From contig OY987306.1 in NCBI GenBank assembly GCA_963920635.1, positions 12,170,001 through 12,234,000 of the forward strand: DNA of 64,000 nucleotides. The letters are read 5' to 3'. Positions 1 through 64,000 of the stretch are shown piece by piece; the first letter of the stretch is position 1, and every line of letters starts with the position of its first letter. The stretch is from Pseudeuparius sepicola. Taxonomy: Eukaryota; Arthropoda; Insecta; Coleoptera; Anthribidae. The translations under genes were made by a program, and so were the position numbers. The notes below the pieces were generated by a model. The model did not search any database, was not told the DNA's origin, and saw nothing but the letters and a program-made list of their open reading frames with translations.

Positions 1-581
1 TCTTTTAGGCGTAATCCTTTTGGTATAATATTCGCTTGTCTACATTTACATAAATATGTCAATCCATTTTTTGCGTTAGATAATTTGAAGAACTTCTCTT
101 ATAATCTGAAATTATTGAAAACATTAAGCCCATACCTTCGTTCTAGATATTTTCTAAAATTTATTTGTGGCGCAAACAGATCCATTTAATTTTTTAAATT
201 ATTTTTTACAACAAAAATACTTTTTCTACCTATTCAAATATTTTTGTGCAATAATAAAAATAAGGAGGTAGGTACTACAAAGCATAGCTTGCAAAAAATG
301 TTAAGCATAGGGGCCCTGCGATTGTTAGCTATAATAACATTGTAGATAAAAGAAACGTTGATAATATGACTTTAGCAACATTATTTGTGTTGGAGATAAC
401 ACTAAAAATAGTGTTTTTTTGTCCGAACCTTAAGACCATATAAGAACCTCTCTTCCAATTATGAAGATCTAAACTCAAGAGGGTAGATGTTCCGTACCTA
501 GGGTACCTAATGTTCCCAATTTTGTAATTTATTTTATATCTCTTTCGGTCATTATTAATACCCTTGAAACTTTTAGCTTAC
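1..581 (-). other. Start of FAR intron 3 (partial)
   Basis: This lies downstream, on the minus strand, of the splice donor that ends FAR exon 3. It is AT-rich and I see no coding potential or recognisable element in it. The next FAR exon must be outside the window. Confidence 0.6.
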
Positions 582-777
582 CTATCGACGGCCGGATAAT
601 GCACACAGGAATATTGTTTTTCTCGTCGGCTACAAGACTTTCTGACAGCCTTTTGCTATAAGTGTAAGTATTCGGATGTGGAGTAATGATTGAGGGAGTA
701 GCTATCTCCAGTGCTTCCGGTTTCATCCATTTGGTTACTTCAATAACATCCCTTGGGTTGTCCTTTGATTCGTAAAC
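582..777 (-). CDS. FAR: Fatty acyl-CoA reductase, coding exon 3
   Basis: This is the third visible coding exon of the FAR gene whose ATG is at 12553. It is bounded by a pyrimidine-rich acceptor (TTTATTTTAG, minus strand, ending at 778) and a GTAAGC donor starting at 581. It is 196 nt long, so it ends one base into a codon. It encodes residues 170-234 of the joined protein. These include Y207-T-Y-S-K211, the YxxxK catalytic pair of short-chain dehydrogenase-type FARs, and the following IIRPSI strand that is characteristic of the family. The exon joins exon 2 in phase 0 to give EEK-VYESKDNP, the junction expected in FARs. Reading past 582 into GKLKVSR would be intron. Exons for the rest of the NAD-binding domain and the C-terminal domain lie left of the window. 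Confidence 0.88.
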
Positions 778-1008
778 CTAAAATAAACCGTTGTCCCCAA
801 TAAACACTAGAAAGATAGTGAGTATAAAGTGCACCTACACGAAACTGTTTTAGGTGGCATTTTCAGACATAGGTAGTATTCAAACTACCAATCCAAATAT
901 ACAGGTGTTCCGGTTTGTTTAAGACAAACTTTCACAGCTGATGGCAAAAGCCATTTTATAAGGTGCGTTCGTTGACTGAAGGTTTAAACCAACGGTGCGT
1001 TGCTTGTA

Positions 1009-3296
1009 TAGGGTGATTTTTATAAGTGTTTCATTAGAAGATTATAGGGATAGACATGGCATTTTGATTTCAAATTTTAAGGGATCATATAGGAGGTTAG
1101 GAACTCTATTTTCAAAATATTTTCAAGATGGTGGCACTTCCGGAAAAACCGGAAGTGATTACTAACTTTGTTATTTTAAATGGAACACCCTAATATTATT
1201 ACATTTTTGAACTCCTATAAAATTCTAAGTCAACTTCATAAATACATATGTGTCATTATGTCTAACCGTTTTGAAGATATTCTCACTTTTATGATTTTTT
1301 GACAGATGACTTGGCGCATTTAACTAGCTGTAAGTTTTAACTACGATTAATTAAAAAACTAATATTTTGCACATTGATACTTAATATGAAGGGTCGCGCG
1401 AATCTGAAGATAAAACTTTAAAATATTGTACAGGGTGTTCTGAAATTGATGTCCAATATTGTCATTAAAAATATGCGAAAGCTCGATTTTTTCAAATGGA
1501 AACCCCATTTTTTTATTTGTTCATTGCATTCCTCTTAAAAAATGGTGCTAAAACGTAAATACTCTTAAATTATCTGCAATTGATGGTTTTCGAGTTATTT
1601 CATAAAAACTCATATTTCTTCACATTGCTCTAAAATTTGTTCTTACTCGGTCGTAGGATGGAAAACAAATGATTTGACATGTCTGCATTTATTTATTTGT
1701 CATACAACAACAAATAGGTACATTGATATTAGTCGTTGCGAGTGTAATAATGGCTGGTAATTATTATTCAAATCAAGATGTTTTAAACATGTTTTATACG
1801 TATGGCGAGTGCAATAAAATTTTGGAGAGAACGGTAAGAACTTTGAATGAGAGATATCCTCATCTACCACCGCTGACGAAATCAATATTTTGCAAAATGG
1901 AAGCAAATTTTGTCAGATTAATGTTTTGGCATATTTTCCCGCAGAGCCCAGAAATTCTATTAGACGTGCAGAACGTGCAATAATATTCTTCTACGCAAAA
2001 AATTTTGAAAAATGCTGGAATGCATAATTATAAATTTCGAAACGTTCAAGCTTTGTACCATGGCGACCACGAACGAAGAATAATTTTTTGTCGCTGTTTA
2101 AACGAGAAACTCCGTGAAGACCCACTATTCCTTAAAAAATCATTTGGACCGATGAAGCTAAATTTTCTAGGGACGGGATAACTAATTAGTTAGTGACTTC
2201 CTAGATGAGTTACCCCTTCAGGAAAGAATTACTTGTTGGTATCAACTAGATGGAGCACGTGCTAATTGTACAGCTATAATTACACAAAAGTTGGACGAAC
2301 TTTTTGGTAACAGATGGATTCGGTTATAAACGGCCCATTCGAATGGCCACCGCGGTCACCAGATGATTTCTATCTTTGGGATGCAATAAAATCTAAAGTC
2401 TATAGATCAGTGGTAAATAGCAAAGAAGATCTTCGGGAACGAGTCCATCAAGCCTTTCCAGAAATTCCACCACATGAAATTCAAAAAGCAACCATAGACT
2501 GTGTACGGAAGAGAATTGCTAAATGTTTAGATGAGAACGGGCAACATTTTGAACAAATGCTATAATGTTTATTATTTTATTTTATTGTATCTTATTCGTT
2601 CAATAAATTTGTTTTTGATCGGACCTAATAAATACATTTAGAAATGTCATATCATTTATTTGTTTTCCATGGCATCCCACGACAGAGTAAGACAAATTGC
2701 TGAGCAATGTGAAGAAATATGAGTTTTTATGAAATAACTCGAGAACCATCAATTGCAGATAATTTAAGAGTATTTACGTTTTAGCACCATTTTTTAAGAG
2801 GAATGCAATGAACAAATAAAAAATGGTGGTTTCCATTTGAAAAAATGGTGTTTTCGCATATTTCGCATCAATTTCTGAACACCCTGTACAATACTTTAAA
2901 GTTTTATCTTCAGATTCGGGTGACCCTTCATATTAAGTATCAATGTGCAAAATATTAGTTTTTTAATTAATCGTAGTTAAAACTTACAGCTAGTTAAATG
3001 CGCCAAGTCATCTGTCAAAAAATCATAAAAGTGAGAATATCTTCAAAACGGTTAGACATAATGACACATATGTATTTATGAAGTTGACTTAGAATTTTAT
3101 AAGGAGTTCAAAAATGTAATAATATTAGGGTGTTCCATTTAAAATAACAAATTTAGTACTCACTTCCGGTTTTTCTGGAAGTGCCACCATCTTGAAAATA
3201 GTTCCGAACCTCTTATATGATCCCTCAAAATTTGAAATCAAAATTTCATTTCCATCCCAATAATCTTCTAATGAAACACCTATAAAAATCACCGTG
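1009..3296. mobile_element. Mariner-like (DUF4817/DDE_3) element with very long TIRs
   Basis: The element is flanked by TA on both sides (1007-1008 and 3297-3298). Its ends are inverted copies reading roughly (C/T)A(C/G)GGTGATTTTTATA. The inverted arms are about 650 bp each (about 1009-1682 and 2640-3296), with scattered mismatches and small indels. The unique centre holds a broken transposase. TA duplication and a DDE_3 transposase place it in the IS630-Tc1-mariner superfamily. Long arms are unusual for that group and make the whole element fold-back. Confidence 0.82.
1750..2565 (+). pseudogene. Broken DUF4817/DDE_3 (mariner-like) transposase
   Basis: The first part (ATG at 1750) shows the DUF4817 pattern YxYGECN...LNERYP near its start. 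An in-frame TAA at 1981 interrupts it, and homology continues in the same frame through KILKNAGMHNYKF. A frameshift near 2140 then precedes IWTDEAKF (first catalytic Asp, codon at 2151). The stretch that should separate the first and second catalytic motifs is largely deleted. The second motif, YQLDGARAN, has its Asp codon at 2249. A further frame change leads into WPPRSPDDFYLWD (third acidic motif, about 2344-2382) and a C-terminus typical of the family ending at 2565. With a stop, at least two frameshifts and a deletion it cannot make an active transposase. An in-frame open stretch extends upstream to 1723 but starts with TTG, so I use the first ATG. Confidence 0.82.
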
Positions 3297-4405
3297 TATA
3301 AACATAGGTAGTAAAGGTCTTTGTTTCTGAGATATAGGGAGTTTTTTATTAATTTATAAACTCTTAAAGATATTTATAACATGTGTAATACCAATATGTA
3401 ACAAATAATAATATGTATAAAAAATAATATCATTTTTGGACAGAAAATATTCACTTTTGAACAAAAAGTGCCTCTTGTTATTTTTTCATATAATGTTACC
3501 GTTTCGCCGCAAGTTTTTCCATTAATTTTTGCGACAAAATAATTAGTAGATAAGTAATTTTGCCTAAAAGTTCAACTAAAAACGAGAAAAGGTGTTTTTT
3601 GCCAAACAAACTACTTGATTTTTATCAAATTGGCAAAAAATCATTTTTCCGTCTTTGATCAAACTTTCAGGCAAAATTATTTTGTCGCAAAAATTGAGGC
3701 CGGTGACATATACGAAAAAATTTCAAGTGGTACTTTTTTGTTCGAAATTGAATTCTCTGTCTAAAAATGATACTCTATTGTAAATAGTAATTTCTTTCAT
3801 GTAGTAGCACTAGTAGCAGCATGGGATTCTACACAAAAAAGTGCTTTAGAAATGTTTTTACAAACACAAAATTTTCAACTTGAAAAAGTTAGGGCCACTT
3901 TTGAAAATCGCACATTTTCGAAAAACGCCCTGTATTTCAAGAACGGTGACAGATATCGATTTGCGGTTTTCGCCATTACGTTTATCATAAAAAAAAATGA
4001 GCCTTAGACACCGATATCAGATTTCGTCTATATCTGTTAAAAATAGGAGTTTCCCTTTAAAAGTGTCCAATTTGGACCACCCTGTACAGGCTTGTACTAA
4101 ATGTTTTATTTAATTATTGGTACTGATTACCAGTTGCTTCTGGGGTACTCCTAGTTTGGAGTATTGTGAGGGTGACAATTACTATCATCATTATTATTAT
4201 TACCCGTATCTGTGCCACTGGTTAATTATTTATAAACTTGGTATTACACATTGCTGTGTCTCTCCATACATACATCTTGTGTGCCAAATTTGGTTTGAAT
4301 ATACCGTTAACAGATTATAAATAAAAAAATAAAATAAATCGAAATTGTTAACGCCCTTATATCTCAGAAAGAAAGAACTTTACGACCTATATTTACATGG
4401 GCGAA
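3295..4405. mobile_element. Fold-back element, degraded, with nested repeat
   Basis: The outer arms (about 3297-3360 and 4330-4400) are inverted copies around 'cata...tatctcagaaa...aag'. A second inner pair (about 3410-3490 against 3700-3790) surrounds the word 'aaaaagtgcc'. A segment at about 3875-4092 ends in CACCCTGTA and looks like one end of another fold-back element. No coding capacity is seen. Exact termini are uncertain. Confidence 0.5.
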
Positions 4406-4436
4406 CCACCTTAAATGACTTTTTCTATTAGTCCAA

Positions 4437-5929
4437 GAGCCGGCCGCATGATTTCAATTCTCATAAGATTATAGAATAAGATGTTATGTAAAATGTAGAG
4501 AGCATATTTCTTTACTTGAAGCGAGTAGGTTGCCTCGGGCCCGATCATTGTTATTTAAAGAAGTTGTGGTTAGGTTTTAATTTTTTAATAGGTACAACCC
4601 GTCCCACGAACATATTTACTACTTTTTCGCAATGTCCTTTGATAAATTCGAAAAGTGCCGTTCTAAAAATCGAAGGAGGTGGTAAATTTCTTATTTGGGT
4701 CTCTTACTTTCCTCCAATACCGAAAGAAACCTCGAAAATCCGATATTTAACGAAATTTCCGGAGTCCCGATCTTCGAGAAACAGGACGGCTGTTAGTAGA
4801 ATAATTAGCGAAATTGACGGGAAATCCTGAAGAGCCGCTCTTATAGAAATTGCGTTTTTTCTCATTTTTTGATTTTTCGGGGTCACCGGAAGCATCTGCA
4901 CCTCACCTGAATACTTGAGGGAAGCTTTAAAAATTCCGACCCCATCAGGTCAGAGCCCCGAGCCGAAATAACTTAGCTGTAGCTCGGCAAAAAGGGTCAA
5001 TTTCTGACACTTTTCGGACTTTGGCTTTTAGGTGACGGGAACTGTCGACCAATCACGTAAAAAAGATGCGTCCCACCTCCGTTGGCCGTTTTTTTCGTAA
5101 GTAATATCATAAGGGCATGTAATTTTCCCGAAAAAAATCGAAAAAACACATTGCTAAGTAATATTTTAACAAGAAGCATGAGTGCTGGTGGCAACAAAAA
5201 TCCGAGTCGAAGACGAGGATTTTTGCACCTGCACGAATGCATTTTGTTAAAAGAATATTACTTAGCATTGTGTTTTTTGGGACTTTTTTCACAGGAAAAA
5301 TTAGATGCCCGAATGGTATTTGACAAGACTAAGACTATTTCATGAGTAACAGATTATTCTGCATACACATAGCTTACAAAACATACTACCTATTATTTAT
5401 ACAACAGCTGTCAAGTTTTGCCGCGGGTAAACTCGAAAAAACTGCTGACAGGTGCTGTCATACAGTTTTTCCATCTAGAAACCATTTGTAATTCAAAATT
5501 GCGCGTTTGTGATTAGTGGAAATTAGGACGAGGAAATACTCGCCGAAAATCCTTAAAAACGGGAAATAATTTACCATAGCGGGACTTCGCACACAACTCG
5601 CGTCCCAGAGGTCCAGACTTGCCCCCGTCTTTCGCGCCGTATTTAACAGCGGAGGATTTTCGGGGCCCCGAAAATACGCCTATCGGATTTTTAAAGTTCC
5701 AAGGGACCCTTTTTTAATGTTGCTCCATGGTCATTCTTTCCTATTTTGTTCTATACTCATATGAGAATAGATTTGCCTAAAAATTAACCACAACTTCTTT
5801 AAATAACAATGATCGGGCCCATATTAATTAGGGCAACATACTCGCTTCAAGTAAAGAAGTATACTGTCTACATTTTACATAACATCTTATTCTATAATCT
5901 TATGAGAGTTGAAATCGTGCGGCCGGCTC
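4437..5929. mobile_element. Fold-back element with GAGCCGGCCGCA termini
   Basis: The left end GAGCCGGCCGCATGATTTCA matches the right end inverted (TGAAATCGTGCGGCCGGCTC). The TIRs run about 150 bp. The interior contains a second, independent hairpin at about 5095-5325, whose arms share 'aacacattgctaagtaatat' in inverted form. No transposase homology was seen in the short open frames inside. Confidence 0.72.
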
Positions 5930-5977
5930 TCATACTATATCACCTGTGAAAGTTTGTTCAAAACAAATCCCTACCTA

Positions 5978-7041
5978 CGGGGTGATTCAGTTTTATTCTA
6001 CTACAACAGGTGATACAAAACCATAAAATATGACTATTTTGTGGCATAACTTTTTACCCATAGCCGCCCAGTTTTCGAGATACAGAGTGTTTAAATTCCC
6101 AAAAATTGTAACGTTCAATTTTTTTATTTTCCAATCGTTAAAGATATTAAAACGAAATTTGGTACACATCATGCATCGATCAAGTGTCATACAATGTGAT
6201 AATACCAAGTTTCCTAAATGGCCAGTGGCGGAGATATGGGTATATACTACATTTTTTTGATCAAGAAAAATACCAATACGATCCTATACAGAATTTTCTT
6301 TTATGCACTTGGATAAGTTTTTTATTCTAAGCAAAACTGTCTCTTGACATTTTTTTCTACAGTTTTGCCGGAAAATTAATATTTATCGTTTATTGCTTTT
6401 TTGGAATGCAAAAAATTAAATTATTTCATTTAAAAAACAATACATTATAGCTCTTGTTTTGGCCAATACTGACGAGAACTAACTAAAATATCATAGTAAT
6501 GCAATAATGTCATCCATAACCAACTAATTTTGCTAGGTACCTACCTATTTTTTCTTTTTAAACCGAAATTGAAATCGTCGATAAAATTACATATTTTTAA
6601 TCTCGCACAAAAGTGTTTTTTGACAGGCAAGTTTTGATTTTCTCAACCATAAAACATTGTTCAATATCCTCTGGCCAAATAGAAATCTAAAGATATAATT
6701 TCTTCAAATTAAATAATTTTCCTTCTCGCATTTCAAAAAGGAGTTATGTCTGAAAAATTGGAAGATACAAAAAACTACCAAGGGACAGTTCTTACTTGGT
6801 TATTTGGAGAAATTGAAATTATCACATTTTGTGACACTTGGCCAATGCATGCCGTATACCAAATTTCGTTTGAATATCTTTAACGGTTGAAAAAATAAAA
6901 GGTTAAAAGTTTCGAGAATTTAATCACCTTGTATCTCGAAAATAAGGCGGTTGTGGATAAAATGTTATACCACAAAATAGTCATATTTTATGGTTTTCTA
7001 TCACCTGTTGAAGTGTCCTAGAATAAAACTGAATTACCCTG
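5978..7041. mobile_element. Fold-back MITE with CAGGGTG-type ends
   Basis: The left end (GGGGTGATTCAGTTTTATTC) and right end (GAATAAAACTGAATTACCCTG) are inverted copies. The arms run about 110 bp through the shared word 'accacaaaatagtcatat' or its complement. TA precedes the left end, while the right flank is CA, probably a mutated TA. It is non-coding. Confidence 0.72.
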
Positions 7042-7469
7042 CATGTTGTTTAGTCACTGCGGGCAGGAATATATTTATTTCACTTCGAAAATTCGCCATA
7101 AAATCTCGTGTAGCAATTTTACTATAATTTTTAGTCCTTGTACAAGGTGTGTCTGTAATGCCATTTATAAATTTAAAGGTTTGTATTTCTAATACTCGCC
7201 AAAATAAGTCAAACATCTCGCCAACCATTAAAGAAAAACAAAAATAACTTAGTTTTTAAAGCCCCCATTAAAGGCTGTAGCCCGATGACTGACGTCATTG
7301 CTGTAGCCCCTTAGGGAAGCATTTTTGGATCATACTATATAAGTATCAAGTTTTTTTACTTATTTTGGCGAGTACCTATATCCAATTTCATTCCTGAATG
7401 CCTTTACAGAAATATCCTGTACTATAGTAAAAAACACATTCGCATTCGAAAAGTTCATCAATATACCTA

Positions 7470-8480
7470 CAGGGTGTCCGGTAAGTACGTGGACAACTCA
7501 CGGAACAGGTAGGGAACGTGAAAATATTACGATTAATCTCAATAGTTACTGAGGTACAGAGCGTTGTATTTCTTTTTTTGAAATTGAATTATGGCAATAT
7601 CTCCCAAAATAATCAAGCTGCTGAACTAAAATTTGGCACTGCTGTGTTTTTGGGGATGGAGAATAAGCTGGAAATTGTCAATTTCTACGTATCTAACAGA
7701 GGGCGCCACTTGGTCTGTTAATGGATCATGTTCTTACTCGTAACTTTTTTGAGGTTATCTTGTTGGTCCTGCAGGTCCATCATTTTAGTGCATCTTTTTA
7801 TTCTGCAACAAAGAGGTACTCTTGTTTCATAACGAGCAACTCAACTGTTTGTGTTTAAATTGCCCCCAAAACACCTGCCCCAAAACACCTGCAGACTTCA
7901 ATATTCGAAAAATAATATATTCACCTACTGATTTCAAATATTGCACAAGGATTGTACCATTTAAAGCGAGAAAAAAAAAACCATATGAAACAATGTCCCA
8001 AAAAATTTTCACTTTCAAAATGGAACGGCTTGAACCTCGACAAAATTTGGACACCCTATTTCAAGAAAACAAATGTGTTCGACCAATCTTCATTTGGAGT
8101 TTTTTTCTTCATTTTCAATGTTCAGTTGATCTGTAACATTTGAAAGTCAGCAGTTGTTTTGGGGCACGTTTTGGCAATTTAAACGCAAACGGTTGATTTG
8201 GTCGTTTTGAAACAAGAGTACCTTTTTGTTGCAGAATGAAAAGATGCACTAAAATGATGGACCCACAGGATCAGAAAGATAACCTCAAAAAAGTTACGAG
8301 TAAAAGCAAGATCCAAAAACAGCGCAAGTGGCGTCCTCTGTGAGACACGTGTAAATTGACATTTTCAGCTTATTCTCCATCTCCAAAAACACAGCATTGA
8401 CAAATTTCAGTTTAGCAATATTTTGACGTCCCCTACCTGCTCCCACGAGATGTCCACGTACCTACTCACCGGACACCCTG
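7470..8480. mobile_element. Fold-back MITE, family A (CAGGGTGTCCGG)
   Basis: The left end, CAGGGTGTCCGGTAAGTACG, is preceded by TA at 7468. It is matched inverted by CGTACCTACTCACCGGACACCCTG at the right end. The arms are about 350 bp each, leaving a centre of about 300 bp. Related copies occur at about 43000-43924 and, as a fragment, at 29120-29350. It is non-coding; open frames within it are palindrome shadows. Confidence 0.8.
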
Positions 8481-8523
8481 TTCAGAAAACCAATATGGAA
8501 GTTATACAGGAAAATATAGTCCA

Positions 8524-8726
8524 CCTTACGAGAGAATACGAGCCTCAAGAATGCGAGTAAAAAATTTCTAATGTTGCCAAACTTCGAAATATAATTTTCC
8601 TTAGGAAATATAATAAACCAAAGCCATTACGCTAGTGCACCAGAATTGTACCTACAGGTTTTTTGCGATCCGGCAACGCCTAGCAAGCCCAGTAAAGATT
8701 CTTGAGGCTCGTATTCTCTCGTAAGG
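8524..8726. mobile_element. 203-bp MITE with perfect 29-bp TIRs
   Basis: The 29-bp left terminus, starting CCTTACGAGAGAATACG, recurs exactly inverted at the right end, ending TATTCTCTCGTAAGG. I could not identify a clear target duplication. Confidence 0.75.
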
Positions 8727-10687
8727 TACTAATATAAAACATCTATATGCGCCTGGAGGCTCACGATGATAGAAATGTAAGTAGAACGAACACCTAAATT
8801 TTCAACTGCATAAGTACATTTCTGAATAAAAATTGTATAGTCCGAGAGGGAACATAATTGTGCCTATTTATCAAAAATGATAATGGACATGTTATGTAGG
8901 TACAATTAAAGATGTTTGTCCTATTTTTTATTCGAATTATAATGTCTATAGTGTTATTAATTATTATTAAATTTGGATAAGAATCATCTCAGGGTAAAAT
9001 TAAAAAGGTGCGAAACAAAAATAAAACTACCGGTCATTATCATTACCTCGTTGAACACTATTAGTGGATGGTAAATTATTCTGTTTCCGACTGGATGGTT
9101 TTTGTGCAATGCCGAGAAGTATTAGCGACGATAATAAATTCTTCTTGTTTGACAAGCAAATGTGTCTTTAGAAATAATATTTAGGAAGTAGGTATATCAT
9201 TTCATATTCACGGGATATGTTAATTGAAAATGTTGAAAGAGAAACGTTGCTATGTCACTATGAAATGCATTAACGTCAGTAGAGTGGAATATATTTTTTA
9301 TGCAATAAGACTTTAGCCACATAACCGAGTCATTTAGTAAAGGGATTGAGTAATAATAACTCAATGTAAAAGTTATTGCCTACCAGAGGTAGGAAACATT
9401 CAACAAACTAGCCAGAATCGGTAGTGCCGTATATAGAAGAGAGGAAGATACCGTTTTGCTGTTCTGTACCTTTGTATTATGCCAAAATAAACATCCAAAC
9501 AATGTGAACAAACATTATAATCACAAAAAAGTAAACATCTTTATTTACTTCTGGGTTTTCAGGTTACGTGCGTATTCATCAGTGGCGCATTTGCCGCACA
9601 AAATACACTAATTATTAACCATTTCGGTAAAATAAAAAGTACTTTGCAAAAATTGCGCCGCAGACGAAATTTTTTCAAATATTCAAGGTTTAAATTAACG
9701 AAAATAAATTCCGAGCAAAACATATTCTTGTTAACTGGTGGTATTTTTTTTGTTCACTATGACTCATAACATTTGTAGCCAAGAAGTCCTGCTCAGTCTT
9801 CTTTTATAGAACAACTGTGACCAATAGAAATTTCGAAATTTGTTTTAGTGTGAGCCTATAAAAATCATTGCTTTTTAAACCGGCTAGAAGTGTTTGGTTA
9901 CTAAAATACGCTGTAGGCGAAAATTTTTAGAAATATAAAGCACAGCTAGTTTAAAAGAGCTATAGGAAATTACAAAATCATAACATAATGTATTTTTCGT
10001 CTTTTCTCAATGTAGGGGGCTTGAACCCCTAAACCATATACAGCCCTGAGCTTATGTGTGGGAAAAGCCAGGTCTCGTGGAATCGGTAGTTAGCTACTTG
10101 ACAATAATACGTATATTTTTCAATAAATGTATCTATGTTACACAATATTAGGTACCTACCTACATGACAATTTTCCAATTTATATTCAATCAATGAATGA
10201 ATGTTGTATATTCTGTGTTTAGGATATTTTCACTTAGAAACTTTTATTTTCGTCCAAAAATCCAGGGGAGGAGTAAAATCTTCAACGTACAGATGAATAA
10301 GATGATGTATAGGAGAACGTTTCCGATGTTATGTTTGCAGACGACGATCAAAATGAAGGTGTCGCGTCGTGAATGGCATAGCAACAAAATGTGATTTATT
10401 TTTAGTTATTAGACCAGCTTATACCGCCTCCTAAAATTAACCGCCGGGTGGTATTAGCGCCCTAGCACCCCCCTAAAACCAGCGCTGTCCATTCCATATC
10501 TCTGGCTTGGTCACATGACATAGTCTGCATAGAATCCGCCAATCATAGGTATTATTATAGGTATGTATGTTTCTTTGTTGGGAAACATAAATAGAAAACC
10601 AAAGCCAACAACAAAAACACCGATCGGGTTGGTACCATATTTTTTGATTATTTTGGTATCTTACCCTCCTCTATCTACGTTATCAGC
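8727..10687. other. Intronic stretch without recognised features
   Basis: This is AT-rich, short-ORF-only sequence inside FAR intron 2. I see no family-level homology. A short 'gtaggtacctacc'-type word recurs here, as it does throughout the window. Confidence 0.4.
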
Positions 10688-11780
10688 CAGTGGCGTAACC
10701 AGAATGTAAAGTTGGGGGGGCTAATTATACAGTGCCCGCCAAAAAGTCTGCACCATATGGGAAAAATGTTTAGTAAATAACTTACGGACAATTTGTTTGC
10801 GGAATCAGGTTTTGCTTGCTCTAGAACCAAAATTGACATAATCAGATGTTGTGACGTAGTCTCTTTTATATGTCAAATTTGACATTCATTAAAAAATGTC
10901 CGAAAAATGGGCTTATTTAACCGAATTTCGAAAAAAGTCATAAGAAAAATATGTTTCTTTTGCAATTTTATACCCCTGTGCAAAATTTCAAAAGCCTACT
11001 ACGATTTTCATATTTTGCCTTTTGTTGCCCTTTTCCGTATTTGTTAATCCATAAAAGTCGATCCTATGTAATTTAAAACACTCATTGACTGAATACTTAC
11101 TGCACAATACTTAGTTTACGGTCTACATATCCTTCTTTTCTTTTTTTTGCAAAAAAATTAAAATGAGGGCTTATTGAAGAAGCACGCTTGGGGCAAAACT
11201 GATCTCATTTTTACAGATAAACACGTAAATTCGATTTACAAACTTCTTTCTATAGTAAATGGTTGTAAAAACACACAAATATTTCTGTCATGCTGATCTG
11301 ATCAGAAATATCTAGAAAATTTAAAATATTATGTCCAATAATATCCAACAAAGGGCAAAATATGAAAATCGTAGTAGGCTCTTGAAATTTGGCATAGGGG
11401 TATAAAATTGCGAAAGAAACATATTTTTCTCATGACTTTTTTCGAAATTCGGTTAAATAAGCCCATTTTTCGCGTTTTCTTCATTTATGGCAAATTTTAC
11501 ATATAAAACAGACTACGTTACAACATTTGATTATGTCAATTTTGGTTCTAGAGCAAGCAAAACCTGATGCCGCAAACAAATTTTCCGTAAGTTATTTACT
11601 ACAAAATTTTCCCATATGGTGCAGACTTTTTGGCGGGCACTGTATAAAAAAATTATTCCGTAATGTTTGCGGCAAATTTATTGTTGTAAAACAAATTTTA
11701 TTTAGAAATAAATACCACGCTACACATCTTTGGAGGGAGGGGGGCTAAAGCCCTCAAAGCCCTCCCTGGTTACGCCACTG
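10688..11780. mobile_element. hAT-like element carrying a nested insertion
   Basis: The 15-bp terminus CAGTGGCGTAACCAG is matched exactly inverted by CTGGTTACGCCACTG. G-runs follow inside both ends, as is common in insect hAT elements. Most of the interior is the nested element 10730-11642. No transposase remains. Flanking 8-mers (TTATCAGC and GTGTAGCC) do not match, so the target duplication is not demonstrated. Confidence 0.68.
10730..11642. mobile_element. Mariner-type fold-back MITE, TA-CAGTGCCCGCC
   Basis: The ends CAGTGCCCGCCAAAAAGTCT and AGACTTTTTGGCGGGCACTG are perfect inverted copies, each flanked by TA. The arms exceed 130 bp, and the two halves are related along most of the 913 bp. 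It sits inside the hAT-like element 10688-11780, so it inserted later. Confidence 0.82.
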
Positions 11781-11980
11781 GTGTAGCCGTGTTTTATCGC
11801 TAGCTTTTAAGACTTATTCGTCAATATAGTAATATATCGCAGCCTCTTAGTCAGCAACTTCTCTAATTTCGTTTAAATAATATTATAAATTTACTTTTTC
11901 AGTTAATAAATCTACCACTTCTTTCTTTTTACTGCATATGAATAATACACCTGTCAGTAGTATACTTACGAATATCTTAC

Positions 11981-12289
11981 CTTCTCTTCAAACACGTCGA
12001 TATCTGCTGAACAATAAGCAGTACTGAAATGACAAAAAGCTTTCAAATTCTTGATCTTCTTTACTAAATCGAGGATCTTTGCCGTTCCAGTCGTATTTTG
12101 CTCTATTGCATCCTTCAAATTTGCTTCCAGTTTGAGAGTGGCGGCAACATGAAATACCACAGACACGTTCTCTATCAGCAGTTGTTGGTCTGATTGTTTC
12201 ATACCAAGATCTTCAGCGAATAAGTCGCCGTTTATGGCAATTATTTTCTTTAGGGCTTCTGGTTGGGCATTTCGTAACCGCTCAAACAA
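11981..12289 (-). CDS. FAR: Fatty acyl-CoA reductase, coding exon 2
   Basis: This exon has 309 nt, exactly 103 codons, and is phase 0 at both ends. The acceptor reads TTTTTACTTTAG and the donor GTAAGATATT on the minus strand. It encodes residues 67-169 of the joined protein. These continue the N-terminal Rossmann (NAD_binding_4) domain and include the INGDLFAEDLGM strand-loop and the VSVVFHVAATLK segment. They also include FCHFSTAYCSADIDVFEEK, which matches the FAR family's 'FxHxSTAYC' region. No stop or frameshift is present. Running on past 11981 into VRYS is intron read-through. Confidence 0.92.
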
Positions 12290-12355
12290 CTAAAGTAAAA
12301 ACATTGGCCGATTTTTAGATTCGTAGTTAATTATAATATTAAAGCAATGTCTCAC
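12290..12355 (-). other. FAR intron 1, 66 bp
   Basis: A minimal GT...AG intron (GTGAGACATT to TTTTTACTTTAG) lies between the ends of exons 1 and 2. Removing it restores an uninterrupted FAR reading frame. Confidence 0.9.
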
Positions 12356-12553
12356 CGGAAGTCTCCACATATCGTCAATTCTCTGCTGCGGGGTTCTTCC
12401 TCTTTTGTTTCGAAGCAAAATATAGATGTTGTTTATTCCCGAACAAGAATAGAGCAACTTTTCCACCAACACTTTTCCCATGAATCCAGTGCCTCCCGTA
12501 ATGAATACGGAACGGTTGTTATACCATTTCGTTATTTTGCTGTTGTTCTCCAT
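12356..12553 (-). CDS. FAR: Fatty acyl-CoA reductase, first coding exon
   Basis: FARs reduce fatty acyl-CoA to fatty alcohol with NADPH. In insects they feed wax, cuticular lipid and pheromone pathways, usually at the ER or peroxisome membrane. The exon has 198 nt (66 codons) starting at ATG 12553. Residues 19-26 are TGGTGFMG, the TGxxGxxG nucleotide-binding motif. They are followed by KVLVEKLL and the basic LRNKRGRTPQQRIDDM stretch typical of the family. Only 234 of the usual roughly 500 residues are in the window, so the substrate-binding C-terminal part is missing because of the window edge, not damage. A pyrimidine-rich acceptor (TTTTGTTTGTTGTAG, ending at 12574) 20 nt upstream of the ATG suggests a further 5'-UTR exon at higher coordinates. 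Which FAR paralogue this is cannot be told. Confidence 0.92.
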
Positions 12554-12603
12554 TTTCTTGATTTAATTATTATCTACAACAAACAAAATCGTAGTATAAA
12601 ATA

Positions 12604-13060
12604 ATACCTACTGAATTAACTACTCCATAAACACAAAAGTTTATTTAGAAACTGCACTTTTGCATCGTGTTGCAGTTTCCATCAAGAGATATATGCACTG
12701 CATACATATTTCATAAATATTATTTTCTATAATTTAGCTGTTGTATATTATCTGCTTAGGTCATTATTAGTTAGTACTAAACTAACAGTATACGGCAAAA
12801 TGTTACATTGTGATGTTGAAAATTATTGCATAAGTACATACATTATTATTATTCATGGAGATTGTCTAGGACGTCCTCAGAAACACTGATAATTAAAAAT
12901 TTGAAATTTCTGTAGTACCTAACATGCATAGAATGCATTTTTGTTGGCTTCGCAAAAGGTACAAATTATTGCCTTTTCAACCCTCTTTTTCTGTTCCGAT
13001 ATCTATAGGTTATACCATGTAAAATACGCGGGAAATGTTCATAAAAGTAGGTAGGTACCA
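12604..13060. other. Upstream of FAR, no gene seen
   Basis: AT-rich sequence between the first FAR coding exon and the satellite-bearing repeat. It may contain the FAR 5'-UTR exon or promoter, but I could not define one. Confidence 0.35.
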
Positions 13061-13367
13061 ATTAATTTTATTGGTCAGTGATTGCTTGATAAGCAAGGAC
13101 CTACTTGCCAAAGTAAAATATACACGCTTTTTGATTCACAAAAACTTGTCGCAATTTGGCATTGAATTATCTTAACGAAAACCTAGACTTATTTTACTTT
13201 ATTTATTCGTTTTAATAAATATGGCTAAAAAAGTTTGTTTTTAAAAAGGTTTTTATCCTTTATTTTTTATTTAATTCGGTTTAGTAGGTACATGGCTTAA
13301 AGAAAAGCTTGTTTTTAAAAGGTTTTTTACCTTTTGTTTTATTTTGTGCTTTTAGTTCCTATTTGAT
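13060..13367 (+). repeat. Flank of satellite-bearing repeat element
   Basis: This unique flank precedes the satellite array. It is present, inverted, at about 40090-40300. The shared words include 'ccaattaattttattgg', 'gacaagtttttg' (complement) and 'ttatcttaacgaaaacctag'. It therefore belongs to the same mobile or duplicated unit as the array. Confidence 0.65.
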
Positions 13368-16300
13368 TCCCATATCGGAAGGGTGGTAGAGAAATTTAGT
13401 CCGCCATCTTGGGGCATCCTCTATATTGGATTTAGTATGAGGTCACTTACCTTGTTATTTTGTACTCGTCAAATCCTTTCAGTTGATACCCATGTCAAGT
13501 AGGTTGTGCAGAAATAGGTAATCCGCCATCTTCAGGCGGCCGCCATAATGAATTTAAAGCCAAGCCCTGCATGTGATACCCATATTAAGGGGGTTGAAAA
13601 GAAAAAATGTATTCCGCCATCTTGGAGCATATTGAATTTAGTGTACCCATATACCCATATTAACGAGGTTGAAAAGAAAATGTAATCCGCACTCTTGGAG
13701 CAGCGGCCATATTGAATTTAGTGTGATGTCACTAACTTTATCGTTTTCTACCCTTTAAGCCCTTTCATCTGATACCCATATTAAGGAGGTTGAACAGAAA
13801 ATGTAATCCGCTCTCTTGGAGCACCGGCCATATTGAATTTAGTGTGATGTCACTAACTTTATCGTTTTCTACCCTTCAAGCCCTTTTATCTGATACCCAT
13901 ATTAAGGAGGTTGAACAGAAAATGTAATCAGCTCTCTTGGAGCAGCGGCCATATTGAATTTATTGTGATGTCACTAACTTTCCATATTAAGGAGGTTGCG
14001 AAAAGAAAATTTAATCCGCCCTCATGGAGTGGGCCATATTGAATTTAGTGCGATGTCACTAACTTTATCGTTTTCTACTCTTCAAGCCCTTTCATTTCAT
14101 ACCCATATTAACGAGGTTGAAAAGAAAATGTAATCCGCACTCTTGGAGCAGCGGCCATATTGAATTTAGTGTGATGTCACTAACTTTATCGTTTTCTACC
14201 CTTCAAGCCCTTTCATCTGATAGCCATATTAAGGAGGTTGAACAGAAAATGTAATCCGCTCTCTTGGAGCAGCGGCCATATTGAATTTATTGTGATGTCA
14301 CTAACTTTCCATATTAAGGAGGTTGCGAAAAGAAAATTTAATCCGCCCTCGTGGAGTGGGCCATATTGAATTTAGTGCGATGTCACTAACTTTATCGTTT
14401 TCTACTCTTCAAGCCCTTTCATTTCATACCCATATTAACGAGGTTGAAAAGAAAATGTAATCCGCACTCTTGGAGCAGCGGCCATATTGAATTTAGTGTG
14501 ATGTCACTAACTTTATCGTTTTCTACCCTTCAAGCCCTTTCATCTGATACCCATATTAAGGAGGTTGAACAGAAAATGTAATCCGCTCTCTTGGAGCAGC
14601 GGCCATATTGAATTTATTGTGATGTCACTAACTTTCCATGTTAAGGAGGTTGCGAAAAGAAAATTTAATCCGTCCTCATGGAATGGGCCATATTGAATTT
14701 AGTGCGATGTCACTAACTTTATCGTTTTCTACCCTTCAAGCCCTTTCATCTGATACCCATATTAAGGAGGTTGAACAGAAAATGTAATCAGCTCTCTTGG
14801 AGCAGCGGCCATATTGAATTTATTGTGATGTCACTAACTTTCCATATTAAGGAGGTTGCGAAAAGAAAATTTAATCCGCCCTCATGGAGTGGGCCATATT
14901 GAATTTAGTGCGATGTCACTAACTTTATCGTTTTCTACTCTTCAAGCCCTTTCATTTCATACCCATATTAACGAGGTTGAAAAGAAAATGTAATCCGCAC
15001 TCTTGGAGCAGCGGCCATATTGAATTTAGTGTGATGTCACTAACTTTATCGTTTTCTACCCTTCAAGGCCTTTCATCTGATACCCATATTAAGGAGGTTG
15101 AACAGAAAATGTAATCCGCTCTCTTGGAGCAGCGGCCATATTGAATTTATTGTGATGTCACTAACTTTCCATGTTAAGGAGGTTGCGAAAAGAAAATTTA
15201 ATCCGCCCTCGTGGAGTGAGCCATATTGAATTTAGTGCGATGTCACTAACTTTATCGTTTTCTACTCTTCAAGCCCTTTCATTTCATACCCATATTAACG
15301 AGGTTGAAAAGAAAATGTAATCAGCTCTCTTGGAGCAGCGGCCATATTGAATTTATTGTGATGTCACTAACTTTCCATATTAAGGAGGTTGCGAAAAGAA
15401 AATTTAATCCGCCCTCATGGAGTGGGCCATATTGAATTTAGTGCGATGTCACTAACTTTATCGTTTTCTACTCTTCAAGCCCTTTCATTTCATACCCATA
15501 TTAACGAGGTTGAAAAGAAAATGTAATCCGCACTCTTGGAGCAGCGGCCATATTGCATTTAGTGTGATGTCACTAACTTTATCGTTTTCTACCCTTCAAG
15601 CCCTTTCATCTGATACCCATATTAAGGAGGTTGAACGGAAAATGTAATCCGCTCTCTTGGAGCAGCGGCCATATTGAATTTATTGTGATGTCACTAACTT
15701 TCCATGTTAAGGAGGTTGCGAAAAGAAAATTTAATCCGACCTCATGGAATTGGCCATATTGAATTTAGTGCGATGTCACTAACTTTATCGTTTTCTACCC
15801 TTCAAGCCCTTTCATCTGATACCCATATTAAGGAGGTTGAACAGAAAATGTAATCCGCACTCTTGGAGCAGCGGCCATATTGAATTTAGTGTGATGTCAC
15901 TAACTTTATCGTTTTCTACCCTTCAAGCCCTTTCATCTGATACCCATATTAAGGAGGTTGAACAGAAAATGTAATCAGCTCTCTTGGAGCAGCGGCCATA
16001 TTGAATTTATTGTGATGTCACTAACTTTCCATATTAAGGAGGTTGCGAAAAGAAAATTTAATCCGCCCTCATGGAATGGGCCATATTGAATTTAGTGCGA
16101 TGTCACTAACTTTATCGTTTTCTACCCTTCAAGCCCTTTCATCTGATACCCATATTAAGGAGGTTGAACAGAAAATGTAATCCGCTCTCTTGGAGCAGCG
16201 GCCATATTGAATTTATTGTGATGTCACTAACTTTCCATGTTAAGGAGGTTGCGAAAAGAAAATTTAATCCGCCCTCATGGAATGGGCCATATTGAATTTA

Positions 16301-17731
16301 GTGCGATGTCACTAACTTTATCGTTTTCTACCCTTCAAGCCCTTTCATCTGATACCCATATTAAGGAGGTTGAACAGAAAATGTAATCAGCTCTCTTGGA
16401 GCAGCGGCCATATTGAATTTATTGTGATGTCACTAACTTTCCATATTAAGGAGGTTGCGAAAAGAAAATTTAATCCGCCCTCATGGAGTGGGCCATATTG
16501 AATTTAGTGCGATGTCACTAACTTTATCGTTTTCTACTCTTCAAGCCCTTTCATTTCATACCCATATTAACGAGGTTGAAAAGAAAATGTAATCCGCACT
16601 CTTGGAGCAGCGGCCATATTGAATTTAGTGTGATGTCACTAACTTTATCGTTTTCTACCCTTCAAGCCCTTTCATCTGATACCCATATTAAGGAGGTTGA
16701 ACAGAAAATGTAATCCGCTCTCTTGGAGCAGCGGCCATATTGAATTTATTGTGATGTCACTGACTTTCCATGTTAAGGAAATTGCGAAAAGAAAATTTAA
16801 TCCGCCCTCGTGGAGTGGGCCATATTGAATTTAGTGCGATGTCACTAACTTTATCGTTTTCTACTCTTCAAGCCCTTTCATTTCATACCCATATTAACGA
16901 GGTTGAAAAGAAAATGTAATCCGCACTCTTGGAGCAGCGGCCATATTGAATTTAGTGTGATGTCACTAACTTTATCGTTTTCTACCCTTCAAGCCCTTTC
17001 ATCTGATACCCATATTAAGGAGGTTGAACGGAAAATGTAATCCGCTCTCTTGGAGCAGCGGCCATATTGAATTTATTGTGATGTCACTAACTTTCCATAT
17101 TAAGGAAATTGCGAAAAGAAAATTTAATCCGCCCTCGTGGAGTGGGCCATATTGAATTTAGTGCGATGTCACTAACTTTATCGTTTTCTACTCTTCAAGC
17201 CCTTTCATTTCATACCCATATTAACGAGGTTGAAAAGAAAATGTAATCCGCACTCTTGGAGCAGCGGCCATATTGAATTTAGTGTGATGTCACTAACTTT
17301 ATCGTTTTCTACCCTTCAAGCCCTTTCATCTGATACCCATATTAAGGAGGTTGAACGGAAAATGTAATCCGCTCTCTTGGAGCAGCGGCCATATTGAATT
17401 TATTGTGATGTCACTAACTTTCCATATTAAGGAGGTTGCGAAAAGAAAATTTAATCCGCCCTCTTGGAGCGGGCCATATTGAATTTAGTGCGATGTCACT
17501 AACTTTATCGTTTTCTACTCTTCAAGCCCTTTCATTTCATACCCATATTAACGAGGTTGAAAAGAAAATGTTATCCGCCATCTTGGAGGGGCGGCCATAT
17601 TGAATTTAGTGTGATGTCACTAACTTTATTGTTTTCTACTCTTCAAGCCCTTTCATTTGATATCCATATTAAGGAGGTTGACAAAAAATACATCATCCGC
17701 CATCTTGTAGCGGCGGCCATGTTGAAAGTAT
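13368..17731 (+). repeat. 121-bp satellite with 327-bp higher-order repeat
   Basis: The monomer reads from 'acccatattaa(c/g)gaggttg' through 'ccgccatcttggagc..ggccatattgaattta' and 'gatgtcactaactttatcg' to 'cttcaagccctttcat'. Three variants repeat in order: A (121 bp), B (85 bp, lacking about 36 bp after 'ctaactttcc') and C (121 bp). This gives a 327-bp higher-order unit, for example starts at 14101, 14428, 14961 and 15288. The centre is homogenised, while monomers at both edges (13368-13640, 17560-17731) are more diverged, which is the usual satellite pattern. There are roughly 35-40 monomers and no coding potential. Confidence 0.93.
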
Positions 17732-17846
17732 TGCAATATTGAGTGTTGCATATTGTATTGTCACCAGAACTAAAGGTGTATGCAAAATTTCAGCTCAATC
17801 ATATGTTAAGAAGTGGTTCTAATTCAGCTTGCAAGATTCGACCCAC

Positions 17847-18066
17847 ACATACATACATACATACATACATACATACATACATACATACATACATACATAC
17901 ATACATACATACATACATACATACATACATACATACATACATACATACATACATACATACATACATACATACAACATACATACATACATACATACATACA
18001 TACATACATACATACATACATACATACATACATACATACATACCTACATACATACATACATACATA
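17847..18066 (+). repeat. (ACAT)n microsatellite
   Basis: About 220 bp of ACAT tetranucleotide repeats, with a phase break near 17972 and a C interruption near 18043. Open frames in all phases (Tyr-Ile-His-Thr or Met-Tyr-Val-Cys repeats) are products of the repeat. It follows the satellite by about 115 bp of unique sequence ending 'caagattcgacccaca'. Confidence 0.97.
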
Positions 18067-18089
18067 CTAATAGGACAAGTTAAATAAAA

Positions 18090-18850
18090 GCTTGTATTTA
18101 AAATGTGTTTGAAATAATAAAAAATAATAAAGTTTGAATTTGACTTTTGCCCCCCCCCCTAGGTTTTTTTCTGCGGGCGCCCATGCAAATACGATGTACA
18201 GGTTCGCCTTTGGTTATTATAGCTATAAGCTATAGCTAGTATTTATTTCTAAAATTAAGTAGGTAGATATTTTTTTGTTTGAAAAAATTCGACATACATA
18301 ATGCAAATTTAATTGCAAATTTTATATTTTCTCATTTGTCCTTAATTTTATTTTCAACTTCTATAAATACCCACTTGAAAGTAACAAATAACAATCGGTA
18401 AGTACTTTTGCAATTTAATTTACTTTTTGGATAAAAGTGTGTTCTGACTTTATTCAAACTAACTTTAGAGGTCAAGAGGTCATGCACTAAGCCCCAGAGG
18501 CGTATCCTTGTGTAGGTACTTACTTCTTCCTGGGTAGAAGTGTAAATTTAAAACTAGTATCAAGGATTACTTAACTCAAAGAAAACATTAAAGATTGAGA
18601 CATGCCTTATAATTTTTGGCCTATATTGCAATGATCTCACGGAACCCAATGTACCTTTTTGAGAAAAAAAAATTTAAAGATTCATAATTTATTAATGTTA
18701 TTCTAAAAAATGTGTAGGTACCTACTAATATACCTACTGTACATGTACTATAATAATCTCTAGAGTATATTTTTAATTTACTCTTGTGTGAGGAAACGTT
18801 ATAAAAAAACTGTACTTATAAAGCACTGAGTTTATTCACATGTTTTTTAG
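18090..18850. other. Intergenic or intron of THAP gene
   Basis: AT-rich. A C-run followed by 'gggcgcccatgc' at about 18150-18190 resembles a transposon terminus of the G-run hAT type. The missing first exon of the THAP gene could lie here, but I found no CxxC-bearing reading frame. Confidence 0.35.
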
Positions 18851-19040
18851 ATTTCCTCAAGATGCACAAAGAAGAAACTTTTGGATTAAGTTTACGAACA
18901 GACCAGAGTGGACACCAAAAGAATATAGTTTCCTATGTTCACGTCACTTTGCTGAAGAATGTTTCGATCGAACATATTGGATAAAAGTAGGACTATCGCG
19001 AACTTCTTTGCCTACTATCGAAGTGCCTCTATTAAAATAT
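18851..19040 (+). CDS. THAP-domain protein, internal exon
   Basis: THAP domains are C2CH zinc-coordinating DNA-binding modules. The exon is bounded by an acceptor (TTCACATGTTTTTTAG) and a GTAAGTATAG donor. The first base completes a codon from an upstream exon. The encoded 63 residues begin FPQDAQRRNFWIKF and contain LCSRHFAEECF, the family's CxxH...CF block. They also contain SLPTIEVP, matching the conserved AVPT-type box that closes the domain. The N-terminal CxxC half must come from an exon I could not find. An ATG at 18840 lies in the intron just before the acceptor, so it is not the likely start. The exon joins 19651-19842 in frame. Confidence 0.78.
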
Positions 19041-19650
19041 GTAAGTATAGTTTTATGAACATGTCCATAATTCAGTTTTTATTAAGTTAGAAATATACAA
19101 AATCATTTACTAAGTTTGTGCTCAAGATATATACAAAACTTAATTATTAATAATTATTATTAATAATGAAAGTATCGAACGTGGAAATTCTAACCTATAA
19201 TGCCAAGCCAAGAATATTAACAAAGAAAGATTTTTAGTACCTGTAATTATAAATAAGGATAAGGATGTTTTAGTGGCATATCAGGTGAATGATATGAATT
19301 ATTGATATGCCACTAAAACATCCTTTATTATTTATAATTTTACATGTATTAAAAATCTGTCTTTGTTATTATCAAGATTCATGTTGCAATGCTCTTAGTG
19401 TTATTTCCGTGTTGTTAGTTAAATAAATAAAATAACTTCTCCACGTAGGAGTAGATTTTTTTATATATGCGAAACTAAAAATGATAGATATTTATATGGG
19501 GTGTTCCATTAAAAAATTAAGTCTGCATCATACTATATAGGTACTTACTTCTTTTCTACGACTTTCCTACCACTATAAAAAATGCATTTACTTCCAGCTA
19601 TTTTAAGTGAATCACCCCCTACATGTCATAACTGCTGTACTTTATTTTAG
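19041..19650 (+). other. THAP gene intron with hairpin insert
   Basis: The intron runs from GTAAGTATAG to TTTATTTTAG. It contains a fold-back unit at about 19207-19378, with arms of roughly 75 bp meeting near 19295 (shared word 'gatgttttagtggcatatca'). It also has a short CAGGGTG-like end at about 19498. Confidence 0.65.
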
Positions 19651-19842
19651 GTCAGGACGTTTAATCCAGTTCATACGAGACCGATACAAGAAACTGTGTC
19701 TGAAGATAATGACGAAACGTTGAAGCTGTACCTGGGCCTTCGGTCCCAGTTCGAACAACTTTCTACAAAAATATCGCCTATGTGCATGACTACCAGACCC
19801 AGACAGTCCTCAAAAAAGGGAATTAAAAAGGAAAATCTGTGA
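19651..19842 (+). CDS. THAP-domain protein, terminal exon
   Basis: After the acceptor at 19650, 63 codons and a TGA follow in phase with the THAP exon. The encoded tail is hydrophilic, with an acidic stretch (SEDNDE), a short helix-forming segment (TLKLYLGLRSQFEQL) and a basic end (KKGIKKEN). I do not recognise a second domain. A polyadenylation signal AATAAA at 19906 fits a 3' end soon after. With this exon the visible protein is 126 residues plus the missing N-terminus, short for a THAP protein. It could be a small host regulator or the domesticated end of a P-like transposase. Confidence 0.66.
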   Translation, partial: VRTFNPVHTRPIQETVSEDNDETLKLYLGLRSQFEQLSTKISPMCMTTRPRQSSKKGIKKENL

Positions 19843-19905
19843 CTTGCAATGGATAGCATCATAAAGTTAGCTAAAGAAGATTTGGTATTCATGGTAGTTT
19901 GCTTA

Positions 19906-19911
19906 AATAAA
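19906..19911 (+). terminator. Poly(A) signal for the THAP gene
   Basis: AATAAA lies 64 bp after the stop codon of the terminal THAP exon. Confidence 0.5.
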
Positions 19912-20915
19912 GCTTGGAAAATACCAATAGGTTATTTCAATTATATATATTTTATTTAAGGGCCAATAAAATATTGTATTTACAAGTGGTGTTATTTATT
20001 TAGCTCCATTATGATTATTCAAGGTGTTATTTAAATGTTCTCTCGTGTCATTTGGATTTTCCTACATTAGCTTTTTTATAAGGATTTCGATTAACCATAC
20101 AGGATCAAATTTCAAATTATTGTAACTGTTTATAACTTATAATATAAATTTCCATATCTTCCTCATTTTTGAGTTTTGGCAAAGATAAATAAATTAGCGA
20201 GAGTCAAATAATATGCTTATTAAAATACCAAATGACCGAATTTATAAAAATATGTGTATCGATTACTTAAGAATACATAATATTACCTACTAGGTAAGTA
20301 TTAAGTTTAAAATGTAATTTAAAATTTGAATATTTCATTTATACCATTTTAAAGTAGTATAGGTACGCCACTGTAAAACCGGAAACGGCATGCCGCCATA
20401 TGCAGAGACTGGACTGGTCCAGGGTAAAGCCTAAATGTGCTCCTTCCTGGGGTTCTTTATTCATTGAGTACCCCAGAAGCAAAAGCATGCTTGTGCGGGG
20501 GAGGGGGGCAATTATTATTATTTTGTCTTCGTTGTCATTTGCGGCTAGCGCTGACTTTTTCCCCGATAGAACTAGGATAGCATTCGCTCAGGTACTACGG
20601 AAACCCATAGAAAACCGTTGTAATCCCAGCGAGTGTGGGACAATTAGAAAATCACACGGATAAAGCTATTTAGGAGCAATTTCGTGAACCCACATTTGTC
20701 CAGCGCTCTTGGCCATAGTGGTGTTTTTCTTTAAAGACATGTGCATGCGCCTGTCTCGACATCGGTTCGAGCCAAGGTCGATCGAAGGCAGAAAAACATG
20801 CAGTCTAAAAGTCTTCGCCGGTACGAGCGACGCCACCACGGTTATCTAAACCAAATTTGCCAGGATTTATGAAGGAATGAAGTGCAATATTAGTGCACAA
20901 TTTGAGCTTACAGTG
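19912..20915. other. No recognised gene
   Basis: Intergenic. The more GC-rich part at 20370-20870 has an open frame of 87 codons (20400-20663) that I do not recognise. Nothing supports it as a gene. Confidence 0.35.
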
Positions 20916-21600
20916 GCGTACACAAGGTTCGAAAAATTATATGAACGCCCTATATAATTGAAGAAATGAAGGCAATTTTAAAAGGCAAAAATAGCTCCTT
21001 TATTTTTTCGTAACTGTCACCGTTTACAGCAAATTATACTTTTTATTATTCGACATTTTGCTAAAAATTAATAACAGCCCTTAAAAATCGGAAACAATTT
21101 TTGTATGTGAAATTATTTATTATAACGATAATAACTAGACTAACAATTTTTTTACATAAACTGTTCGAAATGTCTTCCTTCTGCGACAATGGAAGCTTGA
21201 CATCTCCCTAGTAAATTACCTAATACAACAATTGCCTTTCAATGTTTCACAATTAATTTATTCCGTTTTTTTATAGTTTTTAAACAATGAATTAAGAAAC
21301 AGCGGACAAAAAACAACGATCTGGAAAAAACAATTTAACTAAACAAACAAAACACCTATCCACTAACAGTAACGCAACAACTATATACTATATGTTTATT
21401 TGACATAGTTGCTTTCAGTTATTGATTTTGCAGGCCTTCTTATTATTTGTATCAACCGTCACTGCGATTTGTGGCAAAAACACGAATCATTGAAATCATC
21501 ATTAATTTGCCGTAAAACGGTGACAGCCACGAAAAAATGTCAAGGGTTAATTTTTGTTCATAATAAATTTTTGCATCAAAAATGCATTTATTTCTTCACC
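20916..21600 (-). mobile_element. Decayed mariner-like remnant
   Basis: Inverted segments carrying 'cgtaactgtcaccgttttac' or its complement occur near 21008 and 21512. Between them, on the minus strand at about 21250-21165, lies CQASIVAEGRHFEQFM, which matches the C-terminal end of DUF4817/DDE_3 transposases. The remainder has decayed. Confidence 0.5.
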
Positions 21601-22770
21601 TGGCAAGACTTTGTAGTTTGAGCGGTAGGTAGGTACATGAGGCTATTATTTACCAAATTACAATATAAGTGTACAGTGTATCCCCTATATATAATTGGAA
21701 ACTTAGAAGTCCACTTACTAAAAATTTAGCACTAAGCGCTTTCTTTGCCCCGAAGGCGCCTTCAAGAGCTATCTTGTTACGTCTTACAAAGCGCTTACAG
21801 ATTTTTGGCTATACTGAACACGATCAAGGACTACAAAACGCTTGGCACATTTTAACGTCAAACTAAACTTCAAATTGCAAGGCAAGCTTTTGTTTCCTGG
21901 TGTGTTGTTGAAAATCGGTCGATCGCTTCCGAAATTAGTATAGGGCCGAAAAACAAGGTGGCACATGACTTTAATTTTCGTGTAGATTACCCCTATGGCA
22001 CGTGCAGTATTTGTTTTTGAATCACCCTGTATAAATGCTTGCTTTGGCGAATCTACTTATTTTCGTCTCACAGTGACGCACGACACGTTACATAAACAAA
22101 GCCACCTGATAGGAGCCTACCAGACAGTGGCGGAGCTATGCATAAGCAAATATAAGCATTGCCCGTCGGACCGAGGCCAACGATAAAGACAGGCCACGAC
22201 GCTAACGCATAATCGCGTAGTCACGTGATTAACTTAGTCCTATATAATGAAAGGCATTTTTGGAGATTAATTAGAAAAAACAAATTTCGTAACAATTTGT
22301 CAAGTTTTCTTTCATCTATTACATTATTGGTTTTGTGCATCCAGGCTTTCTCTAATTGTTTTTTCAAAATTTTCAACCTGCCTCAGCTGTTTTAGGCTGA
22401 GAGTTAAACGGCACTGCACTCACAATATTTTGGCATATTCTCAAAAATTGTTCCTTTAGCTAAGGTGATATTCTCTATAGGTATTTTCCTCCCACAACAC
22501 AATTTGTCCACTTTAATTGTTTCACTTTCTTGAAAATGTGTTAGCCACACATACTTAAGTGTTTTTTAGAAATTAAATCTCAGTTGGAATTTGACGAATC
22601 CATTTTTGGCGGAAATTTTCATAAGAGGCAAAACAAATGTTTGTTATGGCGACACTTTCTTCCTGGCTTTTGTAATATGTATAAATATAATATAAACAGA
22701 CCCAATATTTGGTATTTAGGTTATTTTTTACGAAACAAAAATGAAAACTAACCTCAGTAGGTATAGATAC
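21600..22770. other. No recognised gene
   Basis: Intergenic, AT-rich. 'aatcaccctgtata' at about 22020 looks like one end of a CAGGGTG-type element without a visible partner. 'cagtggcggagcta' at about 22124 resembles a hAT terminus. Confidence 0.35.
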
Positions 22771-23474
22771 TGTAAATATTGACGAGGTCTCAGTTGATCG
22801 GCAGCGTGAAAGACCGAATAGAAACCGTATATCAGGGCGTGGGTCGACAACGAAAATCCTCGAGTACGTTACAACACTGATTTATTTCGCACAAGGTGAA
22901 TGGTGAATACAATAAATACACAAACCCGAACGTGGTCAACGGGAACGGCATCCAGCCACTCGGACCGTCTGAACTCGCGGATCTCCCGTAAGCAGTTCAC
23001 CCCTCTGTGTCTCAGGCTCCACTGTACAATACTGTCCATGTCCATAATAGTCCATTCCGGGTTCTCTATTCTGTGGTTCGGGGCAGAATTCCCCTTTACA
23101 GCGCTCACGCGTCGGTGCGAGCGGCACCAATACTCTTGGACGGCACGACTCCCACCCAGAGGCCATAATAACACCTGGGCGGTTCCCATCCGCCAGGGCA
23201 CACGCGCACTAGACACAAACTTGTTTCTAAAATATAAACTAAGACGTTTAAAAACACTTTAAACATTTAAAACTTCTCAAAACCCAAGCTGCCGCTTTCA
23301 GTTATGTGACAAATGACATGTAACGTCGGACTAAGATGGTCACGTGATTTTTGTGCGACAGGGCCTGCCTTTATAGTAGGCCTTGCCGTCGGACGTGATG
23401 ACGGTGCCGACCCAACGGGCCGACGGCCGACGGCCGACACCCCATACACTGTACGGGTCAGTCGTCGGTCAACA
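22771..23474 (-). mobile_element. Possible solo LTR
   Basis: Read on the minus strand, the GC-rich 0.7-kb block starts TGTTGACCGAC and ends TATTTACA. It has a TATA-like box (ACTATAAAGG) about 110 bp in and an AATAAA near its 3' third (about 22882), the layout of U3-R-U5. A triple GTCGGCC repeat lies near its start. No internal retroviral genes flank it, and I found no target duplication, so the call is tentative. Confidence 0.4.
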
Positions 23475-23571
23475 TTTTTTCGTGCAGTGAATTTAATTTA
23501 CTTATTTACTAGCAATATTATTCTTGACATGAGTTCCTTTGATATTATCTGAATTGAGAATTTTATTTTAT

Positions 23572-23947
23572 TATCAATGAAGTAAAATAACGGGTATTTC
23601 AGCCAAAATTATGTTTTATTTATTCTTTACAATAAACCAAGCTTTCTTTTATTTCAAATTTCTATAACAACTATAAATATTTATTACAAAATTTTCAGTT
23701 GACAACAACAAAAATATTTACACAAGAATTTTATTCCATTTTTGGACGTTTATATTCATAGAACCATAACTTTTCAATATTCATCTCAATAGTAAGTATA
23801 TAAATAATTCTCACTCAATAATATATTTTACCTAACACTATTTTAGCCCTGACGAAGGCCAAAAGTATGGCCGAAAGCTTGGTTTATTGTAAAGAATAAA
23901 TAAAACATAATTTTGGCTGAAATACCCGTTATTTTACTTCATTGATA
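23572..23947. mobile_element. 376-bp MITE with about 70-bp near-perfect TIRs
   Basis: The two ends (TATCAATGAAGTAAAATAAC and its complement) match for about 70 bp. The centre carries 'gacgaaggccaaaagtatggccgaaagc', itself a short imperfect inverted repeat. It is non-coding. Confidence 0.82.
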
Positions 23948-26900
23948 TATTTATAAATACAGCTGTTATTAAAGAAGATCTATTATTTTATTTTATTAGT
24001 TAAGTAGATAGTTTTATTTTAAGTTGACGTACCTTTTTCTGTGATATTGGAGTTTTTCTATTTTATTTTGTTTGCTATGGAATATTTTATGTTTTTTTAT
24101 AAATAAAAGGACTGGTTCATTTAATATATTGTATTACCTACTTAGTTTATTTTAAGTTTACTTATTTTCTAATAAGGTGCAATATTCAGCGGCAAAACAT
24201 CCTGTTGCTTTTTAATCCAGTATTGAAATACTGTGCATGGTTGGTCCATTTTCAAATTTCATAGCCATAGCCATCTGATTGGTCGATTTATCAATGCGGT
24301 AAGTGATCGATATTAAATCCGTCTTCCGCTAAATTTCTCAGGAGGTACCTAATAAGTTAGTGGTCAATTACAAATACAAGTAGCATTTTTAGGTGCAGGC
24401 GCAGGCACGATATGCATCAGAAACTTTCTCCTATTTAACTACATATCGAACGCCAAATTATCTCTAACTTTTTCCCTAAATATCCAATATTGATAAACCT
24501 CTCCCATTGTTATTACCCAAAGCCGTATGGCCGTGTAAACTTGATCTCCACTTTGCGGTTTAGTTTTGTAACAAATTATCGTAATCGACTCTGTTATTAC
24601 TTCATGGTTCATTGCCGCCAGGTACAATGTCAAGATCTTCGTAATTTAGCAGTTGTAAACAAACATTACTATTGCTATTAACTACTGAAATTAATCATCT
24701 GGACTCATTTGGGTTGAGAGTTTCCTAACTCTCGCCTACCCCATTGACTGGTGGGGGAGGCCCTGATGTCCATCTGCATTGGCATAATGTGCTACATTAA
24801 CTTGTCATTAGTAGTCACCTATAATATACTATTCGATTCACACCCACCCACAAGTTAGACCACAGTGTATACATAGTGTAGGTATATTCTAAGTGGCTCC
24901 CTCAAAATTTTTCGGAAAAAATCGCCAATTGGTCCATTAGTGTAACGGAAGGCCTTATTTTGCCATCAACAAAGTGGGTCTATGGTCACTCCTGAATATT
25001 ATGTTGGAAAATCGAAAAAATAAAAAAACACTTTTTAATGCTTGCCCCCCCCCCCTCGAATAACTTCCTATGGACGCCCATATTCACAGAATAATGGAAT
25101 TACTTGGAAGTATCCTGCAACTGAAATGCTGAAACGACGAACGTACATCGTCCCATTTTTCAATAAAAAAAATTTCAAAAAAGTCAAATAGCAATGACAA
25201 ATTTCAGATCAACAGCTTCATTATTTTGGGAGATATTGCCAATTTCAAAAAAAGGACTTCACTCCTTGTATTTCAGTCAACAAGCGTCTAAGAGAAAAAT
25301 GTTATACGACAAAGTCACATTTTTTTAGCATAAGGTACCCGCACAGGATTTTTTTGTAAGCATAAATGGGACACCCTGTATATTATAATAATGTACCTAT
25401 ACGAGATTTGGCAAATGTGAATCTATACAGGTGCAGAAAATATAATACTTCGGCTATCCACCGCTTTCTACTCTCAGGATTGGATGAAACATTTTTAAGT
25501 TGCGTTATCGCCGATTATAAAAACCTTTAAAGAAACAGAATGTAGGTATATTACAATATTATGGGACCGGTGATTGCCAAACATGCGGTTCAGCGTGGAA
25601 TGTTTTTGGGGAAATTGTATGTGTTTACATAATAATTATTACTCGTATTCGTCGACTGTAAAAAAACTGATAAACAACAACATTTTCCACCAAAAAATTT
25701 AAAGACCTATTTATTCATGGACGAAGGCGTACAGAATAGTGGCACATTGCTGATTTTGACTATTATTTGGAATTATAGGAATAAACAAAACACGAGTTTT
25801 TGTTTAAATTAAGCATAATATCGAGAAGTGAATCGTGAGAAGTGAATAATTGTATATATTTTATCGTTAAAATGCATGAGTCTTTTGCTTGCACATCACA
25901 CATCACCACGTGACGGGAAGTACCTATAGTTATTGTTTCGTCAAAAATGTTTCAAAAGCTTGGATTCGCTAAATAATTGGATTAAAATGTTCTAAAGTCC
26001 AAAACCAAAGTTTGAGTAAAACAAATTTGGTATCGGTGTGGGTGTGTCTGTCTGTGTGTGTTCCTAGGATAACTTAAGATATCAGCTTCAAATATGATAT
26101 ACTCAAAGATCATTATATTCTATGATCTTGTATAGATAAGCTTGCCTACAGTGAGACGGTTCGGATTGCTTTTGGACAAAATCTCTCTTCGTGAAGGGGG
26201 AAAAGTATATTATTTATTTAGTTCTTCGCAATACAATAGTTTTAGCCAATGAAACTACTATACATAATTGTTACTACAGATCTTTTTTAAGGGTGGTTGA
26301 TAGGGAAGCAAAGGGATGAAATTGCTAACGATATATCGTTTTCTTTGTTTTTATTGTCCAAAACTTCAATGTTGGCATTATTTTGCAGAAAAAACTAAAT
26401 TAGAATGGTTATGATTATGAGGAGATGAAAGTCTAAAAAAGTTAAAGTACGTCCGTATATTTTGGGATTTGTTTGCAATGTGCAATATTGGAATTTAGTA
26501 TTAAACAATTTCAAAAGAGTGATGTGGACGTAGTGATTAGATGCGGTAAGTGATCATACTAAAACTACATAATTGCAATTTTGTGTTAGTAAAATAAGTA
26601 CCTACCTAAATCACAAATGGAGAATTTGACTCGCTTTTGGCAATTGGTGTTGAAATTGGTTGGCAATTCGTTCGTTCAGTTTATTGAGTTTATCGCATCT
26701 AAGAGTAGAGAGTAGGCTTATACTTGGATAAACTTAGTAACTCTGATATTTACCTGATGTTTTATTTTAGAATAAAGAACAGTTTATACATTTTAATTTA
26801 ACGCCAAAGAATCTTTATGGCAGTTAATGTTGCGAATTTGTAATAATTAGATTTTGTGAAACTCAATTATTATTTTTTATTTTGCAACAGAAAATCAGTT

Positions 26901-27134
26901 TTGCATAATATGTATAGTTGGCATCGCTCCATAAAGTCACTTGCAACATTTAGTTGCCTACTTAGTTAATACACATATACGGTAATACGCAGAGTGGCGG
27001 ATTAAAAAGTTTGCCGCCCCTATAGGTCTTTCAATAATTGCCACCCGAAACTTGGTAATAATAATAATATATGTATAATAACAATATAATAACAAAATTG
27101 TGCATGATATAAAAGCTTGTTGCGCGAATATATA
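23948..27134. other. Intergenic, repeats only
   Basis: No coding homology. A C-run followed by a 'ggacgcccat' motif (about 25040-25080) repeats the theme seen at 18150. A CAGGGTG-type end occurs at 25370-25380. A (TG)-rich stretch, 'gtgtgggtgtgtctgtctg', lies at about 26035. Confidence 0.35.
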
Positions 27135-28407
27135 CAGGGTGTCCCAGGTTTTTTTGATCAGGACATTTTGTAAAAAAAAAAACTCATTGTAACATGGGTT
27201 GCTTATACTGGTTTTTCGTGTTAACACCCCTGAAATCTAAGTAGGCTGGGGAAATAGAACGGCGCAATTTTTTTTATAAATATGTCCCTAAAAGGTCATC
27301 ATTTGCGAGGTATTGGTTTGGCATTGCCGCGAAATCCTGGCCTACTGCGATTTTTTAAAGGGGTGCGTTTTTCGAAAAACCCTATTAGGCATTTTTTTAT
27401 TTAAAATCTGACACCACAGCGTTAATCAGAACACCATAAAACCCCCACGTAGCAAATTCGAACAAAAAATATACAGGGAGTTCCATTCTGCAGGGTGTCA
27501 AAGTTGAGCAAAATAGGAATTTTAAACTCATCTGGCGAGTCAAATGTGCCATGGAATCACTTCGAAACAGTTGGATGACGAACAGGACCACTCACAGTGT
27601 CGATGTGCAAAGATCCAATAAAAAATATACAGGGTATTTTTCTCTGGACCAGCTCAAAATGCTAAATTTTTATTAAACTTTATATTGGTCAAAAACAAAA
27701 GCAATTTATTTCTTTACATCATCCAACCAACAAATAAAAACAATTCAAATTGTTGGACCAATAAAGTCACTGTCTAAGATGATACATTTTCTGTGCGTTT
27801 CCTGTTGCGGCACACCAGCCACCTTAACTTATATGGACTTAGTGACTGGCAGGCTTCTGTATTTTTTAGACTTAGTTTGTTTGTAATGTCTGGGGTGGTT
27901 TTGATATACTCGATTTTTGACCTGTATAAAGTTTAAAAAATTCAGCATTTCGAGTTGCTACAGAGAAGAACACCTTGTATATTTTTTATTGGATCTTTGC
28001 ACATCGACACTGTGAGTGGTCCTGTTCATCATCCAACTGTTTCGAAGTAATTCCATGGCACACTTGACTCGCCAGATGAGTTTAAAATTCCTATTTTGCT
28101 CAACTTTGACACCCTGCAGAATGGAACTCCCTGTATATTTTTTGTTCAAATTTGGTACGTGGGGGTTTTAGGGTGACCTGATTAACGCTGTGGTGTTAGA
28201 TTTTAAATAAAAATATGCCTAATAGAGTTTTTCGAAAAACGCACCCCTTTAAAAAATCGCAGTAGGCCAGGATTTCGCGGCAATGCCAAACCAATACCTC
28301 GCAAATGATGACCTTTCAGGGACATATTTATAAAAAAATTGCCCCGTTCAATTCCCCCAGCCTACTTAGATTTTCAGGGGTGTTAACACGAAAAACTAGA
28401 CACACTG
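27135..28407. mobile_element. Fold-back element, family B, copy 1
   Basis: The left end CAGGGTGTCCC (TA before it) and right end CACACTG (TA after it) bound a 1.27-kb inverted repeat with arms of about 520 bp. An internal end-like word, 'acagggagttccattctgcagggtgtcaaa', suggests an older element nested in both arms. Core sequences recur in 46973-48187. Confidence 0.78.
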
Positions 28408-28413
28408 TATGTA

Positions 28414-29075
28414 CAGGGTGATTCAAAACTATGCGGCACCCTTTCAGGGTTGTAATTTACTCGTTAAAATAAGACAAAAAGTTCATATCACCTTGGGTCC
28501 AAAAACGCTTCGTTACGAAGATATCGAAAATGTTGATTTTTGTTTATACCTTCCAAACCAATAAGAATATTTAAACCAAACTTGGTACACAATAATACCC
28601 TCATAGGGTGACATAACACATGTTAATATCAGGTCTCCAAAGTAACCAGTGGCGGAGGTATGGGTAATCAGTACCAAAAATAGTACGGCTCTGTACAATA
28701 CAAAAATTTATTATCTTGTTGAATAAATAATACAATATGGAACAAAAAATGTCTTTTTCATTTTTTTCATATCTCCCTTTCGCGGAAAATTGGAGTTTTT
28801 CCTATTTCTCATCTTTTTTGACTCTTTACTTTACTTTGAAGTAACTATTATTTTAAGTAAACGAAAATCAAATGGAATTGCAGTAGGAGTAGGTAATTTT
28901 TGATTATTATTGGTTTGGAAGTTATAAACAAAAATCGATATTTTTTTGAAAGCTTAATCACCCTGTATCTTGGTAACGAAGCGTTTTTGGACCCATGTTG
29001 ATATCAACTTTTCGTCTTATTTTAACGAGTAAATTAGGCCCCTGAAAGGGTGCCGCATAGTTTTGAATCACCCTG
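28414..29075. mobile_element. Fold-back MITE, TA-CAGGGTGATTCAAAACT
   Basis: Perfectly placed TA flanks (28412-28413, 29076-29077) and inverted ends (CAGGGTGATTCAAAACTATG and its complement) define a 662-bp unit. The TIRs are about 115 bp. It lies immediately beside the family B element. Confidence 0.82.
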
Positions 29076-29117
29076 TATAAACATAAGTCCTAAAGTTCTT
29101 CGTTCCTAAGATACACT

Positions 29118-29350
29118 AACATGATGGGCCTGCGAGACCAAAAAGGTAACCTCAAAAAAGTTACGAGTAAAAGCACGATCCAAAAACAGCGCAAGTTGCG
29201 CTCTGTGAGACACGTACTTGGAAATTGACATTTTCAGCTCATTCTCCACTTCATCCAGTGCCAAATTTCAGTTCAGCAACTTAATTGTTTTGGGAGATAT
29301 TCATAATTCAATTTCAAAAAGAGAAACTAACAACGCCCTGTATCTCAGAA
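29118..29350 (-). mobile_element. Fragment of fold-back family A
   Basis: This matches the right arm of 7470-8480, with shared words 'aaaaaagttacgagtaaaagc' and 'caaaaacagcgcaag'. Both termini are missing. Confidence 0.65.
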
Positions 29351-30008
29351 ACGAAGAACTTTAGGACCTATGTATATATAAGAAACCCACCTTTCAATGA
29401 GTTCAAAGTCCTGGGAAAATGTATTTATCTATAAAATAAATTTACACACAAAATCTCGCGACAAGCTTATTCATTTATTTCAATACCTAATTTAAATGTG
29501 GTGTTCAAATATTATTAAGTACATAGGCAGTCTACCTGGTGCTAATTTAAACCTTCGAGCAGGTCAGTTTCCTTTTATTGCCATCTCTTGTTTTGAATTA
29601 TTCAGGGCAATTTTGCAAACATTTTGTGGTTTTTATTTGATTTGTCAAATGTGATACTAAAATCTTGAATAAATCGATAATTACTGAACCAAATGTACCT
29701 ATTATCACAAGTGGGCGGGGCCTACGGGGTTGGAGAAGGGGAGGCACTTGATACGCCATTTTGGTTCCCCGTCCATACTACCGAAACGGGTTTTGCCGTT
29801 TTTTATCTCTTTTATTTTCGGAGATATAGCCTATCGAAACTTTTCAAAATATCACCCGGTATATCACTTTAACACCTTAGCCCAGTTCGTATTCAAATTG
29901 AACTATCCTGCTTACACTACTTCAGGAATCACACGTAAAACGATAGCACGAATATTTCCTTAAATATACCAAAATATCAAATGTTGACAAAATTTTATAA
30001 AAGAAGGC

Positions 30009-30543
30009 AGTGGCTATTTATACGTCCGCCTTATATAAAAGGCGGTATACGTCTTGTGCTCTCATTGGCGAGTTGAGTCACGTGACTTCCTTGGAAGTAC
30101 ATTTAACTCCATACACGCCCGACTCCGAAGTGAACTTACAAAATAGATACGTCGGAAGTGCATTTTTCTCAAGCATCAAGCATCTTTGCAATAAAGAGCG
30201 TGTATGCCCTCCCTTTTGCTCGACGTTTGACGCGCGCCGAATGTCGGACGAAAATGGGGGATAGCCAAAATTTCAAGAAAATCGGGGGTGGGTAACACCA
30301 TTGGAAATAATTACCACTTTTTTCATACCGCAGAGCCCATCGTCGAAAAAGGAGGGCATACACTCCTTATTTCAATGATGCTTGAGAAAAATGCACTTCC
30401 GACGTATCTAAATCAGTTTACTTCGGACGTGCATCGTGCATGGGGTTAAATGTACGTCGAAAGAAGTTACGTGACTCAACTCGCCAATAAGAGCGAAAGA
30501 CGTATACCGACTGTCATATACGTACGACGTATAAATAGCCACT
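30009..30543. mobile_element. Fold-back element, AGTGGCTATTTATACG termini
   Basis: The ends AGTGGCTATTTATACGTC and GACGTATAAATAGCCACT are inverted copies. The arms extend about 220 bp and include a TCACGTGACT E-box-like palindrome in the left arm. The open frames inside are palindrome shadows. Confidence 0.75.
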
Positions 30544-30650
30544 TTCTAAAAAAAAATAGGCTTGGCTGGTATAAGGATACCAAATCTACTTAGATTTTGT
30601 ATTTACAAGGCTATTTTTCGTATTTTGTAATTTATATGGATAAATTCGAA

Positions 30651-30893
30651 TGCCTGAAAGGGACACTCGCCTTTTTTTAGATCCGCTCCTAAAATTTCGA
30701 ATTATAAGAAGAAACTTTAATATTTCGTCTTATAATTTAAAGCTTCGAGTTGTAAGTTGAAATATTGACGGTCAGTATTTCGACTTATAAGTCGAAAGTT
30801 TAATGCTTCGAGTTATAAGTCGAAATTTTAAAGTTTTGACTTATAAGTCGAAATTTTAGGAGAGGATCTAGAAAAAGGCGAGTGTCCCTTCCA
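30651..30893. mobile_element. About 240-bp MITE with internal short repeats
   Basis: The inverted ends contain 'gggacactcgcctttttt', then 'agatcc(g/t)ctcctaaaatttcg'. The centre repeats 'tcgacttataagtcgaaa' several times in both orientations. Confidence 0.72.
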
Positions 30894-31880
30894 GGCCTTC
30901 TTAGAATCCTAACATAAGTACTATACTATAGCTAAACAGATTTTCTTAATCAATATTTGTTCATATTCTTAAAAATCATGGGACTATAGGAGCGGTAACC
31001 AGATTATTAACCTCCACTGTTTTGTCACTACCTACTCCTTATTGGAACACAATCCTGCGATTATAGAAATTTGTGTATAAAAAGATGCTCATTCCTATTA
31101 GCAATTACTTTTTAGAATTTGTAGAATACTGTAAATGTGATCTTACACAATATTTCTGCGTTCGGAGAGATTTGTTTATATACCTATAACATGCAATACC
31201 TATATAGTTTCAGTATGCGTGAAGACTAACAAGGAAACCCGGAAAAGAGCGACGTTTCCTCATTCTATACATTAATAGATATGGATTTTAATTTTTATTG
31301 ACTTTTGCTTCTGCATTTCAGTGTTATATCATCCTATTATTTAACTAATCAATTCAGTTCTAATAACATTTCGATATAAATGTGAATGTTTATATAGTTT
31401 CATCAGATTCAGATCTAGGTACTCGAAGGTTATTTGGTTATATATGCAATAGAAGTGATTCCATTGGAAGAAGTTTTTTTTCGGTTATACATGACAGGAG
31501 ACTCGTTGACTAATTTCCAATTGTGACTTCACACTTTATACAAAAATTACAAATTGTCTCATCAGAGTTCTTGTGTGATCTAATTGCGAAATTTGAGAGT
31601 TTTTTGGTATTGCGCGAAAAGTTGGAGATGGATGCCGATTCCTTTTTAAACATCATCTAGCTGTCCAAAATTGTCAAGTTTTTGTTTTTTTACGTTTTTC
31701 TGTGAGAATAAGTTAAAAATCGCCTTAAGAAACTAAAAAAAAATCTATTTTATGAAACTACCTGAGCACTTTGTTGCATAAAGCTTCTCGGTTCCACCAG
31801 TTTTCAATATAAAAGTTTTCTTCTACCAATCTTAATCGCTAATTTCTAAAATTTAAAATTTCTTAAAATAATAAAAAGGC
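30894..31880. other. No recognised feature
   Basis: AT-rich intergenic sequence without supported genes or repeats. Confidence 0.35.
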
Positions 31881-33520
31881 CCTCTTTTTTTATAGACTAT
31901 GTTACTCACCTTAAGAATTTGATTGTTTTTTTGTTTTTGAAGATCGGTTGGCAAGTAATTAGATATTTCCTATAATTGCAAACATTTGGAAAATCTGTGA
32001 TATTCCCGTTTCTGCTACATACTTTTCAAGTTGAATTATATGTTGATAACTATTAGTGCCCCCTATAGTATGGTTCATTCAAAGTTTAATATACAGGGTG
32101 TTCAATTATGATCGCCATTTTTTGTTATTTGAAAGAGGCCATATTTTTTTGTTTTTCAAACGTTAATGACCACTTTTTGATTATGCGACACGATTTTATA
32201 CTGTTCAATACCTACAATTTACTATATCAGAGTTATATTGAATTTTTTTTTTTTGTTTTTGATTATTTGCAAGTATTTGTTTTTTCATCGATTTATAGGC
32301 AGTTTGTTTTTAAAATTGTTTGCCATGGCAAACTAGATATGGTGCCCTATTGTTTTATTAACTAGGAACAGTAGCAATATAAGTAAAAATTCGTTAAAAG
32401 TTATAAAATTTTCTCATTTCTACGACATACCTTTACAAAAATAAGCTAAATTGATTGCCGATGAAGAAATTCAATTAAGACTTCAACGTTATTTCCTGGG
32501 AGTGACCAAAAACAAAATGAAGTAATTGTCAATAGAAAAATTCGCATTTTGGGATCTTAACAATCAGGGAGCCACTCAAAATAATTATACAATTTTAAAA
32601 AGTTACAGCACAATAAAAATAAGAGACCATGTTTGGGGACCAACAAACCGCCTATAAATCGATGAAAAAACGTATACTTGCAAATTGTTCAAAAACTATA
32701 ATCAATTTCGACATAACGCTGATATAGTAAATTGTAGGTACTTATTGAATCGTAGAATCAAAATATGGTCGTTCCATTTGAAGAAAAAGTTATAGCCTCT
32801 TACAAATAACAAAAAATGTAGATCATAATTGAACACCCTGTAGAGCTAAATCCAACTTTGGCTTCACCGTACTATAGGGGTATAGGGGGCACTATAATTA
32901 TCCCCATATAATCCAACTTTGGAAATGTGAATTTCCAAGAAATAACAAAAATTTGATCGGCAATCAAATTTAGCTTATTTTTGTAAAAGTATGTCGTAGA
33001 ATTGAGACAATTGACGAATTTTTACGTATGCTGCTACTTGCTACTGTTGCTAGTTATTAAAACAATAGAACACCATACCTATATCTAGTTTGCCATGGCA
33101 AAAGCAATTGTATGCGTTTTGTTTTACATATTTTTTACAATTTAAAAAAATGAGCATAATATAAAGATGCAAAATAAGAGGAAAATAAGATACCATGTTT
33201 GGGGTCCGACAAACCGCCTATAAATCGATGAAAAAACAAATACTTGCACATCATTCAAAAACTATAAAAAAATTCCAATGTAACGCTGATACAGTAAATT
33301 GTAGACATTGAACAGTAGAATCGTCTCGCATAATCAAAAATGGTCGTTACATTTAAAAAACAAAAGTTATGGCCTCTTCCAAATAACAAAAAATAGCGAT
33401 CATAATTGAACACCCTGTATAGCTAAATTAAACTTTGGCTGCATCATACTATAAGGGGCACTAATATATAGCAATCAAATTCTCTCTTAAAGGTGAGTAA
33501 CATAATGTATTTAAATGCCA
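31880..33520. mobile_element. Composite fold-back element with three arms
   Basis: An inner unit has ends CAGGGTGTTCAATTATGATC (32094) and GATCATAATTGAACACCCTG (ending 32840). A third inverted arm ends at 33417. Outside these, 'agtgccccctatagtatgg' (32055) and its complements at about 32875 and 33450 form a second layer, and 'gactatgttactcacctt' (31895) against 'aggtgagtaacataatg' (33490) forms a third. The structure looks like repeated arm duplication in one element. It is non-coding. Confidence 0.62.
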
Positions 33521-35885
33521 TTAGGCATTTTAAAAAAACTCAACTACCTAGTGATCGTTAGCGAAGAAGGCCCATTCCCCTTTTCTTCAATTGCATCTTT
33601 GAAGAAGTAAAGAAATGATGATAAGTATAGTCATGTCATGTGCAGGTGTATTTTTGGTAATTTCGTGATAGGAAAGCTTTCCATACATTTTAAAAATCTA
33701 TATAGTAAAGGTAATCCTAGATTTTGCGCCACTCCCCTATTTTTGACAGAGAGAAGCCAAAAATGAAAATCCAAGCACTGATTCTTTAATGGGACCTACT
33801 CAAAAATTCGTTTCCCAGATTCGTCGAAAATGGCTTCCGTGACGTCATTGTTAACTTTTATCTCGTATCCAAACGCGTCGAATTTGAACCAAGGAATTTT
33901 TTTCCCTAAAGAAAATAAATATCTACGCCAATGAATCGAGCTACCTTTTATCTATCTCTTCGGGAAATAGGAGAAACTCGAAACCCCTTAAAGGCCCCAA
34001 AATCGTCCAATTTTTGACACCCTGTACAGGGTTGTCTACATAAAACTGACACCCCCTGTGACTATTTTATTTAATGGCGACTTTTCACCTTTGTGACAAC
34101 TACTGTCGTCAACATGAAGCTCTTCACAAAGTAGGTAGGTACCTAAGAAACGGAGTTTTTCATATTCTAAAATCAGCTTACAAGATTTGGCAAGTCTTAT
34201 TGTATTATTATTTTTTTCTGTATATCCAAACATTTATTATTAGAAAATTACTTATACTTAGTTCAAAACTTTATAACAACCGCATTTTCGGAGCATACCT
34301 AATAAGCATTCGTTATTTTTGGCAAGTGAAAACCCTCTTTCGATTTTATACAATACGATTCCATTGGAAGAAGATTCTCCTTGTAAAATAAGTACCACTT
34401 GCTATTAAAAAAGTGGGAACCACCTTGAACTTGAATGCAACCATAACGTCGTTATGTGAAAATAATGCCGACCCTATAGTCCAGTCAATAGCTATCGGCT
34501 ATCTTTAGATAGGTACTTACCTACCTACGTTTTTATTTGTTTTGTGGTTATCAAGAAGTTATAGACAAAATCAATTCTACATATAATACGTATAATCGCA
34601 TAATAGATATACCTATTATTTTCAACAAGTTTATTTGCTTAGCAAAGTAGTAAGTAAATAATAAATATTAATGGCATTATTAGGAAATTTAAGACATGTA
34701 AACTTACCTCTTCGTAATCCACAAACACTTTTTGACCCACGAACTGAATCAACCATAATTTCATGAATACCTATACCTATATGATTACATGATGTCTGAT
34801 TGCTGCAAATTTAGTAGATAGGTACCATACTCTCGCTTTTTGTATCAACGCGAAATTATAGATACTAAATGGTTGGTTATAAAGGTCTGTAGATACTTAG
34901 TGCTATTAAATATGAAATTAATATCCGCCTGAACGATAATTTCATTTAATGGATTTTCCCTTTAAATATATAATATATATTATTTATGAAGTAGACAAAT
35001 TTTTACAGAAATCGTTAGTTTTCCCTTTGACGTTGGGTTGACCCTAAAAACTAGATTTAATCTTCAAGATTCTTGAAGAATAAAGGACAAAGATGTCAAT
35101 CATCCAGCAAAATATTAGGTAGACATTGACATCATGACACTTTTTTTAAATTAAAGGCTTCTTTCTCCGAAATATTGCCAAAATTTAATTCCTTGACTTC
35201 AACAACATAGAAAACGACATACATATCACTGTCTATTTTGGAATTATTCCCATTACGCTCTTTTCCTAATGCCGTCAAACAGAGCTTCTATTAACATTAA
35301 TTTTGTCTTATCTGTGGTCTCGCGTAATGCTAAATAAACTTTTTCATGCTCCCATTTTCCCCTTCTCGTGGAGCGATTACGTGTACAATAGGTATCTACC
35401 ATAAAATATTGTTATTAAATATTTAATTTTGTATAGTAATAACCAATTTACGTTCATTTTTAATGAAAAAAATTAAAAATTATATAGTAGTTACGTAGAA
35501 AAGTTGTAGGGGTGAAATTTAGGATGAAAACGAAAACTTGAATATTAGCAATGCAAGTGTATTTCCACGACATCAGTCAAACACGGTACCAATCCCTGTT
35601 TCTGATAAAAGGGGTTCTGTCTTCCTTATAAGTGACTGTGCCAGAATCCAACCCCAACGAGTTCCCCAAAAAAGTAGGTAGGTAGGCCCGCGAGAACGGG
35701 CCACCCCATTTTATTTCCCAAGTTAAAAAAATCAGATTTTAAGTTATTTAAGAATTCCGCGTGTATACTTAGAATTTTGAATGACGGGAATCGAATTACC
35801 TTTTTTTTTGCAAACGGCTAGAGCAACGGTTTCATTTTTGAAATCGGTTGAAAATTTAAAAAAGGCAAACTTTCAGTATTTGGTC
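33521..35885. other. No recognised gene
   Basis: AT-rich intergenic sequence. A decayed element end (CACCCTGTACAGGG) lies at about 34018. Nothing else was recognised. Confidence 0.35.
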
Positions 35886-36632
35886 CACGGGCGTAGCCAA
35901 GGGGGGGGTTTCGGGGGTTCAAACCCCCCCGAAATAAGCAAAATATTACCTAATATTATCTATCCTTGTTAAGGATAGAGACGTGAATCATTATTACTGT
36001 CGAAAAATTGAGGGGAAAAAAAGGAAGGGTGGTAAACCTAAAGGTATGGACTACTGGAAAAAATGGTGTAGTCAAGGTCAAGGGGTTTCTAATAAAGAAA
36101 CAAATTTGGATTTAGCTATCAAAGCTTCAGCTACCTTGCATGCTGATAAGAAGACTGCCTACCCCGAAATCTAGTTTGGAATGCCTAGATATGTGCGATA
36201 AAAACCTTTATCCTAATATTTACACATTACTACAAATCTTGGCTACCATTCCTGTATCCACTGCTACCCCAGAGAGGTCTTTCTCGAGCCTAAGGAGACT
36301 GAAAAACTATTTACGAAACACTACAAGTGAAAACAGACTTAATGGTTTGGCTCTAATGAACATTCACTATGGAACAGAAATTCATGCAGATGAAGTAGTA
36401 GATATATTTAAAAGAAAAAGCCGAAGATTTCTTCTTTAATGGTTTTAGATTTAGCGCAGAGGAACGAAATTAATTTATCCATTTCATTTAAAGTTAAGAA
36501 CTTTATAAATATATGTCGTAGTTTTTCGGATGGATATATAGATATTAAATTTCATATAAGTATATTTTTGTTGTTTTATTTACTTCTCAAACTAAACCCC
36601 CCCCCCAAAACTAAATCCTGGCTACGCCCGTG
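35886..36632 (+). mobile_element. hAT element, internally deleted, exact 8-bp TSD
   Basis: The termini CACGGGCGTAGCCA and TGGCTACGCCCGTG are inverted, with G/C-runs just inside. They are flanked by identical 8-mers ATTTGGTC (35878-35885 and 36633-36640), the hAT hallmark. Only the C-terminal part of the transposase gene remains. The exact duplication points to relatively recent insertion. Confidence 0.93.
36173..36439 (+). pseudogene. hAT transposase C-terminal (dimerisation) fragment
   Basis: The frame reads LYPNIYTLLQILATIPVSTA, then TPERSFSSLRRLKNYLRNT and ENRLNGLALMNIH, the conserved hAT C-terminal dimerisation block. It ends at a TAA. The catalytic RNase H-like core and BED zinc finger are absent, so it cannot transpose by itself. 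An upstream frame (35983-36174) may be an out-of-frame remnant of the same gene. Confidence 0.88.
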
Positions 36633-36715
36633 ATTTGGTCCTAAACAACTCAATAAATTTGTTGATGGTAATAGAAAAGCAAAGTAAATTATATAATCTG
36701 AACTTATTTATTTTA

Positions 36716-36898
36716 TTAAACGTGTTTGAACCGAGCACCATTAGGCCCAAGACAATAATAAAGTCTATTCTCAAATTCTGCTCTCACTTCTGCAAAAGTT
36801 TGCCTCATTAATCTCCTACATTCTCGAATAACTCCTTTTAGATCTGCCGAAAGTGTTTTTTCCGTTCCCAACAACAAACTTAGTGAGTTGTTTAGCAC
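36716..36898 (-). pseudogene. Mariner-like transposase C-terminal fragment
   Basis: On the minus strand the last 45 residues, including FENRLYYCLGPNGARFKHV, match the C-terminus of the DUF4817/DDE_3 transposases. The catalytic part is missing. Towards higher coordinates, a repeat containing 'aaatgagttatcgcaaacatgg' runs to a CAGGGTG-like end at about 37178, consistent with one long TIR of the same element. Confidence 0.62.
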
Positions 36899-37529
36899 CG
36901 TCGAAAATGGTCTTAGTGTCGTAGTTTTCTATTTTTCAAGCGATTTCAAAAAATGAAACGGTCCTGCATTCCTGACGAAATTACCTTCCAAATGAGTTAT
37001 CGCAAACATGGTGCTCCTATTTAAGATTTTAAAGTTGAGATTGAGGGGTCTCGGCGATTTTTTAAATTTATTTTCATTACGAAGATATTAAGGGTGAATA
37101 ATTTTCGAATGAATGCACTGTATGAATGCATACATCGCGGGAATCAGAAAAATACGCAGATTTTAAAAGAATATATTTAGGGTGTTCCGTTTAAAAATGT
37201 AACTTTGTGTTGTGATACTTTTAAGCAACAACTTACATACACTCCAGTAAGCTCCCCAGAAGGCGTGTGTGATTCCTTGCAACTTTTGTTTTAAACATTT
37301 TTTTCTAGCTCAACAGAAAAAATATTGAGATGGCCCATTCTAGCGTGTTACCTGTGTACCTATAATCTAACCAAGGTATTTTTTGAAATTACTTAGCTGA
37401 CAAATTCGGTTTTATATACAATTAAACCTACTTGTCATAGCATAGCAAATCATCCAGGTGCACCTATCAATACAGCTTGAGGGAGGCGATATTCTGCGAA
37501 AATATTTGCAATTCTTTGGGGAAAACAGT
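36899..37529. repeat. Residual arm of a CAGGGTG-type element
   Basis: This probably contains the long TIR belonging to the transposase remnant just before it, ending near 'tagggtgttccgtttaaa' at about 37178. The rest was not recognised. Confidence 0.4.
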
Positions 37530-38881
37530 AAGGTGGTGTCCTATTTATCGACACTTTTGGCCGTTTTTGAATGAAATAAGATATTCATAAACATTAGTCT
37601 TTATTTCACTTATGTTTATGGTTCTTCCATTCATTACCGTTCAAATGAAACAATGTGGGTGCGCACAGTGATTTCGTTATTCGAAACAAAAATCAACACC
37701 TTAAGAGACAGGTAAGCAGATTTTTGCACCCTGGATATACTGGAGTACAGTTGTAGTGTGGGTATATATTTAAAATTAAATAATATTATGTAAAATGAAA
37801 TATTTTCTTCTTAAAACGAAAGCTGTAGTACGTTTTTCATAAAATATTAAGGTGTCGATAATTGGTACACAAAAAAATTTTGACTAGGCCCTATAATAGG
37901 ATCCATAAGGTTGAACAAACTTATGTTAGTAATCCAAACATTTCAGTGATAATTTTGTTTATGCCTAGACAAATCCATAGTGAAAACCATATATTTTTTA
38001 CTGACCAATTATCGACACAGGGATTTTTTATCGGGGAAAAAGTTATATGGGGGGGAAAAGTTGTGTCGATAATAGGTTCAGATATCTGTTGGTAATTGGT
38101 ACACCCTTTTTATTCCAATTGCAGACATGAACAATTCAACGAAAACTAAGATTTAAACCTTTTCAGTAGCAAGAAAATATTATGCTAATAAAAAAATGAT
38201 CTATAATTGGCATGCCATTCTGCCATTCATTTCAAATGTTAGACCAGCTAAATTGCACTAAACAATAAAGTAAACAGCAAAGTTCCCCTGTCTTAAAAAT
38301 GTAGCAAAAAATGTTCTAAGGCGAAATATAGTGCAGTCGCTAGTTAAATGAATGTTCTGTCTTGCTAATTAATGGATTTCTCATCACCAAAAAATGTATG
38401 AGCCAGAACTAAAAAATAATACAGAGAATGATTTTATGTAGTTTATGATCCCAATACTTTTAACTAATGTGAATGCTAGAAGAAATAATATTAAAGTTCT
38501 CAAAAATCTATGCAATATGTTTTTACTTTTAATACCATTGAAAAAATTATTTTGTTATTTTTAAAATGTTTTTAATATATAATGTTGTTAAAAAGAATTG
38601 TTTTTTTACTCGCGTCGATTATTAGTTCAGTTGGTGTCGATATTAGGTACTTCTAGCTTTGCTACCTGTCGATAATAGGGTCAGTAGGTATATTTCAGAA
38701 ATTTTATTTATTTGCTTCAAAACGGAAAACCAAGAGCAAACATAAATTACCAAGTAACAGTTTAATAAAAGAGTAAAACATATTGAAATTGATAATAATG
38801 TTAATTCATTCTAAAAATTTGCAGCGGCATTGTGAATTTGACGCTTGGCCTTATGGTGTCGATAATTGGTACCACCACCTT
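37530..38881. mobile_element. Element with dispersed TGTCGATAAT motifs
   Basis: The ends AAGGTGGTG...TTATCGACAC and GTGTCGATAATTGGTACCAC...CACCTT are imperfect inverted copies. The word TGTCGATAAT(T/A)GG or its complement recurs at about 37545, 37853, 38005, 38063, 38613, 38635, 38667 and 38857. Such internal repeats suggest subterminal transposase-binding sites. It has no transposase. Confidence 0.6.
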
Positions 38882-39845
38882 ATTTGTTTTGAGTATTATG
38901 CTCAGTTAAGTTGATGTTTTAAAGAGTTTATCTACACTTTTCAGCAAAAAATCTAGTTTGCAACAAGTTTTTCTTAGTAATTACACTTGCACCTACTAAT
39001 TTTCTTGATTTTATTCTACCATAAATCAAAATTTTACGTGTTCTGACAACTGATAAAAACTGTTTTTTTCCCTATTTTTAAAACTGCAACAGTCGATGCA
39101 AACAATTGTTGTTATTCTTAAATTTGGGTATGAAATTAATAAGTACTCACCGGTCAACTATTTGAAAGCCGCACGTAAACACGTTTCGCGGGCTTATTCT
39201 GTTTGGGCTCCGTTACCCAACGCGTGCTCACTATGGTGGCTCCAACTGGACTGAAAAACGAGATATAGCGAGATGAAAGCGTCTATTCGATACCTGCCAT
39301 ACTTTCTACCTTGAGCTTCTAATTGAACAAATTATTTTTCCACATTTCTTATAGCCTTCATATATAGCGTAAATGTTACGCAATCCACAATTCAGTATGG
39401 TGGGTTAGTGGGTTTACGCATGCATGGTTTTAGTGGCGCCAGTAGCTACGCCAGTCCTATTTGCACACCAGAGAAGGTTTGCACTAGATGGCTCAATTAT
39501 AGAAATTGTCTGCTCGCCAGTTTCATTTTTAAGTGAACATTACATGTCAACTGAACTCCGCGAAGCCTGTATACCAAAGTATACGCATTTCTTATGGAAT
39601 GTATTTTTGTCTTGACCTTTGAATAAAGAATCCTAGGAAGGAGTCAAAGCTCTATAGGCATTATAAAATACGTGAGATGGAAATCGCCCTGAGTGGAAGC
39701 CAAGTTTTGACAAAATGTTTTGATATCTGATATCTGACACGGTGATAGGTGCCAGTATGTGGTATATCCTTGTCTATGGATAGACAAGGGGTATATACTT
39801 GGATACTTTTTCGGGTTGTTATGCTTAGCTGTGCTGTGCGGCTTG
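38882..39845. other. No recognised gene
   Basis: Intergenic. Nothing supported apart from a short inverted word at 39766-39790 (cttgtctatggatagacaag). Confidence 0.35.
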
Positions 39846-40340
39846 TGGTTCTACTCTTGAAGAGTAAAAAACGATAAAGTTAGTGACATACTAAATCCAA
39901 TATGGTGGCCATCATAAGATGGAGGATTACCTATTTCTTCACAACCTATTTGACATGTGGGTATCAAATGAAAGGATTTGATGAGTACAAAATAATAAGA
40001 TAGGTGACGTTATACTAAATCCAATATGGCGGATGCCCCAAGATAGCGGACTAAAATTCTTTACCACCCTCCTTACATGGGAATCAAAATTAAAAAAACC
40101 TTTTTAAAAAACAATTTTTTATTTAAGCCATGCACTGAAACGAATAAAATAAGTTTAGGTTTTCGTTAAGATAATTCAATTCCAAATTGCGACAAGTTTT
40201 TGCAAATCGACAAGTTTAAGAAAAAAATACATACTTTGGCAAGTAGGTAGATACTGGCTTATCAAACAATCACTGTCCAATAAAATTAATTGGTATAGGG
40301 TAAACTGTTCCAATAAAATTAATTGGTATAGGGAAAAGAG
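39846..40340 (-). repeat. Inverted, low-copy copy of the satellite-bearing repeat
   Basis: In reverse complement this matches 13060-13560, but it contains only about two satellite monomers (39850-40085). The flank at 40090-40300 corresponds to 13060-13367. The terminal word 'ccaataaaattaattggta' is duplicated at 40278 and 40310. Confidence 0.8.
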
Positions 40341-40447
40341 TCCAACAGTGAATCAAAAATTTATTATATGAACACAATTTCCTTCTTTTGTTAACAATAG
40401 TCGTGGAACATATATTAATGAAGTAAAGGGTTCTTAGAGTTGATATA

Positions 40448-41858
40448 CAGTGTCCTCGAAGAAGTTCGCACCATAGGGAGGAAATTTTTAATTAACGTTT
40501 TATTTTGAAATTTAATTTTGCGGTTATCTTTTGCTTTAAAAAATATGAAAAATTACCCACTCAAACGTGGTCATGTGACTTTTGTTATCTGTCAAAAATG
40601 ACATTTAAAAAAAATATCACCAAAAATGGGTTTATTTGTTAAAATATCAAAAAGTTTTACTTGAAAAAGTTGTTTCTTTTTCAATTTTACGCTCTACTAA
40701 AATATTTAGTTTTTTGCCAATTTTTAATATTTATGAAATTTCTGAAAATTTTAAAAACTCGAAACTTTGTAAAAACTATTTTATATCATTATAGCTTTAT
40801 CATTCAATTATTTTTTTATTACTAATTACCGATAAGAATAGGTATTTTTCAAAAGAAAATTATATTTACGCTTTAAAATTCTGTTATGTTTGTTGCAAAG
40901 TTGATGTACCGTCTAGCATTTGGGGTATAAATTTAGTTACATTAAGTTTCCCAGTTCTAAATTGATGTCAAGATAATAATAAATTAAAATATCATCAAAC
41001 TATTTTACGTATCTAAGCAAAATTCTTGACTTTTATGGAACAAATAATTATTACCTTTAAGTTTAATTTCACATTAATCCATATTGATGAGTAGGCCATG
41101 GAGAAAATAGAAGCAATTGTTTTTATTTGACAGTTATCAAACAGTTATCAAACTGCCAAATAAAAACAATTGCTTCTATTCTCTCCATGGCCTACTCATC
41201 AATATCGATTAATGTGAAATTACACTTAAAGGTAATAATTATTTGTTCCATAAAAGTCAAGAATTTTGCTTAGATACGTAAAATAGTTTGATGATATTTT
41301 AATTTATTATTATTTTGACATCAATTTAGAACTGGGAAACGTAATGTAACTAAATTTATACCCCAAATTCTAGACAGTACATCAACTTTGCAACAAACAT
41401 AACAGAATTTTAAAGCGTAAATATCATTTTCTTTTGAAAAATACCTATTCTTATCGGTTATTAGTAATAAAAATTTAAAAGAATGATAAAGCTAATGATA
41501 TAAAATAGTTTTTACAAAGTTTCGACTTTTTAAAATTTTCAAAAATCTCATAAATATTAAAAATTGGCAAAAAACTAAATGTTTTAGTAGAGCGTTTAAA
41601 TTTGGTACACTTACGTAGAATTTAAAAACAAACAACTTTTTCAAGTAAAACTTTTAGATATTTCAACAACTAAACCCATTTTTGGCGATATATTTTTTTA
41701 AATGTCATTTTTGACAGGTAACGAAAGTCACATGACCACGTTTGAGTGGGTCATTTTTCATCGTTTTTAAAGCAAAAGATAACCCCAAAATTAAATTTCA
41801 AAATAACACGTTAATTAAAAATTTCCCCCCTATGGTGCGAACTTTTTGGAGGACACTG
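40448..41858. mobile_element. 1.41-kb near-perfect palindromic mariner-type element
   Basis: The ends CAGTGTCCTCGAAGAAGTTC and GAACTTTTTGGAGGACACTG are flanked by TA on both sides. The two arms of about 700 bp are highly similar throughout and meet at about 41145-41160 around 'acagttatcaaac'. Decayed relatives occur at about 49480-51540. It is non-coding. Confidence 0.85.
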
Positions 41859-42109
41859 TATATGTGTTGAAATAAAATCACATGCGTTGAGATCAAAAAT
41901 CATTTTTTTTAAAACCCCGCAAAATGGTTCACTGTGTACTATGCAGGGTCCACAGTGAACCATACTATGGTACACGGTGAACCATGAACAATAAGAATAC
42001 AACAAATGCTGAAACATATTCTTTATTTCCCTAATAAAAAGAACAAAAACATAATGATGATTCTTTGTGAATTATACTGAAGTAGAACTATCGAATATTT
42101 AGCCCAGAA

Positions 42110-43005
42110 AAGTTAACATCAAAATAAAAAAAGAGTTTTGACGGGAAGTACTACCATGTTCCGTTGGGATCTTTTTCTCCAATAGCTCACTTGATATTTT
42201 TATTAGCAAGAGTTTCCAAAACTTTGACTACGTAATAAACTAAATTTTTCTTTCCTTGAAACTCAATGACAACAAAATCACCTTCAACAAGATCTCTTGT
42301 AAGTTGCCCGAACTGTTCCTGCACAGTCGGAGCATGATCTTCATCAGATGGCTCTTATCTGTCATAGTCATAATATTGTCATATTCTAAAAGCATGAAAT
42401 ACTTTTCTTACTGGATTTTTCCCTTTTTTTGTACTGTCTCTTTAATTTCTAGTCGTCGTTTTTTCGCATGTTTTTCTTTTGCAAGTTCTTCCTTCTCGGG
42501 TGTGTCAGTTGCTATTCGACTTCTGCCTTTTTTCTGTTTTTTTTCTGATGCTTTTTCTCGGCTGTGCTTTTAAAGCTGGTCGGAAATCTACTGGGGCTAT
42601 AAACTTTTTTCATTGTTTTGTTCCGATTCAGATTGTCGCAGATTTGGCAAGTTCTCTTGTGGTTTTTTATTTTCTTTTTCCACAATATGCATTGGGTCCA
42701 TCAGCATTAGTAACAGGATTAGAATCATCAGAGTCTACTACTTGTGGACGATCAGTGACGCTGCTGGGCAAGAAGTCAAGATCAGTAAAAATGAACCGTT
42801 CAAAACATGCCCGTTTTCCTAAAAGCATTTAAGATGGAAAGGGGTGTCATAGCTTTTTTATAGGCTTCACCTATAAAAGCACCTACTTCGTAAATCGTAA
42901 GAGGCTGTTCAGGGGCACTCATCATCCACGAATCCATGATGCTCGCATTCTAGAAACTTTTGAAGGGTTTGAATAACCCAACATTGAGTGGCTGTGTCTT
43001 ATGGG
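42110..43005 (-). pseudogene. pogo/Tigger-like transposase, C-terminal part
   Basis: On the minus strand the sequence starts PSHKTQPLNVGLFKPFKSF (about 43005-42949). It continues WMMSAPEQPLTIYEVGAFIG and EAYKKAMTPLSILNAFRKTG. After a frame change it reads FTDLDFLPSSVTDRPQV, then a Lys-rich tail and a terminal EGDFVVIEFQGKKNLVYYV block. These are the end of the DDE_1 domain and the C-terminus of pogo/Tigger transposases. Frameshifts and stops (for example after the RKTG block) show it is dead. The N-terminal part lies at 43930-44145, separated by a fold-back insertion and missing the catalytic core. The plus-strand frames at 42256-42832 are shadows. Confidence 0.78.
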
Positions 43006-43924
43006 ATGGAAAATAAGATAAAAATGTCAATTTCTACTTGTCTCACAGAGGACTCCACTTGAGCTGTTTTTGGATCGTGCTTTTAGTCGTAACTTTTTTG
43101 AGGTTATATTTTTGGTCCTGCAGGTCCATTATTCCAGTGCATCTTTTCATTCTACAACAAAGAGGTACTCTTGTTTCATAACGATAAAATCAACCGTTTG
43201 CGTTGCAATTGGCAAAATGTGCCCCAAAACACCTGTTGACTCCAATATTCGAAACATAAAATTTTCAACGACTGCTTTCAAATGCTAAATGGATATTGGT
43301 CAAAACACCATTGGTTTTCTTGAAATAGGGTGTTCAAATTTTGTCAAATTCAAACCTTTCCATTTTGAAAGCGAATAATTTTTGGTACATTGTTCATAGG
43401 GATTTTTTTCTTCATTTTGAAGGTACAGTTGATCTGTAGCATTTGAAAGGGGTCGGTGAAAATTTTATGTTTCGAACATTGGGGTCAACAGGTGTTTTGG
43501 GGCACATTTTGCCAATTTCAACGCAAACGGTTGATTTTATCTGTATGAAGCAAGAGTACCTTTTTGTTGCAGAATAAAAAGGTGCACTAAAATGATGGAT
43601 CTGCAAGGCCAAAAGGTAACCTCAAAAAAGTTATGAGTAAAAGCACGATCCAAAACAGCGCAAGTGGCGCCATTTGTGAGACACGTAGAAACTGACATTT
43701 TCAGCTTATTTTCCATCTCCAAAAACATAATAGTACCAAATTTCAGTTCAGCAGCTTGATTATTTTGGGAGATATTGCCATAACTCAGTTTCAAAAAAAG
43801 AACTACAACGCCCTGTATCTCAGTAACTATTAAGATTTGACCCATAGTTGTTAAACTCAATCGTAATATTTTGACGTCCTCTACCTGCTCACGCGAGATT
43901 GCCGCATAATTGCCGGACACCCTG
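43000..43924. mobile_element. Fold-back family A copy inserted in pogo remnant
   Basis: This matches 7470-8480, with the right end ...GCCGGACACCCTG followed by TA. The left terminus is missing: homology begins near 'gggatggaaaataag', about 200 bp inside the family's end. The insertion or later deletion removed the middle of the pogo transposase. Confidence 0.72.
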
Positions 43925-43929
43925 TATAT

Positions 43930-44145
43930 GCGCGTTCCATTGGCGAAATTCGGATGACGTTTTAGGGCAGCTTCAAAATTATGGAAGTATTTATTAATGT
44001 AAGGACGGTTAAAATCCGATGTTCGCGCCAAACTGCAGCTTTCTGGGGCTCTAAGAGTCATTTCCATTTCAGGGTGACACTTGCGAAAAGACCTAAGCCA
44101 CTCAACGCCAGCCACTTTGTTTTTGTTAGTTATCGGGAAAATCAA
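43930..44145 (-). pseudogene. pogo/Tigger-like transposase, N-terminal part
   Basis: Minus-strand frame with VAGVEWLRSFRKCHPEMEM, then SLARTSDFNRPYINKYFHNF and a terminal GTRIY. This is the CENP-B-type helix-turn-helix region that precedes the DDE_1 domain in pogo/Tigger transposases. The frame then runs into the fold-back element, so the 202-codon open frame to 43537 is a chimera. Confidence 0.78.
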
Positions 44146-44222
44146 TGCTATTTATTTTTGCTGTCTCATAGGTATGCGGGAAAATCAATGCTATTTATTT
44201 TTGCTGTCTCATAGGTACGCGA
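44137..44222 (+). repeat. 43-bp tandem duplication
   Basis: Two adjacent copies of 'cgggaaaatcaatgctattt...ctcataggta' differ by about one base. Confidence 0.85.
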
Positions 44223-45173
44223 GTCTCCGACAATCCAAATTGCTCAAACTGGGAACACGAAATAGGAAGAAGAAATTATTTTTCTTTCGTGAAAATTTTT
44301 TTATTCATTTTAGTACATAAAGGAAGATTGTGTGAACTTAGCTACAGAGGACTTTCAGCATATAGACTGTATCTATAGCGCCATCTTTTGAGAGCAAAAG
44401 GAACAATACCTTAAAATTTTTGGATTATTTTTTATGTAAAAACTAAGAGGAACTGGCAAAAATGAAATATGCCAGGGAAGTCTACTAAACTTCTATTATC
44501 CGCCTGCATGCAGTTTTCTATATGACCAGACTAGCCCACTAACTTGTTTGTTATTATTGTTTGTTACAATTTTTTTTTAAATATTCCAGTTGAATAAATT
44601 TAAGGGTGCGCAAGGCACCCTAACATACTCTTAAATAATTTCTGACTATCAATTGTTTCCATAGCTACCTAGATTTCGAAAAATGATTAGAAAAATTTCC
44701 ATGTTTTTTTACATATTTAACCCTGTAGATTTGAAAAGACAAAAGATACAGAAAATTTATTTCTATAAAAGTTGTTGAGAATGATAAGGACTTTCAATAT
44801 ATAGAGAAAAACTGGTATGTTTCTGGGAAAATAATATCGATGACGTCACAGCGGCCATTTTCCCAAACATCAAAAAAGCTAATTTTCGGTCAAAATTTGA
44901 CCTTAGTATGTCCCATTTAAGAACCCCTTTTCGAAATTTTATTTTGAGTTTTCGTGTTCCCGCTGTAGGCCTGGGGCGTCGAGTTTGGATGTACATATAA
45001 TTTCTTAAGTATCCTTTAAACTATAAGAACAACAGCACCACAACAGCTACCAATAATACAATTCCCAAAGACCGACAGTTAATTTGAGTTAACAACTACT
45101 CACATAAAATTCTATACACATTCTATGTATCTTCAAATCACAGTTGCAAATCATCTTACAAAAAAATCATACC
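44223..45173. other. No recognised gene
   Basis: AT-rich intergenic. Nothing supported. Confidence 0.35.
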
Positions 45174-45230
45174 GTGAACTTTGAGATGCCAACCCTTAAC
45201 ATTGTTAAGGGTTGGCATCTCAAAGTTCAC
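45174..45230. repeat. Perfect 27-bp inverted repeat with 3-nt loop
   Basis: GTGAACTTTGAGATGCCAAC... is followed after 'att' by its exact complement, ending GTTGGCATCTCAAAGTTCAC. Confidence 0.95.
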
Positions 45231-45885
45231 TTTCCAAAACTCACAAACTATAGTTCATATGTCCCCTTAATGTGTTTCATTAGGGATTTCTTAAAATTGC
45301 GTAATGAGGAACTGTTTTTTATTGTCTGTGGTAATTTATTGTATTAGGTAGCCCCCTTGAAAAATAGCGACTTCATTGTACTTTTGTAGTTTGTCCTTGC
45401 AAAATGGATGTTATCATTAGATCTAGTTGGGTAGTTATGAACTTCACTATTCACCTTAACAAATTCCCCGAAGTATGGAGGCAGCCGTCCATTAAACAAT
45501 TTGTACCAAAAAAACCATAGCAGACAAAAATAAGCAATCTGATATGCTAAGCCATTGTAGTGTGGACAACATTGTAGCTATAGGCACAAACCTATATAGC
45601 TAGCGAAGCTATATAGGTCTGTGCTATAGGTGTGAGTCTGTTACACTGTAGTATAATTCTCATACCTCTATTTTGGAGTTTCTGTAATTGTGATATCTTG
45701 TTTAAATCTAAGAGATATAATATCGTTGCACAGTAATCGAAATGAGGCTTAATGATAGAGTTGTATACCAATATCTTTGTTTGCATGGAAAGGTGATTTG
45801 CAGTCCTAGCGAAAAAGTACAATTTCTTTACTATATTATTATATATATATTGAAAGTGAGGTGTAAATGTCAATGTATTATCCAT
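45231..45885 (-). pseudogene. LINE reverse transcriptase C-terminal fragment
   Basis: Minus-strand reading gives FARTANHLSMQTKILVYNSI, then IKPHFDYCATILYLLDLNKI and LQKLQNRGMRIILQCNR, the post-RT region of non-LTR elements. Further along, LFNGRLPPYFGEFVKVNSEV and YNKLPQTIKNSSSLRNFKKS continue the same C-terminus with a stop between. A small local duplication ('agctatatagg' words, about 45555-45625) breaks the sequence. Confidence 0.72.
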
Positions 45886-46972
45886 TTTAACTCCCAGGTA
45901 CTTTACTTCAGTGCAAGTTTCGATAAGATAATTAATAAGATTTAAAATAATAATTTTAAGATAAATTCCTGATTTAAAAACCAGTTTGATAGTTTTTTTT
46001 TTTCAAGCAATTTAATGTCGTTTAGAAAAAAAATCGGATGTCAAACAAAAACTTATAACCAAAAAATTTTTTTTTGTAAAAATGAAAATGGTGCAAAATG
46101 TAATTTTTTATTAACGAATAATAATAGAACACATACCTATAATAACTTTGAGTGAACAATTCAAAGAGGAACAACGGCTGTCAAATCTCACAGTTATTTT
46201 TTCACTAGTAATCGCCCCAGTGCTTGAATTAATTCCGGAAATTTTTCGAGTAAACGAATTTTCTTAAAAAATTCGTGTTAGAGAAAAATTTCCGGATATT
46301 AATTCAAGAACGTGGGGGATTCGGTAAGAAAACTCCATACCTACACGTAAATTAAACGAAATTATTATCAAAATTTTTGTTGAGTATATGTTACAATGTC
46401 ACATTTAAATAATGACACATCTGTCAAAAAATATCCGCTGTAATCACCTCCTGCTGCCTAGAGCAAGTGAGAATATTTCCGGAAATTTTTTGAGTTGCCA
46501 TGACAACGAAGCAAAAAACGAGCCTCTGATTGGTCAAAAAAGATAGGTTTGAAATTTTCTCGAAAAACGCATGTGTGATTTAAAGAAAAGAAAAAGAAGA
46601 AAAAGAATATAAATGGTATTGTTCTATTGTTGATTAATGTTTTCTGACCATTCCTGTGTTTTTCAAGAAATTATTTGACAGTCGTTGGTCCTCGATCCAA
46701 ATTATCGCATGTAATATCACAAGTGCGGGAAATTTTATCGATAATTTTTTCGAAGGCGCTATTTTGCCTAGAAAGATCACGAGTATAAATTGGTCTTTTA
46801 TTTTATCTCTGAAAATAAAAGCCCAATTTGTACGAGTGGTTTTGCTAATGGGCAAAATAGCGCTTGAGAATAAAATTATTTAGAAAAATTTCCTTCTCGA
46901 GTGGTATTTGTCGAGATTATTTCACGAATACGATTTAATAATTTCTGTATTAATTTTTTCTACAGGGTGTCT
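45886..46972. repeat. Intergenic with two hairpins
   Basis: A hairpin lies at about 46215-46305 (arms 'cttgaatta(at)tccggaaatt'). A second lies at about 46745-46885 (arms 'ggcgctattttgcc' and 'ggcaaaatagcgc'). No gene is seen. Confidence 0.55.
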
Positions 46973-48187
46973 ACTTTAAAGTGTATACAAATAGATAAAA
47001 AATGTATTTTGTGAGATATTTTCAAAAACCTTTTTTTGTTTGAAAGGCCTTCAAAAACCGCTTCTTTTGACCTTCCTGCCATTTTCAAAATGCAAATCCA
47101 GGGCCGGCTGCGATTTTTTTATACCCCCGATTTTCCCGAAAACCTTTTAGCGATTTTTTTATTTAAAATCTGACCCCACAGCGTTAATCAGAACATCACA
47201 AAACCCTTATATACCAAATTCGAATAAAAAATATACAGGGAGTTCCATTATCCAGGGTGTCAAAGTTGAGCAAAATAGGAATTTTAAAGGCATCTGCCAA
47301 GTCAAGTGTGCCATGGAATCCCCTCAAAACAGTTGATTGGACCACTCAAGTTGTTGGTGTGCAAAGGTCCAATACGAAATATACAGAGTGCTACTCTTAT
47401 CTGTTCCATCTCAAATTACTGAATTTTTTGTAACTTTATACGGGTTAAAAAACGAGTATATCAAAACCGCTCCACATACCTACTATAAACGAACTAAATC
47501 TAAAAAATACAGAAGCCCGCCGGTCAGTAAGTCCATATCAGTTAAGGTATCTGGTGTGTCACAACAGGAAACGCACAGAAAATGTATCATCTTAGACAGT
47601 GACTTTGTTGAGAAAGGCCCAATAATTTAAATTGTTTTTATTTGTTGGTTGGCATTTTATAAAGAAATAAATTACTTTTGTGTTTATTAATATTTTTTCA
47701 ATTATTCCAGAGCACTCCTGATCAGTATAAAGTTTAATAAAAATTCAGAATTTTAAGATGGTTCAGAGAAAAATACCCTGTATATTTTTGTAGTAAATCT
47801 TTTCTCACAAACATTTTGAGTGGTCCTGTTGACCATGCAACTGTTTTGAAGGGATGTCTTTAAAATTCCTATTTTGCTCAACTTTAACACGGTGTAGAAA
47901 AGAACACCCTCTACATTTTTTGTTCAAATTTGGTAAAATGGGGGTTTTGGGGTGTCCTGATTAACGCTGTTGTGTCAGATTTTAAATAAAAAAATCGCTA
48001 AATGGTTTTTGTGAAAATCGGGGTATAAAAAAATCGTAGCCGTCCCTGGATTTGCATTTTGACAAAAGTAAAAACGTCAAAAGAAGCGTTGTTTGAAGAC
48101 CTTTCGAACAAAAAAAAAAGGTTTTTGAAAATATCTCACAAAATAAATTTTTTATCAATTTGTATACACTTAAAATTAGACACCCTG
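46973..48187. mobile_element. Fold-back element, family B relative
   Basis: TA-flanked ends CAGGGTGTCTAC and AGACACCCTG enclose inverted arms. The internal core shares 'acagcgttaatcagaaca' and 'gtcaaagttgagcaaaatagg' with 27135-28407. The outer about 150 bp differ, so the two elements share a core but not termini. Confidence 0.75.
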
Positions 48188-51100
48188 TATGTTTACATTT
48201 CCAAAACGACTCATTTCGAACGAGTTTATTGACAGCTTCGACTGTAGCACAGATTAAATAATATAATATATAGTCAAATTATTTTAAGAAGTCCTTACTG
48301 GGACTGTCAATTGGTAATTTCGCCATCCTAAGTTGGCATTAATGCAGCAACCGGGTCATAAGTTCAGGTCAGTAACGAGCACATATTTGCACAATGAATA
48401 ACTACTAATAACACAAACAAGAACACAGATAACGGTAAAACTCACGAAACGTACAAAATCCGCGAATATTTTCACTGCCCAAAGTTTGAACCCTTTTGAA
48501 CGATCCGGAAAACCTTCACTGTCACTTTCACAACACCGAAATAAAATTTTCCTGAGTACGCACCATAGACGCTGTCGCAAGTAGATGATTATACCAAAGT
48601 ACCAAAATGAAAGTGTTTCCATGACGTTTGAAATTATTATTAAAATGAGTTGTAGCACAGACTAACGAGTAATACAGACAATTCCTTAGCGAGATGTGTC
48701 AAAAGGAGACTCGCTTTTTAGCGAAATATCTTCTAAAGACATGAATAATATGCATTTTATTCGATTTTACGTTAATCTAGATAACAAAGAGATTGTATTA
48801 GAACCAAATTTATGCTTAAAATAGTGTCTGTCTTTCTGTAAATTGAAATGGAGACTCGCTTATTTTTGACACATGTCCGTAAGGAGGCTTCTGTTGCAAA
48901 GCTATTTATTCTGTGGTTGTAGTTATAGTTATTTTTATTTGTAGCGGCATAAACTTGATTGCAATAGAGTTTTTATTTTATTATGTTCTTTTTTTCGTAT
49001 CACTTGGGTAACTTTTCACATCAGAAATCAATGAGTGACGTCATTAACTGGTTGAGACACATATACCAATGCTATACCCATGGTTAACAGAAATTTCCTA
49101 GGGATTTTGTGGAGAATGTCATCTGACAAAATCGGGACTTCTTACAGTAATCGGGGTATATGAAGACTGTAGTGACTGTAGCGACTGTAGTAAACAAATA
49201 TGACTCTTGGATACCCAAGGCAAATGCGATTATACCTACATCCTGTCAGCGTTGGTTTATTTTCTGAATGTCTGTCATAAATTTAAACGGAGACCGAGGT
49301 GTAATAACAACAATTTAGCAATGTAAAAGTTATATAAATTCATTCATACAATGCTTAATAATACCGCAACATAATTTATAAGCAGCACAATTTAGAACAG
49401 TGTAAACACACCAATTTTATAAGATGTACGTGTTTGTATCGAACAGATTCGCGGTTGCTAAGCAACGAAGTGATAATTGCATTATTTTTAATTTTCGCTT
49501 TATATTGAAATTTAAGTTTGCGGGGTTATTTTTTGCATAAATACAATGAAAAATGACACATGTAAACGTGGCCACATGACTTTCGTAAGAAAAGTTTCGT
49601 TATCTGTCATAAATGACAAAAAGTAAAATTGCTTAAAATTATTTTATTAACTCGCTTTCTTATTGTCCTCCTGTTTGTTCGGCGAATTTTGCAATCGATT
49701 TTAAACTACTTAATTTTCCGATGAGCTAGGCTTGAAACTTTAAACATAGCTCACAACTGGATTATGCAATATTAACTTCCTATATATAATAATATAATAT
49801 ATTATTATTATGTTATTATAAAAAAAAAATGAATAAGTATTACTAAATATAAAATTTTGATTAGTGGAAATTTATTAACAAATAAGCACATGCCATTATA
49901 GGCTGGTAATAAATAAAAATAGCGTGTTAAAAACGCGTTAAGAAGAAAGGATGACAAACAACAGACAGACAGACAAGAAAGCGAGTTATTTAACGAGTTT
50001 GCAAGAATGCGATGACTAGAACATCCAGCACCATCAGTTGGTAACTAAGGAGGATTTGGAATTCATGAAATAAAAATCTTAGGACATTAATTTTGATTCC
50101 TTCTTTATTTTATTTTTCAGGAAACAAATTGATATATTATCAACAATTTTCTGTTTCAAATATGATCAGGTGAAGAGAAACTGAAATAAATCTAAAATTT
50201 GCAACATACCTTTGTCATAATCTTATCAAGATATTAAAAATCGATTGCAAAATTTCAAACACAAGACTAAAAAGCACAAAATAATAAAATTTAAATGTAT
50301 TTTTTAATATACCACGTTTTTAAAAAGGACTAAAGACTAAAAGTATAATAAAATAATATAATAATATAAAAAGGGACTAACAAGTATAAAATAATTTTTT
50401 CTAGCCCCATAAAGATTCGAAAATCGTTTGGCCCATCATAGACAAAGCTGCACATAGACTGTCAGAAATATTGTTGAAATTTCCGCACGCTACACCATAT
50501 ATTTTGCATAAAATTGAATATAAAACTAATAACTAAATTAAAATACCTATAACTTAGTATCGAGTCCTAAGAATTGTAATAAGACATTACATTTTATCTG
50601 TTTTAATTTGTTTTCACTCCAAAATTAAGGTTTGAAAGTTGTTGTAGCAGGATTTTTGCGGACGGTTTCAACAATGCTTTTGACTAGGTATCTATAATAT
50701 ATGGGCGAATGTAATTGATAACAATTGATGCATACACATGAGTCACTAATAATAATTTTGCACTGCAAATGTTTTTTCACAGCTATTTGCATGCGCCCAC
50801 GCCCCATATTGTTTTTTTGGGGATAGGAAAAATTATTTTATACCTACTTTTTAGACTGTTTTTATATTAATGTATTATTTTATTATGCTTTTAGTCCTTT
50901 TTAAAAAGGTGGTAAGTATTATAAAAATATATTTAAATTTTATTATTAATTTTGCATAATCCTAGAAAAGTCTAAAGCTCTCATAAACGATTTAATTTTT
51001 TGCCATTTATAATATTTATCAAATTTCTGAAAATTTTAAAAACTCGTAACTCTTAAAAACTATTTTATATCACTAGTTATACCATTCAATAATTCTATTA

Positions 51101-51565
51101 ACTTTTTATTATTACTAAATAAATATCGATAAGAATTTGTCTTATTCAAAATTAACACTTTAAAATTCTATTATAATATGTTTGATGCGAAGCTGATTTA
51201 CCGTCAAGCATTTAGTATATAAATTTATTTCGATTACTTTTTCTGGTACCAAATTTATGCCAAAATAATACAGAAATTAAAACATGAAACTATTTCGCAT
51301 ATACACCACTTTTTAGGTACTGCTAAAATTCAATAATGAAGATGAAAAGTAAATAATTATTCGTAACAAGTACTGAATTTTAGTTAGATACATATTAGAT
51401 ACGTGAAATACTATTTTTATATTTCAATTTATTATTATTTTGGCTTTAATTTAGTGGGTAGTGTAAAATGTAATGTAAGTAAATTTATATCCTAATTATT
51501 ATCATTATTTTGCACCAAGTGTACAGAATTTTTCAACGTTAGTATCATTTTGACATCATTACTGG
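48188..51565. repeat. AT-rich region with decayed palindromic element
   Basis: About 49480-51540 contains scattered blocks matching 40448-41858 ('aacgtgg(c/t)ca(c/t)atgactttcg', 'aatttctgaaaattttaaaa'), so an old copy has been broken up. No gene is seen. The minus-strand frame 48356-48658 is unsupported. Confidence 0.5.
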
Positions 51566-52144
51566 TCCGGATATGACGTCATCGCCAATTTTTAATATTT
51601 ATATTTTAATATAAATATTTTTAGTGTGCCATTTGACAGAGCATATTTGTCTGCATACAGCACGTTAAAATTGTTGACATATGTTATATAAGGATATTTT
51701 CAAGAAAATAATTGTTATATGGGTTAACTTACAATTAATTTATTTTGTTTAGTAAAATTACTTGCTAGTTTTTAACTCCTCAGTATGGTTTAGTAGGGTC
51801 TGTTGTGCGACGTTTTTAAGATGGTCACCCAGAAATAAATCTAATCAATTTAAGTTTGGAGACCTTAGGAGCCATTCAATTTCCAAGAAACTGTCAGTAA
51901 AGACCAACGAAAATTTATTAACTTCTTGGATACTGACAGGCCCAGGAAGGGCTCCAGTTTGAACACTCAATTAAGTAGATTTTTGGATTTTAAACCCATA
52001 TAACAATTATTTTCTCGAAAACTTTCTTATATAACATATGTCAACAATTTTAAGGTGCTGTACGCAGACAAAAAATATGCTCTATCAAATGGAAATGGAC
52101 ACTCAAAATATAGGTTGCCATTGGCGATGACGTCATATCCGGAA
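51566..52144. mobile_element. Fold-back element with CRE-like site in its TIRs
   Basis: The ends TCCGGATATGACGTCATCGCCA and TGGCGATGACGTCATATCCG are inverted. The arms are about 165 bp, and each carries TGACGTCA. The unique centre is about 250 bp. Confidence 0.78.
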
Positions 52145-52430
52145 CAGCGATGATATAACAAATGCGAACACCACATCAAAATATGGGCTTCTTACAACAA
52201 AAATTTACGTGTGCCCGGATTTATCCGAAAAACTTTCCCATTTCGAGAAACTTAATTTATTCCTTATTTTATGTACACATAAATAAAGCAGCATCTAACA
52301 CAACAGACCACCCTCCCATAAACATCACCAACACCTCACAGAATTAGTTATCAGTAGGTATGTACCTAAGTATTTACTTGTGTATCACTCGTAAATAGCT
52401 TTTTTCAAAAATATATGAAGTTCGAATATA

Positions 52431-54209
52431 TTTAGTATTCTTCAGTTAACATCTCTCATAAACATAAAAATTGTAAAGCGTCATAATATACAGAGTCACA
52501 AAATTTCAAGGGAAGATTCGTGGATTGATTTTAAGACAAAAACTTCATAATATGAAGGGGAGAACCGGGTAGCCCCGCTCACTTAAGCAAATTTCAATAT
52601 TTTGAAATATCTGTGATACTTGTTTTGCCACTAAATGTGGTATGTAATGCTTAATTATATTGTTTTCATTTGTACCTACTTTATTTTACGTTACCAGCAT
52701 ATTTTTAACAAAAAACTGCGTATTTTTGAAAACCATGCAATGGGTGGGGTTACCCGTCATGGAGGGTAACGGCGCCCATATATTATAATATAACATTTAA
52801 GGGAAATTTAGGGAAAAATAAAACAAAACAGTTGGCTTATCTTATATTATTTAGTTTTAAACACATTTTTAAACACAAATATCACAAACATAGGGTTTAG
52901 AACCATCACATAACATTATACCTAATTTCTTTTACCGAATTCCGTGGCGGTTTTTCGCACTCCCTTGCCCTCTTTTGCAGCATTGATGGCCCTTTCCAGA
53001 GCTTCTTGGGTCCATGAACCCCTATTTGTTTATCTTGCTCGCGAATATGGCATCTGCAACAATTACTACGAAAACGTATTAAAACAAGCAGCGTTGCCCT
53101 TGCGGGTACCACCGCCCAACTCTGAGCGGCCTTACCCGATCAGGTGATTTTTTACAAATATGATTTTTTTGCAAAAAATAGAACAGATATAAAAAAACTA
53201 AATTACAAAATAAACTACGATTAATACCCTTTATTTTGATATGCATAACATAATATAATTAAAACTTATTTACTGCACTTACCGTTGATTTTAAGCGGCG
53301 GTTATATTAGACGCACGACCACGTTAAAGCTTGTCAGCTGACTAAAGAGTAAAAACGGATCCATCGACGCGCTACTCGTATGGAGCCACACATTAGCTCT
53401 AATGTGGAACGCTCGTGATAGAGTGGCGCAACCATTGGGTGATTCTCTTAAATAATAAAGCAGTGGGCGGTCTTACCCGCTGGGTTGGAGAGAACCGGGT
53501 AGCCCCGGTTCTCTCCAACATAGTTCGCTACGCCTAAAAGGAGTGCCAAATTATGATAGTAGACCATAAAATTCTCCACACAAAGCGTCCTAATATACAG
53601 AGTCAGAACCTATAGACAGGTGTGTTTTGATAAACGCTTGACGTTTATTCCGAAAATGTCGCGACATTGTCAGAAATTGCCCCTTTTTGTCGTAGCGAAC
53701 TCATTTCGACTCTGGGCTCAGAGGCTGGCGTCGTTAGACCATCCTCCGAGTCTTCAGGTGAGGTTGCGATGCTTCCGGCGCCCCCAAACAAGAAAAAACA
53801 TGCGATATCTAAGTGTGATTCTGGAGGAACTATAACCGGGAATCACCGGGTGTATAGTTGGTTGATGGTTGACTTTCTGTCTTTGTTTGTAGCATGTTTT
53901 TAGAGTAGTATGGATATATTTAATCTTGGAGTCAAAATAAAGGGCATTTTAACAATGGGACACCACGTCTATAGGTTTTGACGTCATTGGAAAAAAGTCA
54001 AAAGAGGACTTGTGTGGAGAATTTTATGGTCTACTATCATAATTTGGCATTCCTTTTAGGCGTAGCGAACTATGTTCATATTATGAAGTTTTTGTCTTAA
54101 AATCAATCCAGGAATCTTCCCTTGAAATTTTGTGACTCTGTATATTAGGACGCTTTACATTTTTATATTTATGAGAGATATTAACTGAAGAATACTAAAT
54201 ATATTCGAA
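52431..54209. mobile_element. Fold-back element with internal duplications
   Basis: The outer arms (TTCGAATATATTTAGTATTC and complement) run about 130 bp. A second arm pair ('tagtagaccataaaattctcc' at 53557 and complement at 54013) is nested within. The word 'gagaaccgggtagccccg' occurs at 52560 and 53491 as a direct repeat. No transposase was recognised. Confidence 0.65.
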
Positions 54210-54734
54210 AGTGTTTCAAGGCATACTCTATTTTGTGATCGAATCCGTTTTCCGTTTTTTAAATTGGTTCAACGAGGTCGGCGCACTTGCGCCCTCTTCC
54301 CCAAGTAATTTTAACAATAATTGCAAAAAGACAAAGAGAGACGGTACATGGAGGGATGGCTACCTCCTAAATGAGTTTTTGCATGTACTTTTTACAAGTT
54401 GGTTAAGAATAAAATGCTTATATTAAAAAAAGATCTAGAATATAAATTTTATTGAGGGTTAACGTCAATGTCATATGTCATCGATGACAATGATGTGTCT
54501 AGGCGGCACCGTCGCAATGATAAAGGCCTGCCAGCTGGCGACGCGAAATGTCACTACGTCATCACAGGGAGGTCGGGAGGTTGCTTTTTGAAGTTGTTTA
54601 CGTTTGTTTTGTGTTGGACTGTGTTTTTTATTAATAAGGTAGTAAATCAGCAGTGGTTCAGAATAAAGTGATTAAAGTTCAATTTTAGTTTATAGGTTTT
54701 AGGTTGTGTCTATAGTTTCGGACTAATTTAAATC

Positions 54735-54907
54735 ATGCCGTGGACGCGTTCCGTTCCCAACTGCAAGGAAAACTACAAAGGCGGTCCTAATGTGTCCGCT
54801 TTTTCCTCCATAAAGACCCCATTTTAAGGGAAAAGTGGGTTAAGGCCATCAAAAGAGATTTTGTTCCTACACAGTTTTCCAGAATTTTGGACTGTTGTTA
54901 TACCTAA
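54735..54907 (+). pseudogene. Broken THAP domain
   Basis: An ATG-led frame reads MPWTRSVPNCKENYKGGPNV. A frameshift then leads to KDPILREKWVKAIKRDF and VPTQFSRI, the N-terminal and middle parts of a THAP zinc finger (usually CxxC...FPKD..R..W). The frame then ends and the CxxH half is missing. It is unrelated in detail to the THAP exons at 18851. Source could be a gene fragment or a P-like transposon. Confidence 0.6.
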
Positions 54908-55289
54908 CAATTTTACGTGATTAAACGTAACCACCTTGAAATCAGTAAGTTTTATGGTTTTATTTATTCGAATTTAGTTGTATCTAGGCAGGCAAATAAG
55001 GAATAATTGGCATTTACGAAAATTTTACTGGTAGATATCTAAATGCACCAAAACCCCTTGAAAATGTGACTTTCACTCTCGTAGATTATTATCCGTGTTG
55101 TAAAATCATGAGCTATATATGTAAACAATCATTTTAAAGTGTTTTTTCACCAAATTTACCAAGTTGACACCTTGAAATTTGAATTTGGCGCCTTAAACTC
55201 ACCTCCCTTGGATGACTCATCGCTTTCAGCTGGCGGGCCTTGTTATTGCGACTGTGCCGGTCTAGGTCTCCTGTGTGATAGTCTAGGGT
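54908..55289. other. Probable LINE 3' flank
   Basis: No coding homology. It lies directly 3' (minus strand) of the LINE and may be its 3' UTR. Confidence 0.35.
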
Positions 55290-57422
55290 TTAGTTGCAGG
55301 CGTCTGTCAGTAGGCGGTTAGGGTGGTTTGGTATAATTAGTTCGTACATTTTGCGTCCGTGGGTCCTAATATATTCTTGTATTGTCGGTATGTTGAGGTC
55401 GTTATACCCACGCCATTCAAAGGCGAAGGCGCATTGAGCAATTTGTATTTTGTTAATATCTATGTGTTTTTGCCGCAAAATACCAAGCGGTGCTAGCGTA
55501 CAGGAGAGCGGGTCTAATTGCCTATGTATAGATAAAAACCTTACTTTGGACGTTGAGTTTTGAGTTACTAGCCAAGAGAGGATATAATTTCGACACGGCC
55601 GCTTTGGCTTTTCTAATTCTGGAATTTATATGCGAGAGCCAAGTTAAACTTTTGTCCAAAAGTATACCGCTTCGTTATTCCAATCCAATACGGTTTGATT
55701 GAGTTTAATACGTTCTATATCTGGTATATTGTTTTTTTTTGCGATAACAATGGCCTGAATTTTCCTCTTATTGACTCTAATTTTCCACTTTAAAAAGTAT
55801 TCCGCGATCGAGTCCACGGCGCGTTGCAGGAAAGCTTTAACAAACCTAAGACTTTAATGTACTGCTAGAATCGCTGTATCGTCCGCGTAAAGGAAGACCT
55901 GCGTATTCGAATTCGACGTCAAGTCGCTGATATATAGACACTGTACAGAATTGGGCCTAGGACCGCGCCCTGTGGTACGCCTGCTTGTATTTCTCGAAAT
56001 TCGGAATTTTTCTTTTCGATTTTGAAGCAAAATTTCCTACCGGTCATAATGCCTCCAACAAAGCGGACAATGGGGACTGAGGAAACCCCCCGGAGCATCT
56101 TATAGATCAGTCCCCAGTGCCACACTTTGTCAAAGGCTTTTGCTATGTCCAATTAGATCAAGCCAGCGCTTTTCTAGATTTGCAAATTTGCCGCTATATT
56201 CTCCACCAACCTGGCTTGCAGCTCGGTGCTATGCATTGCGCTGAAGCCAAATTGTCCCCCCTGTAGTATATCTAGATTGTCCGCTTCCTCTACCAATCTT
56301 TTAAGTACAATTTTTTCAATTATTTTTGAAAGATAGCAAACTAATCGGTCTATAATCACTAGGTGCACTAGAACCGCTTTTCTTGGGGATAGTGACTATC
56401 TGAGATTTTTTCCACTCTTTTGGAAAGTACTACGTCCTGAGGATGGCGTTGGTTAGGTTTAAAATGGACACCCTGTATTTTTTAAGAAAAAGTTTTATCG
56501 CTTTATTGGTAACTCCGTCCAAACCAGGGGCTTTCCTGGCCGGCAAGAATTTAATAATATTATTAATTTTCTCAGGATCGCAGAATTGTAGATGTGCCAT
56601 CGGAGCGCCTCCTAAAAGTCTTTCAGCCGTACCAATGACGTCAGCCTCCCACTCCGGATCATCCCTGGGATTTTGGTTCACCGAGAACTGAGAGACATAC
56701 TCAATTGTCATTTTTATGTTCAAAAATTCTGTCTTTTACTAGTCTTGTCAGTCTATTGTACTCGGCGTTATGTCCAGTCCGTTGAGCCATTTTTTGGCTC
56801 TCCTCTTGCGTGCAATGAGATCTTTGATATCTTGAGGCAGTTTAGTCGAAAAGTATGTACGTAGTGGTCGTTGTCGTAGTAGATTCAGAAAGTGCATTTT
56901 CTATTACATTTTGTATAGTGTCTGTGTAATTGTCTGTCTCGTGCGTCTGTTATATGTCGTAGCGGAGGAGGGTTGAGCAAAAGTACTGTTTTGTATGTCT
57001 CCCAGTTCATATTAAATCTGTAGACATATTGGTTCAATTCAAACCATTGTCATTTGTTAGATTTCCAAAAGTTAAAGTAACCAGATTGTGGTCACTATCC
57101 AGATCAGAGGTCGTGTACACCTCGTAATTGCGATTGCAGCCGAAATTATTGTGCGTGACGAACAAATCTAGGACACCAGGGGTTCCCCTGCCTGCCGCGG
57201 GGTATCTGGTCGGCTCAGAAGGGGCAATTACCCGCATGTTGTTGGAGAAGACATAGTATCTTTCGAGAAGCCTGCCGTACCGGTTACCTGGTAACGGTGA
57301 CCAGGTAAGTATAATGTCTTGCGTTGAAGTCCCCATCTGCAACTATAGGGTTGTCAATGGCGTTGTCAAAAATTTCATTTAGCTCGTTTACATCAAGTAA
57401 ATTGTTAGGTGGTATACTTATA

Positions 57423-58132
57423 CAGGGTGAGTCACATCTAAAGTCAGAGCCGAAAACACAAGGTAGAACTCGCTAAAATAAGCACATATGCTTAATAAAC
57501 ATTAGCCCAAAAAAGCTTGGTTCTCCATATACAGCGTGTTGAAAATTTTCCAAAAATAACATATTTTTTTAATTTCTTTCGATCCCATTTAGGAATTCCA
57601 ACCAAATTTGGTACACATTATACACTGGACGGTTGCCATTTTGTGGAATAATTTGACCCCGTTCCGATCACCAGCGGCGTAGGTACAAATAGTTACTGTA
57701 AATAATTGTAGAAAAAAAGTAGTACGGCCCTGTGCAAAACCAAAAATTTTGCCTTTTTTGGATAGCCTATTTAATTTGGAACAAAAAGTGCCTCTTGGTA
57801 TTTTTTTTATTTCTGGTACAGTTTCTTCGTAATTTCGGATTTTTTAAACTAGTGTCAAGGTGATTATGCTGGCATTTTAAATAAAATTATTTGTATCTAC
57901 GCCGCTGCTCATCTGAACAGGGCCAAATTATTGCACAAAATGACAACCCATAATATGTATAAAATAATTCCTAAACGGGCTAGAAAAAAATTAAAAAATA
58001 TTTGGAAAAGTTTCAACACTCTGTATATGGAGAACCAAGCGTTTTTGAGCTAATGTTTATTAAGCATATGTGCTTATTTTAGCGAATTCTACCTTGTGTT
58101 TTCGGCTCTGCCTTTAGATGTGACTCACCCTG
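57423..58132. mobile_element. Fold-back MITE inside the LINE, TA-CAGGGTGAGTC
   Basis: The ends CAGGGTGAGTCACATCTAAAG and CTTTAGATGTGACTCACCCTG have TA on both sides. The arms run about 160 bp. The LINE endonuclease frame resumes on either side. Confidence 0.88.
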
Positions 58133-58275
58133 TATATAGTATAAATGAAATTTTTGCCATCTGCCATTTTAATTTGGATGGACACGTATTCTGCACACGT
58201 ATTTATGTCAGCGGACCTGTACGTCGTAAAGGAGACGGATCCGTGCACGGCGATAAGCACGCCCCCATGTCTCCG

Positions 58276-58606
58276 TTGCCGACAGCGAAAGTGACGTTAG
58301 ATTTCGTATTTTTTTAAGTTGTATAGCATAAAATCTAATAACATTTTACCTGGCAAAAATTTAGTACAAACATCTCTGTCTTCATTTTAATCATAAGATC
58401 TTACAAGCAGTGTTTCGGTTTATAGGTTATGAAAACCTTGGAAAAAATAATAATTCCAGTGCATATGCTTTTAAGATCTTATGATTAAAATTAAGACAGA
58501 TATGTTTGTACCTACTAAATTTTTGCCAGGTAAAATGTTATTAGATTTTATGCTATACAACTTTAAAAAATACGAAATCTAACGTCACATTCGCTGTCGG
58601 CAACCC
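58276..58606. mobile_element. About 330-bp inverted repeat inside the LINE
   Basis: The arms begin TTGCCGACAGCGAA(A/T)GTGA and run about 110 bp through 'gttgtatagcataaaatc'. The LINE endonuclease reading frame is broken here. Confidence 0.75.
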
Positions 58607-59060
58607 CCTCTTAAGCCTGTCTCTAAGAACGATACTATAATTCTGCAGTTTAAAAATTATGTGAGGTTTGAGAAATGTTTCCTGCAACGCTATTACGTGA
58701 ACCTCATTCTCTTCCAGAAAATTTAGTAACTCGCTTCTCTTGTTCATAACGCCATTGGCGTTCCAAGTAACAAATTTTAACTTATCCGGTAACGACCCGT
58801 CCCCTTCTTTGTGCACCATTACCGATACCTAACATCTGCATAAGTTTCTGGAGTGCCGGCAGAAGCTCTCGCATCACCGATGATAAAGAGGGCTCCTTGG
58901 CGATGATCAGTTGTTGCTGATTCGAGACCTGTTTAGCCATCGCAGCGTCGTACAATAAATTTTGAAAACTTTTGACATCTATGGCACTGAGTCACCTTCG
59001 GTCGCGTCCTCTTTGGTTCAAAAGTGACCCAGTTATCGATATTTCTACCTCATTAAAAAT

Positions 59061-59340
59061 ATTTTTTGATTCTTAGGTTTTGGGCAAAATAATTAACAAA
59101 TTGTCCTGGGCACCTGATTTCTCCCCTTTAGTCGAATCACACTTTTTTGATATTGTAGCCCTTTTTAAAAAAAGTTCTTTTTTAGCGGTGTCAGTATTGA
59201 ATTCGACAGGAAAATTTCTGACGAATAAGTACGTGTAGTGATTTATCGTCAGGGGTGCGGTAAGAGTGGTATTCTATTTTGTTTAAAGTGAAAAATTTTT
59301 GAATAGCTCTGTAGTCATCCGTAAGTAGTATAGCAAAGGG
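59061..59340. other. Junction between LINE and viral-type element
   Basis: No gene. The left end of the viral-type element probably lies between here and the repeat array. I could not identify a terminal inverted repeat because the other end is outside the window. Confidence 0.35.
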
Positions 59341-59344
59341 GACT

Positions 59345-59945
59345 CCAGGGCGGAAGTGACGTCACAAGATGGCCGCCAAGGCGGGAAATTTGAAAATGAC
59401 CTTGACCTGCGGCTTCAATGAACTTTAAGGGGTCACCTTGTTAACCTTGACCGGTCAATGAACTTTAAGAGGTCACCTTATTAACCTTGACCTGAAGGTC
59501 AATGAACTTTAAGAGGTCACCTTGACACGTGGCACTTTTTCTGGGAACGGAAGTGACGTCAATATGGCCACCAAGGCGGGAAATTTGAAAATAACCTTGA
59601 CCTGCGGGTTCAATGAACTTTAAGGGGTCACGTTCCATTAACCTTGACCTGAAGCTAGAGGTCAAGTGGTTACCAGATCGATAACCTTTAAGGGGTCATT
59701 GACCCGCGGGTTCAATGAACTTTAAGGGGTCACCTTATTAACCTTGACCTAAAGGTCAATGAACTTTAAGAGGTCACCTTGTTAACCTTGACCGGTCCAT
59801 GAACTTTAAGAGATCACCTTTTTAACCTTGACCTGAAGGTCAATGAACTTTAAGAGGTCACAGTTAACCTTGACCTGAGGGTCAATGAACTTTAAGAGGT
59901 CACCTTGTTAACCTGAAGGTCAGTGATCTCATCACCTTGACACGT
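59345..59945 (+). repeat. AGGTCA-rich tandem array at the left of the viral-type element
   Basis: Roughly nine copies of 'tgaactttaag(a/g)ggtcac' are spaced about 40-100 bp apart, mostly with 'ttaaccttgacc' between them. A larger unit ('gaagtgacgtca...ccaaggcgggaaatttgaaaat') occurs twice, at 59351 and 59549. AGGTCA or TGACCT half-sites are frequent, including everted pairs TGACCT-nn-AGGTCA. It is non-coding. Confidence 0.85.
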
Positions 59946-60035
59946 GGCACCTTGATATAAAAAACGTAAGCAAAAATTATGCAGATGTTTGCACTAAAAC
60001 AGTTGACGTAGCATTTAGGTGGGGGGCATTGGGGT

Positions 60036-60066
60036 TATAAGGAGGACGCCGTTGGGAGAGCTCACT
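60036..60066 (+). promoter_or_regulatory. Promoter of the 100-aa gene
   Basis: TATAAG at 60036 is followed 26 bp later by TCACT at 60062, an arthropod-type initiator. The ATG is at 60102. Confidence 0.5.
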
Positions 60067-60101
60067 ATACCCAGTCAACAGTGCTTGAATAATATTGAAA
60101 T

Positions 60102-60404
60102 ATGTCTTTACTCAAACAGTTGAACGAAAATAACTTCGTAAAAGAAATTGTGAGTGCAAGAGAGTTAGTGGTTGGTGAAAAACATAAAATTTTATCTTTT
60201 AGAACAATTGAAACAAGGTACGGGGAGAAAGTGTTCGTCGAATTTGAAAATTTTCAAACTGCGCTACCTGCACGGTTCGTAAAAGAATTTACGTCTGAAC
60301 GCATCGAATACATAAACCGGGAAATCACCAACGGAAAGAAGATCTTCTTGACGAGTCTGGGCCTCATTGGTAGGACAACGAATATTAAATTTGAGGAAGA
60401 ATGA
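60102..60404 (+). CDS. 100-aa protein of viral-type element, possible OB-fold
   Basis: An intact frame from ATG 60102 to TGA. The first half alternates strands: KILSFRTIETRYGEKVFVEF has the rhythm of a small beta-barrel, followed by a conserved-looking LPARFVKEF. A C-terminal strand, KKIFLTSLGLIGRTTNIKFE, follows. This is reminiscent of small OB-fold nucleic-acid-binding proteins found near viral replication genes, but there is no diagnostic motif and the call is an inference from pattern. It is followed by the 50-aa ORF with an ATGA overlap. No damage is seen. Confidence 0.6.
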   Translation: MSLLKQLNENNFVKEIVSARELVVGEKHKILSFRTIETRYGEKVFVEFENFQTALPARFVKEFTSERIEYINREITNGKKIFLTSLGLIGRTTNIKFEEE

Positions 60405-60553
60405 ATCCCACTGACAAGAGGCGACGCAGACAACACTACAAAAGAAGATTGAAATTTTATCTAAGATCTCTTCAAAATTTGAAATATGAAATTCAAATGT
60501 ATGAAATAAATAAAAAGTTCAAAAACATAAATTTAGAAAATTGTAAAAAATAA
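60401..60553 (+). CDS. 50-aa basic protein, ATGA-overlapping
   Basis: The ATG (60401) overlaps the TGA of the upstream gene (60402-60404) as ATGA. The 50 codons encode a very basic start (MNPTDKRRRRQHYKRRLKFY) and a Lys/Asn/Tyr-rich helical remainder ending in NCKK. The TAA stop lies inside an AATAAA poly(A) signal (60549-60554). No domain is recognised. A nucleic-acid-binding role is suggested only by charge. Its last 33 codons lie within the segment that is duplicated at 61634. Confidence 0.5.
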   Translation: MNPTDKRRRRQHYKRRLKFYLRSLQNLKYEIQMYEINKKFKNINLENCKK

Positions 60554-60665
60554 AATATGAAATCTAGTCTATCTTTTATTTACCCCTACAAAATTGAAAC
60601 TCAAATCTGAATGTTCCGATTGCTTCTGAGCGCCGAACATATAAATACGTCCAAGTGCATTTGAC
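60453..60665 (+). repeat. 213-bp direct duplication, copy 1
   Basis: This matches 61634-61846 without gaps (constant offset 1181) and with only a handful of mismatches. It includes the 3' end of the 50-aa ORF, the poly(A) signal and a TATAAATA promoter box (60640). After this copy the initiator context is lost (AGGATTCATTG instead of CGGATCAGTTC), and no gene follows. Confidence 0.93.
60549..60554 (+). terminator. Poly(A) signal overlapping a stop codon
   Basis: AATAAA contains the TAA stop of the 50-aa ORF. The duplicate segment carries the same signal at 61730. Confidence 0.5.
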
Positions 60666-60958
60666 AGGATTCATTGACACTTGATAGACTATATTAATAA
60701 CAATTTTGGGTGCGGTTACTTTAATTCCTAGTATATTTTTGGACATTTTCGTTCATTTTATTTACAAAATTATTCTTCCTTATTTTTTATAAGATTATAA
60801 GTTGGCTGAAGTAGCTGCATTAATGTTAAGAAATCTAAAAAACGTTGAAAAGTTATAAGTCTAAAGGAATAGCTCTGGATATTCTTATCTATTAATAAAA
60901 GTATTTCATTTTCTGACACGTCAGGTCAACAATCTACCGAACAGCGAAATTATACGCT
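60666..60958. other. Spacer between duplication and tandem array
   Basis: AT-rich and non-coding. It shows two AGGTCAA words near 60925 and 60975, like those inside the tandem units. Confidence 0.45.
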
Positions 60959-60985
60959 GGTTTCTTGACGCAGCAGGTCAATAAT

Positions 60986-61633
60986 CGACTCACATTGCAA
61001 ACTGCAACATCAGCTAAATATATGCTAACGCCGCAGGTCAACAACCATGCTATGTCATCAGATTGTTTTCTGCCGAATAGCATGAAATTTGAAACCGGAA
61101 ATGAAACATGATACCACGGTGTCAGATTACAAAGGTGTCAAATTTCATGGGTTTCTTGACTCATCGACTCACATTGTAAACTGCAACATCAGCTAAATAT
61201 ATGCTAACGCCGCAGGTCAACAACCATGCTATGTCATCAGATTGTTTTCTGCCGAATAGCATGAAATTTGAAACCGGAAATGAAACATGATACCACGGTG
61301 TCAGATTACAAAGGTGTCAAATTTCATGGGTTTCTTGACTCATCGACTCACATTGTAAACTGCAACATCAGCTAAATATATGCTAACGCCGCAGGTCAAC
61401 AACCATGCTATGTCATCAGATTGTTTTCTGCCGAATAGCATGAAATTTGAAACCGGAAATGAAACATGATACCACGGTGTCAGATTACAAAGGTGTCAAA
61501 TTTCATGGGTTTCTTGACTCATCGACTCACATTGTAAACTGCAACATCAGCTAAATATATGCTAACGCCGCAGGTCAACAACCATGCTATGTCATCAAAT
61601 TGTTTTCTGTCGAATAGCATGAAATTTGAAACG
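60986..61633 (+). repeat. 179-bp tandem repeat, about 3.6 copies
   Basis: Units start at 60986, 61165, 61344 and 61523 ('cgactcacattg'). Each contains 'gccgcaggtcaacaacc' and 'gaatagcatgaaatttgaaa'. Copies 2 and 3 are almost identical. The last stops at 61633, exactly where the second copy of the 213-bp segment begins. The array lies between the two promoter copies of the viral-type element. Confidence 0.95.
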
Positions 61634-61846
61634 AATTTTATCTAAGATCTCTTCAAAATTTGAAATATGAAATTCAAATGTATGAAATAAATAAAAAGTT
61701 CAAAAACATAAATTTAGAAAATTGTAAAAAATAAAATGTGAAACCTGGTCAATCTTTTATTTACCCCTACAAAATTGAAACTCAAATCTGAAAGTTCCGA
61801 TTGCTTCTGAGCGCAGAACATATAAATACGTCCAAGTGCATTTGAC
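61634..61846 (+). repeat. 213-bp direct duplication, copy 2
   Basis: This is the second copy of 60453-60665. It supplies the TATA box used by the phospholipase gene. Confidence 0.93.
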
Positions 61847-61856
61847 TCGGATCAGT
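61821..61856 (+). promoter_or_regulatory. Promoter of the phospholipase gene
   Basis: TATAAATA at 61821 and the initiator ATCAGTTC (A at 61854) are 33 bp apart. The next ATG is at 61860, six bases after the predicted start of transcription. Confidence 0.68.
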
Positions 61857-61859
61857 TCA

Positions 61860-62660
61860 ATGTCATCCTTCACAGGTGAAGGGTTGGTGAACACGCTAAT
61901 AAATAAGTTGCCCGTCGAATTACATCTTCCTGGATATCAGTTTTGTGGTCCTGGCACAAAATTACAAAAAAGAATTGCGAGAGGTGACGCTGGTATAAAT
62001 AAGTTAGACGCTGCGTGCAAGGAGCACGATATTGCATATTCAGAAAATAGATCTTTAAAGGAGAGACACGCAGCCGATTTAGAATTGGAAAATAGGGCTT
62101 GGGGACGTGTTAAATCAAAAGACGCAAAATTTGGTGAAAAGGCTGCCGCTCTTCTAGTCACGACCGCAATGAAAACTAAACTAAAATTGGGAATGGGAAT
62201 AAAGCCGAGAAAAGGTTCGGTTTCTTTTAAAAAAGATATCGTGGGAAAAGTCTCGAGATCATTGAAAAAAACATTTGATACAGATCAGCTTAATGATGTC
62301 AGGAATTTAAAGAAAACTTCATCGGCAGCTTTGCGCGCTGCACGATTAGCCATCAAGAAGGTGGGAGGGAAACGAAAAATTCGAGTACCGAGAGTGATTC
62401 CCTTTGAAAAGAAAACAGGGGTTTTTTTACCCCTACTGCCCCTCTTAGGAGCTTTGGGGGCCCTCGGTTCGGTAGCTGGTGGTGCTAGCGCTGTTGCAAA
62501 AACCGTTATAGACGCAAAAAACGCGCAGAAAAAAATGGATGAACAAATACGTCATAATAGGGCAATGGAAGCTATTGGAAAATCGGGATCTGGGCTTTAC
62601 TTAAAGAAAAATAATCACGGAGGATTCGGTTTATATTTAAAGAAAAAAAACTCCCATTGA
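61860..62660 (+). CDS. PLA2 (parvovirus VP1-type) protein of viral-type element
   Basis: The 266-residue product has the calcium-loop motif YQFCGPGT (residues 26-33). The catalytic pair His56-Asp57 lies in LDAACKEHDIAY. This is the secreted-type phospholipase A2 fold used by parvovirus VP1 and also found in adintovirus-like elements, where it is thought to breach membranes during entry. A basic middle follows, then a hydrophobic Gly/Ala/Leu segment (about 187-215) that could insert in membranes. The C-terminus carries two GLYLKK repeats. No capsid domain is fused, unlike parvovirus VP1. I start at ATG 61860 rather than the in-frame ATG 61836, because 61836 lies upstream of the predicted initiator. 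The stop overlaps the protease start as TGATG. The frame is intact. Confidence 0.83.
   Translation: MSSFTGEGLVNTLINKLPVELHLPGYQFCGPGTKLQKRIARGDAGINKLDAACKEHDIAYSENRSLKERHAADLELENRAWGRVKSKDAKFGEKAAALLVTTAMKTKLKLGMGIKPRKGSVSFKKDIVGKVSRSLKKTFDTDQLNDVRNLKKTSSAALRAARLAIKKVGGKRKIRVPRVIPFEKKTGVFLPLLPLLGALGALGSVAGGASAVAKTVIDAKNAQKKMDEQIRHNRAMEAIGKSGSGLYLKKNNHGGFGLYLKKKNSH
62632..62656 (+). promoter_or_regulatory. Weak candidate promoter of the protease gene
   Basis: TATATTTAAA at 62632 lies inside the C-terminal GLYLKK coding repeat, 24 bp before CCATTG. It is a poorer fit than the neighbouring promoters. Expression by reinitiation at TGATG is an alternative. Confidence 0.3.
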
Positions 62661-63025
62661 TGCTACCCAATAGACCTCTAACGGATAAAGATTTAATTTT
62701 TTACGCTAAAAAGATAAAAATACCTTATTTTAGAGGTGTCTTTATGAGAGACACGCTTCCAAAACTTGGTCCAAACAAAAACGAATCGGCAATTTTGAAT
62801 TTAGACGTCAAAAGTAATGCTGGAACACATTGGGTAGCATATGAGAAAAGAGGTAACAACGTTGAGTATTTCGATAGTTTCGGGGCGCTGAAGCCACCGA
62901 AAGAACTGATCCTATACTTGGGGAAACATACTAATATCGTATACAACAATAACTCGTATCAAACATACGATGAAATAAATTGCGGACACCTCTGTTTGGA
63001 ATTTTTACGTGGAAAAACCCTATAA
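62660..63025 (+). CDS. Adenain-like cysteine protease
   Basis: A 121-residue C5/Ulp1-type cysteine protease, related to the adenovirus maturation protease that cleaves capsid precursors. The catalytic residues appear in the expected order: His57 in AGTHWVAYEK, Asp72 in EYFDSFG, Gln101 in SYQTYD and Cys108 in NCGHLCLEF. RGVFMRDTLP (25-34) is a further family-like block. It is shorter than adenovirus adenain (about 200 aa), lacking much of the C-terminus, but this size fits adintovirus/Polinton-type copies. The ATG at 62660 follows the phospholipase stop (TGATG). A TTG three bases upstream is not taken as a start. The stop codon TAA (63023) sits inside the TATA box of the next gene. No disabling change is seen. 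Confidence 0.85.
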   Translation: MLPNRPLTDKDLIFYAKKIKIPYFRGVFMRDTLPKLGPNKNESAILNLDVKSNAGTHWVAYEKRGNNVEYFDSFGALKPPKELILYLGKHTNIVYNNNSYQTYDEINCGHLCLEFLRGKTL

Positions 63026-63056
63026 AACAGAAGAAATTATCATATTTTTGCTCAGT
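63021..63056 (+). promoter_or_regulatory. Promoter of the 242-aa gene, overlapping protease stop
   Basis: TATAAAA at 63021 and the initiator TCAGT (A at 63054) are 33 bp apart, with the ATG at 63058. The TAA inside the TATA box is the protease stop codon. Confidence 0.72.
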
Positions 63057-63057
63057 C

Positions 63058-63786
63058 ATGTCGCAGACGTTTACTTTGACGGGTAACGGTAGCTACATCT
63101 CCAAATCGTTTTTTCCGCCCCTTGAGCTAGATCCTCAGTACGAATATTCGCTAGCGTTAATTTCTCTATCTACTTGGAATTCAATTCCAAATATAGAGGG
63201 AGGACACAACAAGCTATATTTCGTAGATCACAGAGGAAGCGAGATAGAAATTGAGATTCCGACAGGAGCATATGAGATTCGGGATATTGAGAATTACGTT
63301 CAGAAACAACTAGGAAGTTCGCTGGATAATCAGCAAGAACTAGACGAAATTTTTTCGTTGAAACCTAACAATAATACTTTAAAGTGTGAACTTAAATCTC
63401 TGTATAACGTAAATTTTAAACAGCCCGATACTATAGCTAAATTGCTTGGCTTTTCCAATAAAATATTGAAATCCGGAGATTTACATCAATCAGACCTCCG
63501 AGTAGAGATTGTGCAAGTGGTAACAATAAGAGTGGAGTGCAATTTAATTTCGGGATCATATTACAACAACGCACCTTCGCATACTCTTTTTGAGTTTATG
63601 CCTACAGTAGACCCAGGATACAGTATCAATATCGAACCTAGGAATCTAATTTATTTGCCTGTCAGTAGGAAAACCATCGACAATATTACAGTGCAACTTT
63701 TAGATCAAGATTCAAGATCGGTAAATCTCAACGGGGAAGAAATCATAATCAGATTGGAGCTGAAGAGAAATGGTGTTAGTTTTTGA
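63058..63786 (+). CDS. 242-aa beta-rich protein, candidate minor capsid/penton
   Basis: The start is ATG 63058 (MSQTFTLTGNGSY), chosen because it directly follows the TCAGT initiator. The open frame extends upstream to 62980 but without an ATG, over the protease 3' end. The sequence is rich in predicted strands (EYSLALISLSTW, KLYFVDHRGSEIEIEIPTG) with one helix (YEIRDIENYVQKQL). It ends in a regular strand series (NLIYLPVSRKTIDNITVQLL). I have an impression, unverified, of similar proteins next to PLA2 and adenain genes in other arthropod elements. Its place after the maturation protease suggests a virion component, perhaps the penton, but no diagnostic motif proves it. It is intact. Confidence 0.62.
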   Translation: MSQTFTLTGNGSYISKSFFPPLELDPQYEYSLALISLSTWNSIPNIEGGHNKLYFVDHRGSEIEIEIPTGAYEIRDIENYVQKQLGSSLDNQQELDEIFSLKPNNNTLKCELKSLYNVNFKQPDTIAKLLGFSNKILKSGDLHQSDLRVEIVQVVTIRVECNLISGSYYNNAPSHTLFEFMPTVDPGYSINIEPRNLIYLPVSRKTIDNITVQLLDQDSRSVNLNGEEIIIRLELKRNGVSF

Positions 63787-63973
63787 TGGTAGGTACCGAC
63801 CATATAAAAGGAGTGTCGGTCGGTCGAGAAGTTCACAACCAGCAGAGCTGTACAAGAGTAGAGATCGTGATACGAGTCTTACACCTGAAAATCGCTTGTT
63901 CCTAAAATATCTCGGTCATCATGTCATTGACGCATCAAGTGTTCGACGTGCATCAGAAACCAAAGTTCGATGA
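63770..63973 (+). CDS. Small 67-aa basic ORF, uncertain
   Basis: It begins inside the end of the 242-aa gene (17-nt overlap) and reads MVLVFDGRYRPYKRSVGRSR, then SLTPENRLFLKYLGHHV. The basic N-terminus and the LTPENRLFLKYLG motif look like a real small protein rather than random sequence. However, a TATA box (63803) and initiator for the next gene lie inside it, and it overlaps the 63921 ORF in another frame. Confidence 0.45.
   Translation: MVLVFDGRYRPYKRSVGRSRSSQPAELYKSRDRDTSLTPENRLFLKYLGHHVIDASSVRRASETKVR
63803..63837 (+). promoter_or_regulatory. Promoter of the last, partial gene
   Basis: TATAAAAG at 63803 is followed by TTCACA, with the A 32 bp downstream. The first ATG after this point is 63921. 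Confidence 0.55.
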
Positions 63974-64000
63974 ATCTATTCAACGTTTAGAAGCACGCTC
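63921..64000 (+). CDS. Start of a further gene, truncated by window edge
   Basis: From ATG 63921 the frame (MSLTHQVFDVHQKPKFDESI...) is open to the last base (26 complete codons). It is the first ATG after the TATA/initiator pair at 63803-63837. By gene order, a major capsid (hexon-like) protein would be expected near here, but 26 residues cannot show it. Confidence 0.5.
   Translation, partial: MSLTHQVFDVHQKPKFDESIQRLEAR

Follow-up and report, generated by a model that had tools for sequence, protein, structure and literature searches.

A viral gene cluster in the Pseudeuparius sepicola genome as the left quarter of a recently amplified endogenous Polinton/Maverick

At the right edge of the 64,000-nucleotide stretch of the Pseudeuparius sepicola genome (769 Mb) analysed here (the window), genes for a phospholipase A2 (PLA2), an adenain-like protease, a β-rich protein and a small protein stand side by side, raising the question of whether they belong to a Maverick-type element, as the original prediction had proposed, or are of another origin. 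By reading the DNA past base 64000, we found that the cluster is almost certainly the left quarter of a complete endogenous Polinton/Maverick of 17,964 bp with a 6-bp target duplication, recently amplified to ~100 near-identical copies.

The whole element extends from 59324 to 77287 in window numbering, moving the left boundary from the previously given 59345 to 59324. It is flanked by an exact 6-bp target-site duplication, TCCGTA (unstranded), at 59318..59323 on the left and, directly after the element and beyond the window, at 77288-77293 on the right. Inverted repeats with a 5-6 bp target duplication had been named as a feature to look for, and terminal inverted repeats of ~2 kb each were indeed present: the left one (59324..~61423, unstranded; tip AGTAGTATAGC) has a short-repeat array as its outer part, the right one ends at 77287, and window positions 59320-61423 are 97.4% identical to the inverted right end (L011:6591-4447) over 2146 alignment columns. 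An internal segment (60453..61846, unstranded) consists of a 213-nt direct repeat (copies 60453-60665 and 61634-61846, 97% identical) around a 179-nt tandem array, and gene spacing suggests that this segment is missing from many other copies. Terminal inverted repeats with a 6-bp target duplication, the length that the founding papers are said to give for Polintons/Mavericks, are thus both found in this element. Its 17,964 bp also lie within the 15-25 kb described as typical of Polintons/Mavericks in the accessible part of a published account (PMC6431247). None of the element's 14 proteins matched elsewhere in the window (1-59323) at E ≤ 1e-3.

Inside the inverted repeat lie the genes of a 100-aa protein (60102..60404, + strand), which is present in both ends, and of a 50-aa basic protein (60401..60553, +). 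In the window's copy every frame is open but one: at the right end the 100-aa gene is broken (cut short). The small protein once read as a possible OB-fold is encoded inside the inverted repeats, and that fold found no support: the single-sequence model had a pLDDT of 43.7, no significant Pfam family was hit and a homology search gave three candidates, none at E ≤ 0.01. Searches of PHROGs and NCBIfam returned nothing informative on the element's unknown proteins.

The PLA2 gene (61860..62660, +) encodes 266 aa with a parvovirus-type phospholipase A2 domain and no capsid fusion; the GPGT and HD motifs noticed originally are there, PF08398 matches above the curated cut-off (E 1.2e-12), and alignment of this protein with 29 of 120 listed homologues shows no variation at C29, G30, G32, H56 and D57. 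The adjoining gene (62660..63025, +) encodes a putative 121-aa adenain-like cysteine protease, in the same position relative to PLA2 as in the Sf Mavericks; its H, D, Q and C are visible in the sequence as reported, with matches to PF00770 at E 0.0041, below the curated cut-off, and to S273R and adenain in the PDB at E 0.055-0.1. The protein described as β-rich (63058..63786, +; 242 aa) stood as an open frame, and its identity could be refined to a penton (vertex) protein according to its predicted fold. This Polinton/Maverick trait was recognised by predicted structure and not by sequence profile, as the penton alignment profile (leaving out 2 of 120 listed homologues, P0106 and P0119) recovered no penton from the PDB, giving only adiponectin (4dou, E 0.0014) with no stretch passing. 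The open frames, all on the + strand as had been stated, are not due to chance, because homologues at E ≤ 0.01 numbered 444 among 644 candidates for the 242-aa protein and 2168 among 7990 for PLA2.

Beyond the window the remaining virion-type genes followed, and the predicted capsid, ATPase and integrase were all located no more than 7 kb from the window edge. The double-jelly-roll major capsid gene (63921-65156, +; first 80 bases in the window, 63921..64000) matched PF21738 at E 2.4e-70, the A32/FtsK-type packaging ATPase (66905-67597) matched PF04665 at E 2.8e-9, and the retrovirus-like integrase (69238-70179) matched PF00665 above the cut-off (E 1.4e-10), with a chromodomain match of 7.5e-4 below its own cut-off. 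Between and around these genes are frames of 174 aa (65204-65728), an inhibitor of apoptosis (IAP, 66066-66590), 310 aa (67628-68560), a 176-aa coiled coil (68711-69241) and 133 aa (70702-71103). On the minus strand, a 1253-aa protein (71235-74996) combines an endonuclease VII domain with the motifs YLDVNNLYG (850) and YTDTDSLIY (1094). The polymerase expected on this side was found as an EndoVII/PolB-type frame within 11 kb by its motifs and not by a polymerase profile: since no DNA polymerase was matched in Pfam, NCBIfam, PHROG or the PDB, nor any Pfam family by the C-terminal half alone, the PolB-type identity is a putative one that rests on these motifs. Gene content, inverted repeats and target duplication together support the Maverick-type reading, and the element is assigned to the Eupolintoviridae (formerly Adintoviridae).

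The copies found in this genome show that the element family was amplified recently. Among the matches listed, 102 penton matches were full length with 94-100% identity, 92 of them without a stop, placing the copy number at about a hundred as a lower bound; the near-identical copies are spread over 11 contigs. Inverted-repeat segments had a median identity of 98.99% in 246 pairs. In 20 sampled copies, nine were without one or both tips in the stretch read, and 3 of the 11 with both tips were without a matching target duplication; eight different target duplications were read besides the window's own. Between this genome's element families, pN/pS values, each from one or two comparisons with pS at or near saturation (0.59-0.84), were 0.21-0.22 for the 242-aa protein, 0.33 for the protease, 0.44 for PLA2, 0.37-0.40 for the 100-aa protein and 0.48 for the 50-aa protein, indicating at the sequence level that the proteins are under purifying selection between families. 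Recent entry and selection, which had been offered as alternatives, thus both hold, as recent amplification and as purifying selection between families.

The rival reading that survives best is that these copies are new insertions of an exogenous virus in circulation and not products of germ-line transposition. That penton and IAP are open in most copies counted, that all frames of the window's copy but the right-end 100-aa gene are open, and that many public datasets contain relatives on short contigs would all agree with an exogenous virus; however, the divergence between copies would be explained just as well by several rounds in a single lineage, and we regard the exogenous source as rather unlikely, though with an appreciable chance. 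Viral genes captured and kept by the host would also show open frames and purifying selection between families, but the selection is explained by the element's own life, and ~100 near-identical copies on 11 contigs, of which those read have precise ends and target duplications that differ, and 21 paired copies spanning 14.5-18.4 kb between their two 100-aa genes, make domestication highly improbable. An integrated densovirus or other parvovirus, with PLA2 as the VP1 unique region, agrees with the parvovirus-type domain and with the best PDB matches of PLA2, parvovirus capsid proteins at E 0.013 and weaker, but is refuted by the genes right of the window and has next to no probability left, as the original prediction had argued: PLA2 is a separate protein with protease, penton, double-jelly-roll capsid, ATPase and integrase as neighbours, the element has inverted repeats and a 6-bp target duplication, Pfam scans of 15 ORFs gave no parvovirus NS1 family, and the Parvoviridae combination of capsid-fused PLA2 and NS1 helicase was not found.

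For the endogenous Polinton/Maverick, a replication cycle may be sketched from the protein families: PolB would replicate the linear DNA starting at its ends, the double-jelly-roll protein and the penton would build the capsid, the A32-type ATPase would package the DNA and the adenain-like protease would mature the particle. Like parvovirus VP1, PLA2 would breach a host membrane on entry, IAP would delay the death of the producing cell and the integrase would insert the DNA with a 6-bp stagger.

Other elements with nearly the same ends form a second class. They share the outer ~2 kb (mostly 97-99% identical DNA, including the 100-aa gene) and carry none of the other viral genes in the DNA read, and all four of four have exact 6-bp target duplications; one is a 17.6-kb palindrome (read except short stretches near its ends) of two ~8.3-kb arms around 969 bp. 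As they carry the virus's tips and exact 6-bp duplications of their own, PolB and integrase supplied by the virus most likely acted on them in trans, copying and inserting them. They are probably trans-mobilised molecular parasites of the Maverick, a genomic counterpart of defective-interfering genomes, in which fold-back copying would keep the palindrome arms identical. If so, such a replicon would have to carry nothing beyond the inverted repeat and the genes within it.

To decide whether Polintons are viruses, transposons or both, test cases are sought in the form of very young Mavericks with a complete set of virion-type genes. The present case combines a chromosome-scale genome and ~100 young copies, most with open frames in the genes counted, with an IAP gene and a PLA2 that stands alone. 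With the end-sharing elements one could test directly which sequences at the ends are sufficient for replication and integration, and whether defective derivatives of a Maverick can keep it in check. In the accessible parts of the open-licence literature, no description of such parasites of a Maverick/Polinton was found, with no work on Polintons and defective interfering or satellite elements and none on topic for palindromic nonautonomous Polintons.

Searches for relatives gave few matches. When IMG/VR was scanned with single proteins and the penton alignment, the one relative recovered was a 7.6-kb contig, which matches the PLA2 core at 32% and none of the element's other 13 proteins at E ≤ 0.01; GTDB genomes scanned with the penton alignment gave no relative, and tblastn of the penton and the PolB-type protein against phage records gave nothing. 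In the open-licence literature, to which the founding adintovirus paper does not belong, an adintovirus with both phospholipase A2 and adenain was not found, nor one with an inhibitor of apoptosis, and its accessible parts held nothing on topic for a Maverick/Polinton with an inhibitor of apoptosis.

The predicted fold of the 242-aa protein is that of mavirus and adenovirus penton proteins, at 9-14% identity, a match by fold alone. Among insect elements, the Drosophila-associated adintoviruses 1-3 are shorter (13.3-14.6 kb) and, in the accessible part of their description, mention neither PLA2 nor IAP; PolB, integrase, capsid, protease and FtsK are reported for adintovirus 1, as here (PMC8363768). 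The penton model also matches a 161-aa protein of adintovirus 2 (E 9.1e-6). In gene content, the element described here comes nearest to Sf Maverick 1 and 2, published from Spodoptera frugiperda cells. The accessible part of their description (PMC5803895) mentions no IAP or repeat-borne genes, both present here, and places a 148-aa ORF6 where the 242-aa penton stands here; the block order differs as well, with ATP-ORF2-INT before CAP-PRO in the published table of the Sf Mavericks and PLA2-protease-penton-capsid first here. The same part gives, as traits shared with our element, a 258-aa PLA2 without capsid fusion, listed beside a short adenain-like protease (133 aa), a 404-aa protein similar in size to the capsid here, a 228-aa ATPase, a 305-aa protein between ATPase and integrase, a chromodomain integrase of 310 aa, and endonuclease VII together with a PolB of 1162 aa (PMC5803895).

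A Polinton-like gene cluster entering from the right edge, as the original prediction held, is real and was correctly read, with its capsid, ATPase and integrase genes lying further right on contig C8 (window: C8:12170001-12234000; genome of 769 Mb in 16 contigs). A 411-aa double-jelly-roll capsid (63921-65156; PF21738, 2.4e-70) is followed by a 174-aa protein (65204-65728), an inhibitor of apoptosis (IAP) with BIR and RING domains (66066-66590; 5.6e-21 and 1.1e-14, respectively), an A32-type ATPase (66905-67597; 2.8e-9), a 310-aa protein, a 176-aa coiled-coil protein, an integrase (69238-70179; 1.4e-10, chromodomain match below the cut-off), and a 133-aa protein. Last comes a 1253-aa protein, encoded on the minus strand (71235-74996), whose endonuclease VII domain matched at 1.7e-5, just above the cut-off. 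It contains YLDVNNLYG and YTDTDSLIY, which we take to be polymerase motifs, while neither a polymerase profile nor any PDB polymerase matched it. Based on these motifs and the endonuclease VII-PolB architecture described for Spodoptera Mavericks (PMC5803895), it is called a putative PolB. Thus, among the genes expected past 64000, capsid, integrase and ATPase were recovered by profile and the putative PolB by its motifs.

Inverted repeats with a 5-6 bp target duplication were also among the features to look for, and were found: the element runs from 59324, where its first bases are AGTAGTATAGC, to 77287, its inverted right end matches window 59320-61423 at 97.4% over 2146 columns, and TCCGTA stands on both flanks as a 6-bp duplication. 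Left of it, at 55919-58819 on the minus strand, translations display broken reverse transcriptase and endonuclease frames of a non-LTR retrotransposon. Another 20 copies were picked from the penton list; 11 of them showed both tips, and eight of these had an exact 6-bp duplication, read by eye. One of the other three, a C1 copy with its penton at 99637526 (L013/L033), has flanks that repeat each other in inverted orientation, with 99.9% identity across at least 1866 bp per side; palindromic duplication and an artefact of the assembly are the two candidate explanations. Within the window element, a 179-nt tandem array lies between two copies of a 213-nt direct repeat (60453-61846); elsewhere the corresponding gene spacing falls into clusters, near 1.78 kb and between 2.6-3.1 kb with steps near 179, which suggests a gained segment whose number of repeats varies among copies.

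The window element is recently amplified and belongs to an already known kind. Its penton has at least 104 matches at 94-100% identity among the first listed, of which 102 span residues 1-242 and 92 are stop-free; the IAP has at least 88 at ≥96%, again among the first listed, with 84 stop-free. Both counts are lower bounds, because 150 of 1898 penton and 150 of 1168 IAP candidates were scored. The two repeats within one copy were 99.2-100% identical in seven copies with long alignments (991/994 in the window element) and 90.7-100% in four more compared over just 138-184 columns, the comparison going up to copy 19, whose two ends had no overlap. Between copies, the median was 98.99% (minimum 87.5, maximum 100; 246 pairs, 23 segments). 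Ends thus tend to be more alike within one copy than between copies, which fits both ends being copied in each cycle, as we infer.

The 100-aa and 50-aa genes sit within the inverted repeat, so the window element has two sets, both directed inwards; its right-end 100-aa copy is truncated at residue 39. Across 42 ends examined, the 100-aa protein was matched in 25, whole in 21, and 18 of these 21 were stop-free. No protein-database homologue was found at E ≤ 0.01 by a search that sees only relatives sharing short exact words; two divergent, stop-free relatives occur elsewhere in the genome (56% and 45% identity; pN/pS 0.37 and 0.40). The open-licence literature on non-autonomous Polinton/Maverick elements, to which the founding adintovirus paper does not belong, yielded no description of genes inside the inverted repeats.

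For the repeat-borne gene, the 150 best matches were screened for facing pairs spaced <26 kb, and the contents of these pairs were judged with 57 of 150 matches of a 178-aa gene and, for the penton, 150 listed matches out of 162. Of 40 pairs, 21 enclosed the penton, 18 the 178-aa gene, none both and one neither; a Pfam search of the 178-aa protein gave no significant family. Five elements of this second, penton-less class, four of them large and one small, were read inwards from the left, and no other viral genes were seen within the 3-6 kb covered in each; the loci of this class are L057 (C1:59609500-59615500), L062 (C1:59615401-59624000) and L058-L061. They share the inverted-repeat DNA at mostly 97-99% identity, with 90% for some outer repeats in the small element. 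This small one, on C10, is ~4.1 kb and in the part read showed nothing beyond the ends, while the others carried the 178-aa gene. All four second-class elements read at tips and flanks (three large, one of ~4.1 kb) carried the tip on either side, each with an exact 6-bp target duplication of its own (TAAAGT, CTCGGA, AATGTT and TCTGCC, read by eye). A single position within the first 24 bases sets them apart from the window element (GGGTACTCC versus GGGGACTCC), making the second class a distinguishable subtype.

One second-class element is a 17.6-kb palindrome, with a 969-bp centre between two ~8.3-kb arms, each carrying the 178-aa gene and a reverse-transcriptase fragment. It was read from ~1.2 kb inside the left tip to ~1.9 kb inside the right one, the tips separately, leaving ~1.6 kb near the ends unread. 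Over 5367 bp the arms share 99.9% identity; one 2114-bp stretch is identical in both, and the values for the two other copies compared were 99.2% and 97.6%. The second-class elements moved as units, yet this palindrome, read almost whole, showed neither a polymerase nor an integrase gene, so the simplest account is mobilisation in trans by full elements. From the shared ends, we infer that a full element, rather than some other family, would supply the mobilising proteins.

A second Maverick family (three loci read, L053-L055) shares 180 of 242 aligned penton residues with the window element and has a PLA2-protease-penton block adjoining an ATPase on the opposite strand. Further loci (e.g. C3:36509445) carry IAP relatives of ~60% identity, open over ~190 aa, which may belong to other Maverick families of this genome; if so, IAP carriage predates the amplification burst. 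The open-licence literature, again not covering the founding adintovirus paper, gave no description of an IAP in such elements. Three proteins recorded as from insect Rickettsia endosymbionts (P0119, P0206 and P0231) also match Maverick penton and PLA2 proteins, and are perhaps host DNA within endosymbiont assemblies.

The unusual gene set is common to the window element and the Spodoptera Mavericks of 2018, for which PMC5803895 lists a stand-alone PLA2, a short protease, the 404-aa ORF7, an ATPase, the 305-aa ORF2, a chromodomain integrase and the endonuclease VII-PolB. Its authors found nothing homologous to the Maverick PY protein, which is the supposed double-jelly-roll capsid, and gave the name capsid to the PLA2 protein. 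Since the 411-aa protein here matches PF21738 and is similar in size to ORF7, we suspect by analogy that ORF7 may be the Spodoptera capsid. Since 2025 the former Adintoviridae have borne the name Eupolintoviridae (PMC12451622), a family in which >1000 beetle contigs have been placed (PMC12567637). Together with the published Spodoptera set, these contigs make the kind a known one that is common in beetles, and the added interest of the window element lies in its IAP gene, the genes inside its repeats and the elements sharing its ends.
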